Source: Leptospiraceae bacterium (GTDB lineage: Bacteria; Spirochaetota; Leptospiria; Turneriellales; Turneriellaceae). Taken from it: a stretch of 64,000 nucleotides of DNA. The notes under the pieces were generated by a model that worked only from the letters and a program-made list of their open reading frames with translations, was not told the DNA's origin and did no database searches. The position numbers and the translations under genes were made by a program. This document shows, piece after piece, positions 1-64,000 of this stretch; position 1 is the first letter of the stretch, and each line of letters starts with the position of its first letter. The DNA is taken from contig JANWWS010000049.1 of the NCBI GenBank assembly GCA_025055765.1, positions 1-64,000 of the forward strand. Reading direction: 5' to 3'.

Positions 1-656
1 CGGATGAATTCCATGGATTGCACGAACATGCCACCTGAACCACAGCAGGGGTCATAAACACGGCCGCGGTAGGGTTCGAGCATCTCCACCAGGAGTTTCA
101 CAATGCAGCGCGGTGTGTAAAACTCGCCGCCCTTGCGGCCCTCTGCGCTGGCAAATTGTGAGAGGAAATACTCATAAACACGACCAAGAACGTCTTTCGC
201 AACTTCCGCCTCACCGCCCATCTTGATGTTGCTTATCAAATCGATGAGCTCTCCCAACTTCCGCTTATCTAAAGCTTGCCGTGCATATTCCTTCGGTAAA
301 ACTCCTTTTAAGCTAGGATTGTCTTTCTCGATGGCCAGCATGGCTTCATCGATGATCTGCCCAATCTCGCTCTGCCGAGCATGTTTAGAAATATTTGACC
401 AGCGGGCTTTTTGCGGCACCCAAAAAATGTTTTTTGCCCGGTATTCGTCTGGGTCTTCTGGATTGGCATAGGATTCATTCTTTAATTGCTGATAGCACTC
501 GTCAAAGGCATCAGAAATGTATTTTAAAAAAATTAGTCCCAACACCACGTGCTTGTATTCGGCAGCATCCATGTTGCCGCGCAGAGCATCGGCCATCCGC
601 CAGAGATCAGCTTCATAACCAATCGGAGCTTGCGAATTCCTTTTTTTCTGGGGCAT
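1..656 (-). CDS. hsdM: Type I restriction-modification N6-adenine methylase (HsdM), N-terminal part, cut by window edge
   Basis: Minus-strand reading frame beginning at ATG 656 ([11 protein letters not shown]...) and open to base 1, so the gene is partial. The N-terminal half contains the HsdM helical domain ([34 protein letters not shown]) and then the start of the methylase domain with the SAM-binding motif [13 protein letters not shown] near residue 205. HsdM methylates adenine in the site chosen by HsdS; with HsdR the complex forms a type I restriction enzyme. The hsdS and hsdR partners would lie left of base 1. The spacing of family motifs looks normal and no frameshift is seen. The upstream Shine-Dalgarno is weak. 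Confidence 0.93.
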
Positions 657-923
657 GGAACGAGATCACCATGCTCGTTTCTGCCAGAAATCATTTTTTT
701 GACATTTTTTGGTCAATATTGGCAAAGCTAAGAAGCCTCTTGCCCTATCTTCTGGATTGTTTCCATGGCCACTTCTTTTCCTTAAAGCCCCGAGTACCCC
801 TGTTGCCTGCTTTGAAGTTTTTGACAGAGTAGGGAAAAGCAAACATATCCTTTCCCTTATCGCTCCCAATAACACCTCTTCACCATGATCTTGACAAAAC
901 GTGCAATATTAAAAGGGGGGTCT
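657..923. other. Intergenic region between hsdM and the acyl-CoA dehydrogenase gene
   Basis: Divergent intergenic stretch of about 270 bases. A minus-strand open frame of 69 codons (666-875) has no ribosome-binding site, no recognisable motif and unconvincing composition, so I do not call it a gene. The right part carries a possible promoter and a strong ribosome-binding site for the acyl-CoA dehydrogenase gene. Confidence 0.5.
821..849 (+). promoter_or_regulatory. Possible sigma-70 type promoter of the acyl-CoA dehydrogenase operon
   Basis: A perfect TTGACA at 821-826 is followed after 17 bases by CATATC (844-849), a poor -10 box matching only three of six consensus positions. It is correctly placed about 75 bases before the ATG at 924. 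The -35 is strong and the -10 weak, so this is tentative. Confidence 0.3.
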
Positions 924-2672
924 ATGATTGTTAGCAATTATCTCGAAGACAACGAAGACCTGCAATTCGTGCTTAAGCACTGTGTCGACTGGGAGCGGAT
1001 AATCCCTCTAAAAGAATATGACTTTCGAGACGCCCAAGAATACCAAAAAACCAAAGATCCCCGCTATGAACTAGCTCCATCGTCTGTGGCAGAAGCCCTA
1101 GATGCTTACTTTTCGGCCTTGGAGCAGGTAGGAGAAATCGCCGGCAAGGAACTAGCACCCCGTGCAAAATCCATGGAAAGAGAGGGTCTAAGATTCCACG
1201 ACGGTAAAGTGGATTTCCCGAAAGATATGCTCCACGTCATTGATCTTTTAGCTCAATCAGGGGTGCTTATGTACTCCACCCATCGACAATGGGGAGGATT
1301 GCAATTTCCCTACGCCGCCCAAATGGCCATTTTGGAGATGATCTCCCGCGCTGACGCGGCCTTTGGCATTGCTGTAGGCTGCTTCAACCTAGCCGATGTC
1401 ATTGAGCGGTTTGCCAGCCAAGAGCTCAAGGAAAAATATCTTCCCAAAATGCACGCAGCGGAGATGACGGGGGCCATGGCTCTCACGGAACCCAATTATG
1501 GTTCTGATCTTCAGAATATAAAGACAAGAGCAACAAAGCAAGCAGATGGGCGATGGGTTATTAACGGCACAAAGCGCTTTATCACCCATGGCTGTGGTAT
1601 CGGGGATAGGCCAGCAGCCATCCTCACCCTGGCGCGCACAGGGGGCGAAGGCGGTCGAGGACTTAGTTTCTTTCTCGTGGAAAGTAGTCACGTACAGGTG
1701 GCACGCATTGAAGAAAAATTGGGTCTGCACATATCCCCCACATGTGAAATAATCTACGAAAACACACCTGCTTATCTCATTGGCGAAGAAGGTAAGGGTC
1801 TTGTGAAATATGCCATGGACATGATGAATGGGGCACGACTTGGTATTGCTGTACAAGCCTTAGGCATTGCTGAGGCAGCCTATCGGGAAGGGGAAAAATA
1901 CGCCCGAGAGCGGATCCAATTTGGGCGCCCCATCTACGAAATTCCCCCTGTAAGACGAAGTATAAACGAGGCGGAGGCGCTCGTGCAGGCCATGCGTGCC
2001 TTGGTTTACCGCACCGCAGAAATTGTCGATACCTACGACGGTTTGGGACAAAAGTACCTACTTGCCGGCGAAGACGAAAAAACCGTACGACGCCGTGAGG
2101 ATGTACAACGCTATGAAAAACTCTCCCGTCTCTTAACCCCAACTGCCAAATACTTCTGCTCTGAAATGTGCAACAAGGTCGCTTATGACATGCTACAGGT
2201 CTTTGGCGGATCTGGTTACACGGAAGAGTACGATATCGCTAAGATCTACCGAGATGCACGCATCACCACTATATATGAAGGTACCTCCAATATGCAAGTG
2301 CTTGCCGCCATTGGACCTATTGTTGAGGGAGCAAGATCAGGTGGCCTTGTCTATAGCTACCTTGAAGAGCTAAAGGCAAAACAAGAAGAATCATTAAAAG
2401 AGAGCTTCACCCAAGCCATAGAGACCCTAGTCCGGCTTGTCAGTCTCTACAAAGAAAAAGAAAAAGAGGCAAGAGAGGCTTTATCTGTAGAGCTTGTAAA
2501 CTACTTTGCCTTTCTTATATGCGGCCTTTTGCTTGGGGAACAGCTATCCCTTTGCCAAAGAAAAGCCAGCGACTACTACCCGAAAAAAAAGGCCGTGGTA
2601 AAGAGCTATCTTGTCCTTATGCACAAGAACTTAGCTGCCGCTAAAGCGGTCTTAGAGACCTACCATGGCTGA
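924..2672 (+). CDS. Acyl-CoA dehydrogenase
   Basis: FAD-dependent enzyme that oxidises an acyl-CoA to the trans-2-enoyl-CoA, the first step of beta-oxidation. About 582 residues from ATG 924, chosen over an upstream ATG because AAAAGGGGGG lies just before it. Visible motifs are the signature AMALTEPNYGSDL near residue 185, RIQFGRPI near 330, and QVFGGSGYTEEY followed by TTIYEGTSN, whose Glu near residue 452 matches the catalytic base of medium-chain dehydrogenases. The protein is about 200 residues longer than classic 380-residue members, with a charged helical C-terminal extension as in the larger family members. It overlaps queF by 8 bases. Substrate chain length cannot be told from sequence. 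Confidence 0.95.
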   Translation: MIVSNYLEDNEDLQFVLKHCVDWERIIPLKEYDFRDAQEYQKTKDPRYELAPSSVAEALDAYFSALEQVGEIAGKELAPRAKSMEREGLRFHDGKVDFPKDMLHVIDLLAQSGVLMYSTHRQWGGLQFPYAAQMAILEMISRADAAFGIAVGCFNLADVIERFASQELKEKYLPKMHAAEMTGAMALTEPNYGSDLQNIKTRATKQADGRWVINGTKRFITHGCGIGDRPAAILTLARTGGEGGRGLSFFLVESSHVQVARIEEKLGLHISPTCEIIYENTPAYLIGEEGKGLVKYAMDMMNGARLGIAVQALGIAEAAYREGEKYARERIQFGRPIYEIPPVRRSINEAEALVQAMRALVYRTAEIVDTYDGLGQKYLLAGEDEKTVRRREDVQRYEKLSRLLTPTAKYFCSEMCNKVAYDMLQVFGGSGYTEEYDIAKIYRDARITTIYEGTSNMQVLAAIGPIVEGARSGGLVYSYLEELKAKQEESLKESFTQAIETLVRLVSLYKEKEKEAREALSVELVNYFAFLICGLLLGEQLSLCQRKASDYYPKKKAVVKSYLVLMHKNLAAAKAVLETYHG

Positions 2673-3069
2673 GCGCAAGTTTGGGGATTATTCTTCAAGA
2701 CAAGACCACATCCCAGACTTAAAAACCCCTGACATTGAGGTTTTTGAAAATGTATACCAAGGGCGCACATACGATATTTTTTTGGAAATTCCCGAATTTA
2801 CCGCCATTTGCCCTAAAACCGGCTTGCCAGACTTCGGCACCATTTATATTACCTACCGCCCAGATAAATTTTGTTTAGAATTAAAGTCTCTTAAGGAATA
2901 CTTTTTATTTTACCGTAATGTAGGGATTTTTCATGAAAACGTGGTAAACAAGGTTTTGGAAGATTTAGTGAAAGTAGCCCAGCCTTTTTACATGAAGGTT
3001 CGGGCCGACTATAACGTGCGCGGAGGCATCAAAACTACCGTCGAAAGAGAATATGTCCGAGAGGTATGA
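2665..3069 (+). CDS. queF: NADPH-dependent 7-cyano-7-deazaguanine reductase QueF
   Basis: Reduces preQ0 to preQ1 in queuosine biosynthesis, a cytoplasmic step in tRNA wobble-base modification. The 134-residue length matches the short single-domain QueF type. Visible are the active-site Cys in FTAICPKTG near residue 49, the proton-donor Asp in LPDFGTI near 56, the family motif ELKSLKEYFLFYR (E-x-K-S-x-K), and the substrate-binding pair His-Glu in FHENVVN near 90. It starts 8 bases inside the end of the acyl-CoA dehydrogenase gene and shares an ATGA overlap with the next gene, so the three genes are very probably co-translated. I see no functional link with acyl-CoA oxidation. Confidence 0.96.
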   Translation: MAERKFGDYSSRQDHIPDLKTPDIEVFENVYQGRTYDIFLEIPEFTAICPKTGLPDFGTIYITYRPDKFCLELKSLKEYFLFYRNVGIFHENVVNKVLEDLVKVAQPFYMKVRADYNVRGGIKTTVEREYVREV

Positions 3070-3782
3070 TACGGCGCCTACTAACATCTCCTTATCTTCT
3101 TGCTTTGCTTCTTGTGGTATTGTCAGCCTTAACCTCAGTCCTCCTGCAATCTCTCCTTTTCTCCTATCCCTGGAACAAAAGAGGGGACGACACCTCCTTT
3201 TCTAACCTGGGCTCGGTGCAATTTTTATGGCTACTTTTGGCACAGGCCCTGCCTTTTCTAGGGTGGACTGTTCTTTTTTTACGATTTGCAAAATTTCATT
3301 ATTATGTCTTTGAATTTTCTTTTAAGGCAAAAGAGTTTTTTCTAAGCCTAGGTGGCCTATTTCTTATAAATGCTCTCTCCTCAGCTCTGCTTCAACTCGT
3401 TGGGGTGGAGGTTAAGCAGTTTGAACAATTAGACCGTGCCTTATTGCGCGAAGATCCCTTTCCTTTTTTTCTCGCCGTGGGAGTTCTTGCCCCTGTTTAT
3501 GAAGAATTCGTCTTTCGCGGGGTTCTCTTCGCCACCTTATACGAGAAAGCACGCCATTTTTTCACAAAAGCTCTAGCCTGGTTATATCCGGCTCTGCTTT
3601 TTACTATCCTACACTACGAAAATGCCCACCATGCCATGGTTTTGCTGCCAATTTTTTTTCTCGCTCTATACCTGACCTTCGTAACCTGGTATCATAAGAA
3701 TATCGCTCTTTCAGTGGCCATCCATGCCGTGCAAAATTTCATCGCTGGCCTTGCCTTTCTTTATTTACCTGAAAAGCCATAA
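3066..3782 (+). CDS. CPBP family intramembrane metalloprotease (CAAX/ABI type)
   Basis: Polytopic membrane protein of 238 residues with about six to seven hydrophobic segments. The family motifs are present in order: EEFVFRG near residue 146 (double Glu and Arg), a helix with His at LLFTILHYENAH near 182, and HAVQNFIAG near 218. These form the metal-dependent active site of the glutamic-type intramembrane protease fold. Bacterial members act on membrane proteins or peptides, but the substrate is unknown here. The start overlaps the queF stop (ATGA), and the 3' end overlaps the convergent small membrane-protein gene by 22 bases. Confidence 0.88.
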   Translation: MIRRLLTSPYLLALLLVVLSALTSVLLQSLLFSYPWNKRGDDTSFSNLGSVQFLWLLLAQALPFLGWTVLFLRFAKFHYYVFEFSFKAKEFFLSLGGLFLINALSSALLQLVGVEVKQFEQLDRALLREDPFPFFLAVGVLAPVYEEFVFRGVLFATLYEKARHFFTKALAWLYPALLFTILHYENAHHAMVLLPIFFLALYLTFVTWYHKNIALSVAIHAVQNFIAGLAFLYLPEKP

Positions 3783-4075
3783 TCTGTGGGCAAAATAGCA
3801 TAGAGAATTTTTTCTGCCTCGTCTTCGTCGAGCCAGATATCATAGATTTCCACCGTACTCAAGTTTTTTCCCGCCCTTTCCTTCAAGGCCAATATCCCAA
3901 ATAGACTAAAACCAACTATGAAAATTATACATAAGAAGACGTTTTTTCTCAGCTTTTCCCTTTGAAACCGGCCTTCTATAGATCTTCCCAAATCCTGAGA
4001 CCACGCTTTGCTCTTAAGTCGGATGTGGATATCCTTCTCAAGAGCGCTTTTTTTAGAAGACAATTTTGCCTCCAT
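3761..4075 (-). CDS. Small single-pass membrane protein, candidate anti-sigma factor
   Basis: A 104-residue protein with a basic N-terminal segment of about 45 residues, one hydrophobic helix (FLCIIFIVGFSLFGILAL, about 47-64) and a short acidic C-terminal tail. I recognise no family. It is the last gene of a three-gene set and its start overlaps the sigma-factor gene by 23 bases, which points to coupled translation. The topology (short cytoplasmic N-terminus, one TM, short periplasmic tail) is that of CnrY/NccY-like anti-sigma factors, which clamp an ECF sigma factor with a short N-terminal segment. It has no zinc-binding HxxxCxxC motif of classical ZAS anti-sigma factors. The function is inferred from context only. 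Confidence 0.7.
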   Translation of the reverse strand: MEAKLSSKKSALEKDIHIRLKSKAWSQDLGRSIEGRFQREKLRKNVFLCIIFIVGFSLFGILALKERAGKNLSTVEIYDIWLDEDEAEKILYAILPTDYGFSGK

Positions 4076-4595
4076 AAAAGCGAGCTATTTTTTCTTTTAG
4101 ACGAGATAAAGCAGATTTTACACTTCCATTTTTTATCTTGAGCATTTGCGCAATTTCTCTAATTTTGTAACCTTCTAGTCGCAGGCGTAAAATCTCCCAG
4201 TGCCTATATTTTAGGCGCGGACGGAAAAAAGACATGAATGCATCAAAACGAAGCTCGGCTTTCTCCTCCTGTGGGTATTTCTCTAAGAACCACCTTTCAT
4301 GCTTATCCTGGAATTTTTTTTCTTTCTTAAGGTAGCGCCAGGTTTCGTGTTGGGCAAGCCTTGCAAGAAAGCTCAGCCAGGAAGGCTCATCTTGGGGGGC
4401 TTTTCCCTTCAGCATAGCCTTAAATGCCCTGAAATATGTCTCTTGCGCGATGTCATCTAAAGCATGGCGATACTCCTGAGGTAAATTTCGCCCAATGGAG
4501 GTCAAAACAACATCCTTTGTTTTCTCAACAAATTCTGCGAAAAATTCGGCGTTGGGAATAAAACCCTCGATCTTAGTGGTGGGGACTTCTTTCAT
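4053..4595 (-). CDS. ECF-type RNA polymerase sigma factor
   Basis: About 180 residues from ATG 4595. A longer start at 4652 is possible but would overlap the upstream gene by 80 bases. Region 2 is visible in LDDIAQETYFRAFKAML and the following WRYLKKEKKF, and region 4 in the helix-turn-helix HWEILRLRLEGYKIREIAQML followed by KNGSVKSALSRLKEKI. There is no region 1 or 3, as expected for group 4 (ECF) factors. It is overlapped at the 5' end by the Spy-like gene and at the 3' end by the one-TM protein gene. This arrangement suggests an envelope-responsive sigma with a periplasmic sensor and a membrane anti-sigma. A matching promoter lies upstream of the operon. Confidence 0.9.
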   Translation of the reverse strand: MKEVPTTKIEGFIPNAEFFAEFVEKTKDVVLTSIGRNLPQEYRHALDDIAQETYFRAFKAMLKGKAPQDEPSWLSFLARLAQHETWRYLKKEKKFQDKHERWFLEKYPQEEKAELRFDAFMSFFRPRLKYRHWEILRLRLEGYKIREIAQMLKIKNGSVKSALSRLKEKIARFYGGKIVF

Positions 4596-5010
4596 GGTGC
4601 TTACGCCATCTCTCCTTGAGATAACTACGGAATTTGGACTTTTGTTCGGCATTCAAGAGCTCTTCAATGGCTAGCCTATGGTCAAGTCGTAAGAGATGTA
4701 ATTCTTTTTTCTTCTCATGGATATCTGTCACGACCATCTGGGCCTTTGCCCGGTCAATTACATCTGATTCTAAAATCTCGTCCATTTGCTTTTTCAAATT
4801 CCGCAGACTCTTGTGCAAATGAAGTGCCTTTTCGTGAAAGCGATTGTTCACCTCTTTGAGCTTTTTTACCTGCTCTTCAGAGAGCTGAAGTTTTTTTTGC
4901 AAAACTTCTATGTCAAGCCAGGCCCCTTTTTCAGGTTTTTCTTCCAAGCCGCGCTCGGTTGCCAGGGAGAGCCCAAAGAAAAGTAAAAAGCAAGCCACTC
5001 TTTTTCCCAT
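4573..5010 (-). CDS. Spy/CpxP/ZraP-like periplasmic protein, candidate envelope or metal sensor
   Basis: A 145-residue protein with an N-terminal signal peptide (MGKRVACFLLFFGLSLA) and then an almost wholly helical, charged region. The segment LQLSEEQVKKLKEVNNRF resembles the LTxxQ-type motif of the Spy/CpxP/ZraP/CnrX fold, and the second half (ELLNAEQKSKFRSYLKERW) resembles the second such motif. The fold gives a hooked four-helix dimer that binds unfolded proteins or metals. The His-rich end (KHHERSPHH) could bind metal. A strong ribosome-binding site (AAGGGGG) precedes the ATG at 5010. It is first in an operon with an ECF sigma and a one-TM protein, which argues for a CnrX-like sensing role. 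Confidence 0.8.
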   Translation of the reverse strand: MGKRVACFLLFFGLSLATERGLEEKPEKGAWLDIEVLQKKLQLSEEQVKKLKEVNNRFHEKALHLHKSLRNLKKQMDEILESDVIDRAKAQMVVTDIHEKKKELHLLRLDHRLAIEELLNAEQKSKFRSYLKERWRKHHERSPHH

Positions 5011-5037
5011 AAATAATCCCCCTTTTTATTTTTATTT

Positions 5038-5066
5038 TATAACCCCCTCAGGTAGAAAAAGGTTCC
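5038..5066 (-). promoter_or_regulatory. ECF-type promoter upstream of the Spy-like/sigma operon
   Basis: Read on the minus strand, GGAACC (5066-5061) is followed by a 17-base spacer and GTTATA (5043-5038), ending about 27 bases before the ATG at 5010. GGAAC-type -35 boxes are typical of ECF sigma factors, so the operon may be autoregulated by its own sigma. The match was found by eye and transcription has not been shown. Confidence 0.5.
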
Positions 5067-5176
5067 CTTAATTTTTCCATGCGTTTTTTCATACTTCTCG
5101 TGCAAACGCTTGACAGAAAAAAGGACTTTTGCGCCCTGGATGAAGCACTTTAGTTTGCTCTGGGAGGTATACATTG

Positions 5177-5794
5177 ATGCAAAGAAAAGTATCTTTTGGT
5201 TGGATAGTCCTTTTCCTTTTAGCATGCGCAAAGCCGCCGCAAGCACAAAAAGCAGATGCGCGTGGTATATTTCCTGTCGCAAAGCCAGAAGGCAAAGAGG
5301 TAGCACTTGACGTTGAAAAAAGCGTTATTAAGTGGATAGGCACAAAGATTACCGGCCGGCACAATGGCACGGTAAAACTAAAATCAGGTTCGGTTTACAT
5401 CAACCGAGGGTTTGTCACAGCGGGTCGCTTTGTGGTGGACATGACAACCATTACAAATCTCGATCTTGAAGGTGAGTTTAAGGCAAAATTAGAAAAGCAT
5501 CTCAAATCTCCCGATTTCTTTGATGTGGAAAAATACCCAGAGGCTGTTTTTGAAATAGCTGCCGTGGTTCCCGGTAAGGATAGCGATCGAGTGCAAGGCA
5601 ATCTTACTATGAGAGGTGTCACTCATGGGATTGAATTTGATGCCCATTTAGAGAGAGAAGCAGGGACTATAAAAAGGGCCCATGCTGTTTTTAACATCGA
5701 CCGTCAGAAATGGGGTGTGGCGTATAAGGGCAAGCCTGACGATTTAATATCCGACATTGTGAATTTGGAATTAGACCTTTATACCAAAAAATAA
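5177..5794 (+). CDS. YceI-family lipoprotein
   Basis: A 205-residue exported protein. The N-terminus has a hydrophobic segment ending in LLACAK, a lipobox with Cys near residue 17. Residues from about 45 to the end match the YceI lipocalin-like beta-barrel (VIKWIGTKITGRHNGTVKL, FFDVEKYPEAVFEI, GNLTMRGVTHGIEFDAHL, FNIDRQKWGVAY). YceI proteins bind isoprenoid or other lipophilic molecules in the periplasm; the ligand here is unknown. The start is ATG 5177 with GGGAGG nine bases upstream; a TTG directly before it is the alternative. It is divergent from the sigma operon and convergent with the nuclease gene. Confidence 0.93.
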   Translation: MQRKVSFGWIVLFLLACAKPPQAQKADARGIFPVAKPEGKEVALDVEKSVIKWIGTKITGRHNGTVKLKSGSVYINRGFVTAGRFVVDMTTITNLDLEGEFKAKLEKHLKSPDFFDVEKYPEAVFEIAAVVPGKDSDRVQGNLTMRGVTHGIEFDAHLEREAGTIKRAHAVFNIDRQKWGVAYKGKPDDLISDIVNLELDLYTKK

Positions 5795-5807
5795 AGTACG
5801 CGCCTTT

Positions 5808-6578
5808 TTACGGCAAATCCCAGATGTCCTCGGCACGGGTCTCCTCAAGGGGGATCTCTTCCTCATCGGGCAGTTCATGAAAAAAGTCAAGCCCGGTGAG
5901 TTTTTCAATTTCTCGAATAGTGGTAATGTACTTTCTCAGCTCCTTGGTCTTGGCCTCCTCATGGGGGATTGAGAGAGCGAGTGCCTTTAGTTTATCTTTA
6001 TCACGAGCTAGGGTTATTTTATAGAAGGCAAGGGGTACCCATATACCCCTGCCTATTGTCAGGTTTTTTTCGGGAGAAAAAATAGGACCTGTGACCACAT
6101 AGATGGTGCCAAACTTCTTGGTATGGTTTTTAAGATTTAACTTTTCGACAAAGGACCATATCCCCGCATTGTGGCTCTGCCTTTGCGGGACAATGTTACT
6201 CATGAGATAGGTCTCTTCTTGCGCTTTCTTGCCATAACAAAGAAAAATAGCAAGAGATGGGGCCATATGGCCACGGGAGTAACCACTATGGGTATAATCT
6301 TGTGGTTCTACACGCGCCATGGTGCGAAAATCAACAAAAAAGTGTTTCGTGCGTTCATATTTTTCACTGCGTTCACATTCATAAAGACGATAGGCAACCC
6401 ATAGGGGATTCTTTCTTTGTTCACTGTAACCAACGCTATAACCAATGTTTTCAAGGACCAGTAATTCTTCTTGGCTAATGGGGATACCAGCAAAAGTATG
6501 CTCAGCAAAAATGAGCTGAGGATGGAAAAAGTATAATAAGAACAAGGCACTTAGGGTCTTGAGATTGCGATAAACCAT
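5808..6578 (-). CDS. Secreted DNA/RNA non-specific endonuclease (NUC family)
   Basis: A 256-residue protein with a signal peptide (hydrophobic segment ending in LIFA near residue 25). The beta-beta-alpha-metal nuclease motif appears as GYSRGHMAPS near residue 103; the family form is D/SRGH, with His as general base. The metal-ligand Asn region follows in LMSNIVPQRQSHNAGIWSF. Such enzymes cleave DNA and RNA outside the cytoplasm, for nutrition or defence. It is the last gene of the purD operon, overlapping the TraB gene by 28 bases. Nothing suggests an immunity protein nearby. The C-terminal 25 residues are acidic and carry no recognised motif. Confidence 0.92.
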   Translation of the reverse strand: MVYRNLKTLSALFLLYFFHPQLIFAEHTFAGIPISQEELLVLENIGYSVGYSEQRKNPLWVAYRLYECERSEKYERTKHFFVDFRTMARVEPQDYTHSGYSRGHMAPSLAIFLCYGKKAQEETYLMSNIVPQRQSHNAGIWSFVEKLNLKNHTKKFGTIYVVTGPIFSPEKNLTIGRGIWVPLAFYKITLARDKDKLKALALSIPHEEAKTKELRKYITTIREIEKLTGLDFFHELPDEEEIPLEETRAEDIWDLP

Positions 6579-7762
6579 AGAGCTAAGATTGTGGCAAGAG
6601 AAGAGGCAATTTGGGGTAAGATAAAGAGTAAGATGATGCGCAAAACCCGGTTTTTGAGGATTAGCGAAAGACTGGTGCTGTCATGAGCCAGGTTTTCAAA
6701 ATCTCTTACCCTCGGCTTGCGGTACTTCGCTTCAAAAAACGCGGCGAGCCAGCCGGGCTTAAAAATGGGGTTAAAATTAGATATGGGTCCCGACAACAAG
6801 GCAGAGAGGATCGCTGCTGGATGTGCTCGCACAAGCAAAGCAAAAAAGCCTGGCAGAGTGGATTTCAAGGAAATCCACACAAAAAGATTACGTAGCACCA
6901 TATCTAACTGCGAGAAATCTGTAAAATAGGTGAAGAGTGCCAATAAAATAAGCATGGGCAAGACGATCTGCAAGAGGCTCAAGAACTTTGACTTTGGGGG
7001 TATTTCAGTTAACGAGGCAAGATCGTGTTCCTCTTGAATATGGTGTACAATGCCAGCAACATGGGCTGATCCCACTATAGCCACGATGGTTTTCTTGGGG
7101 TTATCTTGGGCAAGCTTGCGTATTTTTTGTGCCATGTATTTATCTCGCTCATCGAGCAAAATTTTCTTTAGCCCCCAATATCTTCGGGGGAGCTGGCTTA
7201 GTAGATTTTGTAAAACATCCTGCTCTCTCATTTTTTCTATTTCTTGGGCATCAACTTTCTCGCGAGAAAAGAGAGCTACGAGAAGCTCACTAAAAAGCTG
7301 CATTTTTTGAAAAAAACTCAATTGGTGTGAGGCTCTTTTCAAGGTTATTTGGATGTCGCGGTCAACGAGTTCTACCAAAAAACCCTTTGCTTTTGCCAAT
7401 TCTATAGCACGGTACATCTCGGCACCAACTTCCGTCTTCATTTCAAGAGCCATTCTTTTCTGATATATGGACAAAAGTATCGTAGCGACTAAGAGATAGA
7501 TTTTTCTTTCTTTAATCACCTCAGCCAAGTTCAGCTTTTGCCATCGCTCTTTATCCATCATAGCTTGAAAGCGAGAGTTGCAGAGCTCCACGGCAACAAT
7601 GGCCTGCCTGTGGCTATTTAAGATTTTTTCCACATCCTTTACAGATTGCTTTGAGACATGAGCTGTGCCTAAAATTTTTATTTTCGCTTTTTCCAAGGTA
7701 AGAGTCGTTATGTTCGTAGTTTCAATAGTTTTTCTCGCCTTTCTAGAAGTAGCTTTTTTCAT
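6551..7762 (-). CDS. TraB/PrgY-family membrane protein
   Basis: 403 residues. The N-terminal half matches the TraB (PrgY/GumN-like) domain: ILGTAHVSKQSVKDVEKIL near 31-50, AVELCNSRF near 77, and KKTIVAIVGSAHVAGI near 225, where the two GxAH motifs resemble the proposed metalloprotease-type active site. The C-terminal 150 residues hold about four hydrophobic segments. Characterised members inhibit pheromone signalling in enterococci, and eukaryotic relatives are in organelle membranes; the biochemical role in most bacteria is unknown. It overlaps the upstream unknown gene by 4 bases and the downstream nuclease by 28, so the four-gene operon is tightly coupled. Confidence 0.88.
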   Translation of the reverse strand: MKKATSRKARKTIETTNITTLTLEKAKIKILGTAHVSKQSVKDVEKILNSHRQAIVAVELCNSRFQAMMDKERWQKLNLAEVIKERKIYLLVATILLSIYQKRMALEMKTEVGAEMYRAIELAKAKGFLVELVDRDIQITLKRASHQLSFFQKMQLFSELLVALFSREKVDAQEIEKMREQDVLQNLLSQLPRRYWGLKKILLDERDKYMAQKIRKLAQDNPKKTIVAIVGSAHVAGIVHHIQEEHDLASLTEIPPKSKFLSLLQIVLPMLILLALFTYFTDFSQLDMVLRNLFVWISLKSTLPGFFALLVRAHPAAILSALLSGPISNFNPIFKPGWLAAFFEAKYRKPRVRDFENLAHDSTSLSLILKNRVLRIILLFILPQIASSLATILALWFIAISRP

Positions 7763-8664
7763 AGAGACTTAGCTCTCATGGCAGTGTGGAATAAGATCTC
7801 TTGGGGAGAAATTACAGCAATATCTTTGGCCCATGGCCCCTTTCTTTTTTTAAGCGGCGGTAACACAGGCACAAGGTAGCCCTGGCGAAATAGTGGCGAA
7901 AAGGAGTTCTTCGCATTATTTGTTAGCAAAGAGAGAGGCCGATAAAAAGAGCTAGGATGATGTTCCAATAGGTGGGCTAAATCTGCAATGTCCTTTTTCT
8001 GATTTGGAAAATAGCTATTAAGATAGTCCATAAGTCCTATAGGTTTATGAGGTAAAATTTCTACAGGCACTAATTCCTGTTGCGAAGCCGTAGTTGACCA
8101 GGGACCTATTAAAATTTTTTTGCCCTTTGGCAAAAAGGCTTTACCTGAAAGGTGAAGGTCGGCAAAGAAAAGATATAACATGAGAGACAGATCTAATTTG
8201 TTGCTTTCAAGATTCATGACAAATTGTGTTTCAAAATCAATGCCCACATAAGCCAACATATTTCTCTGTTCCCGAAGGCCAAGTCTTAGTAATAGAGAAA
8301 AAAGAAAATTATCTAACCAACGCACTTTTAGCCTCATAAGGCTTTTGAGCAACTCTAATGGAAGAATAATCCCACCTTCGGGATGGCGAAAGATCCAACT
8401 GTATTTTTCTTCGAGTAAGCGCAATTTGTCGTTAATAAAAACTGGAGGTATATAACCAAAGTGGAGCAGAAGCTCTTTTAGGGCACTTTTTAGGCTCTCG
8501 TCTGGCTTACGAGCCAGTTCTAGGTGCATTCTTTGACTAAGATAATCCCAGAAATAATAGAGCTTTTCCTGATTAGGATTTTGCAGCAAAAAACCTGTTT
8601 TGCGCCATAAATAGCGACGATAACTGGGGTTTGTGTTTTGGGCTAATTCAGCAAGGGGAAGCAT
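7759..8664 (-). CDS. Conserved-looking protein of unknown function in the purD operon
   Basis: About 301 residues from ATG 8664 (MLPLAELAQN). The open frame extends 26 codons further into purD, but a start there would overlap purD by about 95 bases. I recognise no family. The protein is rich in Leu, Lys and Arg, has no signal peptide and no clear membrane helix, and is probably cytoplasmic and helical in the first 170 residues (RLKVRWLDNFLFSLLLRLGL). The C-terminus contains a basic stretch PLKKRKGPW. It overlaps purD by 17 bases and traB by 4. Codon use and ORF length support a real gene. Confidence 0.8.
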   Translation of the reverse strand: MLPLAELAQNTNPSYRRYLWRKTGFLLQNPNQEKLYYFWDYLSQRMHLELARKPDESLKSALKELLLHFGYIPPVFINDKLRLLEEKYSWIFRHPEGGIILPLELLKSLMRLKVRWLDNFLFSLLLRLGLREQRNMLAYVGIDFETQFVMNLESNKLDLSLMLYLFFADLHLSGKAFLPKGKKILIGPWSTTASQQELVPVEILPHKPIGLMDYLNSYFPNQKKDIADLAHLLEHHPSSFYRPLSLLTNNAKNSFSPLFRQGYLVPVLPPLKKRKGPWAKDIAVISPQEILFHTAMRAKSL

Positions 8665-9949
8665 GGTCAAGCCCAATGTCTTTGCGGTAATGCAATTGCT
8701 GAAAATCAAGATAGCAGGAAAGTTTTTTTTCAATAAAGTCATATGCTAAAGCTCGGGCTGTTACTAGGTTATTAGCTGTGGCTAAAATATTAAGTATTCG
8801 GCCACCACTTGAGATTATTTGTCCATTTTGGTAGGTGGTACCTGCATGGATAATATCTATGTTTGGCACTGGTTTAGAGGGAAGAGATATGGGAATCCCC
8901 TTAACAGGATTATCTGGATAGCCTCGAGCAGCAAGCACGACATTGACAACAGCTAAATTTTGTGTAGGCACAGCAAAATACCCATCCCTTTGCAATTTGG
9001 GAACCACCTCTATCATGCCACAGCTCCACAAGAGGTAGGGCAAAAGCTCCCCTGCCAGAGAAGCCAAGATACACTGTGCTTCAGGATCACCTAGGCGGCA
9101 ATTAAATTCAATCACAGAGAGTTCATGGGCCTCCCTGCCATGGACCATAAGGCCGATATACAGCACTCCAGTATAGTGAAACTCTTCGAGCACCGGCTTT
9201 AAGATTTTTTCATGAGCATAGGCAATGTGCTTTTCGCTAAGATGCTTTGCGGGTACATAAGAACCCATGCCACCTGTATTAGGGCCTTCATCGCCGTCAA
9301 AAGCCCGTTTGTAGTCTTGCGCTACCGGTAAAAAAATGCCTTCTCTACCATTGCATATAGCAAAAAGAGAGGCCTCCCTGCCACGTAAAAATTCACTAAT
9401 TAGGACCTGGCGACCAGCATCGCCAAAAATGTTTTTTTCGAAAATATCGCTTAATTTTTCTAAGGCACTTGCTATGTCTTGATGAATACTCACCCCCTTG
9501 CCTTGAGCTAGGCCATCTACTTTTATTACTACAGGAAGAGAGAAATTTTCTAAGATCTTTTTTGCTTCCTCAAGTGACTTTGCTACCTGGCTTTTTGCCG
9601 CGGGAATAGCTGCTTTTTCCATAAAGCGATAGGCAAATACTTTTGAGGCCTCAAGTTGGGCCGCACTTTGACTAGGACCAAAGACCGGAACTTTCACTTT
9701 TTGTTCGAGATAGTCCTTAATTCCCGCGGCAAGTGGTTTTTCTGGACCTACCACAACAAGATCAATCGAAAATTGGCGTACTATGTGGGCGATTCTATCA
9801 AAGTCCTCTAGACTTCCTGCTAGGAGATCTTCTGGGGGACATCCTGCATTGCCGGGAAGAAAAAAGACTTTTTCTACATTTTTTTCTTTTTGGAGCTTCT
9901 TAACTAAGGCGTGTTCTCTGCCCCCACTGCCTAAAACGAGGATTTTCAT
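8648..9949 (-). CDS. purD: Phosphoribosylamine-glycine ligase (GAR synthetase)
   Basis: Catalyses the ATP-dependent joining of glycine to 5-phosphoribosylamine, the second step of purine synthesis. The 433-residue length is normal. Visible are the N-terminal MKILVLGSGGREHAL, the pre-ATP-grasp segment with VVGPEKPLAAGI and VPVFGPSQSAAQLE, the ATP-grasp lysine region VVIKVDGLAQGKGVSI, the GarS signature FNCRLGDPEAQCIL, and DYKRAFDGDEGPNTGGMGSY. It heads a minus-strand operon with an unknown gene, traB-like and nuclease genes; no other pur genes are nearby. The start ATG 9949 has a weak ribosome-binding site (AAGGCT). Confidence 0.97.
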   Translation of the reverse strand: MKILVLGSGGREHALVKKLQKEKNVEKVFFLPGNAGCPPEDLLAGSLEDFDRIAHIVRQFSIDLVVVGPEKPLAAGIKDYLEQKVKVPVFGPSQSAAQLEASKVFAYRFMEKAAIPAAKSQVAKSLEEAKKILENFSLPVVIKVDGLAQGKGVSIHQDIASALEKLSDIFEKNIFGDAGRQVLISEFLRGREASLFAICNGREGIFLPVAQDYKRAFDGDEGPNTGGMGSYVPAKHLSEKHIAYAHEKILKPVLEEFHYTGVLYIGLMVHGREAHELSVIEFNCRLGDPEAQCILASLAGELLPYLLWSCGMIEVVPKLQRDGYFAVPTQNLAVVNVVLAARGYPDNPVKGIPISLPSKPVPNIDIIHAGTTYQNGQIISSGGRILNILATANNLVTARALAYDFIEKKLSCYLDFQQLHYRKDIGLDHASPC

Positions 9950-10025
9950 ATGGCAGCCTTATCCTTTTTTCTCAAGCGTAAATTTATTTTCTAAACGGCA
10001 GCTCTGCTTATCCGAAAATGTAAGT

Positions 10026-10778
10026 ATGAAGAGGCTCTTCTGGGCAATATGCTTTTATTCTGTTACCCTGCCCCTGTTGCCAGAGGAAGATACATCTGAG
10101 ATGGCCGTTATGCCTCTTCTCGATAGTGTACACACAGCTACTGCCATTACCTTAAGTCGCGGGGAGTATGTGACAAGCTTTTGGGCTTACCACAATGGGG
10201 GTATTTTATCGAAGGCTCAGTTAGGATTAAATAATAACCTATACCTAGGTGTCTCCTTTGATGTAGAAAATGTCATTGGTCGCGATTCGATGCGTATGAA
10301 CATTCCCGGTGTGATAGCTAAATGGAAGCTAACCGAGGGTTGGGCGCAATTTCCTCTTCTCATAGCTATTGGCTATGATGCCTTTTCAACTGGTTCTTCG
10401 GCTAAATTACCCGAGGGAGCTTTGTTTAACCCGTGGAATCGGGTTCTTTACGGACCTTATTTTGTCATTACAAAACCCATCTATCTTTTTGGGGAAGAGC
10501 AATACCTACACGCGGGTGTGCGCACTCCTGTTCAGCCGTACTACATACCCGAGGACACATCCGCCTATTTTGCCTTTGCGATACCGTTAGGATATTTTAC
10601 TCCCATATTCGAGCTTGAGCGTGTATTTTTTCACCATAAGCGCTGGCAAGAGATGGCGTTCAACCTAGCCTTTCGTCTTGGTTTCGTACCCAATCTTATT
10701 TTGGAATTAGACATCCTGAGCCAATGGAAAACCCGCTCGAGCCGTATGGTAGTGCTCGAATACAGAAATCAATTTTAG
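10026..10778 (+). CDS. Putative secreted outer-membrane protein, unknown function
   Basis: 250 residues from ATG 10026 (MKRLFWAICF), with a signal peptide of about 17 residues. The frame is open further upstream, but only across the purD promoter region. The mature part is rich in aromatic residues alternating with small and polar ones (EQYLHAGVRTPVQPYYIP, SAYFAFAIPLGYFTPIFELE) and ends in ...VVLEYRNQF. A C-terminal aromatic residue and an amphipathic strand pattern are typical of outer-membrane beta-barrels. I recognise no family and draw the localisation from composition only. A GC-rich hairpin follows the stop codon. Confidence 0.8.
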   Translation: MKRLFWAICFYSVTLPLLPEEDTSEMAVMPLLDSVHTATAITLSRGEYVTSFWAYHNGGILSKAQLGLNNNLYLGVSFDVENVIGRDSMRMNIPGVIAKWKLTEGWAQFPLLIAIGYDAFSTGSSAKLPEGALFNPWNRVLYGPYFVITKPIYLFGEEQYLHAGVRTPVQPYYIPEDTSAYFAFAIPLGYFTPIFELERVFFHHKRWQEMAFNLAFRLGFVPNLILELDILSQWKTRSSRMVVLEYRNQF

Positions 10779-10779
10779 C

Positions 10780-10798
10780 CTGCGGGGCTTGCCCGCAG
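10780..10798. terminator. GC-rich hairpin between convergent genes
   Basis: CTGCGGG and CCCGCAG form a perfect 7-bp stem with a 5-base loop, lying between the stop codons of two convergent genes (10778 and 10813). It is probably a transcription terminator for one or both, although neither side has a strong run of T. Confidence 0.5.
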
Positions 10799-10812
10799 AC
10801 TTTATTGCCCCC

Positions 10813-11334
10813 TTATTGTTTTACAACGAGAAACTCAACCCGTCGGTTTTCGCCCGACGTTGGATTAGCAGGATTGGCTAGCTTTCTTTTACCTTCACCT
10901 TTAATAGTGATCTTTCCTGAGCTTATGCCTTCTTTGGACAATTGGTCTTTGACAAACTGGGCTCTTTCCACAGAAAGATTGTCGTTATAGGCATCGTCCC
11001 CTCGCGGATCACAGTGACCCGTTATCTGCAAGACATATCCTGCTGGCAGGTTATTTAAAGCATTGGCGACAATCTTCGAAGAGGCTTTTGACCATTTCTG
11101 CCAAGCTTCGCTTGATACTTCTGCCTTTGCTACAGGAAAGTAGCGCAAGACTGCCTTTGCCAATTGCTTGTTGAGCTCAGTTGCTTTTTTAGCCGCATCC
11201 TCACCGCCTGCGGCCACAGTTGCCTGAGCAGGTGCGCTTTCCTGGGGTGTTTCTTTTACCTGTTCTTTGGCTGAGCCGCAGTACCAACTTACAAGTACAA
11301 TCCAGGCAGCTAAGAACCAATGCTTATTTCTCAT
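10813..11334 (-). CDS. OmpA-like (Pal-type) lipoprotein
   Basis: 173 residues from ATG 11334, chosen because GGGGGAG lies just upstream. The leader ends VLVSWYCGSA, a lipobox with Tyr before the lipidated Cys, unusual by E. coli rules. An Ala/Glu-rich linker (about residues 25-60) leads to an OmpA-like peptidoglycan-binding domain with the signature ITGHCDPRGDDAYNDNLSVE near 115-134 and GENRRVEFLVV near the end; Asp and Arg of this signature bind diaminopimelate. The role is to anchor the outer membrane to peptidoglycan, as Pal does. No tol genes lie beside it. Confidence 0.92.
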   Translation of the reverse strand: MRNKHWFLAAWIVLVSWYCGSAKEQVKETPQESAPAQATVAAGGEDAAKKATELNKQLAKAVLRYFPVAKAEVSSEAWQKWSKASSKIVANALNNLPAGYVLQITGHCDPRGDDAYNDNLSVERAQFVKDQLSKEGISSGKITIKGEGKRKLANPANPTSGENRRVEFLVVKQ

Positions 11335-11358
11335 ATCTCCCCCTTGAAAAAATATCAA

Positions 11359-11688
11359 ACTGAGACCGGCAAGGCAAATCTTCTCTCACCAGTCGTTAGC
11401 AAAGGTATTTTTTGTTTTTTTAGATGGCTTGTCAAGCTTTCGCAGGGGGACCATCCGGCAACATATGTTGGTCTTCTTGAAAATGTTTTTGAAAGCTGCC
11501 GAAAATCTCCGTTTACGGCAAGTACATATCTCCAGCTATCTCGATCCGAAAACTCACCTAAGGGGTGGATGAGGCTCACTGTGCGTCCTAAATTTCAAGA
11601 GAAGACCCATAGGCTATCGTATCGTCAACGCGTACTATGTGACATCTTAGGAATTTGAAAGAGCGCAAACCACCAAAGCCTTCCGGAT
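11359..11688. other. Intergenic region upstream of the OmpA-like gene, no gene seen
   Basis: About 330 bases between the ribosome-binding site of the OmpA-like lipoprotein gene and the end of the decayed gene. Short open frames exist on both strands (11355-11579 minus, 11320-11658 plus) but have no ribosome-binding site or recognisable motif. The promoter of the lipoprotein gene should be here, but I see no convincing -35/-10 pair. Confidence 0.4.
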
Positions 11689-12626
11689 CTACCCCAGTAA
11701 CAACATCTTAGCAAAGCCCCGCAGAAAAAATCTCCAAAAAGACTCGGGCCTTGCGGAAAACAAAAGATATCCACCATTTACTTCTTCGGCTGTGACATCA
11801 AGTTCTCGCCAAACCAAGAGCTTACCGGGAACATTGAAGCTTGCCAAGCCCCTTAAAATTGGCTTTTAAAACTCGTGACCACACCTACGGCGAATCCTGT
11901 TTGCGGGATACCAGGGAGAGATAGAGCATTTCTCACTAAGCAACAGAAATGGTATATTTAGGGGATTTCCCGTTCTTCCATGGAAAAGACTAGCTTTAGC
12001 TCAAAGTGACCTGGCTGGCGATTCGAGACGATGGAATACGCATGCTAGCAGAGTCCACCTGGTTCATCTCAGGGTTAGTAAAAAATGATATCCCCGTAAA
12101 AAGAAACAGCCACTGAACACTTACTTCAAGAAAACGTAGAGCAAGCATCTCAATATAAACACCATAATCGACCCCGACATTATGAGGACCTAAAGTAAAT
12201 AGATAAGGCTTTTTATGTAAGTAATCTTACCAAAATTTGATCGCCCCCCTATCCTCCAAACGGTCAGGCTTACACCAAAAGTTTATGGTATTGCCAAAAT
12301 AGACGTAGTAGAGGGCGGGGGACTAGAAAAATTTTTCACAGCTCCTTGCACATCAGAGCATAATCTGCCGCCATGCGCGCGTAGAAAAACCCGAAACTGG
12401 GTCGAGGATTGGAGATAGATAGAAGTTTCGCATGTTGAACCAGCGACTTAAAACACTCTCCTTTCGAGGAATCGGGATAGTCACTGGCACGGCCAAGATA
12501 GCGCCCAAAGATAATGCTCATTGCCATGCTCTTTAACCTCGTAATAAGCTGATGCCGAAAGTCCATACATCCCTCCACCTTGCCTCGTGTTGCGGATTTT
12601 GGATACCCGATGCGATTTGTCGCCAT
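11689..12626 (-). pseudogene. Decayed gene of unknown function, several frameshifts and stops
   Basis: On the minus strand a protein-like sequence can be followed through shifting frames. The first piece is an open frame 12626-12336 (MATNRIGYPKS... ending LMCKEL). A second frame (12322 to 11996) reads PALYYVYFGNTINFWCKPD, then KPYLFTLGPHNVGVDYGV, then VQWLFLFTGISFFTNPE, with an in-frame TAA at 12227-12229. Next come GHFELKLVFSMEEREIP (stop 11958-11960), LSLPGIPQTGFAVGVVTSF (stop 11853-11855), and finally VPGKLLVWRELDVTAEEV with ARPESFWRFFLRGF ending at the TAG at 11689-11691. Each piece looks coding, but no frame spans them. I do not recognise the family. The intact protein would have been about 300 residues. 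Confidence 0.55.
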
Positions 12627-12830
12627 TATAAGAGGTGAAATTTAGCTACATCCGGGAGTGAAAATAAATACTACCCCCTCAAAAAACTGCCTGTAACCAC
12701 CACTTGTTTGTGCAAAGAGTTCCGCCCATGAAGTAACCAGCCCAAAGACGATCTAGATTGATTTTATGCGCATCCGATGAGAATAACTTCTGTGAATATT
12801 GTGTCAACCTTGTTGCCGATAAAAGAATTA

Positions 12831-13499
12831 ATGAGGTATAGCTTTTTCTTTACCCTTTGTCTCGTTTCTTTATGGGCCAATATAAGGCTTGATTATTACT
12901 ACGATCAATCAGAGATGTACACCAAGTTTTCTGACTGGATACCGAAAAGGCTCCACCAATGGGAACCAAAGCATGTGGAAGATTTTTTCTTGCTCTATAG
13001 TCTACGCCAACACTACGGGGAAGAAGAACTGCGCCGAAATATTTTTTTCTTGAAGATAGCCCTGACAAGACGTTTTCGCCATCCCTCCCAGGCACTTACG
13101 AAAATAACCACCCCAGAAGAATACCACAAATACCGACTGCTTATTTTTATGCATCTCCATCTCTCCATTATGCGTTCTTACCTAAGACTTGCCTCACTTT
13201 ATGACAAAAGACACCTTTATTTTTATAATTTAGACTTTGCAGAAGAATTAAAAAACTCTTTTGCCATTGCGGAAGGCTTTTACAAAGAAGCTCTCCCCTA
13301 TTGGGAAAAGGCAAAAAGCCTTGCCCAAGAAGCCTCCCGTTATAGCTTTGAGCTAGATCTTGGAACCTTAGAGTCCATCCGACATGACATTATGACAGGA
13401 GAAATTGATTTTTCTCTTTTCACCCAAAACCACCTTGACCGGCTTAAGGCCAAACAGGAGGCAGTAGCCGACTACCTACAGAGAAGGACATCCCCCTAA
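12831..13499 (+). CDS. Secreted helical protein of unknown function
   Basis: 222 residues from ATG 12831 (MRYSFFFTLCLVSLWA), which gives a clean signal peptide; an in-frame ATG at 12777 would add 18 residues. The rest is helical and charged, with a pattern suggestive of TPR-like helices (AEELKNSFAIAEGFYKEALPYWEKAKSLAQEA, in shorter pieces: FAIAEGFYKEALPYWEKAKS). I recognise no family. Its stop codon overlaps the start of the FolK-PanB gene by one base (TAATG), so they are likely co-transcribed, though a functional link is not evident. Confidence 0.78.
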   Translation: MRYSFFFTLCLVSLWANIRLDYYYDQSEMYTKFSDWIPKRLHQWEPKHVEDFFLLYSLRQHYGEEELRRNIFFLKIALTRRFRHPSQALTKITTPEEYHKYRLLIFMHLHLSIMRSYLRLASLYDKRHLYFYNLDFAEELKNSFAIAEGFYKEALPYWEKAKSLAQEASRYSFELDLGTLESIRHDIMTGEIDFSLFTQNHLDRLKAKQEAVADYLQRRTSP

Positions 13500-14761
13500 T
13501 GGCCTACCGCTACCTCCTGGGGCTTGGCTCCAATTTAGGAGATAAAAAAAGCTATATTGACAAAGCCATAAAAACCTTAGAAGAAAATGGCCTACGCCTA
13601 ATAGCCAAGACAAACCCCTTAGTAACCGAACCCTTACTTTACCATCATCAGAATTACTTTATAAATCAGGAGATCTTAGTAGACTCGGACCGAAGCCCCC
13701 ATGAACTTCTTGCCTTAGCCCAAAGATGCGAGAAAATTATTGGGCGCACACAGAGATTGCGCTACGGCCCGCGGGAAATTGATATTGACATTATCTGGTG
13801 GTCGGGGGGACAAATAAGGACCGCAGAGCTTACTATCCCTCATCCTTATGCTCGCGCGCGCTATTTTTGGCGGCGCGCCCTTGCAGAATTGTTGCCAGCC
13901 GAGAAAGATCCCGAGACAGGGATAAGCTACGCCTCTATGGCTTCCAAACCAGTGCGCCGTGTACAGGATTTCCATAACAAGAAGGCCGCTGGCGAAAAAA
14001 TCGCCATGGTCACCTGTTACGACTACACCTTTGGGCGGCTGCTTGCGCGCACAAGTGTCGACTGTGTCTTGGTAGGTGACTCCCTGGGCAACATCGTTCA
14101 GGGACATCGCAATACCCTTCCTGTCACGCTTGAGGAGATGATCTACCATACCCGAGCGGTACGACGGGCCTTACCGGATACTTTTCTTATAGCGGATCTC
14201 CCTTTCTTAAGCTACCAGAGCTCCGTTCGGGATGCCATATTGGCTGCAGGCCGCCTTGTAAAGGAAGGTGGCTGCGATGCTGTGAAATTAGAGGGGGGGA
14301 GCTACTTTAAGCAGACAATCTCGGCCCTCATAGCCTGTGGGATACCTGTAATGGGCCATCTTGGTCTAACCCCTCAATGGATTTTACAGCTCGGCGGCCA
14401 CAGGCTTCAGGCCAAATCAAAAGAGGCCCAAGAGTCCTTGTTGCATGAGGCCAAGGCCCTCGAAGAGGCTGGCATTTTTGCCCTTGTGCTTGAAATGGTC
14501 CCATCGGAGGCAGCGGCGCGCTGCCAAAGGGAACTCTCGATACCCGTCATTGGCATCGGCTCAGGAAAAGAAACAGATGGTCAGGTGCTTGTGCTCACCG
14601 ATCTTCTGGGGCTTGATCCCGACTTTAAACCTCGCTTTGCCCGTCACTTTGCCAAACTTGGCGGGCAGGTACTGCAGGCTGTCGAAGAATACAACCAAGC
14701 CGTCAGGGAGGGCAGCTTCCCCTCCGCTGAGGAAAGTTTTTTTAGCCGCGAAGATAGCTAA
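13499..14761 (+). CDS. folK-panB: FolK-PanB fusion: HPPK and ketopantoate hydroxymethyltransferase
   Basis: One uninterrupted 420-residue frame carries two enzymes. Residues 1 to about 140 are 6-hydroxymethyl-7,8-dihydropterin pyrophosphokinase (LGLGSNLGDKKSYIDKAI; YGPREIDIDIIWW with the metal-binding Asp pair), a folate step. Residues from about 150 to 412 are PanB (MVTCYDYTFGRLLA, CVLVGDSLGNIVQGH, TLPVTLEEMIYHTRAV, AVKLEGG, GHLGLTPQ, IPVIGIGSGKETDGQVLV), which makes ketopantoate for CoA using methylene-tetrahydrofolate. No stop lies between the domains. An in-frame ATG at 13937 (residue 147) could start a separate PanB, but its ribosome-binding site is poor. Both domains keep their core motifs. 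Confidence 0.95.
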   Translation: MAYRYLLGLGSNLGDKKSYIDKAIKTLEENGLRLIAKTNPLVTEPLLYHHQNYFINQEILVDSDRSPHELLALAQRCEKIIGRTQRLRYGPREIDIDIIWWSGGQIRTAELTIPHPYARARYFWRRALAELLPAEKDPETGISYASMASKPVRRVQDFHNKKAAGEKIAMVTCYDYTFGRLLARTSVDCVLVGDSLGNIVQGHRNTLPVTLEEMIYHTRAVRRALPDTFLIADLPFLSYQSSVRDAILAAGRLVKEGGCDAVKLEGGSYFKQTISALIACGIPVMGHLGLTPQWILQLGGHRLQAKSKEAQESLLHEAKALEEAGIFALVLEMVPSEAAARCQRELSIPVIGIGSGKETDGQVLVLTDLLGLDPDFKPRFARHFAKLGGQVLQAVEEYNQAVREGSFPSAEESFFSREDS

Positions 14762-15421
14762 CTACACTCGCTGATAAAAAAGAAAGAATGTGGCAAGCCC
14801 TGCTCTACGAGCTTGCTCTTCGTAGTAGCTGACAAAGCGGCCTTCCACATGAGGCAGTATTACCCCCCTTCCATATTTATTGTGCCAGGCTGGATTTCCC
14901 TCCAAGTACCAAAACACCTCTTCTAGGTAGGGGTAAAAATCCGTAGCAAATTCCAATATCCCCCCTTTTTTTGTAATAAGAGTTAATTCCCCAAGAAAAC
15001 TAGCGGAGAAAAAACGGTGCTTATGGTGCCTTCTCTTAGGCCAGGGATCAGGGAAGTTAATGATAACTCGGGAAAACTGCTCTTGGCAAAAGAGATTTGC
15101 AAAAAACCAATTTATGTCTAAGATTAGCCAGCGAATGTTGGCGAGGCCAAGTTCTTTTTGACGGCGGATTGCCCTAAGCACCCTTTTTTTCTTCTTCTCT
15201 ATGGCCACATAAAAAATGCCGGGGTTTTTCCCTGCCTCGTGAAGTACAAACTCTCCCCACCCACTGCCTAGCTCAAGGGCATAGTCCTCGTATCCCGGGA
15301 AATTTCGAGAGAGATTGTATGGCGTCTCTTCCGGAGGAAAGCCGAGAGAGTACTCGCTTAGTTCGGCATTCTTGCGCTCTAGGATAGAGAAAAGCTTTTG
15401 TTGAATATCAGGTTGAATCAA
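14762..15421 (-). CDS. trmB: tRNA (guanine-N7-)-methyltransferase
   Basis: 219 residues; forms m7G46 in the variable loop of tRNAs. The SAM-binding motif is LELGSGWGEFVLHEAG near residue 32, and the family signature INFPDPWPKRRHHKHR is near residue 122-137, including the catalytic Asp and the basic tRNA-binding run. A second motif ATDFYPYLEEVF follows near 168. It is the last gene of the PASTA-rpe-gltX operon and overlaps the ATPase gene by 14 bases. It is convergent with the folK-panB gene with essentially no gap. Confidence 0.95.
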   Translation of the reverse strand: MIQPDIQQKLFSILERKNAELSEYSLGFPPEETPYNLSRNFPGYEDYALELGSGWGEFVLHEAGKNPGIFYVAIEKKKKRVLRAIRRQKELGLANIRWLILDINWFFANLFCQEQFSRVIINFPDPWPKRRHHKHRFFSASFLGELTLITKKGGILEFATDFYPYLEEVFWYLEGNPAWHNKYGRGVILPHVEGRFVSYYEEQARRAGLATFFLFYQRV

Positions 15422-16073
15422 GTTTGCTTTTAAATAAATAACGTACCGAAATTAAGGTCCCCACCGTAGAGCTTTCTAACTTTTGGCTAAATTTACCTTC
15501 GTCGTTGTGAAAAAGCACAATCATGAAATCAGCAAGTCCACTTACAATGCGCAGTCCTCTGCCAAAACGTGGGTGCTCTACCTCACGGCCGTGGATCTTT
15601 ACTTTGCGGATGAGCTCACCCCGGTATTTCTTGAGGCTTTCCATAAACTCGCTTAAATTTTCCCCATCGGGTAATTCCCGCTCAACTTGATTTAAATCAA
15701 AACCTCCACCATAGTCTAGTACACTGATTATTATGTGGTCACGCCCAAATTTGTAGCGCAATACCACATGCTCACTTATCCCCCGATTATAAGTTGCTAT
15801 GATAGCATTAGATAAGAGCTCATCGCAAATGAGGGATATTTCGTAGCATTCCTCTTCAGTTAGGTCCCAAGCATCGGCTTTGTTTTCCATGTATTCCCGC
15901 ACAACCGATACAGATGCCAAATCTGCCGGTACAAAGCAAATCCCCTCATGACCTTCCTTGCCTCGGGGAGGCCACTCGTAGAAATGGACATGAGCGTATT
16001 CACCGTGTTCCACTTTAGCAACTAGAACTCCCCAACGGGAGAAACCTATCGGAAACATTCCCATTCGTCTCAT
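15408..16073 (-). CDS. RsbW/SpoIIAB-like ATPase (GHKL anti-sigma or serine kinase)
   Basis: About 221 residues from ATG 16073, which overlaps the gltX stop as ATGA; a second ATG at 16064 sits better relative to GGGAGGAG. The GHKL motifs are visible: N-box ICDELLSNAIIATYNRG near residue 93, G1 box VLDYGGGFD near 128, and G2 box FGRGLRIVSGLADF near 178. The family binds ATP, sequesters a sigma factor or effector, and phosphorylates a STAS antagonist. The first 50 residues are extra and unrecognised. No sigma or STAS gene is adjacent, but STAS proteins occur at 26.5 and 59-60.6 kb of this window. Confidence 0.85.
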   Translation of the reverse strand: MRRMGMFPIGFSRWGVLVAKVEHGEYAHVHFYEWPPRGKEGHEGICFVPADLASVSVVREYMENKADAWDLTEEECYEISLICDELLSNAIIATYNRGISEHVVLRYKFGRDHIIISVLDYGGGFDLNQVERELPDGENLSEFMESLKKYRGELIRKVKIHGREVEHPRFGRGLRIVSGLADFMIVLFHNDEGKFSQKLESSTVGTLISVRYLFKSKLDST

Positions 16074-17647
16074 ACTCCTCCCAGACTTCCCGCAGGCCAC
16101 CGCTCTTTTGCCAATGCTATCGTTTTTCTCAGTGTCTCCTCTACCTTCTGATAGCCCAGGAGAGCTAAGTACTGGGGCAACTCCAAGCCCTCTTTTTTAC
16201 CCGTACAGGCAATCCTCAATGTCATGTAGAGGTTTTTTCCCTTATGCCCAGTGAGCCTGCCCGTCTCCGCTATTATGTTCTTTATGGCCTCTGCGGTAAA
16301 GTCCTCACCTCCTCTCTCTTTTATGAGACGGTGGAATGTTTCCGCTATTGACAAAAAATTTTGCGAAGAGATGATTTCCTCGGCAAAATCGTCAATTGTT
16401 TTTTCATCAAAATCTACAAAAAAGTCGGAAAGGTAGCGTAGGATCTGGCGATAGTAATCTAAATAAACCCGCAGCGCCAAAAGAATCTCTCGCAACCGCT
16501 CGTTCGCTATCTCCCCATGTGTTTTAGCGACAAAATCACTTTTCTGCACGAAGGGCATAACCTCCCTAAGATATTGTTCTTCGGGACAATGGCGTATGTG
16601 CAAATTAGATAGCCAGTTTAGTTTCGATTTGGGGAAAAGATAGTTTTCAAGCTCTTCCGTCTTTAGCGCACTAAGGTCTTGATCTGCGGCTTTTTCTAAA
16701 TCAAAGACATCAAACATGGCAGGACTTTTCGAGCATCTCTCAATATCAAAAATTCGGCAAAGCTCCTCCATGGTGCGGAACTCCTGCCCATCGGGAGGAG
16801 ACCAACCCAAAAGGGCCATGTAATTATTAAAGGCTCTTGCAGGATAGCCTAGGTCCCGAAAAGCGGTGATGGGGGTTGCTCCATGGCGTTTAGAAAGCTT
16901 TTTGTGATCGCTGCCCACAATTTCGCTCACATGAGCCCATTTAGGTTCCTGCCAGCCAAAAGCCTGGTAGAGGAGTATCTGGCGAGGGGTATTGGAGAGA
17001 TGTTGCACCCCTCGAATAACATGGCTAATTTCCATAAGGTGGTCATCCACAACTACGGCATAGTTATAAGAAGGGAAGCCATCCGACTTAATGATAATAA
17101 AATCGCCAATGAGGGAACTATCAAAATAGACCTGCCCCTGGACCAAATCATGTACCACAATTTTGCCGGGTGGGGTACGGAAGCGAATGGTGTACGAAAA
17201 CCCTGCCTCGATTTTTTTCTTTACCTCTTGGGAACTAAGATGGCGACATTTGCCATCATATATGGCGGGCAGGCCCATGGCCTCCCGCTGTGCCTTTTTA
17301 ATCTCTAATTCTTCTGAGGTGCAAAAACAAGGATAAGCCTTCCCTTCTTGAATGAGTCGCTCTGCATGCTCTCGGTATATGGGAAGCCTTTGTGATTGCC
17401 TATAGGGGCCATGGGGACCGCCCACTTCAGGTCCCTCATCCCAATTTAGACCAAGCCAACGTAGGGATTCTAAGACCTGAGCGTAACTCTCTTCCGTTGA
17501 ACGCTCTTGGTCGGTATCCTCAATGCGCAAGATAAATTTTCCCCCACGGGCACGGGCATAAAGGTAATTAAAAAGAGCCGTCCTGGCACCACCCACATGT
17601 AGGTAACCCGTGGGTGAAGGAGCAAAACGGGTTCGCACCTTATCCAT
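16070..17647 (-). CDS. gltX: Glutamyl-tRNA synthetase
   Basis: 525 residues, class I aminoacyl-tRNA synthetase that charges tRNA-Glu. The HIGH-type motif is APSPTGYLHVGGARTALFNY at the N-terminus and the KMSKS-type motif is DHKKLSKRHGATPI near residue 245. The C-terminal anticodon-binding helical domain is complete. Whether it is discriminating or also charges tRNA-Gln cannot be decided by eye. It lies 11 bases after the rpe gene (minus strand order) and shares a 4-base overlap with the ATPase gene. Confidence 0.97.
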   Translation of the reverse strand: MDKVRTRFAPSPTGYLHVGGARTALFNYLYARARGGKFILRIEDTDQERSTEESYAQVLESLRWLGLNWDEGPEVGGPHGPYRQSQRLPIYREHAERLIQEGKAYPCFCTSEELEIKKAQREAMGLPAIYDGKCRHLSSQEVKKKIEAGFSYTIRFRTPPGKIVVHDLVQGQVYFDSSLIGDFIIIKSDGFPSYNYAVVVDDHLMEISHVIRGVQHLSNTPRQILLYQAFGWQEPKWAHVSEIVGSDHKKLSKRHGATPITAFRDLGYPARAFNNYMALLGWSPPDGQEFRTMEELCRIFDIERCSKSPAMFDVFDLEKAADQDLSALKTEELENYLFPKSKLNWLSNLHIRHCPEEQYLREVMPFVQKSDFVAKTHGEIANERLREILLALRVYLDYYRQILRYLSDFFVDFDEKTIDDFAEEIISSQNFLSIAETFHRLIKERGGEDFTAEAIKNIIAETGRLTGHKGKNLYMTLRIACTGKKEGLELPQYLALLGYQKVEETLRKTIALAKERWPAGSLGGV

Positions 17648-17658
17648 GGTACCCCTCC

Positions 17659-18333
17659 TTAGGACAGAGTTAACTTAGCATTTTCCTTGAGGATCTCCAC
17701 TTGTAGGTTAGGATCACCACCCTGAAAAACAAAGGCTCCTGCCACTACGATGTCAACTCCCGCCTCTGCAAGACGACCAATATTCTTATCACTAACCCCA
17801 CCGTCCACCTGCAATAGGCAGCGCTGGTCGCTAAATTCTGCCATTCTCTGACGGATGTCACCAAATTGCTTTAATCTTGCCCAAGAATTTGACAAAAGAC
17901 TCTGGCCATAATAGCCTGGCTCGACCGTCATAATCAAAAATAAATCAAAGTAGGGGTATAAATCCTCTACCACCTGAATAGGGGTAGATGGTTTCAAGGC
18001 AAGCCCTGCCTTGACCCCCGCATGCCTAATTTTTTCCGCCAAGCGAATAGGTGCTCCCGAAGCCTCATAATGAAAAGTTAATATTTCAGGCTCCAAAGGT
18101 AAGTACTTTGGCACCTCCTTTTCCGGAGATTCCACCATGAGATGCACATCGAGAGGTATCTCTGTCTCACTACGTACGGCTTCTGCTAGCTGCTCCCCAA
18201 AAGTAAGAGGGGGTACAAAATGAGCATCCATGATATCTAAATGAATATAATCCACTGGGGGTGACTTGAGCTTCTCCAAGACCTCCCCTAGCCGTGTGAG
18301 CCGTGTGGCCAAGATAGAGGGCGACACCTTCAT
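17659..18333 (-). CDS. rpe: Ribulose-phosphate 3-epimerase
   Basis: 224 residues, TIM-barrel enzyme converting ribulose 5-phosphate and xylulose 5-phosphate. Visible are KVSPSILATRL at the start, the metal-binding signatures YIHLDIMDAHFVPPLTFG near 29-47 and LDVHLMVESPEK near 68, the loop MTVEPGYYGQSLL near 139, and LQVDGGVSDKNI near 176 with the catalytic Asp. The start follows the PASTA-protein stop directly, indicating one operon. Confidence 0.96.
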   Translation of the reverse strand: MKVSPSILATRLTRLGEVLEKLKSPPVDYIHLDIMDAHFVPPLTFGEQLAEAVRSETEIPLDVHLMVESPEKEVPKYLPLEPEILTFHYEASGAPIRLAEKIRHAGVKAGLALKPSTPIQVVEDLYPYFDLFLIMTVEPGYYGQSLLSNSWARLKQFGDIRQRMAEFSDQRCLLQVDGGVSDKNIGRLAEAGVDIVVAGAFVFQGGDPNLQVEILKENAKLTLS

Positions 18334-19383
18334 TTAAATTTCCCCTGCTTTCAATTCGTAGATTTTTTCTGCTTTAGTTGACCCCTCTTGCCCCTCTTTT
18401 TCGCTATCAGGAGACATAAAATAGCCTGGGTAAAGCTCAATTTTTTCCTCAAGTCTTACAAAAACAGGGACTTCTACCTTTTTACCCCAAAGGTAGAGAT
18501 AGCTCACCATAGCTGATTTTTGGGGGGTATAAATTTTCAAAGTAAAATCTCCTTCTTTCACATTTTTTGCTTTGATCCAATAGTAGGAGAAGGGCATGGG
18601 TCTATGCTTCTCTAGGAGAAAAAATCCTTTTTTCTGGGGTGGGCTGTATTTTTTAAGCTTACCTACAAGGTGGTCTTTTTCCTGTCTTAGGCTTACAAGG
18701 GCTTCTTCGTCCCAAAATAAGGTGCTTTCTATCTCTAAAGCCAATGGTATTTTTAGTTCATAAGCAAAGCGGCCTGCTAAGTTAAGCGGCAAAGCCTCTG
18801 TGGGGAGAGTGAGAGAAGATTTTTGGGACATCCCATCAGAAACTAAGAGATGCACAGGTGTGTTGGGAATCACCCGACTGCCTGGGGGGGGAAACTGCTC
18901 CAAAACCTCACCCTGGGGCTCCTGGCTCGGCACCCGAACCACAATGCCCAAGGGCAACTTTTGCGGCCGCCCATGAGCTGGCAGATTCGATAACATACTT
19001 TCCACCAGCTCAAAGGATTGACCCACGAGCTGGGGAACCTCCACTACAGTTTCACTGAAATTGACTATAAGGCTTAATTTGGTACCTTCCTTTACTACTT
19101 GCCCTGGCCCCAAACTTTGCGCTAAAATATAGCCATAAGGAAATTGGATAGAATGGTAAGGCTCCACATGTAGCTTAAGGCCTAAATTTTGAATTCGGTT
19201 AAATTCCTCAAGAAACATGTGGCCTATAAGATCCGGCACAACCACTTCTCGTTTAACACTCACCCGAAAGGTTATGATGATAAAGCCCGCAATAAAAAAA
19301 AGAGAAAGCCCCAAAAAATAAAACAAAGCTATTTTGCCTAGGCTTGTTAAATAGCGAAGGCGCTCTTCCTTTTCTTTTGACAT
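18334..19383 (-). CDS. Membrane-anchored PASTA-domain protein
   Basis: 349 residues from ATG 19383 (a GTG directly before it is possible). A cytoplasmic N-terminus is followed by one TM helix (IALFYFLGLSLFFIAGFIII, about 18-37) and an extracytoplasmic part with at least two PASTA repeats: VVVPDLIGHMFLEEFNRIQN near 50 and VEVPQLVGQSFELVESMLS near 115, then a third degenerate unit (GSRVIPNTPVHLLVSDG). PASTA domains bind muropeptides or peptidoglycan, but no kinase domain is attached. The C-terminal 150 residues form an unrecognised mostly beta region. It is the first gene of the rpe-gltX operon. A 6-bp stem hairpin (19387-19404) abuts the start codon. Confidence 0.88.
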   Translation of the reverse strand: MSKEKEERLRYLTSLGKIALFYFLGLSLFFIAGFIIITFRVSVKREVVVPDLIGHMFLEEFNRIQNLGLKLHVEPYHSIQFPYGYILAQSLGPGQVVKEGTKLSLIVNFSETVVEVPQLVGQSFELVESMLSNLPAHGRPQKLPLGIVVRVPSQEPQGEVLEQFPPPGSRVIPNTPVHLLVSDGMSQKSSLTLPTEALPLNLAGRFAYELKIPLALEIESTLFWDEEALVSLRQEKDHLVGKLKKYSPPQKKGFFLLEKHRPMPFSYYWIKAKNVKEGDFTLKIYTPQKSAMVSYLYLWGKKVEVPVFVRLEEKIELYPGYFMSPDSEKEGQEGSTKAEKIYELKAGEI

Positions 19384-19386
19384 CAC

Positions 19387-19404
19387 GCCAAGGGTACGCT
19401 TGGC
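19387..19404 (-). promoter_or_regulatory. Small hairpin abutting the PASTA gene start codon
   Basis: GCCAAG (19387-19392) and CTTGGC (19399-19404) pair as a perfect 6-bp stem around a 6-base loop, directly upstream of the start codon at 19383 on the minus strand, where a ribosome-binding site would lie. No Shine-Dalgarno is otherwise seen. It could limit translation initiation; this is inference from position only. Confidence 0.3.
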
Positions 19405-20074
19405 TTTGATGCGTAAAGTTTAATTGTAAACGGCGAATAGGTAATGCAAACCACCATGTGTAGAGGAATTTTGCAAAAAGGCTTTTCTCAACCATTCTGG
19501 GTTCACAAACCAAGACATTCATTTCCCCCAAAAGCATGATCCCACAAGAGGACGCGCACACAGCCTGCGAAAGGATCCCCACCTGCATTTATGCCATCGA
19601 CCATGGCGACAAGGCGAAACGAGGGGACGATTATCGTCTGTTGTGGAATTCCAGAGCTCTTTGAAACCCATAAGCAAAATGCGCCAAATCAAAAAATACA
19701 AAATCTATGTATTTTTTGCTATACAAATAACCATTCATGGCAAAAATCAATAGCCAGTTACTTTTTCGCAATTGCAAGACGGGAAAATTAGTATATGTAT
19801 TGCCTTTCCTCATATTAGGATCTTTACTTTTTAAGTGATTTTCCGAAGCCTACTTATCACAGCGGGGGTAAGGTTCGATTATCTACCCCAAAAGCGAAAG
19901 AGGCACAAAAGGAAACAGCCAGGGCTCAGGCAAGACCATAGGGCCATGTCTTAACATAACAAGAGCGGGCGCTCTAGCGCACCTTGCCTGTTATGGAATT
20001 CCAAAACAGGGCACAACAAACCGGATGCAACCTGTCCTTAACTGGGGTGTAAGTTCCTCCCCCCATGGCTAAGC
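19405..20074. other. 670-bp intergenic region with dyad repeats, no confident gene
   Basis: No long ORF lies here. A 42-codon plus-strand frame (19536-19664), with the frame open about 16 codons upstream, reads coding-like (MIPQEDAHTACERIPTCIYA) and may be a gene remnant, but has no ribosome-binding site. The motif CTGTTRTGGAATTCCA occurs twice (19638-19653 and 19988-20003); the second copy sits inside a 24-bp near-perfect palindrome. Between 19927 and 19995 several inverted repeats overlap. The promoter of the PASTA operon should lie in the left part; I could not identify it. Confidence 0.5.
19987..20010. repeat. 24-bp near-perfect palindrome
   Basis: CCTGTT, one base, the 10-bp palindrome TGGAATTCCA, one base, and AACAGG form a dyad with only one mismatched pair. 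The core with its left flank recurs at 19638-19653 with one difference. It could be a protein-binding site or a repeat remnant. Confidence 0.55.
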
Positions 20075-22678
20075 TTATGGTGTAACACTTCTCCCTTGCT
20101 TTGCCAAATGGCCTGATGCCCATCTCAGTCTAAGAGCCCCCAAAAGCAGCAAGACCATGCCTGCATAGGCCAGCCATTGAGGGATAGCTGGTGGTATGTT
20201 GAGATGGCTGACAATTCCATGAATGAGGGTCAAGAAGTACGGCAATACCACCAATTCTTTGTTTATTTGGGTTATCACTTCTTCAAAGCCAAAACCCCAA
20301 AAAATGGCAGCAACAGTTAGGAGCGCCAAGCCTGTTGTAAGCAAAAGTACCCCGCCTAGACCACGTACCTTATCCTGCAACCTTAGGTGAAGGTATAGCG
20401 GGCTACCAAAGATAGCAATGAAAAAGCTAAACGCATAAATGAAGCGCATAGTAGGATCTGTCCAAAATTTAAACCAAAAATATTGAGGACCTCGGTATGA
20501 TAAGAAAAGAGCGACCAAAGTTGCCAAAAAGAGTCCTGGCTGTAGAATTACAAGTACGGAAAGAGCGTACCGCCTCAAAAACATATACATGATAATGAGG
20601 TAGCCTGCACTTAGAGCTGCAACAAGGCCCACCACCGCAGGACCACGCCAAAATGTACCTATGAGCGCCACGAAGAGAGCATAAATCCAGAATCCGAAAA
20701 GGAGAAAAATCGCCTTGGGATTATTCATAAAGGTAGTAGCTGATTTTTCTTTAACAAACGCCAGAATGAGTAAGAGCAGCGAAAGCAGGGGAAAAATAAC
20801 CCAGAACCCTACCTGGCGAAGAGCCTTGGCTTTTTGGACTGTATCGATGAGCCAGCCTGGTTCTTCAAAGTTGTAAGAGGGGAAATAAATATTCTTAAAA
20901 TATTTTTGTCTATGCTCGTTAACTTTCGCCTCAAACTCAACCAGATTATTTTGCCAAGAATATCTGTCATCCCCTGTGTCAAGCCAATGGTAATATGATA
21001 GAAAAAACTTGCGGTAAGCTGACAGTGTTTCTCCTAAATTTTCCATATAGGCGAAACTTTGCACCGCAAGATCTTTTGTCTTCTCTGGCAGGATAGTCTT
21101 ATCCTTTACGGCTTCAAAGCGGCGGCGGAAAGTTGCTGCCTTTTGCACATTTTCTTTTTCTTTTTGCAAAAATACCTCTAAATCTTCTTTTGCTAAGAGG
21201 TAAAGGTTACTCAAAATACTGCTGCTGCCCGCCACCACATTCCAGTAGCAAAAGGCAACTGGCGGTACTTCCTGACCTAGGGCATAGGCCTGTTTTTGTG
21301 AAAAAGGTAAAAAGGAAAGGAGAGCAGCCGTTAGCTCATGAGATTCTATTAGGATATCATAGATTTCTTTTACCACCTGCGGATTTCGCCCAAAAGTAAA
21401 ACCAATCCACTCACGGGTTATCTTCTCCATGTCTGCATTAGGATTTTGCACTATTTTTGCTGTCGCATAAAGATTGGCATCCATCCACTGCCACAATCCT
21501 TCTTTTAAGTAAAACATATAGGGACCTTGAAAGAGAGGGCCACCAGAATGACTCCAAATCCATGCTCCCATTATGTTCTGGTTTTTCTCTAAGAAAAGTC
21601 GGTAGGCATGTTGGTAATGGGGAGCTACATAATTGGGGAAAATGGTAAATGCTTCAAATTCTCTTCTTGTCTGGAATTCCACAATACGCTTTTCTTTTCC
21701 CACAAATAAGGTCGGATTTAAAGGTAGATTCGTCCAGAAATCGCCCCGATTGTATTTTGTACTTACAATTAAATTCTTGCTCTCAATACCCTCAAGCACC
21801 TCAAGATATGCCTGCGGGACGGTGTGCATTTTGCCCACCTCTCCAATACCAACTGCCCAAGAGCGAAAGATAATCTTACGGTTATGCTTCTCTGCTATTT
21901 GAAGGAAAATAGAAAGCATTTTCTTAACAGAAGGCTTTGTTTTAACCAAAAGCTCACTCCAATAGTCCCAACCTTGTTGGCTATAGATACGCCCTGCCTC
22001 ACCGATGCGTATCATGAGGCCATAAAGTTTTGGAAAATGAGTGAAGAGTTCGTTGAGCCCCGCTCCATAGATTTTCCAAAACTCCGGGTTTTCTACATCA
22101 AGCCCAATCCCTTTCTCTTTCAGATAATCTACCAAGGGTTGTGAAAGAACCACCATGTCTGTGGTAAAGATCACCTTTATGCCATAGCTCTCTGCGATAG
22201 AAATGACTTCAGAGAAAAGCTGGCGAAAGATCCTGTGTCTTTCGAGATACTGCGGTTGCTTTTCGTAGACACCATACTCGGCAAAATCCACCAACTCAAT
22301 GTAGCCAGGCATCTCCACTGCATTAAAACCATATTTGCGCAACTGGTTTAGATGGCGGCGTAGGTCATCCTTAAAGCGTTCCCACTCTTCGAGATTGTAA
22401 TAGGGGGGATCTTTGCGAAAAAGCCGAGCAAAACGAAAGCCATGGTGGGAATAATCTGAAAACCATAGAGAAGGATCCTGGACAAATCCCGCAATACCCG
22501 TATCACCCATGATAAGGGGTTTTTCATACCGACTCAAATCGACCGGCTTGCTTTTTTCTTGTGCTGCCGGTTGAGCCGAGCTAATCTTTACTTTTAAGAA
22601 GCTATTAAAGGCCACACCAAAGAGGATTGCGACAACAAAGAGAGCCAAGATAAGAAGAATGTTTATTGCTTTTGCCAT
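20075..22678 (-). CDS. Glycoside hydrolase-like (GH67/GH20-type barrel) protein with C-terminal membrane domain
   Basis: 867 residues. One N-terminal TM helix (about 6-27) anchors a large extracytoplasmic domain (about 45-640), followed by about eight TM helices (645-860). The soluble part looks like a TIM-barrel sugar hydrolase: HLNQLRKYGFNAVEMPGYIE, YGIKVIFTTDMVV, LYGLMIRIGEAGRIY (a Glu at a barrel strand end), KIIFRSWAVG, FEAFTIFPNYVAPHYQHAY and MGAWIWSHSGGPLF. This most resembles alpha-glucuronidase (GH67) and related families, from memory. Substrate and catalytic residues are not established. A fusion of such a domain with a polytopic membrane region is unusual. The neighbouring upstream gene encodes an FG-GAP lipoprotein. 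Confidence 0.75.
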   Translation of the reverse strand: MAKAINILLILALFVVAILFGVAFNSFLKVKISSAQPAAQEKSKPVDLSRYEKPLIMGDTGIAGFVQDPSLWFSDYSHHGFRFARLFRKDPPYYNLEEWERFKDDLRRHLNQLRKYGFNAVEMPGYIELVDFAEYGVYEKQPQYLERHRIFRQLFSEVISIAESYGIKVIFTTDMVVLSQPLVDYLKEKGIGLDVENPEFWKIYGAGLNELFTHFPKLYGLMIRIGEAGRIYSQQGWDYWSELLVKTKPSVKKMLSIFLQIAEKHNRKIIFRSWAVGIGEVGKMHTVPQAYLEVLEGIESKNLIVSTKYNRGDFWTNLPLNPTLFVGKEKRIVEFQTRREFEAFTIFPNYVAPHYQHAYRLFLEKNQNIMGAWIWSHSGGPLFQGPYMFYLKEGLWQWMDANLYATAKIVQNPNADMEKITREWIGFTFGRNPQVVKEIYDILIESHELTAALLSFLPFSQKQAYALGQEVPPVAFCYWNVVAGSSSILSNLYLLAKEDLEVFLQKEKENVQKAATFRRRFEAVKDKTILPEKTKDLAVQSFAYMENLGETLSAYRKFFLSYYHWLDTGDDRYSWQNNLVEFEAKVNEHRQKYFKNIYFPSYNFEEPGWLIDTVQKAKALRQVGFWVIFPLLSLLLLILAFVKEKSATTFMNNPKAIFLLFGFWIYALFVALIGTFWRGPAVVGLVAALSAGYLIIMYMFLRRYALSVLVILQPGLFLATLVALFLSYRGPQYFWFKFWTDPTMRFIYAFSFFIAIFGSPLYLHLRLQDKVRGLGGVLLLTTGLALLTVAAIFWGFGFEEVITQINKELVVLPYFLTLIHGIVSHLNIPPAIPQWLAYAGMVLLLLGALRLRWASGHLAKQGRSVTP

Positions 22679-22755
22679 AGAACTAACCTATCATTTTGAT
22701 TGTCATGATCCTTTTTTTACACTTGCTTTGGGTACCTCGCGGGTTTTTAGCTCTT

Positions 22756-24591
22756 TTATCGTACTCGAAAAACATAAATTGCCCCTGTGGGGATTGACCC
22801 ATGATCTGGATCAGGTTTTCCATTTTGATTCACAATATCATTGTCATCAGAGGCCTCCCCTGGTGCTCCGGCAAACAAAAATGACCCAGATAGGGCAAGA
22901 GAAAGACCCATTTGATCATACCTCTCCGCATTCGAAGCTTTGAGATACGCATCCTGGCGCCAATTGCCCAGATTGTCTTTTTTAAAGATGTAAACCGCAC
23001 CCGAATTTTCTGCATGTGTATCGTTCGATGCGTCGCCATCGTCCATATCTATGCCCCGAAAGTCGGCCTTTTCCCCTGGGGCTCCCACGGCAATCAGGGA
23101 CCCCGATACAGCAACACTCTGACCAAAGCGCGAATTTTGCTGTACATTGGATGGTTTTAAGTAGGCATCTTGATACCAGCACCATGATTCTCCCGCTGGT
23201 ATCGTGCAATGTTGCCCACTACGATCACGCTGGTAGATATACACAGCCCCAGATCCAGGAGCACTATCTGGGGAAGTCGCAGCCTCGCCATTGTCATTAT
23301 CTAATACACTATCCATCGGTTCCCCATAGGCTCCCACTGCCACCGTACTGCCGGATATGCCCACTGCCGAACCAAAATAGATATTCTCCCTACCATTTGA
23401 GGGCTTTAGGTAGGCATCTTGATACCAGCACCATGATTCTCCCGCTGGTATCGTGCAATGTTGCCCACTACGATCACGCTGGTAGATATACACAGCCCCA
23501 GATTCACTAGCCGAAGTATCAGAATCAGCTTGGCCATTATTGTTCCAAATACTGGTCTCACGAGAATCTTCACCGGGAGCTCCCACTACCACCGTACTGC
23601 CGGATATGCCCACTGCCCAACCAAAATAGATATTCGCTCTGCCATTTGAGGGCTTTAGGTAGGCATCTTGATACCAGCACCATGATTCTCCCGCTGGTAT
23701 CGTGCAATGTTGCCCACTACGATCACGCTGGTAGATATACACAGCCCCAGAACCACTAGCCGATGTATCAAAATCAGCTTGGCCATTGTTATTCGTGATT
23801 TGCGTTTCATTGCTCGCTTCCCCAGCTGCCCCAACCACTACTGTGTCACCAAAAATGGCAAGCGATGACCCAAAAATTTGGTCTCCCTCTGCATTGGAGG
23901 GCTTTAGGTAGGCATCTTGATACCAACAAGAATCTTCCCCAGGGGGGATAGTACAATGCGACCCCGTTTTGTCTCGTTGGAAAATATAGACAGCCCCTAC
24001 CGCAGCCCCATCATTTGTGGGGCTGACATGCCCATTGTTATTCACAATCGTACGCGATAGCGAACCATCGCTAAGCGCAGAGACCACCACGGTGTCTTGC
24101 CAAGAAGCCACAACATTAGCATACTTGTCGTCTTGCTCAACGTCCGGCGTTTTTAGATAAGCATCTTGAAACCAATCTAAATCGCTATCACACCTCACAA
24201 GGATATCGCTGACATGGCTACCCTGAATTTGCCCTTCACCATTTTCTACAACACATATTTGATTTTGAGGATTTTGCGCTATGCTTACGACGTAATTTTC
24301 TCCATCAGCTAGCTGCCCAGAAAACTGGAATGGGCCATTTGATCCACGAGAGAGAAGCTCTTCCCCGTTTTTTTGCAAGATAATCACGCCGTTAAGACCT
24401 GATATAATACCCCCTATAGTATATAGGTTCGGGGGGTTGTTTGCCTCTCTTGAGTGGTCAAGGGATACCACTGCTTCGCTTGGTTTCTCAGAATTTTCCT
24501 CTTGATCTGCCTGAGCCAAATAACTTTTACAAAAAGAAAGGGAAAAAAGTACAGTGAAAACCAGAGGTCGAGAAATCATCACTTTCCCCAT
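22756..24591 (-). CDS. FG-GAP (beta-propeller) repeat lipoprotein with near-identical units
   Basis: 611 residues from ATG 24591, preceded by GAGGAGG. The leader has a lipobox-like LFSLSFCKS with Phe before Cys near residue 19. From about residue 140 the protein consists of FG-GAP-type repeats of about 83 residues, each with YQDAYLKPSN, then FGSAVGISGSTVAVGA-type strands, a polar Asn/Asp-rich loop, and SGAVYIYQRDRSGQHCTIPAG. This matches integrin-alpha-like beta-propeller blades. Three central units are almost identical at DNA level (see repeat). The protein is probably on the cell surface and may bind ligands or matrix. The Asp/Asn-rich loops may bind calcium; this is inferred from the family. 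Confidence 0.88.
   Translation of the reverse strand: MGKVMISRPLVFTVLFSLSFCKSYLAQADQEENSEKPSEAVVSLDHSREANNPPNLYTIGGIISGLNGVIILQKNGEELLSRGSNGPFQFSGQLADGENYVVSIAQNPQNQICVVENGEGQIQGSHVSDILVRCDSDLDWFQDAYLKTPDVEQDDKYANVVASWQDTVVVSALSDGSLSRTIVNNNGHVSPTNDGAAVGAVYIFQRDKTGSHCTIPPGEDSCWYQDAYLKPSNAEGDQIFGSSLAIFGDTVVVGAAGEASNETQITNNNGQADFDTSASGSGAVYIYQRDRSGQHCTIPAGESWCWYQDAYLKPSNGRANIYFGWAVGISGSTVVVGAPGEDSRETSIWNNNGQADSDTSASESGAVYIYQRDRSGQHCTIPAGESWCWYQDAYLKPSNGRENIYFGSAVGISGSTVAVGAYGEPMDSVLDNDNGEAATSPDSAPGSGAVYIYQRDRSGQHCTIPAGESWCWYQDAYLKPSNVQQNSRFGQSVAVSGSLIAVGAPGEKADFRGIDMDDGDASNDTHAENSGAVYIFKKDNLGNWRQDAYLKASNAERYDQMGLSLALSGSFLFAGAPGEASDDNDIVNQNGKPDPDHGSIPTGAIYVFRVR
23152..24000 (-). repeat. 249-bp in-frame tandem repeats in the FG-GAP gene
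   Basis: A highly conserved stretch of about 100 bases begins at 23152, 23401, 23650 and, more diverged, 23899, a strict period of 249 bases (83 codons). The stretches at 23401 and 23650 look identical by eye over about 100 bases. Unequal exchange or slippage could change copy number without breaking the frame. Confidence 0.9.
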
Positions 24592-24781
24592 GAAACCTCC
24601 TCGATGCATTCCCTCCCATGGCTACTCAGACTATATGCCTTGGTCCCATCATCTCGTGAGAGACGAATGTTGAGTCTCTTTTTTTACAAATTTTTTTCCT
24701 AAAGTGCCAAAATTTTCATCTCACTCAAAGAAAAAACCCAAAAAATACTTTTCAGCCAAAGCCGTGCTAGAAAAAAAAGAT

Positions 24782-25141
24782 ATGTCGAAAATAGGTCGCT
24801 TTGTCTATGCTATACCCTTCGTAATCTTTGGCTCTTTTCATTTTTTAGCAGGGCCTCAAATGACCGAGCTTGTTCCCTCTTGGCTCCCAGCCCCTCTTTT
24901 CTGGGTATATTTTACGGGTTTGGCCCTTATAGCAGGTGCTCTCGGCATCATGCTAAACCGTTTGGGCTATTTTGCTGCTCTTGGACTTGCTCTCCTTCTC
25001 TTTACTTTTGCTCTTACTGTACACCTACCGCGACTTTTCCATAAAGACACAGCCCAACTAAGTATAATCGGCTTTCTCAAAGACATAGCACTTGCAGGCG
25101 CAGCTTTACATATCTCGACGTCACTTCGGAAAAGATGGTGA
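24782..25141 (+). CDS. DoxX-like small membrane protein
   Basis: 119 residues from ATG 24782 (MSKIGRFVYAIPFVIFG); the frame is open back to an ATG at 24704, which would add a Lys-rich 26-residue N-terminus. Four hydrophobic segments are visible: FVYAIPFVIFGSFHFLAGP, LFWVYFTGLALIAGALGIML, YFAALGLALLLFTFALTV, and IGFLKDIALAGAALHI. The pattern, including the early HF and the LxKDIALAGAAL motif, matches DoxX/DoxD-like proteins linked to oxidoreductases in some bacteria. The function here is unknown. The 3' end overlaps the convergent NRDE gene by 21 bases. Confidence 0.75.
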   Translation: MSKIGRFVYAIPFVIFGSFHFLAGPQMTELVPSWLPAPLFWVYFTGLALIAGALGIMLNRLGYFAALGLALLLFTFALTVHLPRLFHKDTAQLSIIGFLKDIALAGAALHISTSLRKRW

Positions 25142-25870
25142 TTCTTGAAATTCAAAAAAAGACAAACCCGTAGGGGGGACATGTACCCATTCCGCTACGG
25201 TCCAATATCCCTGAGCACTGCGTCGGGCAAAAGCTGTGGAGCGCGTCCCATACAAAGCACCTGCAATAAAAGGGGAGGACAAAAAATGCTCAATTAAGGG
25301 AGGATAACCTGTCTTGGGCAATTCTTCGCCTAATGGAGCACGACTTTTATCAAGCAACATGGACATCCAACTTTCTTGAGAAAAATCACGGGCTGCCAAA
25401 AGCTTATTGGCTTTATCCTGTATTAAGCGTACCTTAAACCACGGCTCGCCAAACTTCCCGTTTGAGAGTACGTAGAGCCCACCTGCCAGCTCTCTTGAGC
25501 TATCACGGTTTGAGATGTAGAAAAGCCGCATATCCGTGCTTAGGAGAAGATGGGCACCCCCAGTTTTTTGCAAGAGCCTCTCACAATCAGAAAGGTCAAG
25601 TTGACCCCCCAAGAAAAGACGCAAAATCTCACCTCGGGATAATTCTTTTTTCACAGCTGGTCTTTCTCGAAAATTCAAGACAAGCCCCCAGCGTCCTTGT
25701 GGGTGAAAACCAAGCCAGGTACCACCCTTTGCAAGATCACGACCGGCCAAAAAACCCTCCTGCCACCAATGCATGGCCCTAGCAGGCCGGCGATAAAACT
25801 CATCCCGATTGGCAGCCAAGACAACAGGGTATTGCTCGCTTAATTTAAAGGCAAGAGCTACAAGGCACAT
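25121..25870 (-). CDS. NRDE-family (TANGO2-like) protein
   Basis: 249 residues. The family signature is clear at the N-terminus: MCLVALAFKLSEQYPVVLAANRDEFY, with the NRDE motif at residues 21-24 and a Cys at position 2 that may become N-terminal, as in Ntn hydrolases. Further motifs are LAGRDLAKGGTWLGF and GRWGLVLNFRE. The eukaryotic homologue TANGO2 is linked to metabolic disease and lipid or haem handling; the bacterial function is unknown. The start overlaps pyrF by 13 bases, so the STAS-pyrF-NRDE genes form one operon. Confidence 0.92.
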   Translation of the reverse strand: MCLVALAFKLSEQYPVVLAANRDEFYRRPARAMHWWQEGFLAGRDLAKGGTWLGFHPQGRWGLVLNFRERPAVKKELSRGEILRLFLGGQLDLSDCERLLQKTGGAHLLLSTDMRLFYISNRDSSRELAGGLYVLSNGKFGEPWFKVRLIQDKANKLLAARDFSQESWMSMLLDKSRAPLGEELPKTGYPPLIEHFLSSPFIAGALYGTRSTAFARRSAQGYWTVAEWVHVPPTGLSFFEFQESPSFPK

Positions 25871-26544
25871 GAGAGTTCATTATGGATTTCCTGAACCACT
25901 TGCTCAGGACAGTTTGACCTTGTTATAGGGCGCCCTACCACAATATGGTTAGCCCCAGTGCGCAAGGCGTCTCCTGGCGTAGCCACTCTCCTTTGATCAT
26001 CCGCCGGCATACCCAAGAGCCGTATGCCGGGATTAATAATTAAGAAAGAAGGGGGAAGCCTTTGCCGCAGACGGGGATTTTCCTTGGCCGAACATACCAC
26101 TCCTACTCCCCCCGCCTGGCGTGTCTCGAGGGCCCTCCTTAGCACCACCCCACCAGTGCCTGCCCCCCCCTCTTCCGAAGTAAGCACACTGACATTGACA
26201 ACCCTTGTCGGACTACCCATCAGTCCTGCACATGCAGCCCTTACCGTAGCCTCTGTCCCAAAAACACTTAAAAGATCACATTCATATCCCGCAAGAACTC
26301 GACAAGCCCTCTCCACTGTTGCCGGTATGTCATTTAACTTGAGGTCAAGGAAAATTTTTTTTTTCTTTTTTTTGAGAAAGGATATTATGTCTCCTCGGCT
26401 TGCAAAAAAGAGTTCGAGGCCCACTTTATACCAAAGGACAAGGTTTCCCAAGCGCCGAACAAGCTTCTGGGCTTCCTTTAGGTTATTAAAGTCAAGGGCA
26501 ACGATAAGATATTCCTGGGCCGCCTCACTCCTCTTCTGCGGCAT
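25858..26544 (-). CDS. pyrF: Orotidine 5'-phosphate decarboxylase
   Basis: 228 residues from ATG 26544, which lies within the 3' end of the STAS gene (20-base overlap). It forms UMP from OMP. Visible are LIVALDFNNLKEAQKLV near residue 12 and the catalytic signature IFLDLKLNDIPATVERA near 61-77 (Asp-Lys-Asp tetrad region), followed by the phosphate-binding motif NHIVVGRPITRS near 205. The 228-residue length is typical of the short bacterial type. The gene contains a run of A that encodes six lysines (FLKKKKKKIF) just before the catalytic strand, a possible slippage site. Confidence 0.95.
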   Translation of the reverse strand: MPQKRSEAAQEYLIVALDFNNLKEAQKLVRRLGNLVLWYKVGLELFFASRGDIISFLKKKKKKIFLDLKLNDIPATVERACRVLAGYECDLLSVFGTEATVRAACAGLMGSPTRVVNVSVLTSEEGGAGTGGVVLRRALETRQAGGVGVVCSAKENPRLRQRLPPSFLIINPGIRLLGMPADDQRRVATPGDALRTGANHIVVGRPITRSNCPEQVVQEIHNELSCAL

Positions 26545-26887
26545 AGAAATCTTCACCTTCTTCCTGTCCCTGATAGGTAATGCTGACAATCTTATCGAGC
26601 ATGACGACATCTAAATTGCTCTTTAAGTCGCGATTTACGCGAACTAACTGCAATCGACCATCGGTTCTCACAAGTACACTTTGCAAATTTACAAATTGGG
26701 CAATAAGCTCAGAATTCACGCTGCGTAATTTCGATAGATCAAGCTCAACAATAAGATTTTCCGTAGGCCGAGAAGCTATCTCGTCGTGGAGTTTTTCAAG
26801 ATAACGAATAAGGTTGATGAGCCCAAGTTGGTTATCTTGCTCTTCAACGGCAAGTTGCCAGAGTTTATCTGACTTCGTGATTTGCAT
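26525..26887 (-). CDS. STAS-domain protein (anti-sigma factor antagonist-like)
   Basis: 120 residues. The pattern of strands and helices around NLIVELDLSKLRSVNSELIAQF resembles the SpoIIAA/STAS fold; at the usual phosphorylation position (DSS) this protein has SVNSEL, so one Ser is retained in a different context. LQLVRVNRDLKSNLDVVMLD fits the second half of the fold. The C-terminus is acidic (EEGEDFYAAEEE). A ribosome-binding site GGAGG precedes ATG 26887. It is first in an operon with pyrF and the NRDE gene. A partner kinase or sigma is not adjacent; the RsbW-like ATPase at 15.4-16.1 kb is a candidate. Confidence 0.72.
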   Translation of the reverse strand: MQITKSDKLWQLAVEEQDNQLGLINLIRYLEKLHDEIASRPTENLIVELDLSKLRSVNSELIAQFVNLQSVLVRTDGRLQLVRVNRDLKSNLDVVMLDKIVSITYQGQEEGEDFYAAEEE

Positions 26888-27046
26888 GCTCCGGCCTCCA
26901 TTAAAAAAATACCCTGTACATCCTTTTTTACAAAGACATTGAGGGCTTGTATTGGTTTTAAAAATTTCCTGGGAAAAATGATTAGGGCCCTGAGAAAAAA
27001 ATGGTTTACATTATAGATGGGCAACGTCTAATTAGAGAGGGTTCTC

Positions 27047-27580
27047 ATGAAAAGAAGACTCTCAATTCTCGTTTTTGGGCTGAGCCTTGCTTGTGCTTCG
27101 GTGCCCAAATTAAATAAGACCCAGATGCTTTTATATATGGAAAATGGGAAACATGATGAAATGATTGCTTTTTACAAGAAAGTCCAGTGGAGGCTCTACG
27201 AAGTAAACGACCACGAAAATATCAAGTTGAAGGGCTCCGAAGTAGTGGAGCTCTTTGAAATTAGCAAACGTTGCTATGAATATATGCAAAAAGCAAATGA
27301 AATGATGTTTTCTGGGGGAGAAGTTAATCCGCGACTTATGCTTTTGACTTCTGCCCAGCTTAAGAGCTTGCGGGAAAAATTTGAGGAAAATCTATCCGTT
27401 GTGTGTGGAAAAAGCCTTCGGGAAGGTGATTATGTAGAAACAGGGGTCTCCCTATTTTTTAATCGTCATTTTTATCCCTTTCTGTATACGAAATACAAGG
27501 CAGCCCTGGCAGCCCTGGCTTATCTAGAACAGGTGAAAAAACAAAGAGAAGAAGAGACCAAATTACCAGAAGAAGCATGA
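27047..27580 (+). CDS. Lipoprotein of unknown function
   Basis: 177 residues with a clear lipobox (FGLSLACAS, Cys near residue 17) and a GAGAGG ribosome-binding site. The mature part is helical and charged with two further Cys residues (KRCYEYMQ and LSVVCGKS). I recognise no family. It overlaps the next lipoprotein gene by 4 bases and lies in an operon with a NamZ-like muramidase and a phosphodiesterase, which suggests an envelope role. Confidence 0.82.
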   Translation: MKRRLSILVFGLSLACASVPKLNKTQMLLYMENGKHDEMIAFYKKVQWRLYEVNDHENIKLKGSEVVELFEISKRCYEYMQKANEMMFSGGEVNPRLMLLTSAQLKSLREKFEENLSVVCGKSLREGDYVETGVSLFFNRHFYPFLYTKYKAALAALAYLEQVKKQREEETKLPEEA

Positions 27581-28032
27581 AGTATCTGCCTTGCTTATTT
27601 TTTTTGGTAGTTGCCTGTCGCTCTGTTGAAAAAAAAACAGAAACCCACGCTGAGTTAAAAAGTTCAGGAAGTCCCGTTCTAGAAGCAGAGTTCACAGAGG
27701 GTTGGATCTCAGCCGAAAAGGCGCAAGCCCTATACCAAGGTACCTTAGATACAATGGCGGCGGAAGAAGCTCGGGAACGTCTTGCCTGGCTCATGCTCCT
27801 TGAATACTATGAGCTCCAGCGTGGGGATCGAGAAGCGGCAAGAGCTCTTGCTAAATCAGCTTTTTTTCATAAGCTCGGCCATGAAGAAATTAAGGAGCAA
27901 GAGCTTCGTGGCAAAAAACTTGTGTTTATCTCAAAAGAAAAAAAAGGTCTAAGAGATGAGTGGGAGGCTTTTTTGCCAACTTTGGAAGAAAAATACCCCT
28001 CGCTTAAGGCAAGACGGCTTAAAAAGCGTTAG
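27577..28032 (+). CDS. Small lipoprotein of unknown function, possibly TPR-like
   Basis: 151 residues, leader MKYLPCLFFLVVACRS with lipobox Cys near residue 14. The mature part is helical (TMAAEEARERLAWLMLLEYY, GDREAARALAKSAFFHKLG), a pattern of paired helices like one or two TPR units. No family is recognised. The ATG overlaps the stop of the preceding lipoprotein (ATGA), and the 3' end overlaps the open frame of the NamZ-like gene by 77 bases. Confidence 0.8.
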   Translation: MKYLPCLFFLVVACRSVEKKTETHAELKSSGSPVLEAEFTEGWISAEKAQALYQGTLDTMAAEEARERLAWLMLLEYYELQRGDREAARALAKSAFFHKLGHEEIKEQELRGKKLVFISKEKKGLRDEWEAFLPTLEEKYPSLKARRLKKR

Positions 28033-29230
28033 CCTTGCTCTATTGTTTTTCTCTTTTGCGGCAATTCATGGAGTCGAGCAAAACGATCCCCGAGAGGTTT
28101 TCCTGCGCAAGGAGCTTCCTAAATATGAAAATAAAAACTTTTGCCTTGTTACAAACCAAGCAGGACTTGGCCGTTATTTGCTTTGGCCCCCCCTGCAAGA
28201 CGGCGAGCCCACTCGCTTACACGAAATTTTTAAAGACAGCTCAAACCGTTTAGGAGAGGTCTTTACAGCAGAACACGGCCTTAGTGGCCAAGAATCGGAG
28301 GAAGGCAACAATTTGCCTCTTTTGTATAATCCCAAAAGCATATATAGGCTTAGGGAAAGCGACATCGCTTTTTATATCCAAGCATGTGATGTTATTGTCT
28401 ATGACCTACCGGATGCTGGGGTAAGACCCTATACCTATCGGACCATTGCGACGACTCTTTTGCGCAGCCTACACCAACATGGCCCGGAGAAAATATTTCA
28501 CCTAATTGATGTCCCGAACCCCGCAAGTCACTTAGGTATTGCTGGACCGGTAGCCCAAAAAGAAAAATTCTCGATTCTTGGAGAAGAGGAGATCCCCCAC
28601 CTACCCTACTATACCTATGGAGAATTGCTTCAGTATTATGTCTTTAAAATGCAGCTACGGGTAAAGTTATACGTTCAACCTCTTAATGGTTATCGGCCAG
28701 GACGCTTTTTCTTAGAGCAACGTTTCTCGTACTACCCCCCCTCACCCAATCTGCCGCATTTCCGCTCCCTTCAGTGTTACTGGATGATGGTTTTTTTTGA
28801 GGGCACTTACCTTGAAGAAGGCCGTGGTACAAAAGATCCTTTTTGTACTTTTGGCCATCCTGAATTCGACCCCCGTGACGTCCCCCCGCCTATGGGAGGG
28901 GTTTTGTTTGTCCCATTTTCTTTTGTGCCAAGCTCTGGCCGCTACAAAAATAAATTAGTACATGGCTATCGGTTGGAAATCCCTGACCCTTGGGAATACA
29001 GGCCCGTCGAAGCGGCTTATAAATTATTGCTTTATTTAAAGAAAAGATATCCAGAGCTAAACCTTTTTAAAACCTATCCAGGTGGTTATTATTCTTTAGA
29101 TGAGCTATGCGGAACCGAAAGCCTGCGCAGAGCCGTACAAAGTGAAATACCGTATGAGGAGTGGCTTAAGAATGAAAAACCCAAAATAGAGCTATTCCGC
29201 AAAAATATGAAACAGCACCGCATTTACTGA
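27956..29230 (+). CDS. namZ: NamZ-like exo-beta-N-acetylmuramidase (DUF1343)
   Basis: 424 residues from ATG 27956, which gives a long basic n-region before the hydrophobic segment SLALLFFSFAAIHG; no better start is seen although it overlaps the upstream gene by 77 bases. DUF1343 motifs follow: CLVTNQAGLG, FTAEHGLSG, IVYDLPDAGVRPYTY, LIDVPNPASHLGIAGPV, YYPPSPNLPHF, and FEGTYLEEGRGTKDPF. The characterised family member releases MurNAc from the non-reducing end of peptidoglycan fragments for recycling. The product is probably exported. It sits with two lipoproteins and a GDPD enzyme. Confidence 0.9.
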   Translation: MSGRLFCQLWKKNTPRLRQDGLKSVSLALLFFSFAAIHGVEQNDPREVFLRKELPKYENKNFCLVTNQAGLGRYLLWPPLQDGEPTRLHEIFKDSSNRLGEVFTAEHGLSGQESEEGNNLPLLYNPKSIYRLRESDIAFYIQACDVIVYDLPDAGVRPYTYRTIATTLLRSLHQHGPEKIFHLIDVPNPASHLGIAGPVAQKEKFSILGEEEIPHLPYYTYGELLQYYVFKMQLRVKLYVQPLNGYRPGRFFLEQRFSYYPPSPNLPHFRSLQCYWMMVFFEGTYLEEGRGTKDPFCTFGHPEFDPRDVPPPMGGVLFVPFSFVPSSGRYKNKLVHGYRLEIPDPWEYRPVEAAYKLLLYLKKRYPELNLFKTYPGGYYSLDELCGTESLRRAVQSEIPYEEWLKNEKPKIELFRKNMKQHRIY

Positions 29231-30000
29231 TGCCACGGCCATTAAAGGAACTATTGCCTCTTTACCAAGAACCACTGCTAGCCAGCCACCGCGGTTATGG
29301 AAAGATGGGGAAAATCCCCGAAAATACTTGGCCTGCATTTGAAGAAAGCACAAAGCTTGGCTTTTTAGCCCATGAGCTCGATGTACGTCGCACGAAAGAT
29401 AGGGTTGCCCTTCTTTTCCATGGACCTCTTTTGGAACAAGTCTCTGATGGCACGGGACGCATGGAAGATAAAACCTATGAGGAACTAAAAAGACTTAATT
29501 TTGCCCACTATCTTGCCTATTACCCCCGAACCCCTCCTACTACCTTAAAAGAATACCTGCAAAAAATACCGGAAAATGTCTTAACCAACATTGAAATGAA
29601 AAGGGATTTTGGAGATTTTTCTCCTGGTCTTGAAGAAGCCGTAGTTGAGGCTATCTATAATACCAATTCTCAAAAAAGAGTTTTTATCAGTAGCTTCAAT
29701 TGGTACTCGCTTTTTAGGTTAAGAAAGTTAGCAGGTGAACTTGCCCGGGGCCTCTTACTTGATCGTGGACCTTTTTTTTCCATCCGCAAAATCTTAGGAT
29801 GTCTTTTAGCGAAGCCAGACCTACTACACCCCCATTATAGTTTCCTCACAGAGAGAACAATCAAAAAACTGCAAAAGCAGGGCTATGCCCTCGTTGCCTG
29901 GACAGTCAACGATGTAGAGAAAGTGCGCTGGTTTTTTCAAAAAGGGGTGCAGATTGTTATAACCGACAATATGGAACTTATAAAGGAAAAACTCCTTTAA
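29230..30000 (+). CDS. Glycerophosphodiester phosphodiesterase (GDPD family)
   Basis: 256 residues, TIM-barrel enzyme that hydrolyses glycerophosphodiesters to glycerol 3-phosphate and an alcohol. Motifs: ASHRGYGKMGKIPENTWPAF near residue 19-37 (HRG and PENT), HELDVRRTKD near 53 (E-x-D metal ligands), and LLFHGPLLEQ near 66, where the usual HD pair is HG. The C-terminus YALVAWTVNDVEKVRW is typical. There is no signal peptide, so it is probably cytoplasmic. Its start codon shares one base with the namZ stop, so the two are co-translated. Confidence 0.93.
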   Translation: MPRPLKELLPLYQEPLLASHRGYGKMGKIPENTWPAFEESTKLGFLAHELDVRRTKDRVALLFHGPLLEQVSDGTGRMEDKTYEELKRLNFAHYLAYYPRTPPTTLKEYLQKIPENVLTNIEMKRDFGDFSPGLEEAVVEAIYNTNSQKRVFISSFNWYSLFRLRKLAGELARGLLLDRGPFFSIRKILGCLLAKPDLLHPHYSFLTERTIKKLQKQGYALVAWTVNDVEKVRWFFQKGVQIVITDNMELIKEKLL

Positions 30001-31160
30001 TTAGGCTCGAGCCGATAGATCTTTCCCTCCGTCATTTCAATAACATAAAGCTCCCCATCCTGATCGCGGCCAAAAGATGACAAAAGACCTGGTAAAGTGA
30101 TAAGTAATTTTTTCTGGGGATTTTTTTCCTTAAGATTAGTATACCAAATTTTGCCCGACATACTGTCGCCAAAGACATACTTGCCATGCAAAAAAGGAAT
30201 TTTTTTCCCAGTATAGACTTCCCCGCCTAGGATACTTTGCCCTTCTTCATGGGTGTACTCCAAAATAGGCATGACGAGACCTTCTTTTGGGCAATTTGTT
30301 TTTGGTTGAAAACAGTGAAAGCCTTCCATAATATTCCAGCCATGGTTTTCACCTGCTTTGACAATAGTAACCTCTTCATATAAGTCTTGGCCTACGTCTG
30401 CCACAATAAGCTCCCCCTCAGGAGAAAAGCTCATGCGCCATGGGTTGCGTAGTCCCAAAGCAAAGATTTCCCCTCGGTAATTCGTTTTTTTCACAAAGGG
30501 GTTATCGGGGGGGATTTCATAACCCTGGGGACCATCTACCTTTAAACGTAAGATTTTACCCAAAAGAGAGGCTGGGTTTTGCGCATACCCACGAGGATCT
30601 CCGGCACTGCCACCGTCACCAGTGCCTAAATATAGCATGCCATCGGGGCCAAAAAGTATGGTGCCCCCATTGTGGTTAGAAAAGGGCTGACGAATCTCCA
30701 AAAGCACCTCTTCTTGCCATTTTAATTTCAGATCTCTCAAAGAGATTATTTTATCTGTGAGCGAGGGCAAAACCGTGCTGTAACGGGAAAGTACGGTACG
30801 CCGGGGATTGGCGCGTGAACTATAGATATACATCCTGCCACTTTTGGCAAAATCAGGAGAAAAGGCGAGAGACAGCATACCCTCCTCCCAACCTTGGGAG
30901 AGAGTTTTCTCAATTTCGTCTAGCAAAACTACCTTCTCCCCGCTATTTTGAGAGACCAAATAAACAAGCCCTCTTTTCTCCACAACAGCAAAGAGCCTGC
31001 CAAGCCGAGGATATACCATGGGAAATGGCTGCATGTCCACAGGCTGCCTAAAACTTTGCTCAAAGGCTGGCGTAAGACGTACGAGAGATTTGGTAGGGGG
31101 CAATGACCAAAGAGAGCTAATTAGAAAGATGGCGCACCAAATCAAAGAAACGGTCTTCAT
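29997..31160 (-). CDS. PQQ-type soluble aldose sugar dehydrogenase (HHIP/YliI-like beta-propeller)
   Basis: 387 residues from ATG 31160, with a signal peptide (MKTVSLIWCAIFLISSLWS). The six-bladed quinoprotein glucose dehydrogenase B-type motifs are clear: SNHNGGTILFGPDG near 160, YLGTGDGGSAGDPRG near 178, LGKILRLKVDG, GLRNPWRMSFSPEG near 236, IVADVGQDLYEEV near 252, and ENHGWNIMEG near 270. The family oxidises sugars in the periplasm using PQQ, though many homologues have unknown substrates and no PQQ synthesis genes are in the window. Its start lies inside the upstream unknown gene (44-base overlap). It ends convergent with the GDPD gene (4-base overlap). Confidence 0.9.
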   Translation of the reverse strand: MKTVSLIWCAIFLISSLWSLPPTKSLVRLTPAFEQSFRQPVDMQPFPMVYPRLGRLFAVVEKRGLVYLVSQNSGEKVVLLDEIEKTLSQGWEEGMLSLAFSPDFAKSGRMYIYSSRANPRRTVLSRYSTVLPSLTDKIISLRDLKLKWQEEVLLEIRQPFSNHNGGTILFGPDGMLYLGTGDGGSAGDPRGYAQNPASLLGKILRLKVDGPQGYEIPPDNPFVKKTNYRGEIFALGLRNPWRMSFSPEGELIVADVGQDLYEEVTIVKAGENHGWNIMEGFHCFQPKTNCPKEGLVMPILEYTHEEGQSILGGEVYTGKKIPFLHGKYVFGDSMSGKIWYTNLKEKNPQKKLLITLPGLLSSFGRDQDGELYVIEMTEGKIYRLEPN

Positions 31161-31782
31161 AGTCCTCAAAAAGGCCATAGCGCTGTAAGGTATTCGCTAA
31201 TTCGCTAAGATAAGCACGGTTTTCCCTTGCCTCTGCAAAAAGTATCTCAATTTCCTCTCTCTGTTTTTCTTCTGGTGTTTTAAAAAAGCCTCTTTCTTCA
31301 AAGTCTAGGAAGTTACCTGGGGCTGAGCGGCGGATAATGTCTGCCGTAAGCCGAAGCACCCCAAACATCCATAGGTCGTCAGGAGTGCGCAAAATGGCCT
31401 GCTTTATGTCTTTCTCTGGGATATCCCGACGTATTTTTTCCACAAGCTCATCACTGGAAATGTCTAGGTCTTTTTGAACATGAAGGGTATTAATCACTTG
31501 GTAGCCCAAAACACGCAGAGTATGCCACAGCTCAGGGTTGTCCCTGCGGAAAAGCTCTAGAATATGGGGAGAAAAACCTTGAAAAGCCTCTTCCGGGGTG
31601 TAGGGGGTTATAATAACTGGTTTTTTACACAAAAGATGGCCCTTTCTTAACCTGCTACCCGTCTCCAGGGGAGAGATAATATTGTATTCGAACTCTGTGT
31701 CCCAGAAGGTAAAGATACGTTGGGTAGGTCGTCGGATGATACGGGTAAGTCTTATGGCACGCATTAACTCAAAGTTTTCCAT
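31117..31782 (-). CDS. Protein of unknown function between adenylate cyclase and sugar dehydrogenase genes
   Basis: 221 residues, hydrophilic and largely helical with many Glu and Arg; no signal peptide or TM segment, so probably cytoplasmic. I recognise no family. Segments such as FTFWDTEFEYNIISPLETGS and VLRLTADIIRRSAPGNFLDF look conserved in style, and the C-terminus LFEDYEDRFFDLVRHLSN is amphipathic. It starts 7 bases after the adenylate cyclase stop codon and overlaps the next gene by 44 bases, so one operon is likely. Confidence 0.78.
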   Translation of the reverse strand: MENFELMRAIRLTRIIRRPTQRIFTFWDTEFEYNIISPLETGSRLRKGHLLCKKPVIITPYTPEEAFQGFSPHILELFRRDNPELWHTLRVLGYQVINTLHVQKDLDISSDELVEKIRRDIPEKDIKQAILRTPDDLWMFGVLRLTADIIRRSAPGNFLDFEERGFFKTPEEKQREEIEILFAEARENRAYLSELANTLQRYGLFEDYEDRFFDLVRHLSN

Positions 31783-31788
31783 AATTTA

Positions 31789-33870
31789 TTAGACGAGTAA
31801 CATGCCGAGCTCCCATTCGGATTTTGGGTTTTCCCGAAGTTGACGACAGCGTTCGAGATACATCTTCGCCACCTTATCTTCGGCATAAACTATGAGGGAC
31901 TTGGCAAAAAGCTCCTCTGCTCGAGCATAGTCTTTTTCAAGATAATGAAAAATTCCTCTTTCGAAAATACCTTTCGAAAGAGCCAGGGCATCAGCTACCT
32001 CGGGAGAACGCGCCGACAAAGCCTCAAAAACCGTCACGGAATAGGTTTTACCCTTTACCCTTACCTGACCCAGCATGCGGTAGTTGATGTCCGAGACATC
32101 CGTTAGCTGCTGGAAAAAAACCTCACTCATGACGACAGGGGTTTCGAGAATGCGCGATAATTCCTGGAGGCGAGCTGCTAAATTTACCGCATCTGAGATT
32201 ACCGTAACATCAACCCTCTCTGCCTCTCCTAAAACCCCCAGCATCACCTCACCATAGTGAATGCCGACGCCAAACTCCACTGGAGGATAATTTTCTTTAA
32301 TTTTAGCTTCGTTATAATTTCGTAGTTCTTCCTGAAGTTGAATGGCCGCCTTAAATGCCAGTTGCGGGGAGGTCGGGAAAAGAGCCATAAACCCATCCCC
32401 CAAAAATTTATCAATAAAACCCTGGTTTTTCCGAATAATTGGCCCCATAAGGGATAGATAAGAGTTTAAAAAATTAAAATTTTCCTCGGGAGAGAGCTTT
32501 TCGCTAATACTGGAAAAATTGCGCATATCGGCAAACATAATAGAGAGTTTCATATTAAGCTGAGTTCCACGCTCTACTTCCGTAATTTCTCTTTTGTTTA
32601 GTAGCTTAATTGCATCATAGGGGACAAAACGGTGTATTGCTTGGTTTACCTGCCTTAACGTTTCATTTACCTTAACCGTCTCCACATATTTGAGTGAGTT
32701 CATTTTTCCCATGATGTATGTTTGAATGAATTGAAAAATAACAAGCCCTAGCGGCAGCTGGTAGTTGTGAGTACCCTTGCGATTTTCGTAAATATCATGT
32801 ATGGCAAAAGCAGAAAGCATAATAAAACCCGCAACAAACACTCGTGCCATGGGTCTTTTGCGCCGCATCGCTTGCACCAAGAGCACAATATAATAAGCAA
32901 TTAAGACAAGCACAAAGAGATGAAAAACTGCTCGTGCCCATGATAGTTTGGTCACTGGTAAAATAAAGAGAGTTGAAAGGAGCATAGCTGTCACCGCAAA
33001 CACAACACTCAAAGTAAGTTTTGTAATCTCCTTTGGAAAAAGCGCATGCATATAGAAACTCAAAAGAGCTGGGGATAGATAAATCGTCACATAATCAAGG
33101 TATAGCAAAAATCCAAAAGGAAATTGCCACAGCTCTTGCAAAACTTGCAGGCCAAAAAAAGTGGTTCTCATACCAATGACTAGCGCAAAAAGACCAAACG
33201 CTAAGAGATAACGCTCTGAGCGCCGCAAGGTAAAATACAAAAGGTGAAAAAATCCCAGAGAAATAAGAATGGCAGATAATGCTGCCTCATAGACCAGCCG
33301 GCGCCTTAGAGTACGAGACAACTCCTCGTGGGGACCAAGCAAAATAGGCTCAAGAATACCCCCAAAACGGTCATCGGAAAAATTCGAAATGTGCAGGGTC
33401 AGGAAATTTTCTTCTTGCGATACCACAAAGGCCTTAAGCTGGCTTTGCCAGGCTGGCTCTTCTTCGTTTTCATTTTTCCCAGGACGACCTACTTCAAGTA
33501 AAAGTGTGTTATTGAGGTAGAGTCGATAAGCAGAACTAAGACGTCCCAATTTTAACGCATAAACCTGTCCAAGTTCAGAAGGCGCAAAAAGAAGCTTTAT
33601 GCGCAAAGTAGCAAAACCCACACCAGCGGGAAATAAATCCGGCCGTGCCTGCCACCAACTTTTTGGTACTTCAATAATTTCCCCTTTTTGGCCTGTGTCT
33701 GCGGGATCTAAAAAAACAGAAGGAAAAACCTGCCAATGGCCTTGCAATTTTATAATCTGCCCTGGGCTCTGGCTGACATCAAGAACCCCTTCCCTTACCT
33801 GGGCCCACAGAGGCTTGGCGACGAGAAAAAAAACGAAAAGCAGGGCTCTTGGAAACCCAAGTTTCGCCAT
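31789..33870 (-). CDS. Membrane adenylate cyclase with 7TMR-DISM sensor
   Basis: 693 residues. A signal peptide leads to an extracytoplasmic domain (about 24-190) like 7TMR-DISM extracellular region 2 (carbohydrate-binding-like jelly roll, with LRIKLLFAPSELGQVYALKL), then about seven TM helices (195-385), and a class III cyclase domain (430-610). The catalytic set is present: IMFADMRNFSSISEKL (first metal Asp), FIDKFLGDGFMALF (second metal Asp; Lys typical of adenylate cyclases), and VISDAVNLAARLQE (Asn and Arg of the transition-state site). A C-terminal helical tail (about 620-690) may be a TPR. It should make cAMP on an external signal, probably a sugar or similar ligand; the ligand is unknown. 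Confidence 0.93.
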   Translation of the reverse strand: MAKLGFPRALLFVFFLVAKPLWAQVREGVLDVSQSPGQIIKLQGHWQVFPSVFLDPADTGQKGEIIEVPKSWWQARPDLFPAGVGFATLRIKLLFAPSELGQVYALKLGRLSSAYRLYLNNTLLLEVGRPGKNENEEEPAWQSQLKAFVVSQEENFLTLHISNFSDDRFGGILEPILLGPHEELSRTLRRRLVYEAALSAILISLGFFHLLYFTLRRSERYLLAFGLFALVIGMRTTFFGLQVLQELWQFPFGFLLYLDYVTIYLSPALLSFYMHALFPKEITKLTLSVVFAVTAMLLSTLFILPVTKLSWARAVFHLFVLVLIAYYIVLLVQAMRRKRPMARVFVAGFIMLSAFAIHDIYENRKGTHNYQLPLGLVIFQFIQTYIMGKMNSLKYVETVKVNETLRQVNQAIHRFVPYDAIKLLNKREITEVERGTQLNMKLSIMFADMRNFSSISEKLSPEENFNFLNSYLSLMGPIIRKNQGFIDKFLGDGFMALFPTSPQLAFKAAIQLQEELRNYNEAKIKENYPPVEFGVGIHYGEVMLGVLGEAERVDVTVISDAVNLAARLQELSRILETPVVMSEVFFQQLTDVSDINYRMLGQVRVKGKTYSVTVFEALSARSPEVADALALSKGIFERGIFHYLEKDYARAEELFAKSLIVYAEDKVAKMYLERCRQLRENPKSEWELGMLLV

Positions 33871-33986
33871 AATGGCAAAAATAAAATAATAGTTAGAGCG
33901 ACAAATACATTTGCTTAGTTATCTCATTTCTTTTGGGCATGGGCAAATGAGCTTTACAAAAAAGCTGGTGGCTTTTAAGGGTTCAT

Positions 33987-34325
33987 GTGGTTAGCAAAGG
34001 AATTGTGTTTGAAGCCAAGGTAGTAGCCTTCTTAGAAAGGCAAGGATATACGATTCTTGGTCGAAACAGACGCATTGCCTCCATCGAGATCGACATTTTA
34101 GCAAAAAAAGAAATGGGGGATGAAGAGCATTTTTACTTTGTCGAATGCAAATCATCGCCGACAACTGGCTACCCCCTCATGGGCCGCCGACAAAAGGAGC
34201 GTTACTTGAAAGCTATGGCGACTTTTCAAGCAGAGAGAGGAGAATTTCTCAATGTCCATCTGGCGCTCGCCTTTCCGGATGAGCTAACCGGCGAAGTCTT
34301 GTTTATCCCTGATTACTTTGCATAA
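33987..34325 (+). CDS. UPF0102 (YraN-like) nuclease-fold protein
   Basis: 112 residues starting at GTG 33987 (AAGG lies 6 bases upstream). The family pattern is present: KGIVFEAKVVAFLERQGYTI, ILGRNRRI, EIDILAKKE and FYFVECKSSP, which together form the restriction-endonuclease-like motif E-x(n)-EID-x(n)-ExK. Family members are thought to be nucleases or Holliday-junction-related, but function is unproven. The 3' end overlaps the convergent desaturase gene by 23 bases. Confidence 0.9.
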   Translation: MVSKGIVFEAKVVAFLERQGYTILGRNRRIASIEIDILAKKEMGDEEHFYFVECKSSPTTGYPLMGRRQKERYLKAMATFQAERGEFLNVHLALAFPDELTGEVLFIPDYFA

Positions 34326-35181
34326 GGAGCTTTAGGCGGTGGGCATAGCGCACCCTGTCGGGAACAGGTCTTAGATTCTTAACAATGCCAAGCCAAGAGA
34401 GTACCTTTAATAAGTAATAGGTAAGGTCAATTTCATACCAAAACCACCCCATACGGGCGCTATGTGGGTAAAAGTGATGGTTGTTATGCCAACCCTCTCC
34501 CATGGTGGTGAGAGCCAAGAACCAATGGTTGCGCGAATTATCCCCTGTTTCATAACGTTTCTTACCAAGAACATGGGTTAGGGAATTTATGGTAAAGGTG
34601 GAGTGATAAAGAATGATCGTACTCAAGAAAAAGCCAATCCATAGGGCGGAAAACCCGCCTATGAGCCAAACGGTAAAACCGACTACCCAAGGGGGAATGA
34701 AATCATATTCATTTAAGAAGCGGATTTCGGGGTATTTGGCAAAATCCTTGATCTTTTCTGTGAGAGTTCTTTTGTAGCGCTTATCAAAAATCCAGCCAAC
34801 ATGACTGTACCAAAAACCCCTTTGTTTAGGGGAATGGGGATCTAGGGGAGTGTCGCTTAATCGATGGTGTTCTCGGTGGTGGCTTGCCCACCACAACACG
34901 CCTTTTTGACCAGAGCTTTGCGCCATGAAAGCAAAGATAAACTGCCAAAAGCGATTCAATTTAAAAGCTCGATGAGAAAAATATCGATGGTAGCCGGCGG
35001 TGATAAAAAACATGCGCACAACGTAAAGCACCACACAGATAATCCAATCTACAGGCTTTACTTGCGTAAAAAAGGCAAATAAGGGGAAAAAATGCATGAC
35101 AAGGAACATTTTTTCCCCACTGAGATGGGTGTTGAACCACGAAAACCCCTTGGTAACAAAACGCGACATGCGAGCCATCAT
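34303..35181 (-). CDS. Acyl-CoA/lipid delta-9 fatty acid desaturase
   Basis: 292 residues, integral membrane di-iron desaturase. The three His boxes are present: HRYFSH near residue 62, HHREHHRLSDTPLDPHSP near 98-115 (HxxHH), and HNNHHFYPHSARMGW near 231-245, with the expected spacing between TM helix pairs. It inserts a cis double bond, probably at delta-9, in saturated acyl chains and would adjust membrane fluidity. Two ATGs are possible at the start (35181 and 35178). Divergent from the BFD-like gene, with a shared AT-rich promoter region of about 115 bases. Confidence 0.95.
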   Translation of the reverse strand: MMARMSRFVTKGFSWFNTHLSGEKMFLVMHFFPLFAFFTQVKPVDWIICVVLYVVRMFFITAGYHRYFSHRAFKLNRFWQFIFAFMAQSSGQKGVLWWASHHREHHRLSDTPLDPHSPKQRGFWYSHVGWIFDKRYKRTLTEKIKDFAKYPEIRFLNEYDFIPPWVVGFTVWLIGGFSALWIGFFLSTIILYHSTFTINSLTHVLGKKRYETGDNSRNHWFLALTTMGEGWHNNHHFYPHSARMGWFWYEIDLTYYLLKVLSWLGIVKNLRPVPDRVRYAHRLKLLMQSNQG

Positions 35182-35310
35182 GAGCTACCTACCTGAAAAT
35201 AGGAGGCTAAACTTCCTAAGAAGTTGCAAAAATATATGATTTTTGTCCAAATTTTTTATAAAACATTGGACACAAGTAATAGATTTTTTTAAAAAGTGGA
35301 CGGGATAGTT

Positions 35311-35329
35311 GAGAATAATTATCATTCTC
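35311..35329. promoter_or_regulatory. Fur-box-like palindrome at the start of the BFD-like gene
   Basis: The 19-base sequence GAGAATAATTATCATTCTC is a near-perfect dyad and matches 15 of 19 positions of the classical Fur box. It lies immediately before the GTG at 35332 (or inside the longer reading frame). Iron-dependent repression of the ferredoxin-like gene, and possibly of the divergent desaturase gene, is inferred. Confidence 0.6.
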
Positions 35330-35331
35330 TT

Positions 35332-35520
35332 GTGATTCTGTGCCATTGTTCTCAGATCAACGAAAAAGCTTTGCTTGATTACCTAGCCCGCTATGGTTGC
35401 ACCCTGGAGGAGGCATGCCAGCATCTTGGAATTGGGCAAGGATGTCAAAAATGCGAAGAAAGCCTCCTCGAATTCCGCAAAAAGTATAGTCTCGGCTTCA
35501 AGGAGGAGGTACCTGTTTAA
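35332..35520 (+). CDS. bfd: BFD-like [2Fe-2S] protein (bacterioferritin-associated ferredoxin type)
   Basis: 62 residues from GTG 35332; a GTG at 35296 would give 74 residues but would place the Fur-like site inside the coding region. Neither start has a Shine-Dalgarno. The BFD pattern is clear: CHCSQINEKALLDYL (C-x-C) and then GCTLEEACQHLGIGQGCQKC (C-x2-C), which bind a [2Fe-2S] cluster. Bfd reduces the bacterioferritin core to mobilise iron. No bacterioferritin gene is adjacent. The 3' end overlaps the convergent lipoprotein gene by 23 bases. Confidence 0.85.
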   Translation: MILCHCSQINEKALLDYLARYGCTLEEACQHLGIGQGCQKCEESLLEFRKKYSLGFKEEVPV

Positions 35521-35953
35521 TGGCGGGCGCTGACCAGGGTTGTTGGATCCTTTCCACACGTGCTCTCACGGCAAGGTGGCTGCCAGGCATGAGCGAAAGA
35601 TCCGAAAACACACATAGGTAGCTGGCTTGAGAGGGATTTCCAGCAAAAACACGTATGCGCTCATAAAAGGGAATTTGCCCACCTGCCATAGGGCAAAAAT
35701 AAGGCGGGCGCATATTTGGTGGCTCCTTCAAAAGCTCTTCCCGCTCAAAACTCACGAAAAATCCATAGCCACTAAAACCCTCTTCCCGATTATCGCTTTG
35801 AAAACTTATCTCATAACCCCCCTGGCTAGCCATGATTTGAAGATCAACGGGTGATTGGATAATTTCGTAGAGCTGAAAGACTTCACTTGCGCAGTATGAG
35901 CACAAAAGGAGTAAACTCAATAGCCAATAGCGACCACTAATAAAAAAGGGCAT
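35498..35953 (-). CDS. Lipoprotein of unknown function
   Basis: 151 residues. The leader MPFFISGRYWLLSLLLLCSYCASE holds two possible lipobox cysteines (near 18 and 21). The mature part resembles a fibronectin-type or other beta-sandwich, with VDLQIMASQGGYEISFQSDN and HLAVRARVERIQQPWSAPAI near the end. Both are typical of lipoproteins seen beside transporters, but I recognise no family. It overlaps the upstream NSS transporter gene by 17 bases, so it is co-transcribed with it. Confidence 0.8.
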   Translation of the reverse strand: MPFFISGRYWLLSLLLLCSYCASEVFQLYEIIQSPVDLQIMASQGGYEISFQSDNREEGFSGYGFFVSFEREELLKEPPNMRPPYFCPMAGGQIPFYERIRVFAGNPSQASYLCVFSDLSLMPGSHLAVRARVERIQQPWSAPAIKQVPPP

Positions 35954-37562
35954 AAACTAAATGGCCAGCAACCAAAAGCATTAGGAAAGGCGTTAAGTAA
36001 CGCATGGAAAACTTGTAAAAATAAAACAACCAAAGGGGATAGTGGAAAGCAGTAAATTCCGCCTTAAGCAATTCCGGCTGCACCCGATATCCGATAAAAA
36101 GAGTAATAAAGAAACCTCCCAAAGGCAAAAAGAGGTTACTTGCTATGCGGTCAGCCCAAGTTAAGAATTGATCTACACTTAGCGCAGAGGGAATACCCAA
36201 CAAAAAGGCCGAGAAGAACACGAGGCTTGTGGCTTTGGCACGCGAGTATTTCCATTCATCGACAAGATAGCTAACGGGCACTTCCATGAGAGAAATGGAA
36301 GAAGTAAGTGCTGCAATAAAAACCAAGAGGTAAAAAAGAAGGGTTAGAAAACCACCAAGGGGAAATTTTTGCAACTCGAGAGGCAAGGTGGTAAACAAAA
36401 TACCAATGCCCTGACTTGGACTCATCCCATAGACAAAGATAATAGGGAAGATCATGAGACAGGCCATTAAGGCAATAAGAGTATCCATCACCACTACCCA
36501 AATAGCATCACGGATAACGTCACTGCTCTTACTCATATAAGAACCATAGGTCATCATAGCACCCATACCTAAGGAGAGAGTGAAGAAGGCATGGCCCAGC
36601 GCTTCTAAAATAGAGTTGGGCTTTAGCTTTTTGGGCTCTCCCGAGAGCATAAAGCGTACGGCTTCCTGCTCTTTGTCGAGCATTAGTGAATTTACCATAA
36701 GAATTAGCACAAGCAAAAAGAGGAGGGGCATGAAGACCCGAACGGATCTTTCAATTCCCCCCTTAATGCCTCTAATTATTATTAAGAAGGTAAGAGCCAT
36801 GAAAACCAAATGCCAAAAGATAACACGGATTTTATTGCCAAGAAAGTTTTCAAAAAGCTGTGTTGAATAAAGGGGCAAAAGCAATTTATTTTCCCAGGAA
36901 AGGTAGTCTTTTTGCTCTTTCATTTTGGCAAAAAAATAGTTCTCCCAGTAAAGAGCACGCTTGTTTTTCTCAAGATGGGAAATTAGCTGTTCTTTGTTTA
37001 GACGCTGAAAGAGATTGGCAATCTCCTGGGCTGGGTAGCTCCCCTCTGAGATTAATCTTGCATCAAGCATTAACCTTTGTCGCTCCTCATCCGTTAGTTG
37101 GCGTCCCAAAAATTCTTTAAGAGCTTGTTTTCTAAGCTGTACCTGAGTCGCTTCTCTCTCAAGGAGCTCCTTCTTTACCTCGTAGGGAATTGCCCGAAAC
37201 TCCCCGACGAGGGCTTTTAGGCAATACTCAAGACTCCATCCGGCGACCACAGAATAATAGCTTAAAATTAAAAAAGCGCTAATTACCCCCAGAGCACCGA
37301 CATAACGGTACGAGGAGTGCGCTCCCGCAAATTTCGCAAAGGCCCCCACGGGATTTCTTTCCGAGAGCTTTCCAAGCCCTATTTCACTAATCATCATAGG
37401 AAATCCGATGAGTACAATACAGGTTAAGTAGACCAAAATAAAAAGCCCCCCTCCATTGTCGTAAGTAATATAGGGGAATTTCCAGAGATTTCCCAGACCA
37501 ATAGCAGAGCCCGATGCCGCTAAAATAAAGGCGAGCTTCCCAGACCAATGTTCACGACGCAT
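35937..37562 (-). CDS. Sodium-dependent transporter, NSS/SNF family
   Basis: 541 residues, about 11-12 TM helices. The NSS signature is at the N-terminus: SGSAIGLGNLWKFPYITYDNG near residue 15-35 in pieces (GSAIGLGNLWKFPY), with Na+ and substrate-binding residues of TM1. Later motifs are LGHAFFTLSLGMGAMMTYGSY (TM6, near 330) and TSSISLMEVPVSYLVDEW (TM8, Na2 site Ser pair). A hydrophilic charged insertion of about 100 residues lies between TM3 and TM4 (about 125-230), longer than in bacterial members such as LeuT. The substrate is an amino acid or similar compound; identity unknown. It leads an operon with a lipoprotein gene. Confidence 0.93.
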   Translation of the reverse strand: MRREHWSGKLAFILAASGSAIGLGNLWKFPYITYDNGGGLFILVYLTCIVLIGFPMMISEIGLGKLSERNPVGAFAKFAGAHSSYRYVGALGVISAFLILSYYSVVAGWSLEYCLKALVGEFRAIPYEVKKELLEREATQVQLRKQALKEFLGRQLTDEERQRLMLDARLISEGSYPAQEIANLFQRLNKEQLISHLEKNKRALYWENYFFAKMKEQKDYLSWENKLLLPLYSTQLFENFLGNKIRVIFWHLVFMALTFLIIIRGIKGGIERSVRVFMPLLFLLVLILMVNSLMLDKEQEAVRFMLSGEPKKLKPNSILEALGHAFFTLSLGMGAMMTYGSYMSKSSDVIRDAIWVVVMDTLIALMACLMIFPIIFVYGMSPSQGIGILFTTLPLELQKFPLGGFLTLLFYLLVFIAALTSSISLMEVPVSYLVDEWKYSRAKATSLVFFSAFLLGIPSALSVDQFLTWADRIASNLFLPLGGFFITLFIGYRVQPELLKAEFTAFHYPLWLFYFYKFSMRYLTPFLMLLVAGHLVYALFY

Positions 37563-37712
37563 TAGGGCTTATCGTGAAGGGCAAAAGGTTATGTCAAGAG
37601 CAAAAGGGTTGAAAGTGGCTAAACCCTGGGAAAAACGTTACTCTTTCTTGAAGTGTTCTTGACGGTTACCCCAGGCGTGGCTTTGCAAAAAATTCCCCAA
37701 CCTACCCCTGCA

Positions 37713-37735
37713 TTCCCTATGTTCGCCATAGGGAA
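37713..37735. repeat. 9-bp perfect stem-loop
   Basis: TTCCCTATG (37713-37721) and CATAGGGAA (37727-37735) pair perfectly around the loop TTCGC. It is about 150 bases upstream of the NSS transporter start on the minus strand. No run of T follows on either strand, so a terminator is unlikely; an RNA element or protein site is possible. Confidence 0.55.
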
Positions 37736-38049
37736 AGATACTCCTAGCCGCAATGCACGCCAAAAACCTCAAAAAATAGCCTCGGCCATGGTGCGTCTCA
37801 AAGCACCTTGGTACTTGCGAAAAATTTGGATACAAGAGACTAATAGCCCAAAGAGACAAGATCCAAACGAGCGCACTTCTTCCTCGCAGGGGTGGATGGT
37901 CACTGCCCAATTCTCATGCTAGCAGCTCACAAAGCTACACCTTTGGGCTTAAGAAAGCAAGCGCAAAAAAGGCTACATGAGCTCATTTTGAAGTAGACCA
38001 CAGCAAAAGTGAGAATCTCTGAAAAGACTTTTCCTCAGCAAGCGATTCT

Positions 38050-38055
38050 TATAAT
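38050..38055 (+). promoter_or_regulatory. Consensus -10 box directly before the YhaM-like gene
   Basis: TATAAT ends 6 bases before ATG 38062, so transcription starting about 7 bases downstream of it would begin at or next to the start codon and give a leaderless mRNA. The -35 region is poor. Confidence 0.4.
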
Positions 38056-38061
38056 GAGAAT

Positions 38062-39039
38062 ATGCCCCAAAAGCCCCCATTAAAAAAAGAAGAATTACCC
38101 TACATACGCGATTTGGAAACAGGCTTTCTTGAAGAGGGTTACTTTTTGCTTTATCGGTTAAACTTAGTCAAAAGCCGCCAAGATAAACCCTACTTAAGAC
38201 TTATTCTTTCTGATAAGAGCGGACTTATGCCGGCTGTATTTTTTGGAAGCCAGCGCGAGATCGAACACACTTATAAAAAACTACGTAAGGGTCAAGTTGT
38301 AAAGATCCAAGGAATTATTGAAGAATTTGCTCAGACATTGCAGATAAAGCTATACAAGATTGAACCTGCATCACCCCCACATGGAGAGCTTAGCCGTTTT
38401 TTTAAAAGAACACCTCACGACCGCCGCAAACTCCACCGTCGCATGAGAGATCTCTTAAATAGTCTCGAGCGAGAATCTCTAAAAAACCTATGCCTGAGCT
38501 TTCTCAACAACCGTGAGTTCTTGCGCCTTTTTCTCGAAGCCCCTGCCTCTCGTGTGGTACACCACGCTTATGTGGGGGGTCTTTTAGAGCACACCCTACA
38601 TGTTATGGAACTATGTGACAGCTATAGCCGTATTTTCCCTTGGGCCGAGCGGGATCTGCTCATCTCGGGAGCATTTTTGCATGATATTGGTAAAGTGGAT
38701 GAATACGAATATCTCTTTCAGGCTATCGAGCACACCTCAAAAGGGAAACTTAAGGGCCATACCCTTTTGGGTTACGAGAGACTCCAAGCAATGTTACAAC
38801 ATTATCCTCTAGAAGAGCCTCTGCGTTTAAAGGTAGAACATATCCTCCTTGCCCATCAGGGCCGCCGTATCTGGGGTGCCGTGGAGGAACCACGTTTTCT
38901 AGAAGCCTACCTAGTCCACGCAGCCGATGCAACGGACGCCTCCCAATTTATTTACTCAGAGCCCCGACGAGAAAAGCGCCAAGACCGAGAGTGGAGTGAT
39001 TATATTAGCTACCTAGGACGCGATATCTATCTCGGTTAA
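38062..39039 (+). CDS. YhaM-like 3'-5' exoribonuclease (OB fold plus HD domain)
   Basis: 325 residues. The N-terminal OB-fold (about 15-110; FLLYRLNLVKSRQDKPYLRL, KGQVVKIQGIIEEFAQTLQI) is followed by an HD phosphohydrolase-type domain with HHAYVGGLLEHTLHVMELC near 170, FLHDIGKVDEYEY near 210 (the HD pair), HTLLGYERLQ near 233 and LLAHQGRRIWG near 268. This is the architecture of B. subtilis YhaM/CBF1, which degrades RNA and DNA from the 3' end in a metal-dependent way. There is no ribosome-binding site, but a TATAAT sits 6 bases before the ATG. The 3' end overlaps the Lgt-like gene by 35 bases. Confidence 0.93.
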   Translation: MPQKPPLKKEELPYIRDLETGFLEEGYFLLYRLNLVKSRQDKPYLRLILSDKSGLMPAVFFGSQREIEHTYKKLRKGQVVKIQGIIEEFAQTLQIKLYKIEPASPPHGELSRFFKRTPHDRRKLHRRMRDLLNSLERESLKNLCLSFLNNREFLRLFLEAPASRVVHHAYVGGLLEHTLHVMELCDSYSRIFPWAERDLLISGAFLHDIGKVDEYEYLFQAIEHTSKGKLKGHTLLGYERLQAMLQHYPLEEPLRLKVEHILLAHQGRRIWGAVEEPRFLEAYLVHAADATDASQFIYSEPRREKRQDREWSDYISYLGRDIYLG

Positions 39040-39784
39040 GAAAAAGAAGCCCCAAAGCGAGAACAAAAAGAAGCAAAGAGACAATCTGGGCTTGACTAAG
39101 ACCTCCGTAAATTCTGGGGTTCAGGCGTAGAAATTCCACATAATAGCGAAATAGGGCATGCAATAGGAGGTATCGTAGGAAAAGCTCGCCAGCTCTTTGG
39201 AGTTTTTGCCCCAAATAGGCTAGAGCATAGGCGAGCAGAGACAAAATCGCCTCCCAAAGAGGGGTGTTGAAGACCCGGAGGTTAGGATTTCCATACCGCT
39301 GAACAAGGGACTGCCAGTTCGCCACCCCATGAGGGAAGGCGTGGCAAAGTGGTTCCCCCAAGAAAGGGGGGCATGGAATTCCATAACAGCCATCCCCAGA
39401 GAAAAAGCAACCCAGCCTCCCCATCGCATAGCCAAAAGCTAAGGAGGGTGTTAGCTTATCGGACAATTGCCATAAGAGCTCAGGTCCAGGCCTTAGGTAA
39501 AGAAGGAGGACCACGGCAGCCAAGAGAAACCCGCCGTACCAATTAAGGCCATGACTAGCCCCCCAGGCATGGTAGGGCTTCTCCAGTTCATAAAAGAGCT
39601 GGGCACCCAGGTATCCAGATATCGCAGAAAGCAGAAGAGCGCTTTCAGCAAAAAGGGGTGGCAGAGGTAGGTTTTTTACATAGAATTTTGCGTAGACATA
39701 GACTAGTAGGAAAGCCAGGGCGAGAAAAAAACCATAGATTGGCACATCTAGTTGAAAGAATGGGGTATAACCCAGTTGCCACAT
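39005..39784 (-). CDS. Lgt-family membrane protein, divergent from canonical prolipoprotein diacylglyceryl transferase
   Basis: 259 residues with about seven TM helices. The fold signature of Lgt is visible: ASHGLNWYGGFLLA near 80-93, SLAFGYAMGRLGCFFSGDGCYG near 113-134 in pieces (GRLGCFFSGDGCYG), and HALFRYYVEFLRLNPRIYGG near 208-228. Relative to E. coli Lgt, from memory, Arg143, Arg239 and Glu243 are kept, but His103 is Tyr, Asn146 is Cys, and Glu151 is Asp. This places the protein in a Cys-containing Lgt-like side branch, so it may not lipidate prolipoproteins. It is the last gene of the dnaN-recF operon, 17 bases after recF. Confidence 0.8.
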   Translation of the reverse strand: MWQLGYTPFFQLDVPIYGFFLALAFLLVYVYAKFYVKNLPLPPLFAESALLLSAISGYLGAQLFYELEKPYHAWGASHGLNWYGGFLLAAVVLLLYLRPGPELLWQLSDKLTPSLAFGYAMGRLGCFFSGDGCYGIPCPPFLGEPLCHAFPHGVANWQSLVQRYGNPNLRVFNTPLWEAILSLLAYALAYLGQKLQRAGELFLRYLLLHALFRYYVEFLRLNPRIYGGLSQAQIVSLLLFVLALGLLFLNRDRYRVLGS

Positions 39785-39801
39785 ACAGGAAAAATCCCCA
39801 T

Positions 39802-40962
39802 CTATGATGGTAGCTTTTCCACAACCACGGTTTTATTTTGTTCTTTTTCCTTTTTGCTTAAAGTAAAAACCTCTACCGCCATAGCTAAGTTTTTTTCCCG
39901 AAGAAAGGTGTGCATTTCACCAAGATCCGTAGTAGTAAAGAAGGCCTGTCCCACACTTTGCAGAAAGCGCACAAAGGCTTGACGGCGGCTTAGATCTAAT
40001 TCATTTAAAACATCATCTACGAGCAAAAGAGGTATTTTGTTTAGCACCTGGGTAAAATAGCTGTATTGCGCCATCTTCAAAGCCAACACGAGGGTGCGCT
40101 TTTGGCCTTGCGAAGCAATTTGCAGCAACTCTGTCTCCGGTTTTTGGGGAGGATGGAATAACAGACGGTCTCGATGAATACCCCAATTTGTCTTTTTGGT
40201 CTTTAGGTCATACTCAAAACCCTTCTCCAGGGTTTTGAGGTATTGCATCGGTTCATCCCCCTCAGGAATAGAGGGTTGGTAGGTCATTTCCCAATTATCT
40301 TGGCCATTAGAGATAAAATGCAGGTAGTTTTTCAGGTTTGGTAAATAGTTTTGTACAAATTCTCGCCGCTTTTGTATGAGTATTGCTCCAAGACGGGCAA
40401 GCTCTTCATCCAGAGCGCGGTACATCAGGGGATCTCGAATGAGCCTTTGGAGGAGGGCATTGCGTTGCTTTAAAACACGCTGGTATTTTTGTAGAGATTC
40501 GAGATACAGTGGCATTAAGGTAGAAAGTACTATGTCTAAAAAGCGTCGGCGCTCTTGAGGCCCACCTTGCACGATTTCCAGATCTTCGGGCGAGAAAACA
40601 ACTAAAGGAAGTCGACCCATATAGTCGGCCAGCTTTGTCACTTTCTCGCGATTTACAAGAAGGCGGCGACCTTGCTTAAGTCCGTAGGCTGCATGCAAAT
40701 GGAGGTTTTGGCTGTCCTCTTTGATATCGGCGCTTACAGCATAATGTTCTTCTCCCCACCGTATGAGATCCTGGTCTTTGGCTTGGCGAAAGGAGCGCAC
40801 GAGGGCGATCACCGAGATGGCTTCTAGAATGCTGGTTTTACCCATGCCATTTTGCCCAATAAAAAAGATAATATCCCCCTCAAAATCTAAATCGAGGCTT
40901 TCAAAAACCCGAAAATTCGCTAGCTTCAGGTGTCTTACACGCAAAGCCTGGGGCTTTGACAC
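39802..40962 (-). CDS. recF: DNA repair and recombination protein RecF
   Basis: 386 residues, SMC-like ATPase that loads RecA at gaps. Visible are the N-terminal LKLANFRVFESLDLDF, Walker A IGQNGMGKTSILEAI near residue 36-49, the signature region EIVQGGPQERRRFLDIVLS near 126, and the C-terminal ATPase motifs ASQGQKRTLVLALKMAQ near 292 (signature) and IPLLLVDDVLNELD near 322 (Walker B). The ATG lies two bases after the dnaN stop codon, so the two genes form one unit. A normal full-length member. Confidence 0.97.
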   Translation of the reverse strand: MSKPQALRVRHLKLANFRVFESLDLDFEGDIIFFIGQNGMGKTSILEAISVIALVRSFRQAKDQDLIRWGEEHYAVSADIKEDSQNLHLHAAYGLKQGRRLLVNREKVTKLADYMGRLPLVVFSPEDLEIVQGGPQERRRFLDIVLSTLMPLYLESLQKYQRVLKQRNALLQRLIRDPLMYRALDEELARLGAILIQKRREFVQNYLPNLKNYLHFISNGQDNWEMTYQPSIPEGDEPMQYLKTLEKGFEYDLKTKKTNWGIHRDRLLFHPPQKPETELLQIASQGQKRTLVLALKMAQYSYFTQVLNKIPLLLVDDVLNELDLSRRQAFVRFLQSVGQAFFTTTDLGEMHTFLREKNLAMAVEVFTLSKKEKEQNKTVVVEKLPS

Positions 40963-40964
40963 CT

Positions 40965-42104
40965 TTAGAGCCTAACCGGCATGATCAGGGCCACAAAATC
41001 AGGATCCTTTATATCTCGTATAACCACAGGTTTTGCGGGATCGCTTACGCCAAATAAGAGCTCCTCACAGTCAAGACTTCGTACTACATCCATGAGAAAG
41101 CTTCCATTTAGGCCCACGAGCATTTCCTGTCCTTCGTAGGCAATGGCCAGAGAAGCTCGGGCGTCTCCCCCATCTCTTGTCGCTGCTTTGAACTCAAGAA
41201 GCCCTGATTTAATATTCATTTCAATTGTGTGACCCGGAGGCGCAGAAACGACAACTATTTGCTCGAGAGCGGAGATAAAATCTTCTCGTCGTATGCGGAA
41301 TTCAATTGGGTTTGTTGATGGTATCACTTTTTTGTACTCGGGGAAGCGACCCTCGAGTAGCCTGCTTTTCATTTCCGCATCCCCACAGCGTAAGTAAATT
41401 TCGCGTTGCTCGACGGCAAGATAAGCCGTTTCATTTTCTTCTAATACCCGCAGCATTTCCCGCAAAGCGCGGTGATGGACGACAATATCTCCCTCATGCA
41501 CAAAACGCACCGGGGTATTAAGTTTTCTCGTGATAGCCGCAAGCCTTCGTCCATCGGTGCCAACTAGGGTAAGATTATTTTCTTCAAAAATAAAACATAG
41601 GCCACTAAAGATATAGCGGTTATCCTCTTGGCTTATGCTGTACATGGTTTTGCGAATCATTTCTAAAAGAGTGTCGGAATCTATCTCGGTTAGAGTATCT
41701 TTTCGTTCTAGCTCCAATGTGGAAAACTGGTCCGCCACAATCCCCGGAATTTGATATTTAGCCGATAACTCCCCCGAACCATAAATACGCACTAAATACC
41801 CCTTTTGGCCTTCGGCCGCTACTTCTTTTTCCTCAACTTCTACAGCAATATCTTTGGAGACAATTTTCCTTGCAATGTCAAAAGAAAGTCTGGCATTTAT
41901 AAGTACCTCTCCGTTTACTGCATTTTCCACGGGGAGGCTGATACGGACAATATTTTCATTATCAGAGGCCGTAAGATATAGGGTTTTATCAGATACAGTA
42001 AGCAACACATTCGAATAAATGCTTTTACTATCGCGCGAAAGAATTATGGTATCAATTTTCGAAATAGCCTTTTCTAAGGCACTTTTTTCACAACGAAATT
42101 TCAT
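40965..42104 (-). CDS. dnaN: DNA polymerase III beta sliding clamp
   Basis: 379 residues from ATG 42104, preceded by GGGGGAAG; the frame is open further upstream. It starts MKFRCEKSALEKAISKIDTI and ends with FVALIMPVRL, the canonical PMRL-type C-terminus. Internal motifs such as YIFSGLCFIFEENNLTLVGTDGRRLA (in pieces GLCFIF and LVGTDGRRLA) and DFISALEQIVVVSAPPGHTIE match the three-domain clamp. It heads the dnaN-recF-lgt-like unit. dnaA is not adjacent; the upstream neighbour is a divergent alpha-galactosidase gene. Confidence 0.97.
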   Translation of the reverse strand: MKFRCEKSALEKAISKIDTIILSRDSKSIYSNVLLTVSDKTLYLTASDNENIVRISLPVENAVNGEVLINARLSFDIARKIVSKDIAVEVEEKEVAAEGQKGYLVRIYGSGELSAKYQIPGIVADQFSTLELERKDTLTEIDSDTLLEMIRKTMYSISQEDNRYIFSGLCFIFEENNLTLVGTDGRRLAAITRKLNTPVRFVHEGDIVVHHRALREMLRVLEENETAYLAVEQREIYLRCGDAEMKSRLLEGRFPEYKKVIPSTNPIEFRIRREDFISALEQIVVVSAPPGHTIEMNIKSGLLEFKAATRDGGDARASLAIAYEGQEMLVGLNGSFLMDVVRSLDCEELLFGVSDPAKPVVIRDIKDPDFVALIMPVRL

Positions 42105-42191
42105 GCTTCCCCCTGGTTTCTTTTCTGTGGCTAAGTGATAGAGTAAAGCAAAAAAGAGTTGCCTCAAAGCTTTTTCATGAAAAGAGAGCAC

Positions 42192-44192
42192 ATGTGGAAG
42201 CTAAAAGAAATAGTTATTCACCTCTCGGGCGGCAAAGGGCAGCTCTTCCCTTTATCGCAAGTAACCTTTTTGGAGCTGGAAGAAAAAAAAATAAAACGGG
42301 GGAGTCTTTTTTCTGCCAGAGTGTTGACCCAAGATTTGCAGGGTGCCAGTGCCATAGATTTTGTCTTTGATTTCAGTGCTTTTTCGATAGAACGGATTTT
42401 TTGTAATGGCTTTCAGAGTTGGACCCTAAGTCGCGAATACGAACCCCATGAAGAAATAAAGCCGTTGCGCCTTTTTTTAAGACCTCTTCTTTTACCATAT
42501 GGGGAAGCACACTTTTATAAAAGCCGTGCCCCTCTTTATTCAACAGACTATTTCTACCTCCGCAATCAGGAAGATGTACACCTTATAGGCTCACTTCTTG
42601 TTCGCCAAGCCTTTACTTTTTTTGCTTATGATGCCACGAAAAAAGAACTTATAGTTACTGTAGATATCCAGGGCAAAGAAGTCCGACCAAAACAAATCAT
42701 CTTGCAACTCTTTTCAGTGAAGGGGGATCTGCCAAGTTCGTTTAGAGAATACGTAAAGCAACTTGGCATTAAGACAAAAGTTCTCCCTTTTGCCCATGGC
42801 TATACCAGTTGGTACAACCTATATAACAAGATTACAGAAAAAGATCTCTTGGGCGTCCTAAAAGCCTATGGGGAAAGACAGATTCCACTTGATTATTTTC
42901 AAATTGATGATGGTTGGCAGGCCAAAGTAGGTGACTGGCTTTTGGTTAATGAAAAATTTCCCTCAGGACTTGCCTTTCTCGTAAAGGAAATCCACAAACA
43001 GGGGTATCGAGCAGGTCTTTGGCTTGCCCCTTTTATTGCTGAAGAAAAAGCCTTACTGTTGCAAAAGCATGCCCAGTGGCTTTTAAGAGATGAAAGAGGA
43101 AAACCTATTAAGGCAGGATTTAACCCTCTTTGGAGTTACACTTTCTATGCTTTAGATTGGGAAAATCGCGAATTTCAAGACTACCTATCGGAAGTTTTTG
43201 CAAGAGTATTCCAGGAGTGGAAATTTGATCTCGTAAAACTTGACTTTCTCTACGCAGCCGCTCTTTTACCCTCTGGCGGCAAAACAAGGGCCGAGCGCAT
43301 GCACGCGGCCATGCAATTTTTGCGAAGGCTCTGCGGCAAAAAGATTATTTTGGGCTGTGGCGTAAGCTTACTTCAGGCGGCGGGGGAAGTTGACTATTGT
43401 CGTATTGGTCCCGATGTGGGGCCTCATTGGGATGACAGGTTACTCCGTTTTGCTCGCTTTCACGAAAGGGTCTCCACAGTAAACTCTCTCACGAATACCA
43501 TTTACCGCAATCACCAAAACCAACTTCTTTTTGGCTGCGATGGGGATGTGTTTATCTTGCGTACCCACAAGCAAAGCGGTAGCCACAAGCCTATATCCCT
43601 TTCGCCAGAGCAGCGCTATACTCTCTACCTTGTGAACTATCTTTTTAGTAGCGTCTTTTTTACCTCAGATGATCCTGCCGAATATAGCCCTGCGCAAATG
43701 CATCTTTATTACCTACAATTTCCGCGGCCCCACATCACCGTGGAAAGACAAATGTTCTTCAAAAATTTTATTACTGCCCGAATTAGAACGCAAAAGCATG
43801 TTTACTTTGTCGCCATAAACCTAGGTGAAAAAAAACAAGAAATCACTCTTGAAGACGGTTTTTGGTTTTGTCGCGAGAAAGCCAGCTTTCACCGTGGGGG
43901 TTCTCGGCTAAATCTTTTGCCATACGAAAGCCGTGTATTTTTATCTTTTTCTGCAAAACCCTATAGTTTTGCTGGCAGCCTCTCGCACATTCTACCGGGG
44001 AGTGAATTTCAAAAGCTCCAACTCTCGCCAAAAGGGCTACGCTGTGATTATTCTGATAAATGTCGGCTTAGGGAAGCTCTCTTTTTTGTTGCTGCTCCCC
44101 TCCCCAAAAGACTTGGGCAAGAATGGCAAGTAGAGAATTTTTTTTGGGAGGGCATCGAATTTTACAAACTTACTCCTATGAGGCTTTTTTAA
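42192..44192 (+). CDS. Alpha-galactosidase (GH36, clan GH-D)
   Basis: About 666 residues from ATG 42192; earlier in-frame ATGs exist at 42177 and 42159. The catalytic TIM barrel is recognised by FAHGYTSWYNLYNKITEKD near 200, IPLDYFQIDDGWQAKVGDW near 235, AGLWLAPFIAEEKA near 272, and LVKLDFLYAAAL near 348 with the nucleophile Asp, then YCRIGPDVGPHWDD near 405 with the acid/base Asp. The N-terminal beta domain and C-terminal beta domain are complete. There is no signal peptide, so it works in the cytoplasm on imported alpha-galactosides. The dnaN gene is divergent and the MFS transporter gene convergent (4-base overlap). Confidence 0.92.
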   Translation: MWKLKEIVIHLSGGKGQLFPLSQVTFLELEEKKIKRGSLFSARVLTQDLQGASAIDFVFDFSAFSIERIFCNGFQSWTLSREYEPHEEIKPLRLFLRPLLLPYGEAHFYKSRAPLYSTDYFYLRNQEDVHLIGSLLVRQAFTFFAYDATKKELIVTVDIQGKEVRPKQIILQLFSVKGDLPSSFREYVKQLGIKTKVLPFAHGYTSWYNLYNKITEKDLLGVLKAYGERQIPLDYFQIDDGWQAKVGDWLLVNEKFPSGLAFLVKEIHKQGYRAGLWLAPFIAEEKALLLQKHAQWLLRDERGKPIKAGFNPLWSYTFYALDWENREFQDYLSEVFARVFQEWKFDLVKLDFLYAAALLPSGGKTRAERMHAAMQFLRRLCGKKIILGCGVSLLQAAGEVDYCRIGPDVGPHWDDRLLRFARFHERVSTVNSLTNTIYRNHQNQLLFGCDGDVFILRTHKQSGSHKPISLSPEQRYTLYLVNYLFSSVFFTSDDPAEYSPAQMHLYYLQFPRPHITVERQMFFKNFITARIRTQKHVYFVAINLGEKKQEITLEDGFWFCREKASFHRGGSRLNLLPYESRVFLSFSAKPYSFAGSLSHILPGSEFQKLQLSPKGLRCDYSDKCRLREALFFVAAPLPKRLGQEWQVENFFWEGIEFYKLTPMRLF

Positions 44193-45472
44193 ATTTGCTC
44201 TAAGAAATCGAGATCTTTACCATGGGTTTCTTCAAGTAAAGCGAGGCCAACAAAGGCTAGTAAGAAAAGAAAAAATGTCATGATATAAGCTGCCGGTATC
44301 ATCCCCTTGAGTGGGTCCCCTGTTAATTGCACAGAAATATAGGTGAAGGTGGTGTTCACGGGCACGACAGCACCTCTTACAAAATTTGGGACACTAGTTG
44401 CTACAGTAGCTCTTAGGTTTGTGCCAAACTGCTCTGCAGCAATGGTTACAAAAACAGCCCAGTAGCCATTAAAAAACCCAAGGACCGTAAACAAGCTGTA
44501 GTAATAGGCGAGGCTTTGTGCGCGCGAATTTAAGTAAAGTAATACTGTTAAAAGATTTAACACAAGAAAAAGCAACACCGTTTTTTTACGCGTCTTTAAT
44601 AGCTGGCTAAGGCTGCCACTTGCAAAATCACCCAAGGCAAGGCCTAAGTAGGTAAAAAGAATAGCATAGCCTGGATCGATCTCGCCTTTGGCAGAGAGAT
44701 TCTTACCGTATTCTCGAGAGAAAGTTATTAAGTTACCCACCACAAACCACAGGGGGACCCCAATCATGACAGAAGCAAAAAAACGCCGCAGCCGACTGCG
44801 GTTTGAAAAAATCTTAAAGAAAGCCCCTCTTTTGATATCTTTCTTTGCCCGCAACTGGTCAAAAAGCCCGGACTCATATACGCCTATACGTAAAACGAGA
44901 AGAGCAAAGCCCATAAGACCACCAATAATATAGGCCCATCTCCAATTGAGCAAATCGCCTACGAGTGCCGCTAAGATAGCCCCCAAGATGCCGGTTCCTG
45001 CCACAATCATGGTGCCATAACCCCTTGTCTCCTTAGGCATAAGCTCACTGACCAGGGTAATACCTGCCCCGAGTTCACCAGAGAGACCAATACCCGCTAC
45101 AAAGCGCAATATGGCATAAAAAGTTATTTCATCCCAGAAAGATTTTTCGGCGGTGTTTGGGATAAGGCCATTTAGAAAGTTGGCCAAGGAATACATAAAA
45201 ATGCTGCCGAAAAGAACCGAAAGCCTTCCCTTTCGGTCACCAAGAACACCCCATAGGATTCCCCCTAGCAGCATACCCGCCATTTGGAAATTAAGTAAGA
45301 GCTCACCGTAGTATTTGAGATCATAATCACTTTCATAGCCTAGGCCTTTAAGGGAAGGGACTCTTACAATACTAAAGAGAACAAGGTCGTAGATATCGAC
45401 AAAATAACCTAAGGCAGAAACCAAAATAGCCAGAACCGCTCGCTGGCCGCCTGCTCTTTCCAGAAGTCCCAT
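44189..45472 (-). CDS. MFS transporter (sugar/organic acid porter type)
   Basis: 427 residues, 12 TM helices. MFS motif A is visible as GVLGDRKGRLSVLFGS near residue 82, and LSGELGAGITLVSELMPKETRGYG near 127-150 in pieces (ITLVSELMPKETRGYG) resembles the motif of the sugar porter and metabolite:H+ symporter families; the N-terminal FVDIYDLVLFSIV also fits the latter. The substrate is unknown; the convergent alpha-galactosidase gene makes a sugar conceivable but this is weak evidence. A charged loop in the middle (FSNRSRLRRFF) separates the two six-helix halves. Confidence 0.88.
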   Translation of the reverse strand: MGLLERAGGQRAVLAILVSALGYFVDIYDLVLFSIVRVPSLKGLGYESDYDLKYYGELLLNFQMAGMLLGGILWGVLGDRKGRLSVLFGSIFMYSLANFLNGLIPNTAEKSFWDEITFYAILRFVAGIGLSGELGAGITLVSELMPKETRGYGTMIVAGTGILGAILAALVGDLLNWRWAYIIGGLMGFALLVLRIGVYESGLFDQLRAKKDIKRGAFFKIFSNRSRLRRFFASVMIGVPLWFVVGNLITFSREYGKNLSAKGEIDPGYAILFTYLGLALGDFASGSLSQLLKTRKKTVLLFLVLNLLTVLLYLNSRAQSLAYYYSLFTVLGFFNGYWAVFVTIAAEQFGTNLRATVATSVPNFVRGAVVPVNTTFTYISVQLTGDPLKGMIPAAYIMTFFLFLLAFVGLALLEETHGKDLDFLEQI

Positions 45473-45524
45473 GGCTCAGAGCTTTTTGGTAATTTTTACT
45501 GTCAACTAAGAATAGAAGAAAAGG

Positions 45525-45878
45525 TTAACTGGCTCGGTCGATTAATTCTCCCAATTTTTGCTCAAAATAACTACGGTCATATTTTTCGTCAGGAAAGTCT
45601 TCCTCAAAAAGTAAAAGTATATTTTTCCCCACCGCCATTTCTCGGCTTTGGTTGTGCGGGTAAGCATATACTTTAATTGCCTCGGAATCCGAGCGAAAAT
45701 AAAGCCTTACACGGCTTCCTTCTGACAAGGTCTCATTATTTCCAACATCGATCTTTTTTTTTATAACGTATACACCGCTATATTTTTTTTCAAGTTCTAA
45801 AAGCTCTTCTTTTTTAACGAAGCGACCACTGCAAAAGAGTAAGAGTAAAATACATACGACTAGTCCCGTTCTTGGCAT
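45525..45878 (-). CDS. Small lipoprotein of unknown function
   Basis: 117 residues from ATG 45878 (a TTG nine bases upstream is the alternative). The leader ends ILLLLFCSGR, a lipobox with Phe before Cys near residue 17. The mature part is charged with alternating hydrophobics and a beta-strand look (KKYSGVYVIKKKIDVGN, SRVRLYFRSDSEAIKVYAYP). I recognise no family. No ribosome-binding site is obvious. Confidence 0.72.
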   Translation of the reverse strand: MPRTGLVVCILLLLFCSGRFVKKEELLELEKKYSGVYVIKKKIDVGNNETLSEGSRVRLYFRSDSEAIKVYAYPHNQSREMAVGKNILLLFEEDFPDEKYDRSYFEQKLGELIDRAS

Positions 45879-45989
45879 CTTGGGCAAAAATAGGAAATTT
45901 TTTAGGACTTCAACCCAAATTCGTAAATTTTTTGCGCGAATTTTGCAAATTTTTAAGCATTTTGTGGTTTTATATAAGCAGGAGGTTAC

Positions 45990-47507
45990 ATGATTGGCAA
46001 AGCGCGTACTTTCACGGTTCTCGGTTATAGGGCCTACCCAGTCGAAGTGGAGTGCGATATTTTAAAAGGTGAGCCTCGTCTGCATATTGTCGGTTTGGGA
46101 GATAGCGCAATAAAAGAAAGCAGAGAGAGGTTACGCTCCGCCCTAGCTCAAGGCGGGTTCTTCTTTCCTGCGAAGCCAATCGTGGTAAATCTGCATCCGG
46201 CTGATCTACCTAAGGAAGGAGCCCTTTTGGAGCTAGCCATGGCAGTGTCTATTTTAAAAGCAAGTGGTCAGCTCCCAGAACAATCTTTTCCCAAGACAGC
46301 TTTTTTGGGATGCTTAGCTTTAGATGGTGCCATAATACCTGGTAGAGGGATTATTGCTGCCTCTATCGAAGCTTGCCGCCAAAAAGATATTGAAGCTTTG
46401 GTAGCTCCGGCTCTTATCAAGCAGGAACTAGAAAAAATACCGGGCCTTGTGGTTTACGGGATAGACCATCTAAGAGACCTTTACGCCATCCTTGCGGGAA
46501 CACTGACCCCTTTTCGCGGGGAACGGCGAAAACAAGGGGTCGCTCCAACAGGACCTGACATGTCCGAGATAGAAGGCCATGAGCTTCACAAAAGGGCGCT
46601 TGCCCTAGCCGTTGCTGGTGGGCATCACACCCTGCTCATCGGTCCACCCGGCACAGGCAAGAGTATGCTTGCTCGTTCGGTGGAAAGCATCCTACCCCCC
46701 TTAGAATTAGAGGAAGCTCTAGAGGTAACGCAACTTTACTCGGCGGCGAATATAGCCATGGACGGACTTTTAGAAAAACGCCCATTTCGCTCGCCTCATC
46801 ATACCACCTCTGATATAGCCCTTGTGGGTGGTGGGAGCTATCCCACACCCGGGGAAATATCTCTTGCCCACCGGGGCGTGCTCTTTCTAGATGAGCTTTT
46901 GGAATTTAAACCTTCTGTTCTGCAGGCCCTGCGCGAACCCCTTGAGGAAGGAAAAATTACGGTTAGCCGTGCCAAAGGTGTCTTAAGCTTACCTGCCGAC
47001 TTTACGCTTATTGCCGCCACCAATCCCTGCCGCTGTGGCTTTTTCTTTGGCGGGCACCGTAGCTGCCGCTGCTCTCCCGCCCAAGCTCGCCAAAGGTTAG
47101 AAAAAATTTTGGGTCCCTTTGAAGACCGTCTTACCTTTGAACTTGAAGTGTGGCAGCAAGACTTCCCACACAACCAGTATAAGCGAGGCCCCGGCTCGGC
47201 GTATTATCGGGAACAAATTCTCGCTGCCTGGCAAAGGATGTTTTTCCGTAATGGGCCAGTAAAAAACGGGCGGCTAAATAGTGCCCAGCTCGTCGCTTAT
47301 TATGATAAGACACTTCCCAGTTGGCGTAGCCTCGTAAAGGAGCTTTCCCGTAAGACATTGTCCACATACCGATCTAGTTTAAACTCTTTACGAGCTGCTC
47401 TTACGATTGCGGATTTTGCCGACCGGGAGGTAAAGGAACAGGACATTTGCGAAGCCTTTAGTTACCGCATGCTTATGCAAAGACTACAGGTTTGGGATGC
47501 TGCATAA
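45990..47507 (+). CDS. comM: YifB/ComM-family Mg-chelatase-like AAA+ ATPase
   Basis: 505 residues; GGAGG 6 bases before ATG 45990. The N-terminal domain starts MIGKARTFTVLGYRAYPVEV and has GLGDSAIKESRERLRSAL near 38 and VNLHPADLPKEGALLELAMA near 69. The AAA+ core has Walker A LLIGPPGTGKSMLA near 217, HHTTSDIALVGGGSYPTPGE near 271-290 in part, Walker B GVLFLDELLEF near 300, and FTLIAATNPCRCGF near 339 with the Cys-rich loop that ends with CRCSPAQ. ComM is a branch-migration helicase used in natural transformation; other members are uncharacterised. The usual neighbours (dprA) are absent. Confidence 0.94.
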   Translation: MIGKARTFTVLGYRAYPVEVECDILKGEPRLHIVGLGDSAIKESRERLRSALAQGGFFFPAKPIVVNLHPADLPKEGALLELAMAVSILKASGQLPEQSFPKTAFLGCLALDGAIIPGRGIIAASIEACRQKDIEALVAPALIKQELEKIPGLVVYGIDHLRDLYAILAGTLTPFRGERRKQGVAPTGPDMSEIEGHELHKRALALAVAGGHHTLLIGPPGTGKSMLARSVESILPPLELEEALEVTQLYSAANIAMDGLLEKRPFRSPHHTTSDIALVGGGSYPTPGEISLAHRGVLFLDELLEFKPSVLQALREPLEEGKITVSRAKGVLSLPADFTLIAATNPCRCGFFFGGHRSCRCSPAQARQRLEKILGPFEDRLTFELEVWQQDFPHNQYKRGPGSAYYREQILAAWQRMFFRNGPVKNGRLNSAQLVAYYDKTLPSWRSLVKELSRKTLSTYRSSLNSLRAALTIADFADREVKEQDICEAFSYRMLMQRLQVWDAA

Positions 47508-47559
47508 AATAATTTGACCCCTCACGAGGACCCTCGGTAATTTATATAGAGGAGACTTT

Positions 47560-48429
47560 ATGGCGGAGGGGCTTATGGGGTATGTAGCCCCGAAGGTAAT
47601 CTCCTGGTTTGGACTTCCTTCCTGTTTTGGAGAACAGGAGCGCTTTGAATTACTAAAGCGAGATATCTTTCTACACGAGGCCCGCTTCGAGGATCTATCC
47701 GGCCTGTGGGCCATCAATAGCCGTTTTACCGCTTATGCTTTTAATTTAGACAAAATATTGGAATACCTACCATTTCCACGCCTAGCGGGGGTCATGGTCC
47801 TCGCCAAAAGACTCATCGATTACATCTGCAAATTTTGCCCACATAATAGTATAGTACATACACGCATTTTAAATGAGGAAGTTCGCGAAATCTTTCGGGA
47901 ACATGGTATAGTCGTTTTGCAGCAGAACCTTGATTACCGCCCCAAAGCCTTTGAGGTTTTGCGAAGAAAACTTTTCCCTCTTATCCATCCAGAAGAAAGG
48001 CCCGTGCGCAAATTCGTACGAGTCCATTTTACAGAAGATTTGGGTTGTCGGGCCACTATAAAAATAGAGGAAAAAGAGGGACTTGAAATATTTATCCCTG
48101 GCATCCTAAAGGACCTTAGTCTAAACGGAGCCGGCATCCGCGTACCTGACAGCCGACTCTTTCGTCGTTTAGCACTACGCACCCCTGTGCGAGTTTACAT
48201 TCGCCATGGCCAAGCCAATTTTCAAATTGCAACGGCCTTTGTCACGCGGCGCGACGAAGAGAAACGAGAGGTTGGGATTAATTTCAACATTGCTGACGAA
48301 ACTTTCATTAGCCACCACGACGCCCATATACTTAGCCGGGTGGTTTACAGCCACCTGCATGAGTTTTTAACCAAAAAAATTAAAGCCGGCCACCAAAAAA
48401 TCTTCGAATTCCGCCAGGAAGCTGTCTAA
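47560..48429 (+). CDS. PilZ-domain protein
   Basis: 289 residues. The N-terminal 140 residues are unrecognised and helical. The C-terminal PilZ domain has the c-di-GMP-binding pair RKFVRVHFTE near 149 (R-x3-R) and LKDLSLNGAGIRVPDS near 188 (D-x-S-x-x-G), then VYIRHGQANFQIATAFV and EVGINFNIAD near 250. It is probably a cytoplasmic c-di-GMP effector. A strong AGAGGAG ribosome-binding site precedes the ATG. The frame remains open (apart from TAA/TGA stops) for about 60 codons after the stop. No diguanylate cyclase is in the window. Confidence 0.9.
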   Translation: MAEGLMGYVAPKVISWFGLPSCFGEQERFELLKRDIFLHEARFEDLSGLWAINSRFTAYAFNLDKILEYLPFPRLAGVMVLAKRLIDYICKFCPHNSIVHTRILNEEVREIFREHGIVVLQQNLDYRPKAFEVLRRKLFPLIHPEERPVRKFVRVHFTEDLGCRATIKIEEKEGLEIFIPGILKDLSLNGAGIRVPDSRLFRRLALRTPVRVYIRHGQANFQIATAFVTRRDEEKREVGINFNIADETFISHHDAHILSRVVYSHLHEFLTKKIKAGHQKIFEFRQEAV

Positions 48430-48687
48430 GCTCTTGAAGTTATCTGGAAGGAATGTCTCATTGGCGCCGCCAATTGTCAGATTTATGATCAGCAAATGAG
48501 CACCTATCCAGAGCAAGAGAAATGATCCTCTTGCGAAATAGGACTTCTGGAGGGGCAGATTTGCCGAAACACTCTAGTTCTCAGAGCGGGTGGCTTTGAC
48601 CATAAGAGGGGCGCCTTGGTCTAAGTTAAAAAAAATTGACAATCGCCTTTGCTTTTGGCGCTCATAAATAATATAGCTTTTCCAAGG
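48430..48687. other. Intergenic region with possible decayed 3' extension of the PilZ gene
   Basis: Reading on in the PilZ frame after the TAA at 48427-48429 gives a coding-like stretch (ALEVIWKECLIGAANCQIYD) to a TGA at 48514-48516 and another (CEIGLLEGQICRNTLVL) to a TAA at 48609-48611. This may be a C-terminal extension lost to stops, or chance. A TTGACA at 48636-48641 could be the -35 box of the next gene; the -10 spacing is too long to be convincing. Confidence 0.3.
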
Positions 48688-49545
48688 ATGGTATTCTTGA
48701 GCGCTTGGGCAGAGCATCGGCGCAAAAAAACACTTCTAATTTTTATTCTCTTAACGGGGCTAGGCTGTGGCTCTCTTTTCCGCAAAGTTTTTCACACCCC
48801 TCGAGTATGGATTGAGCAAATTGCCATGCACGATCTTGCCTTTTCGGGGGTAACCCTCATCGTAGACATTGCTGTGGAAAACCCAAATCCGCTGGGCGTT
48901 ACTCTTAGCAATATGAAGTACAAACTCTTTGTAGAAAATGAACTACTCCTACAGGGGGAGCGAGCAGACAAAGCCGATATAGAAGCCGAAAAGAAAAAGA
49001 TTTTTGCCTTTCCTTTGACGCTTTTTTATAGAGGCTTAAGGACGGGCATTTCTGGGGTTATTCAAAAAAGCGCTCTGGCATACCGGTTTGAAGGCTCGGT
49101 GAGTCTTGAGACACCCATAGGCAAGCTAGATTTTCCCTTGAATCGGGAGGGAAGTATTCCTGTGCCCAGTTTACCCCGTTTCCATATCGAAAAAGTGCAA
49201 CTCAAGGAACTAGGACTTGCTTCGGCGACATTGCTTTTTCACATCCATATTACAAATAATGAAGACTTTGCTTTAGATTTAGAGCGTTTCTCCTACCGCC
49301 TTGCCTTGCAGGGAGAGGAAGTGAGTTCTCTGGATATTTTGGCCCGGCGCACCCTTGAGGGTAAGCAAGACATGCAATTAGAGATCCCGGTCAACCTGAA
49401 ATTCATGAATCTACGCCGAGGAATTATTGAAAGTGTAAAAAGTGGCAAACTCACCTACGAGATGGAGGTAAATTTTCACCTAAACTCAAAATATGGCCCC
49501 TACACTCTCCCCTACTATCGCCAGGCCCTCGTCTCACTTTACTAG
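48688..49545 (+). CDS. LEA2 (LEA14)-like lipoprotein
   Basis: 285 residues from ATG 48688 (MVFLSAWAEHRRKKTLL); the frame is open to 48649, and the ribosome-binding site is poor at either start. The leader ends LLTGLGCGSLF, a lipobox Cys near residue 26. Two tandem LEA2/WHy-type beta-sandwich domains follow: FSGVTLIVDIAVENPNPLGV near 55-74 and ASATLLFHIHITNNEDFALD near 175-194, each with the typical N-P-N or N-N-E turn. Such domains are thought to be related to desiccation and envelope proteins in bacteria. The function here is unknown. Convergent with the two-PilZ protein gene, overlapping by 4 bases. Confidence 0.85.
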   Translation: MVFLSAWAEHRRKKTLLIFILLTGLGCGSLFRKVFHTPRVWIEQIAMHDLAFSGVTLIVDIAVENPNPLGVTLSNMKYKLFVENELLLQGERADKADIEAEKKKIFAFPLTLFYRGLRTGISGVIQKSALAYRFEGSVSLETPIGKLDFPLNREGSIPVPSLPRFHIEKVQLKELGLASATLLFHIHITNNEDFALDLERFSYRLALQGEEVSSLDILARRTLEGKQDMQLEIPVNLKFMNLRRGIIESVKSGKLTYEMEVNFHLNSKYGPYTLPYYRQALVSLY

Positions 49546-50594
49546 CGAACTATAGGCAGAGCTTTAATACGAAATAGGTAATATAGGGAAAAAATAGGGT
49601 GCATCAATAAGGAGTCTTTAAAGCGAATTCCCACACCTTTTGCCTTACCAAACTCGCCTTTTGGATTCAACCAGACAATCTCTCCGCCTCTTTCGACGTA
49701 CATTTTGGGGGCTAAATCAATCCGCACCATGACCTCATCACCTTCTTTTAAACCATCCGTATCGGTTTCTAAATAGCACCCCCCGCGGCTAATATTGTAT
49801 ACTTTGGCTAGTCGCTTCTCTCCTGGCCAAATAAGTGTGGCTGGCTTACGAAAAAGATGGCGGTTGTGATATTTTGTACGAAAGATATGGCGCAGCCTTT
49901 CATAGGCAGTGGGATCCGTTTTTTTGTATTTCACCGCAAAGAGAATTTTCTCGGCACCTTCACATCGGCGAACAAACTCGCAGGGGAGGCTTACGTTGTC
50001 GTTTCCTGAAAAGGTGAATTGAATTTTTTCTACATTTTGCAGGGTCACCCCCGCGGGTAGCTCGTCTGTTTCTACTAAGGCTCCCGTGAGAGAAATATCC
50101 CTAGTAATAGCAGAAAACGGTTTGCCCTCTATAAAAAAGGTGGTTGGCAACTTCAAAGGTATTCGACGTGCCAAACGCCACCCTCTATCTTCAGCAGAAA
50201 AGAATGGCTCTCTTACTGTACGCGACATCAGGACCCACACAACTACAAATACCGCCACAAGCAACAGAATAAGCCATAGAAGAGAACTACCTGTATGCAG
50301 TGGGATTTGCAAAGCTACATAGACGGCAAGCTGCAAGTAGAAAATAAGAAAAAGGTACCAGCCCCATTTTGACACCAATAAGATACCCACCGCGACAGCC
50401 GGGATTAAGAGCATTAGGTACATACCAAAAAAGCCAAGCCTCGCCTGTAGTTCGAGAAACCACCGATATGGGTGTAAAAAAGCTGGCAGCAGGTAGCGAA
50501 CGGCCAAAAAAAGAACGGCTGTCGCTGCAAAGACAAGCAAAAACAACCGAAAGCTTGGTCTTCTAAGCTCCCATACGCTGACTGCCTCGCTCAT
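49542..50594 (-). CDS. Membrane protein with two PilZ domains
   Basis: 350 residues. The first 125 residues hold about four TM helices (FRLFLLVFAATAVLFLAVRY; GMYLMLLIPAVAVGILLVS; YLFLIFYLQLAVYVALQI; LLWLILLLVAVFVVVWVL). The cytoplasmic part has two PilZ-like domains. The first (about 135-230) has RRIPLKLPTTFFIE and AITRDISLTGALVETDE (D-x-S-x-x-G). The second (about 240-340) has HLFRKPATLIWPGE and AKVYNISRGGCYLETDTDG, then GVGIRFKD. The first lacks the exact RxxxR, so the second may bind c-di-GMP better. It probably links c-di-GMP to an envelope function. Overlaps the HEAT-repeat lipoprotein gene by 4 bases. Confidence 0.88.
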   Translation of the reverse strand: MSEAVSVWELRRPSFRLFLLVFAATAVLFLAVRYLLPAFLHPYRWFLELQARLGFFGMYLMLLIPAVAVGILLVSKWGWYLFLIFYLQLAVYVALQIPLHTGSSLLWLILLLVAVFVVVWVLMSRTVREPFFSAEDRGWRLARRIPLKLPTTFFIEGKPFSAITRDISLTGALVETDELPAGVTLQNVEKIQFTFSGNDNVSLPCEFVRRCEGAEKILFAVKYKKTDPTAYERLRHIFRTKYHNRHLFRKPATLIWPGEKRLAKVYNISRGGCYLETDTDGLKEGDEVMVRIDLAPKMYVERGGEIVWLNPKGEFGKAKGVGIRFKDSLLMHPIFSLYYLFRIKALPIVR

Positions 50595-52180
50595 TGCGTC
50601 TCTCCTTTGGGGTACTTCCTCCTATACCAATTGATCCATTTTGCTGCGCTGTCAAACTTTTCTCCTGTAATATTGCGCAAGGCTGCCATCGAAAGCCGCC
50701 CTTCCTCCGCAGAGCCTTTTTCGAGGCGCTCGATGAGAAAGGGGAGGGCCCCCCAATCCTGTCTTTGGCTTAGACCCTCATAAGCAGCATTGCGAACTGC
50801 CACCTTGCTTGAGGTAGCCGCATCCAGAAGTACATTTAAAGCCTCCTGTCCCTGGATTTTGGCGAGAGCAGAAGCCGCTAGGAGTGGCTGCCCTTTATCA
50901 TCAAAAAGATGGGCACGCAAAGTGGGTATATCCTCGGTAGTGGCCATGACAGCTAGTGCCTCAAGAGCATAGGCAACGAGAGTGCGATCGTCAGATCTTA
51001 AAGCTGCACGAATCTCAGGCAAAGCATCCTGAGCGCCCATAACCCCCAGGGCCCAAACAGCCAAGTATCGCGCCTTGCCCTGTTTTTCCCGGGCTACTTC
51101 CCTTAAGACAGGGATGCTTTCTTTGCTTTGCATATAACCTAAACCTTTGGCAGCAAGCTCTCTTTCTGGAACTTCCTGGTCTTGTAATACCTTTTCGATA
51201 ACTTCCCGATACGCTATATCCTTATGTCGTCCCAAGAGGTAGGCTGCTTTTCCTTGAATGTTTTTTCCTTTTTTTATGAGTTGACGGGCAAGGGGTATTA
51301 CCATAGGGGAGGGATACTCCTCCAAGACCGCAACCGCAAGCTGTGCAGCTGTTGGATTGTCCCCTTCAATTTCGAGAGCCAAACTTTTGGCTATCTCTTT
51401 CGAGGGAATCTTACGCAGCGCTTCCACAGCATTGTCTCGTAAGAGAGCCCAGGCTTCACCCTCCCTTAAAAAAGGCAACAGGAAGCGTGCCGCCTGGAAA
51501 CTTTTTATGTCACCTAATGCATTGATAGCCGTAGCGGCAAGAGAAGAGCGAGGGTTTTCTCGCAGTTTTTCTAAGAGAAAGCCCTCGGCTGGTCGGTATC
51601 CCAGCCATCCTAAAGCTAAGATATGGCTTTGTAGAATGTCGGTATCTTTTTGCGCACGTGCCTGGGCAAGCACCTCGTCCCCTAAGTAGCTAGACCGCAT
51701 TTTCCTTAAGGCCTCGGCTGCCTTATAGCGGGTCGTTGAATCAGGGTCCTTTAAATAGCTAACCAAAAAAGACGCCTCCCGCGGCCCACCTACCTCGCCC
51801 AAGGCTTCTACCATTAGATCCTTCTGGCCTTGATTCTGGCGTAGCATTTCCATTATGTAGGGGGCTGCCCTTTTTTCTTTAAAGGACGCCAAGGTTAAGG
51901 CGGCTGCCGCCCGTGCGTTTTCTGCAGGGTCATCCTTGAGAATTTTTAATAAATCTGGAGTAAGCTCCTTCATTTGATAAGTCAGTGCTTGGGCCGCTGC
52001 CATTCCCCTAGTATAAGGGTCCTTATCAGCAAGTTGTGCCCTTATTTCCTCAACGGTGGGGGGTGGTTTTTCTGGTTCCTCGGGCAGAAATTCGGGTTTG
52101 GGCGGACCACAAAAGCCAAGCAGTAGAATAATCACCACGCCATATCTAATCTTTCGGTGTCTTGGCAAGCAGTTCCTCAT
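50591..52180 (-). CDS. HEAT-repeat lipoprotein
   Basis: 529 residues from ATG 52180 (the frame opens at 52231). The leader RKIRYGVVIILLLGFCGPPKP has a lipobox with Phe before Cys near residue 26. After a Pro/Glu-rich linker (PEKPPPTVEEI) about twelve HEAT or Armadillo-like helical repeats fill residues 60-480; typical units read AEALRKMRSSYLGDEVLAQA and ALEALAVMATTEDIPTLRAHL with an A-L-G pattern. This superhelix binds other proteins. Start overlaps the upstream unknown gene by 35 bases and end overlaps the PilZ membrane gene by 4, so they form one operon. Confidence 0.9.
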   Translation of the reverse strand: MRNCLPRHRKIRYGVVIILLLGFCGPPKPEFLPEEPEKPPPTVEEIRAQLADKDPYTRGMAAAQALTYQMKELTPDLLKILKDDPAENARAAAALTLASFKEKRAAPYIMEMLRQNQGQKDLMVEALGEVGGPREASFLVSYLKDPDSTTRYKAAEALRKMRSSYLGDEVLAQARAQKDTDILQSHILALGWLGYRPAEGFLLEKLRENPRSSLAATAINALGDIKSFQAARFLLPFLREGEAWALLRDNAVEALRKIPSKEIAKSLALEIEGDNPTAAQLAVAVLEEYPSPMVIPLARQLIKKGKNIQGKAAYLLGRHKDIAYREVIEKVLQDQEVPERELAAKGLGYMQSKESIPVLREVAREKQGKARYLAVWALGVMGAQDALPEIRAALRSDDRTLVAYALEALAVMATTEDIPTLRAHLFDDKGQPLLAASALAKIQGQEALNVLLDAATSSKVAVRNAAYEGLSQRQDWGALPFLIERLEKGSAEEGRLSMAALRNITGEKFDSAAKWINWYRRKYPKGETQ

Positions 52181-52847
52181 ATTCCTTAAGCTCCTTGCGT
52201 AACCTTTCGAGATCCTGTTTTCCAAGCTCAATTTGTTCTGAAGTGGGATTTCCCTTTTCCAAAAAGTATTCGATAATCTCTATTACGGATTTTGTTTCTC
52301 TAATCTTGTAATTAAGCCATGCACGATGCTCTGCTGGGTTTGGCTCGACTATAAGATTATCGGGGGGGGACTGCCCTGCTTCCCGATACTTTTCCCGCGC
52401 CTCAAGGGCCGCCCGCCGTGTGGCATAATCTATGGCTCTCTCGTTGTCTCTTCTAATAGCTTCTTTTTGCTGTGGGGTGAGGTTCTTATATTCGTTTGGG
52501 ATAAATATGTTGTCAGGGTAGCGGGCTGCAAATTCAAGCCATTCACGCCTTACCTTTTCTTTATGTGCCTCATCATATGGTTTGTTTGCGATATCCGGCC
52601 AAAGCTCTCGGGATTTTAAGAAAGACTCAAGGGTAGTGTCGGGATTCGGCGCATCTTGATAGAGCCAATCTCGGGGTACTTGAAAGAAACTAGTTCCCGT
52701 CGAGGTTCCTCTAGTTCCTAGTACCTGGGCAATTTGACGCTGCTTTTCCGGTGTTCCCTCATCCACATAAACGAGATATAAAAGCAGGCCTGTCAAGACG
52801 CTAAAAAGCACAGCGGCACTGATACGAAAATGTAGGACTTCTTTCAT
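52146..52847 (-). CDS. Single-TM protein with helical periplasmic domain, unknown function
   Basis: 233 residues from ATG 52847; an ATG at 52880 directly follows a strong hairpin and has no ribosome-binding site. One TM helix (ISAAVLFSVLTGLLLYLVYV, about 8-27) is followed by a hydrophilic region rich in Glu, Arg and Lys with helical character (RDNERAIDYATRRAALEARE, GKQDLERLRKELKEYEELL; coiled-coil-like at the end). No family is recognised. It is first in an operon with the HEAT-repeat lipoprotein and the two-PilZ protein, which suggests an envelope complex. Confidence 0.75.
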   Translation of the reverse strand: MKEVLHFRISAAVLFSVLTGLLLYLVYVDEGTPEKQRQIAQVLGTRGTSTGTSFFQVPRDWLYQDAPNPDTTLESFLKSRELWPDIANKPYDEAHKEKVRREWLEFAARYPDNIFIPNEYKNLTPQQKEAIRRDNERAIDYATRRAALEAREKYREAGQSPPDNLIVEPNPAEHRAWLNYKIRETKSVIEIIEYFLEKGNPTSEQIELGKQDLERLRKELKEYEELLAKTPKD

Positions 52848-52882
52848 AGGCAGGAAACGGCTGATTTGCTTAGGAGACATAT

Positions 52883-52903
52883 GCCGCCGCAGTATGCGGC
52901 GGC
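52883..52903 (+). terminator. Perfect 9-bp GC-rich hairpin followed by T-run on the plus strand
   Basis: GCCGCCGCA, loop GTA, TGCGGCGGC, then AACTTTTTTATTT on the plus strand. By sequence this is an intrinsic terminator of plus-strand transcription, yet both flanking genes (to 52847 and from 54110) run on the minus strand. On the minus strand it has no T-run. It lies between two minus-strand operons and may work in both directions or block antisense transcripts. Confidence 0.6.
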
Positions 52904-52910
52904 AACTTTT

Positions 52911-54110
52911 TTATTTAAAGACCGACAACAGCCAGCCTATCACCTGGCCCATAATGGAGTGCTCAAGGAAATTCTTGATGTCAACGGGATCGCGGTTTAA
53001 GGAGTCGTAGAACCAAGCGGCATATTCATCCACAAGGGGTATATTCACCCTGTAGCGCGAGTTAATTGAGGCAATGAGCTCATTAGCAAGAACGGCATGC
53101 CCGTAGCGATTTGGATGTACCCCGTCTAGACTAAAGACCCCTGGCGCTCCCGGAAGTGGCCAATGCGCCCGCGCCAAGCCAGGAGAATACCCCGTACGGC
53201 TATCCCGAATAAGCCGGCCATTTGCCTTGATATTATCAAAAATAACCTTGGCATCGGTTACCGCAAAACCCATAGCAGAGCCCTGGGCCTTTACTTCATT
53301 GTTTAGCATCGTGAGAAAGTTTTCAATGACCCGCACTTCGTTCGCATCAAGGACTTGGTTTGGATCAGAAACTGACCTTCTGTAAAAGGCTTTTAAGCCT
53401 GTATAATTTGGCCTGTTTTGGGGATCGCGATAAGGCTCAAGATAGGCGATCGCTGTCACATTGGGTATAGTGAAGAGCACTCCTCCGCGCAAGCTCCCCA
53501 TCGCTCGTGCCCGACGCATGACCTCCGCAATATCGCGGCGAAACCGTGGTTCATCTAAACAAGACGTACTTGTGTGCAAGGCCGTGCAAAGCACATGATT
53601 TGCCGCTGCTGTACCAAAGAGAAAGGTAGGCCGATTACGTTCCACAATTTGCATTTGGGTACCAGCGTCCCTTAGGCCAAAACGATGGAACTTATCGGGC
53701 TCTTTACAAGTCGAGGCCGTGATATCTTCACAGCGGCCACTTGTGCGCAGTACGCTTGTGTACTGGGCTCCTGTGATACCTGCATGGGTCGGCAAGGCAT
53801 ATGTCCTTTCATTACCTCCAATAATTGCCGCGCCGATACAGATTGGCCCGCAATTACCCTTAAGTACATCTTCTAAGTTTACATACGGCCCCTTAAGCTC
53901 ATTGTAGTAAAGATTGGCTCCCGCTTGCTTCACTACGAGGACAGGATAGGCCCAATCCTGGGTTTTTTTCTCAACAATGACACCATAAAACCCCTGGGAA
54001 AGGCTATCCCCAATCACAACCGGCCTTTCAAAGAGAGAGGCGATTGTGTTTGCTAAGGCGACAGGAGCCACACACACTAAATTCACAAGCATGAAAAGCA
54101 GTTTCTTCAT
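52911..54110 (-). CDS. Secreted SGNH/GDSL hydrolase, tandem paralogue 1
   Basis: 399 residues from ATG 54110 (GGAGG 5 bases upstream), with a signal peptide ([20 protein letters not shown]). The GDSL motif is [13 protein letters not shown] near residue 33 with the nucleophile Ser, and the C-terminal block [19 protein letters not shown] near 336 gives the catalytic Asp-His pair. The middle motif [12 protein letters not shown] near 187 may be the block III Asn. Esterase, lipase or other acyl-hydrolase activity is expected; substrate unknown. It is about 85 percent identical by eye to the next gene upstream, minus a 24-residue insertion. Confidence 0.88.
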
Positions 54111-54185
54111 ATGCACCTCCTTAAATAGTAAATTTTCGGCGCGTTCGGTGCCATATTTCTTATAACATCGCCGACCGCGGCCGTT

Positions 54186-55451
54186 TTATGTAAACACCGA
54201 GATTAGCCAAGTAATGACTTGGCCAATAATGGTGTTTTCCAAAAAGTTCTTAATGTCTACAGGATTGCGATTTAACGAGTCATAGAACCAGGCGCTGTAT
54301 TCATCCACCGCAGGGATATTCACCCCATAGCGGCTATTTATGGCAGCAATGAGCTCGTTAGCAAGAACCGCGTGGCCGTATCGGTTCGGATGTACCCCGT
54401 CTAGGCTAAAGACGCCAGGGGCTCCAGGAAGTGGCCAATGCGCCCGCGCCAAGCCAGGAGAATATCCCGTACGGCTATCCCGAATGAGCCTGCCGTTTGC
54501 CCTGATGTTATCGAAAATAACCTTGGCATCGCTCACCGCAAAGCCCATGGCAGCTCCCTGGGCCTTGACCTCATTGTTGAGCATGGTCAGGAAGTTTTCA
54601 ATTACCCTCACCTCGTTGGCATCCAACACTTGGTTCGGATCTGAAACAGAACGCCGATAGAAAGGCTTAAGTCCGGTATAGTTAGGACGGTTTTGCGGAT
54701 CCCGATAGGGCTCAAGGTAGGCGATAGCCGTCACATTGGGAATTGTAAAGAGCACTCCTCCTCGGATAGTTCCTATTGCTCGGGCGCGCCGCATCACTTC
54801 AGCGATGTCCCGCTTAAAGCGTGCCTCATCTAGACATGATAGACTTGTGTGTAACGCCGTGCAAAGAACATGGTTGGCCGCAGCTGTTCCAAATAAAAAG
54901 GTAGGGCGGTTTTTCTCCACAATTTCCATTTGGGTACCAGCGTCTCTTAAGCCAAAACGATGGAACTTATCAGGCTCCTTACAATCGGGAACCTGGACCC
55001 ACCGATACGTAAAGGTATACCAGTTCTTCCAGTACCATTGCTTTTCCCATTTAGTGGCGGTTATGTCTTCGCATTTCCCACTGGTACGTAGGACACTTGT
55101 GTATTCAGCACCCGTTATGCCTGCATGGGTAGGAAGGGAATAGGTTCTTTCATTACCCCCAATTACCGATGCCCCAATGCAAATAGGGCCACAATTTCCT
55201 TTCAGCACTTCTTCTAAGTTAACATAGGGACCCTTTAGCTCGTTGTAATAGACCTGAGAACCTGCTTGTTTTACAACAAGTACCGGGTATGCCCAGTCTT
55301 GGGTTTTTTTCTCCACCGTTACCCCAAAAAAACCTTGAGACAGGGAATCCCCAATGACCACTGGTTTTTGAAAGAGCTGGGCTACACTAGTAGCAAAAGC
55401 TCCCCCTGCTATCGTAACAAAAAGCAATATCCCCTTAAAAAATGCCTTCAT
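54186..55451 (-). CDS. Secreted SGNH/GDSL hydrolase, tandem paralogue 2 with Trp-rich insertion
   Basis: 421 residues from ATG 55451, chosen because GGGAGGAG precedes it. Signal peptide [20 protein letters not shown]. The same motifs as its neighbour are present: [13 protein letters not shown] near 34, [12 protein letters not shown], and [19 protein letters not shown] near 358. Relative to paralogue 1 it carries an insertion (near residue 130-155) rich in Trp and Lys ([18 protein letters not shown]) followed by VQVPD, just before the shared [12 protein letters not shown]. The two genes are adjacent head-to-tail, 75 bases apart, so a recent duplication is evident. The insertion could bind carbohydrate or membrane; this is inference. 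Confidence 0.88.
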
Positions 55452-55551
55452 ATTCTCCTCCCGTACCCAAAAATTGGCACAATTTTTTGTATCATTGTAA
55501 TTATGTCCTAGAAAAGAGACGGGGGCCAATTTTTCTTTGGTAGCTCAAAAT

Positions 55552-56517
55552 ATGGTGAAAAAGGATCGGCGGCCAGGTAAAATTTTTCTTAACCTAGGTG
55601 GGGGTGCGGCCCGGGGTTTTGCTCATATTGGGGTGCTTTCCGCCCTTCGGGAGGCTCAAATCCCCTTTGATTGCTTAGTGGGTGTCTCTATGGGAGCCAT
55701 TGTAGCCAGTGTTTACGCGGTAAACCCCGATGTGGAATATACAAAGGATCGAGTGGTCGCCTTAGCCTTGTCGCGCAAATTCCAAGAATCGCCCATTGGC
55801 ACCTGGACACGTCGTACCAATGAGTCGCAGCGTAGCTTTTTTCAAAGGCTAAAGAATCTTTATACGAACACCAATCTTGTCCGCCGCTTCTTTCTTTCTT
55901 CAGGGATTCTGGAAGAAGAACAAATTAACGAAGTTCTCTATCCCTTTATACCCGACATTGCCATTGGCACCGCAAGAATTCCTCTTTATATCGTGGCCGT
56001 GGATTTATTATCCGGGACAAGCCGGATCTTTCAGGGAAAGGATAGGCTACGCGATGCGGTAATCGCCTCTGCCTCCATGCCCATGGTGTTCCCCCCAAGG
56101 CAAATTGAAGGCCGTTTCTATTCCGATGGGGGAGTTCTCGATAAAATTGGTGTCGACGCCGCAGAAAGTCTTGGCGCTGAGTTTATTATCGCTGTGGATG
56201 TCTCCGATGAGAAACTACCAGAGGCAAGGCTGCGCAGTGGGCTTGATGTCATGCTACGTACCGAAGAAATAGCCTCTCTTTATCGGCGCCAATACCAGCT
56301 AAAAAGGGCTGATGTCGTCATCCAGCCCATAAGGGGCAACATCCACTGGGCCGACTACGGCAAGTACCGGGAAATAATGGATATGGGCTACGAAGCCACA
56401 AGAGCCAAAATAGAGGAACTGAGGCACAAACTGAAGTTACTGAACCTCAGGCGCCGCTTTTTTTTGGGGGGATTTTCCACCCGCCGAACGAAGTTGCGTC
56501 GCCTGCTCCAAGGCTAA
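55552..56517 (+). CDS. Patatin-like phospholipase
   Basis: About 321 residues from ATG 55552 (an upstream TTG at 55537 is possible); no good ribosome-binding site. The oxyanion motif is LGGGAARGFAHIGVLSAL near 16-33, the nucleophile elbow is GVSMGAIVAS near 47 (G-x-S-x-G), and the catalytic Asp is in YSDGGVLDKIG near 193 (DGG). No signal peptide, so it acts in the cytoplasm or at the membrane face. RssA/YchK-like members hydrolyse phospholipids or lysophospholipids. The 3' end overlaps the convergent waaA gene by 81 bases. Confidence 0.93.
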   Translation: MVKKDRRPGKIFLNLGGGAARGFAHIGVLSALREAQIPFDCLVGVSMGAIVASVYAVNPDVEYTKDRVVALALSRKFQESPIGTWTRRTNESQRSFFQRLKNLYTNTNLVRRFFLSSGILEEEQINEVLYPFIPDIAIGTARIPLYIVAVDLLSGTSRIFQGKDRLRDAVIASASMPMVFPPRQIEGRFYSDGGVLDKIGVDAAESLGAEFIIAVDVSDEKLPEARLRSGLDVMLRTEEIASLYRRQYQLKRADVVIQPIRGNIHWADYGKYREIMDMGYEATRAKIEELRHKLKLLNLRRRFFLGGFSTRRTKLRRLLQG

Positions 56518-57744
56518 AAGCAACCTTTGGGTAGCTCCACAATTTTCCCTGAAATAATTTTGTAGCGCTTTTTTTACCTGCCCATAAAGAGCCCTATTTT
56601 GGTACTTGTAAATAAACTCTTTCAAGAATTGCTTATCAGGATAGGGGGCCACCGTAAGCAGCCCACGCTCATGAAGGTCTATGGCCTCCTGAGAATTTTG
56701 GATCTGCGGCCCTGTTAAAAGAGGTAGTCCAAAAAAGGCAGGTTCTAAAACAGAATGTACCTTGCCATTAAATCCCCCCCCAACATAAGCAAACTTGCCT
56801 AAACTATATAGGTGGGCTAAAAGCCCCGTGGTATCCACCACAAGAACCCGAACCCCTGTTGGCAATCTCCTCTTTGCAAGTTGCGAATATAGGAGATACG
56901 GGATGTTTTTTTGTTTTAAGAGAGCAACAATTCCCTCGATACGCTTTGGCTCTGGGTGATGGGGCACCACAATAGCAGCACTATGTGGATGCCCTTCAAG
57001 ATAGCCTAAGATAAATTCTTCACAGATGGGGTAGGTAGATCCCGCAACAAAGAGCTCTGTATGTAAAAAAAGCTTTTTGAGTTTTCTTAAAAGCGTGGCT
57101 ACCGTAGGGGGGATTTTATCGGCTCTTTGTTTGACGGCATCAAAACGGGTGTCTCCATATACTAGGCTTTTGATTTTCAGCTTGGAAAAATTTTGTGCAT
57201 GAACGGGATGGATGGCATAAACCCCTTGAAGCATGTGGTAAAGCTTTCTATAAAAAAGAGAAAAAGGTATACGAAGCCGCCAGGAATTGGAGGGCAAGGT
57301 AGCAGAAATAAGCAATTGGGGGATTCCTTGAGCATACGCGAGGCGACAAAGATTGGGCCAGACATCGTACTTGGCATAGACCAAAACTTGGGGTTTTATG
57401 GTGGTAAGTAACCTTTTCATTTTTGCGGGAAAGTCAAAGGGTAAGGGAAAAAGATAGTCAAAGGCCGTATCTTCTCGGCGTTGGCTATAGGCGCTATACG
57501 AATATACGGTAAAGAAAATAAAAAATTGAGGGTGCTTTTTTTTGAGGGCTAAGGCTAAAACTCGTGCTTGCTCGTATTCCCCCACGGAGGAAGCATGAAA
57601 CCACACCACAGGTCTTCCTCCTGCTCTAAATTGCAGGGGAATACGCCGTATTTCAAAGTTTTTTCGCAATCTCTCATGAAATAAGGAAATTAAGTAGAGA
57701 ACACCATAGAGAGAATAAAAAAATACATTGTACAAAAAAAACAT
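56437..57744 (-). CDS. waaA: 3-deoxy-D-manno-octulosonic acid (Kdo) transferase
   Basis: 435 residues, GT30 glycosyltransferase adding Kdo to lipid A. An N-terminal hydrophobic segment (NVFFYSLYGVLYLISLF) is followed by WFHASSVGEYEQARVLALAL near 48-67, where the Glu in SVGEYEQA is the catalytic base, and FFTVYSYSAYSQ. Further motifs are VYAKYDVWPNL near 122, FVAGSTYPICEEFI near 230, and GGGFNGKVHSVLEPAFFGLP near 326. Its presence shows that the organism makes LPS. It is downstream of an acylphosphatase and pdhA with almost no gap, and its 3' end overlaps the patatin gene. Confidence 0.95.
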   Translation of the reverse strand: MFFLYNVFFYSLYGVLYLISLFHERLRKNFEIRRIPLQFRAGGRPVVWFHASSVGEYEQARVLALALKKKHPQFFIFFTVYSYSAYSQRREDTAFDYLFPLPFDFPAKMKRLLTTIKPQVLVYAKYDVWPNLCRLAYAQGIPQLLISATLPSNSWRLRIPFSLFYRKLYHMLQGVYAIHPVHAQNFSKLKIKSLVYGDTRFDAVKQRADKIPPTVATLLRKLKKLFLHTELFVAGSTYPICEEFILGYLEGHPHSAAIVVPHHPEPKRIEGIVALLKQKNIPYLLYSQLAKRRLPTGVRVLVVDTTGLLAHLYSLGKFAYVGGGFNGKVHSVLEPAFFGLPLLTGPQIQNSQEAIDLHERGLLTVAPYPDKQFLKEFIYKYQNRALYGQVKKALQNYFRENCGATQRLLLALEQATQLRSAGGKSPQKKAAPEVQ

Positions 57745-57745
57745 A

Positions 57746-58018
57746 CTAGCGCTTTATAGCAAAGGGGAAGGGAAGGTCCTCACCAGCTATGTCTTTGACT
57801 TGAATTTCGCTAACCCGCGCAAGAGGGGGTCCCTCGCGGAGTCTCTCGTAAAAACGTGACAACACTTCTTCACTACCCTGCGCAACACATTCCACCGAGC
57901 CATCAGGTAGATTTCGTACATAACCGGACAATTTGAGGCTCTGAGCTACGCTTTGTGCAAAAGCCCGATAGCCCACCCCCTGCACTATGCCAAAAATGAG
58001 GTACTTACGGGTTAACAT
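57746..58018 (-). CDS. acyP: Acylphosphatase
   Basis: 90 residues from ATG 58018. The family signature is full: LIFGIVQGVGYRAFAQSVA near residue 8-26 (catalytic Arg) and LSGYVRNLPDGSVECVAQG near 30-48 (catalytic Asn). Hydrolyses acyl phosphates such as carbamoyl phosphate. The start overlaps the pdhA 3' end by 14 bases and the stop lies one base before the waaA start. Confidence 0.95.
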   Translation of the reverse strand: MLTRKYLIFGIVQGVGYRAFAQSVAQSLKLSGYVRNLPDGSVECVAQGSEEVLSRFYERLREGPPLARVSEIQVKDIAGEDLPFPFAIKR

Positions 58019-58970
58019 ATGTATACTGATGCAATAGAGATACAGGGGGAAAGTCTGAACTTTCCGCAAAGGCAACGGCGTCGTCCACAATTTCCTTCAC
58101 TTTTTTTTGGATTTCTTCTAATTCTGTTGTAGGAATTCCTTCTTCAAGCAAGGTTTTGGCACACAACTCTATGGCGTCTAGCTCTTTCTTGCGCTCCAAT
58201 TCGCTAGGAGGTCGATACTTCGCTGGGTCCGACATAGAATGCCCTCGGTAACGATAGGTAACCGCCTCAATTAGGGTAGGCTCATTTTGACTACGGGCCC
58301 GGTTCACCGCCTCGCGTACCACTTCATGAAATTCCCAGACATCATAGGTCTCGACACGCACACTGTGCATACCATAGCTTTTGCCCTTGACAGATATATC
58401 TTCCAAGGGAAGATGCCGATAGAGAGGGGTACCCATGGAATATAAGTTGTTTTCTACGATAAAGACCACGGGCAAATTCCATAGGGCAGCAAAAGTTAAA
58501 CCTTCATGGAAACCTCCAATATTCACGGCGCCATCCCCCATAAAGCAAAGGGTAACAGCCCTTTCCCTTTTGTAGCGGCTTCCAAAGGCAATCCCACAGG
58601 CAATGGGGATATGTCCCCCTACAATCCCATGCCCACCCATAAAATGCCGGGCTCTATCAAAAAAATGCATACTGCCCCCTAGACCCTTACTACACCCAGT
58701 TACCTTACCATAGAGCTCCGCCATGCACTCGCGGGCCGATAAACCCCGGGCTAAGGCATGGCCATGATCTCGATAGGTGCTTACGACATAATCTTGTTTT
58801 TCTAGGGCTCCCATCGCCCCCACAGCGACAGCCTCTTGCCCAATGTAGAGGTGGCAGAAACCCTTAATTTTCCCCAAGGCATACGCTTTCGCTGCCGCCT
58901 CTTCGAAGCGACGAATAAGCAGCATTTGCTCATAAAAAACAAGTAGTTTTTTAATTTTTACCGATGGCAC
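58005..58970 (-). CDS. pdhA: Pyruvate dehydrogenase E1 component, alpha subunit
   Basis: 321 residues, thiamine-diphosphate-dependent 2-oxo acid decarboxylase subunit. Motifs: RRFEEAAAKAYALGKIKGF near 20, LYIGQEAVAVGAMGAL near 41, GSMHFFD near 97, GGHGIVGGHIPIACGIAFG near 107, and the TPP-binding motif GDGAVNIGGFHEGLTFAA near 142 followed by FIVENNLYSMGT. The loop TYRYRGHSMSDPAKYR near 240 is the phosphorylation-loop equivalent. The beta subunit and E2 genes are not next to it in the window; a role in a related dehydrogenase such as acetoin dehydrogenase is possible. Confidence 0.93.
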   Translation of the reverse strand: MPSVKIKKLLVFYEQMLLIRRFEEAAAKAYALGKIKGFCHLYIGQEAVAVGAMGALEKQDYVVSTYRDHGHALARGLSARECMAELYGKVTGCSKGLGGSMHFFDRARHFMGGHGIVGGHIPIACGIAFGSRYKRERAVTLCFMGDGAVNIGGFHEGLTFAALWNLPVVFIVENNLYSMGTPLYRHLPLEDISVKGKSYGMHSVRVETYDVWEFHEVVREAVNRARSQNEPTLIEAVTYRYRGHSMSDPAKYRPPSELERKKELDAIELCAKTLLEEGIPTTELEEIQKKVKEIVDDAVAFAESSDFPPVSLLHQYTYVNP

Positions 58971-59060
58971 TGGGGAAAGCCTAAAATAAGAGCTTAGTTT
59001 GCAACAAGTTTTTTCTTAAAAAAGGGTTGCCAATACCATACACTAGTCAGAATAAAACCC

Positions 59061-60641
59061 ATGAAGGTTGAAGCACTGTGGGAATATCCGTCTGTCCCAG
59101 GGAAAACAGAAAGTTTAAACCACCTTTTGATAAGGTTAAGTTCTCCTCCCGATTTGGGACAGAAAAACCGGCTTCCTGTTGTGGTAATTCTCGTACTTGA
59201 CCGCTCCTGGTCCATGAAAGGTGACAAGCTTAAGGCTACCCTAGATGCCGCAAGTAGTTTTGTCAACTGGCTAACCCGCTATGACTATATTGGTGTGGTT
59301 GCCTATGGCTCCGATGTGCGGGTTGTGCAGCCTGTGGTGCGCCTTGGCGAAAAAGCGTCTATTGTCAACCGAATCCAGACACTTACAGCGGAAGGTTCAA
59401 CAAACCTCAGTGGGGGCTGGCTTCAGGGACTTAAAATGGCCCAAGAAATTCAAAAAGAAATTGGACCATGCGTTCGCCGGGTGCTTCTCTTAACCGACGG
59501 AAATGCAAACTTGGGCATTGTGGATCCAGAACAATTACGTCAAATTGCGGAAAACCACAAGGAAATGGGGATTTCCACAACAACTATTGGCTTTGGCACT
59601 GATTTCAACGAAATGGTGCTTAAAGACATTGCTCAGGCGGGTCATGGAAATTTTTATTTTATTGAGTCCCCAGAGGAAACCTCAGAGGTATTTTTTAAAG
59701 AATTTGGTGAGGTAGGCTCTCTTTACGCACAGACAACGGAGCTAAAGATTAAATTTCCGCCACAAGTACGCTTTCTTGAGCTTTTGACGGACGCACCTCA
59801 TCATTACCAGGACCAAGAACTACAAATTGAGGTGGGGGATATGCGCTCGGATGACCAGCGCACATTTGTCATGGAAACAGCTGTGCATCCTGAAGAAGAA
59901 AATTTGGAGCTCGACATTGAGCTAAACTATTATGAGGTCACCCAAAACATGGCGCTCAGAGATACTCGAACTCGGATTACATTACCAGTTGGTCAAGAAT
60001 CATCTCCCAATCCGGAAGTTACTTCAGAAATTGCCATTGCCTGGGCTGGCAAAACCATGATGCAGGCCGCTAAAATGGCGGAAACAGATGTTACGGGGGC
60101 TCTCGAGCTCTTAAATAATATGGTGCAACGTCTATACGAGGCAAAGACGGCCCAAAATGCCGAGGTTATGAGTTCTTTGATTATGCGCCTCGAAGAGATG
60201 CAAAAGCGTCTCAGAGAAGACAGCAATTTAGGGCGTAAATTCCTTGTAGCAGGCGGCTTTACCCTCTATCAAGACAAAGGAGATTTTCTACCGTTTCGCG
60301 ACATTGAGATGCACGACCGCATACACGAACTAAGCCACAAGGGTGATTTAGATTTGTATAATTCCCCTGAGTTACGCCAAAATGTTTACAACAAAATGCT
60401 TGAGGGCTACCGCTATTTCATTTTCGATATGTCGGAAGTCAGCTATGTGGATTCCTCCGCGGTGGGAGCTCTCATACAAGCAGCTAGCTGGGTAAACCGT
60501 CGGGGAGGGCTCTTTGTGGTGGCTAATTTAACCTCGACTGTGGAAAAACTCTTCCAGATGACCCGGCTCAATACTTTCATACCAGTTGCTGAATCCGTGA
60601 ACGAGGCCAAGCAGATGATTGAAGCAAGACAACGCCGCTAG
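59061..60641 (+). CDS. VWA-domain protein fused to a C-terminal STAS domain
   Basis: 526 residues, no signal peptide or TM helix, so cytoplasmic. Residues about 30-215 form a von Willebrand A domain with an intact MIDAS: VLDRSWSMKGD (D-x-S-x-S) near 46, TLTAEGSTNLSGGW near 108 and LLTDGNANLG near 146. A beta-sandwich region (about 220-320), as in VWA-containing calcium-activated channel homologues, and a helical linker (330-400) follow. The last 115 residues are a STAS domain: SHKGDLDLYNSPELRQ, FDMSEVSYVDSSAVGALIQA near 455 with the DSS phosphorylation motif, and TSTVEKLFQMTRLN near 495. I know no described protein of this architecture. It suggests a partner-switching or signalling scaffold. 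Confidence 0.9.
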   Translation: MKVEALWEYPSVPGKTESLNHLLIRLSSPPDLGQKNRLPVVVILVLDRSWSMKGDKLKATLDAASSFVNWLTRYDYIGVVAYGSDVRVVQPVVRLGEKASIVNRIQTLTAEGSTNLSGGWLQGLKMAQEIQKEIGPCVRRVLLLTDGNANLGIVDPEQLRQIAENHKEMGISTTTIGFGTDFNEMVLKDIAQAGHGNFYFIESPEETSEVFFKEFGEVGSLYAQTTELKIKFPPQVRFLELLTDAPHHYQDQELQIEVGDMRSDDQRTFVMETAVHPEEENLELDIELNYYEVTQNMALRDTRTRITLPVGQESSPNPEVTSEIAIAWAGKTMMQAAKMAETDVTGALELLNNMVQRLYEAKTAQNAEVMSSLIMRLEEMQKRLREDSNLGRKFLVAGGFTLYQDKGDFLPFRDIEMHDRIHELSHKGDLDLYNSPELRQNVYNKMLEGYRYFIFDMSEVSYVDSSAVGALIQAASWVNRRGGLFVVANLTSTVEKLFQMTRLNTFIPVAESVNEAKQMIEARQRR

Positions 60642-61198
60642 TTTTGCTCTTTCCACTTAATGCTACAGCCAACACAGGGTTTCTGTATTTCAGGGGGGGA
60701 TTTCCCCTCTAGTAGAGAGTCTAAGGCCAAGCGCAGAGACGCACCGGTTATAGGAACATTATTGCCTGGCCTCGCATCATCAAGTTGGCCATGATAGTAT
60801 AGTCTTAGATAGCCATCAAAAACAAAAATATCGGGGGTACAGGCGGCCTGGTAGTCGCGCGCAACCTCCTGTGTTTCATCGTAAAAATATGGGAAAGGAA
60901 ATCCAAATTCCTGGGCCACCTGCTTCATTTTTTCTGGGGAATCCTCGGGATAGCGCTCTACATCATTAGAACTTATGGCGGCAAAACCAATTCCCTTCGG
61001 CATGTAATCTTGGGCAACTTTTACAAGCTCCTGGCGTACATGAATCACATAGGGGCAATGATTACAGATAAAATAAATGACCATGCCCTTAGGACCGCGT
61101 ACGTGGTTCATAGTATACTTTATCCCCGAAACCACATCCCGAAGACAAAAATAAGGAGCGATTGTTCCCAAAGGTAGGCTTTTGGATTCTACCGCCAT
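60638..61198 (-). CDS. Thioredoxin-fold (redoxin/peroxiredoxin-like) protein
   Basis: 186 residues. The active-site motif is FICNHCPYVIHV near residue 44 (C-x-x-C, CNHC), preceded by an AhpC/TSA-like N-terminus (LGTIAPYFCLRDVVSG). Further features are AISSNDVERYPEDSPEKM and FDGYLRLYYHGQLDDARPG; two Cys pairs (QKPCVGCSIKW) lie at the C-terminus. This family of thioredoxin-like proteins acts as thiol oxidoreductases of unknown substrate. There is no signal peptide. It follows the aldo-keto reductase gene on the minus strand by one base, so they form one operon. The convergent VWA-STAS gene overlaps by 4 bases. Confidence 0.9.
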   Translation of the reverse strand: MAVESKSLPLGTIAPYFCLRDVVSGIKYTMNHVRGPKGMVIYFICNHCPYVIHVRQELVKVAQDYMPKGIGFAAISSNDVERYPEDSPEKMKQVAQEFGFPFPYFYDETQEVARDYQAACTPDIFVFDGYLRLYYHGQLDDARPGNNVPITGASLRLALDSLLEGKSPPEIQKPCVGCSIKWKEQN

Positions 61199-61199
61199 A

Positions 61200-62234
61200 T
61201 TAATAGGGCATAGGGTACTGCCGCCTTACCTGGAGAATCCCTTTCTCTATTTCCGGTGTCAAGCTAATTCTCACGGCCGACAAATTTTCCTTCAGCTGCT
61301 CTAAGGAGGTTGCCCCAATGATAGCACTTGTCACAAAAGGCCGCGACAATACAAATGCCAGAGCTAGCTGCACCAAACTCATGCCATGCTCTTCAGCTAA
61401 TTTTTTATAGGCATCTACAGCTGCATGGGCTTGGGGAGTATTTCGATGGTTGAATTTTTTTTGAATAGCCCAACGACTTCCTGGTGGTATTTGCCCGTGG
61501 GCATACTTTCCTGTTAAAAGACCGGTAGCTAAAGGAGACCATGCTAAAAGCCCAATATTTTCTCGCAGAGAAATCTCGGCAAGATCACTGTCGTGTAAGC
61601 GGTAGAGTAGGCTGTATTCGTTTTGAATACTCACCATGCGCGGCAAATCATGTTTCTCGGCTAGCTGGAGGTAAGTCATGATTCCCCAAGCAGTTTCATT
61701 GGAAAGACCAATTTCGCGGATTTTTCCTTCTTTTTTAAGGTCCTTTAAGGTATGCAAAACCTCTAAAAAGTTTTCCTTTTCCTGCTGCGTATTTGTTTTC
61801 CCTGGCTCATAGTGCCATAGCTGGCCAAAATGGTATGAGCCTCGGTTTGGCCAGTGGAGTTGGTAGAGATCAATGTAATCCGTCTGGAGTCTACGAAGAG
61901 AGCCTTCTAGTGCCAGGCGGATGTTTTTCGCATTAATGGGCTCTCCGTTGCGTATGTACTTTACTCCAGGTCCTGCCACTTTGGTCGCTATGATTAGCTT
62001 ATCCCGCCCTCCATAGCGACAGAGGTAGTTGCCAATAATGGTCTCTGTCTTGCCATAGGTCTCTGCCGAGGGCGGCACTGCGTACATTTCCGCTGTATCT
62101 AGGAAGTTAACACCGTGTTCTCGTGCCAATTGTATTTGGGCAAAGGCATCTGCCTCACTGTTCTGAAGCCCCCAGGTCATGGTTCCAAGACAGATTTCCG
62201 ACACTTCGAGGCTGCCTAGCTTCTTTTTCTTCAT
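61200..62234 (-). CDS. NADP(H)-dependent aldo-keto reductase (Tas-like)
   Basis: 344 residues, (alpha/beta)8 barrel. Visible are LGLxTMTWG-type start (SEICLGTMTWGLQNSE near 12), NFLDTAEMYAVPPSAETYGK near 44-63 (catalytic Asp and Tyr), KLIIATKVAG near 77 (Lys), DYIDLYQLHWPN near 117 (His), and the NADP-binding region AIIGATSLEQLKENL near 314. It resembles E. coli Tas, including the insertion FGQLWHYEPGKTNTQQ. It reduces carbonyls; the physiological substrate is unknown. It starts a two-gene operon with the thioredoxin-like gene. Confidence 0.95.
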   Translation of the reverse strand: MKKKKLGSLEVSEICLGTMTWGLQNSEADAFAQIQLAREHGVNFLDTAEMYAVPPSAETYGKTETIIGNYLCRYGGRDKLIIATKVAGPGVKYIRNGEPINAKNIRLALEGSLRRLQTDYIDLYQLHWPNRGSYHFGQLWHYEPGKTNTQQEKENFLEVLHTLKDLKKEGKIREIGLSNETAWGIMTYLQLAEKHDLPRMVSIQNEYSLLYRLHDSDLAEISLRENIGLLAWSPLATGLLTGKYAHGQIPPGSRWAIQKKFNHRNTPQAHAAVDAYKKLAEEHGMSLVQLALAFVLSRPFVTSAIIGATSLEQLKENLSAVRISLTPEIEKGILQVRRQYPMPY

Positions 62235-62411
62235 GGAGTAATGTCTTGGCAGAGAAAATGCGCTACGCCATCAATAAAAAACTTACGTTCAAATACTCTT
62301 CGCTCATGGTCAAAAAGCCAAAAAGAGTTGACTGTGCGGTCTAATAGCCGGCTATGGGTTAGAAAGGGTTGGCAAAAAAGCTAGCCTAGGAGGGCAAATA
62401 GGAGAAAAGTT

Positions 62412-62879
62412 ATGAAAGTCTCGAGTTATTTTGTTTGTGTTGGACTGGCCCTAGTCTTTGTGGCTTGTGGCCAAAGTGCATCGTCCAAATCACAGTTAAA
62501 GGGTGAGTTAGACGACTTTGTATCGGAAAAATGGCTTGATGAGAATACTTTTCAGGTTCGCGCCATAGGTGCACCCGCACCTGATGCGAAGGGCTTTGTA
62601 AGAAGGCGCACACAGGCAGAAGAAGCGGCGCTCTTGGCAGCTCAAAAAAGGGTCATCGAACTTTGTGTGGGTGCTGAAATCAAGGGTGCTTCTGGTGCCG
62701 AAAGTGGCGAAGCCACAGGTGTTGTTATTACCAAGGAATTTGAGGGCATTGTGAAAGGTGGCCAGATTGTACGCAAAACCTTTGACCAAGATGACAACTG
62801 TGAGATTACTTACCGAGTACAATCTAAGGGTCTAAAAAAGCAATGTGAAACCATGGCCGCAAAAAAGGACTTTCGGTAA
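62412..62879 (+). CDS. LPP20-like lipoprotein
   Basis: 155 residues, leader MKVSSYFVCVGLALVFVACGQ with a good lipobox Cys near residue 19 and a ribosome-binding site (GGAGAAAAG). The mature part has the pattern of LPP20/FlgP-type small secreted lipoproteins: FQVRAIGAPAPDAKGF near 55, RTQAEEAALLAAQKRVIEL near 72-90 (a typical A-rich amphipathic helix), and GQIVRKTFDQDDNCEITYRV near 120-139. It is probably on the outer membrane; in other bacteria such lipoproteins are linked to flagella or adhesion. A GC-rich hairpin follows. Confidence 0.82.
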   Translation: MKVSSYFVCVGLALVFVACGQSASSKSQLKGELDDFVSEKWLDENTFQVRAIGAPAPDAKGFVRRRTQAEEAALLAAQKRVIELCVGAEIKGASGAESGEATGVVITKEFEGIVKGGQIVRKTFDQDDNCEITYRVQSKGLKKQCETMAAKKDFR

Positions 62880-62888
62880 TTTTTTGGG

Positions 62889-62907
62889 GCGGGGGAGAAT
62901 CCCCCGC
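62889..62907. terminator. GC-rich hairpin between convergent genes
   Basis: GCGGGGG, loop AGAAT, CCCCCGC form a perfect 7-bp stem between the LPP20-like stop (62879) and the PmbA-like stop (62907), so it probably terminates one or both transcripts. No run of T follows on either strand; the T-run lies before it on the plus strand. Confidence 0.45.
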
Positions 62908-64000
62908 TACGCAGCTAGAAAAAATCCGTTTATCAGAAGATCGGGAACCTTAAAGGAGGAGAAGGAGTTATCGTAGTGCTGCGATATTCCCTCGATGGCA
63001 TATAGAACATCAAAGAAATTGCCACTTAGGGTTATTTGATCTACCGGGTGCATTATCTGCCCATTTTCTAAAAGAAAACCCTGTGCCCCAATCGATATTT
63101 CGCCTGAAACGGCAGAGCAGCTAGCTGAGCCTTCTAGTTTTTCAATCTGAACAAGGCGGGGGTAGGCTTGCTGCAGCTCGCTTAGGCTGTGGGGGCCAAG
63201 GGGCACCACAAAATTCATAAAGGTAGTCGCAATCCTTCCATTAGCCCCTCGTGTCGCATTCCCTGTGGGGGAGACATTTTCTTTCATTGCCGATTCTAAA
63301 TGGTATAAAAATGACAAAAGAACTCCTTTTTCAACAACCGCAATCCTTTGGGTAGCAACCCCCTCCCCATCAAATGGCAGAGAACCAGGCTCTCCTGGAA
63401 GATGGGGGTCACTGTAGAGGGAAAAAAGAGGCGAGGCTATGTTTTCACCAAGCTTTCCCTTGAGTCGGGATTTCCCCTTTTGTACCATATCCGCAAAAAA
63501 AACACTGGCATAAATGGCCAAAAGTTCTTGTGCTACATGACTACGCAGAAGAACAGGGTATTTTCCGGAGGGGATGCTTCTTGCTCCTAGAAGGCCAAGA
63601 GCACGCCGCCCCGCCTCTTGCACAATTTGGGAAGCATCAAACTCAAAGCGCCGCGCTCCTGTGCTATAATAGCCCAACTTGCGGGATTTTTCTTCCGCTG
63701 CAAGTACCCCTAAACCACCATAGACCGCTCCTCGAACATAGTTATAAGCATGACCCAAACTATTTTGAAAAAAGACCTCATCCTTCGATTTAGCACAGTA
63801 TAGATAGGGAACATTAATAATCCTTTGATCTAAGCCATAGCTTAGATCTTCCATTTCGCGGCAAAATTCAATCATGGTCTTAAACTCAAGCTGCTCTAAA
63901 GAAGGATCATAAAGTTCGAGCTCTGCCGATATAGCACTTTGTGGTTCGGCAAGCTTCAGAGCAAGCTTGTCGGCAAGTTCACTATTGGCAAGAGCCGACT
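62907..64000 (-). CDS. TldD/PmbA (TldE-like) family protein, N-terminus beyond the window
   Basis: The minus-strand frame is open from the stop at 62907 to the right edge (first visible residues SALANSELADKLALKLAEP), so the N-terminus is missing and an internal Met at 63875 is not the start. Motifs such as KYPVLLRSHVAQELLAIYASVFFAD, LPGEPGSLPFDGEGV-like, GNATRGANGRIATTF and SCSAVSGEISIGAQGFLLENG (read in pieces) match the metalloprotease-like TldD/PmbA family; the His of the HExxxH motif of TldD is not seen, so this is the TldE-type. With TldD it processes peptides such as microcins or modification-related precursors. A TldD partner may lie to the right. Confidence 0.85.
   Translation of the reverse strand, partial: SALANSELADKLALKLAEPQSAISAELELYDPSLEQLEFKTMIEFCREMEDLSYGLDQRIINVPYLYCAKSKDEVFFQNSLGHAYNYVRGAVYGGLGVLAAEEKSRKLGYYSTGARRFEFDASQIVQEAGRRALGLLGARSIPSGKYPVLLRSHVAQELLAIYASVFFADMVQKGKSRLKGKLGENIASPLFSLYSDPHLPGEPGSLPFDGEGVATQRIAVVEKGVLLSFLYHLESAMKENVSPTGNATRGANGRIATTFMNFVVPLGPHSLSELQQAYPRLVQIEKLEGSASCSAVSGEISIGAQGFLLENGQIMHPVDQITLSGNFFDVLYAIEGISQHYDNSFSSFKVPDLLINGFFLAA

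Follow-up and report, generated by a model that had tools for sequence, protein, structure and literature searches.

A conserved protein of the Leptospirae with a predicted ArnB/Sec23-24-type core and a C-terminal STAS domain

The question raised by this locus is what a VWA domain and a STAS domain do in one and the same protein and whether the first takes part in the phospho-switch that the second suggests. The window, i.e. the whole stretch of DNA that was analysed, comprises 64,000 nucleotides. We refer to the gene and its product as VWA-STAS. By layout the gene is monocistronic: the preceding gene (58005-58970, E1 dehydrogenase by Pfam) is divergent from it and the following one (60638-61198, AhpC/TSA family by Pfam) is convergent with it. 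The features are as follows.

59061..60641, + strand: VWA-STAS gene, ATG to stop, 526 aa
59064..59141, + strand: N-terminal strands of the beta-sandwich, residues 2-27 (model)
59184..59690, + strand: VWA domain, residues 42-210 (Pfam PF00092, E 9.3e-20, far above the curated cut-off)
59199..59213, + strand: MIDAS DxSxS, residues D47-S51 (D47, S49 and S51 invariant, 31/31)
59400..59402, + strand: MIDAS T114 (invariant, 31/31)
59496..59498, + strand: MIDAS D146 (invariant, 31/31)
59721..59990, + strand: remainder of the beta-sandwich, residues 221-310 (model)
60012..60272, + strand: four-helix bundle, residues 318-404 (model), corresponding to the regulatory helical bundle of ArnB
60303..60608, + strand: STAS domain, residues 415-516 (Pfam PF01740, E 1.6e-19; TIGR00377 over cut-off)
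60450..60458, + strand: D464-S465-S466 motif of the STAS domain (invariant, 31/31)

The first-pass annotation had placed a VWA domain with an intact MIDAS and a C-terminal STAS domain in one chain, and the Pfam matches listed above bear this out. The C-terminal region was checked for its identity and is indeed a STAS domain: it reached 70.1 bits against PF01740 (cut-off 22.6) and 71.1 bits against the NCBIfam model ant_ant_sig TIGR00377 (cut-off 53.45), which assigns it to the anti-sigma-antagonist class. The proposed cytoplasmic location is reasonable because the sequence shows neither a signal peptide or other export signal nor a membrane segment.

The expected phosphorylation motif is present as D-S-S, with its serines at 465/466 rather than near residue 457. 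We took S465 as the acceptor position based on the alignment with RsbV and SpoIIAA (6m36, 1th8). A serine is also found at this position in each of the 14 stand-alone STAS domains that the genome encodes, so its conservation alone is no proof of phosphorylation; the full D-S-S is found in only 6 of the 14. In RsbV and SpoIIAA the phosphorylated residues are Ser56 and Ser58. Taken at the level of sequence, the conservation of S465 and of D-S-S favours a working switch. In another locus (L129:1384-2150, + strand) an RsbW-like ATPase gene is directly followed by that of a STAS protein in which D-S-S is changed to N-S-L.

To describe the part before the STAS domain we used an AlphaFold model built with 28 aligned sequences (mean pLDDT 86.6, pTM 0.76). 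In the model the VWA domain is nested between the N-terminal strands and the rest of the beta-sandwich, followed by the four-helix bundle and then the STAS domain. The best Foldseek match in the PDB was ArnB (8s05, E 5e-24, TM 0.74 by target length), followed by a VWA protein of Catenulispora acidiphila (4fx5, TM 0.71), ArnE/vWA2 (5a8j, TM 0.70, both again by target length) and thereafter inter-alpha-inhibitor and Sec23/24. ArnE and ArnB have the same tripartite build (PMC6509490, PMC12852372), the topology of the N-terminal sandwich strands matches that of ArnE/vWA2 (PMC6509490) and the likeness of ArnB to Sec23/24 was pointed out by the authors of the 2026 paper (PMC12852372). With the nested VWA domain, the bundle behind the sandwich and the intact MIDAS, the model thus shows that the part before STAS is an ArnB/Sec23-24-type core and more than a VWA domain plus a sandwich. 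The beta-sandwich of the first-pass annotation is therefore retained, the four-helix bundle between it and STAS had been missed and the view of the VWA domain as a stand-alone, adhesion-type module is superseded. In ArnB phosphorylation of the helical bundle acts as the switch and lets the bundle bind ArnA through the latter's FHA domain (PMC6509490, PMC12852372).

VWA-STAS is present in 32 of 48 genomes of the class Leptospirae, mostly as a single copy, and those of its nearest relatives that come from named records belong largely to Leptospiraceae and Leptospirales. The five MIDAS residues and D464-S465-S466 are both invariant in the 31 aligned sequences. The genome of the window encodes one paralogue elsewhere (37% identity). 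Outside the class we found no full-length match in a sample of 296 Spirochaetota genomes, six of which contain matches to the core only. The plasmids and phages searched gave no full-length relative either, and a mobile origin was rejected on these grounds; an anti-phage system was likewise rejected, as VWA-STAS has no PADLOC match.

The most informative relatives are those with the same core and a different C-terminus. Among 50 more distant relatives, no other C-terminal signalling domain was recognised in 39, a bare form that occurs in many phyla, and ten, all from Chloroflexi, end in an FHA domain. The remaining one, from Riflebacteria, continues after the core with a HATPase_c_2 domain of the RsbW kinase type (E 8e-15) and a STAS domain in a single ORF of 713 aa. 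Three further proteins of this kind were found in two more Riflebacterial genomes, giving four in total.

L074:4706-6844; L156:1501-3657; L157:1480-3627 (- strand); L163:1480-3621 (- strand): Riflebacterial single chain of core, RsbW-like HATPase and STAS
L077, L079, L084, L086, L096, L097, L099, L100, L101, L109: Chloroflexi core with C-terminal FHA domain

Most of the four Riflebacterial copies carry kinase-type motifs and D-S-S; in one of them the STAS domain is decayed, another seems to have a changed kinase site, and one HATPase_c_2 domain scored 27.1 bits, just below the cut-off of 27.4. We found no description of such chains. They are the best evidence that the core works in RsbW-type partner switching, and they strengthen the earlier suggestion that the STAS domain of the window is a likely phospho-switch. 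We restricted a tree of the core to the first 400 residues, so that STAS, FHA and the larger part of the kinase domain were left out. In this tree a branch with support 99/97 separated the four kinase-STAS and 19 VWA-STAS proteins from the FHA and bare forms. In a tree of the STAS domains alone, which has long branches, the STAS domain of one Riflebacterial chain grouped with a stand-alone Riflebacterial STAS domain (96/93), and the two STAS fusions, in Leptospirae and in Riflebacteria, may therefore be independent.

The genome of the window has 10 HATPase_c_2 and 23 SpoIIE matches, from which we conclude that a partner-switching network exists in it, and none of these is linked to the VWA-STAS gene. 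Across 28 Leptospirae loci with 353 neighbouring ORFs we counted kinase, PP2C and STAS genes and obtained seven (three PP2C, one kinase, three STAS). About 7 are expected by chance from the genome-wide frequency at roughly 2,300 genes, so there are no conserved partner-switch neighbours above chance. Two single loci are suggestive: in L046 a PP2C-kinase-STAS run lies about 3-7 kb upstream of VWA-STAS, and in L069 a gene for a HAMP-SpoIIE-TPR protein is divergent to the VWA-STAS paralogue. Two pairings had been anticipated by the first-pass annotation. The first, with AAA+ ATPases, finds no counterpart here, as no such gene, MoxR included, is adjacent. The second named the following gene as the cognate kinase:

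15408..16100, - strand: RsbW-like HATPase_c_2 protein beside gltX

Of the 32 genomes with VWA-STAS 13 encode this ATPase, compared with 6 of the 16 without VWA-STAS; family f6, with 19 VWA-STAS genomes, lacks it in all of them. It does not co-occur with VWA-STAS and was therefore rejected as a dedicated partner, but may be among several kinases that act on VWA-STAS in its own genome. A small HMM of the Riflebacterial kinase domain, run against the kinases of this genome, gave four candidates at 12-17 bits and no winner. The same genome also encodes a protein that resembles a response-regulator receiver fused to an RsbW-like ATPase domain (L127:1483-2382, - strand).

Based on the domains, the predicted fold, the invariant motifs and the kinase-STAS chains of relatives we regard VWA-STAS, with modest confidence, as probably a cytoplasmic adaptor whose core is joined to an S465 phospho-switch STAS domain tied to RsbW-type partner switching. 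Phosphorylation, metal-dependent ligand binding, the direction of control and the output are what we infer, as follows. The core would bind a protein partner via its metal site or its surface and present the C-terminal RsbV/SpoIIAA-type STAS domain. S465 would be phosphorylated by an RsbW-type kinase of the cell, and a SpoIIE-type (PP2C) phosphatase would take the phosphate off. Only one phosphorylation state of STAS would bind the kinase, and the state of the scaffold would therefore be tied to the partner-switching network of the cell, through which the output would reach a sigma factor or some other target of the kinase.

Three other explanations have to be weighed. A chance fusion or an assembly artefact without function could be argued from one genome (G025), in which VWA-STAS is represented by two ORFs with a break near residue 210 (L072:10001-11537), reflecting a frameshift, a split gene or an assembly error. 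The gene is full-length in all other carriers, however, and this together with its retention in 32 of 48 genomes excludes chance; with the motifs invariant as well, we give this explanation next to no weight. A role in the envelope is suggested by family f6, where VWA-STAS lies between the gene of an exported TPR protein upstream and that of the following protein downstream, often with gaps of 18-40 bp:

L053-L066, L070, L071, L076 (family f6): conserved, strand-rich exported protein of ~600 aa without a Pfam match, downstream of VWA-STAS

This gene is co-directional in 16 loci and follows directly in all of them except L059. In such an apparent operon VWA-STAS would regulate or help to assemble the exported TPR protein and the strand-rich protein, perhaps an outer-membrane barrel. 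The ~600-aa gene has no match, however, in the genome of the window or elsewhere in its family or order, where VWA-STAS is nevertheless present; VWA-STAS itself has no export signal, and the neighbour was modelled with low confidence (pLDDT 42.8), too poorly for its fold to be used. We therefore consider an envelope role improbable.

The remaining explanation, which we find unlikely though less so than the envelope role, is that STAS serves for docking and has no phospho-switch; it would pack on the helix bundle or on a partner like the gelsolin domain in Sec23/24, or act as do STAS domains with no part in sigma control, such as MlaB. It would fit the arrangement of a helical bundle plus a C-terminal domain in Sec23/24 (PMC12852372) and the fact that kinase or phosphatase genes are not linked to VWA-STAS. 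It has to be set against a STAS score over the curated anti-sigma-antagonist cut-off, an invariant D-S-S and an RsbW-like kinase domain fused in relatives.

Other genomic contexts vary with lineage. Three relatives in the window's own family have a RelA/SpoT-type gene directly upstream and co-directional (L046:7774-9879, L047:7904-9958, L067:7761-9818), an arrangement that the window itself does not show. A MerR-type regulator gene is directly upstream of the bare-core gene in L083, L089, L090, L104, L112 and L121, i.e. in relatives without STAS from Chloroflexi and Rubrobacter; in L083 and L121 clpP lies beside this pair, with the bare-core gene before clpP. The f6, RelA/SpoT and MerR/clpP contexts are compatible with a stress or growth regulator, but are lineage-dependent. 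In the window we also noticed two adjacent, highly similar genes with signal-peptide-like starts (52911-55529, - strand), the first of which weakly matches GDSL lipase; a patatin-like gene (55537-56517) follows on the opposite strand.

If the phospho-switch adaptor described above holds, VWA-STAS connects two fields of signalling that have been treated apart. One is the RsbW/RsbV partner switching of bacteria; the other is that of VWA scaffolds switched by phosphorylation, represented by ArnB in archaea and sharing their fold with eukaryotic Sec23/24. One and the same core ends in nothing further, in FHA, in STAS or in a kinase plus STAS, a natural experiment which hints that the core presents a phospho-dependent module. 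More tentatively, the core could be an old adaptor that bacteria repeatedly coupled to C-terminal phospho-dependent modules (FHA, STAS, kinase plus STAS). Such proteins would form a separate class of partner-switch input/output protein, in which the ligand of the VWA metal site decides whether STAS titrates an RsbW-type kinase; we think of this generalisation as possible and rather doubtful. For structural studies the Riflebacterial single chain offers a compact target, and genetics could be done in cultured, non-pathogenic spirochaetes of the class. The view that the architecture is undescribed agrees with a search of 5.39 million open-access papers, in which we found no description of it; absence there is no proof that none exists.

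Among known systems, RsbV and SpoIIAA share the STAS domain with a D-S-(S/T) motif and are among the best PDB sequence matches. They are single-domain proteins encoded with a kinase and a sigma factor, whereas here STAS is the C-terminal domain of a 526-aa protein without such neighbours. The RsbR stressosome proteins and multi-domain chains such as Rv1364c, in which kinase and STAS are joined, resemble VWA-STAS in having an input domain before a C-terminal STAS domain. The input domains of these multi-domain proteins are globin-like, PAS or PP2C, and to our knowledge none is a VWA or ArnB-type core. MoxR-vWA ternary and other vWA conflict systems likewise have a MIDAS VWA domain in a multi-domain protein, but pair with MoxR AAA+ ATPases (PMC7159879), whereas VWA-STAS lacks both an adjacent one and a PADLOC match. 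The Sec23/Sec24 core of COPII has the same order of VWA, sandwich, helical domain and C-terminal domain (PMC12852372); there the last domain is gelsolin-like, the function is that of a eukaryotic coat and a phospho-acceptor STAS domain is missing. The closest comparison is with ArnB/ArnE (vWA2) of Sulfolobus, which at about 16% identity share the VWA domain inserted in a beta-sandwich, the C-terminal four-helix bundle and the intact MIDAS (PMC6509490, PMC12852372). That ArnB works by Ser/Thr phosphorylation is a further likeness. The chain of ArnB carries no additional domain at its C-terminus, the FHA partner ArnA being a separate protein; the Chloroflexi core-FHA chains resemble a fusion of ArnB with the FHA domain of ArnA, and VWA-STAS carries a fused STAS domain at the same end of the core.
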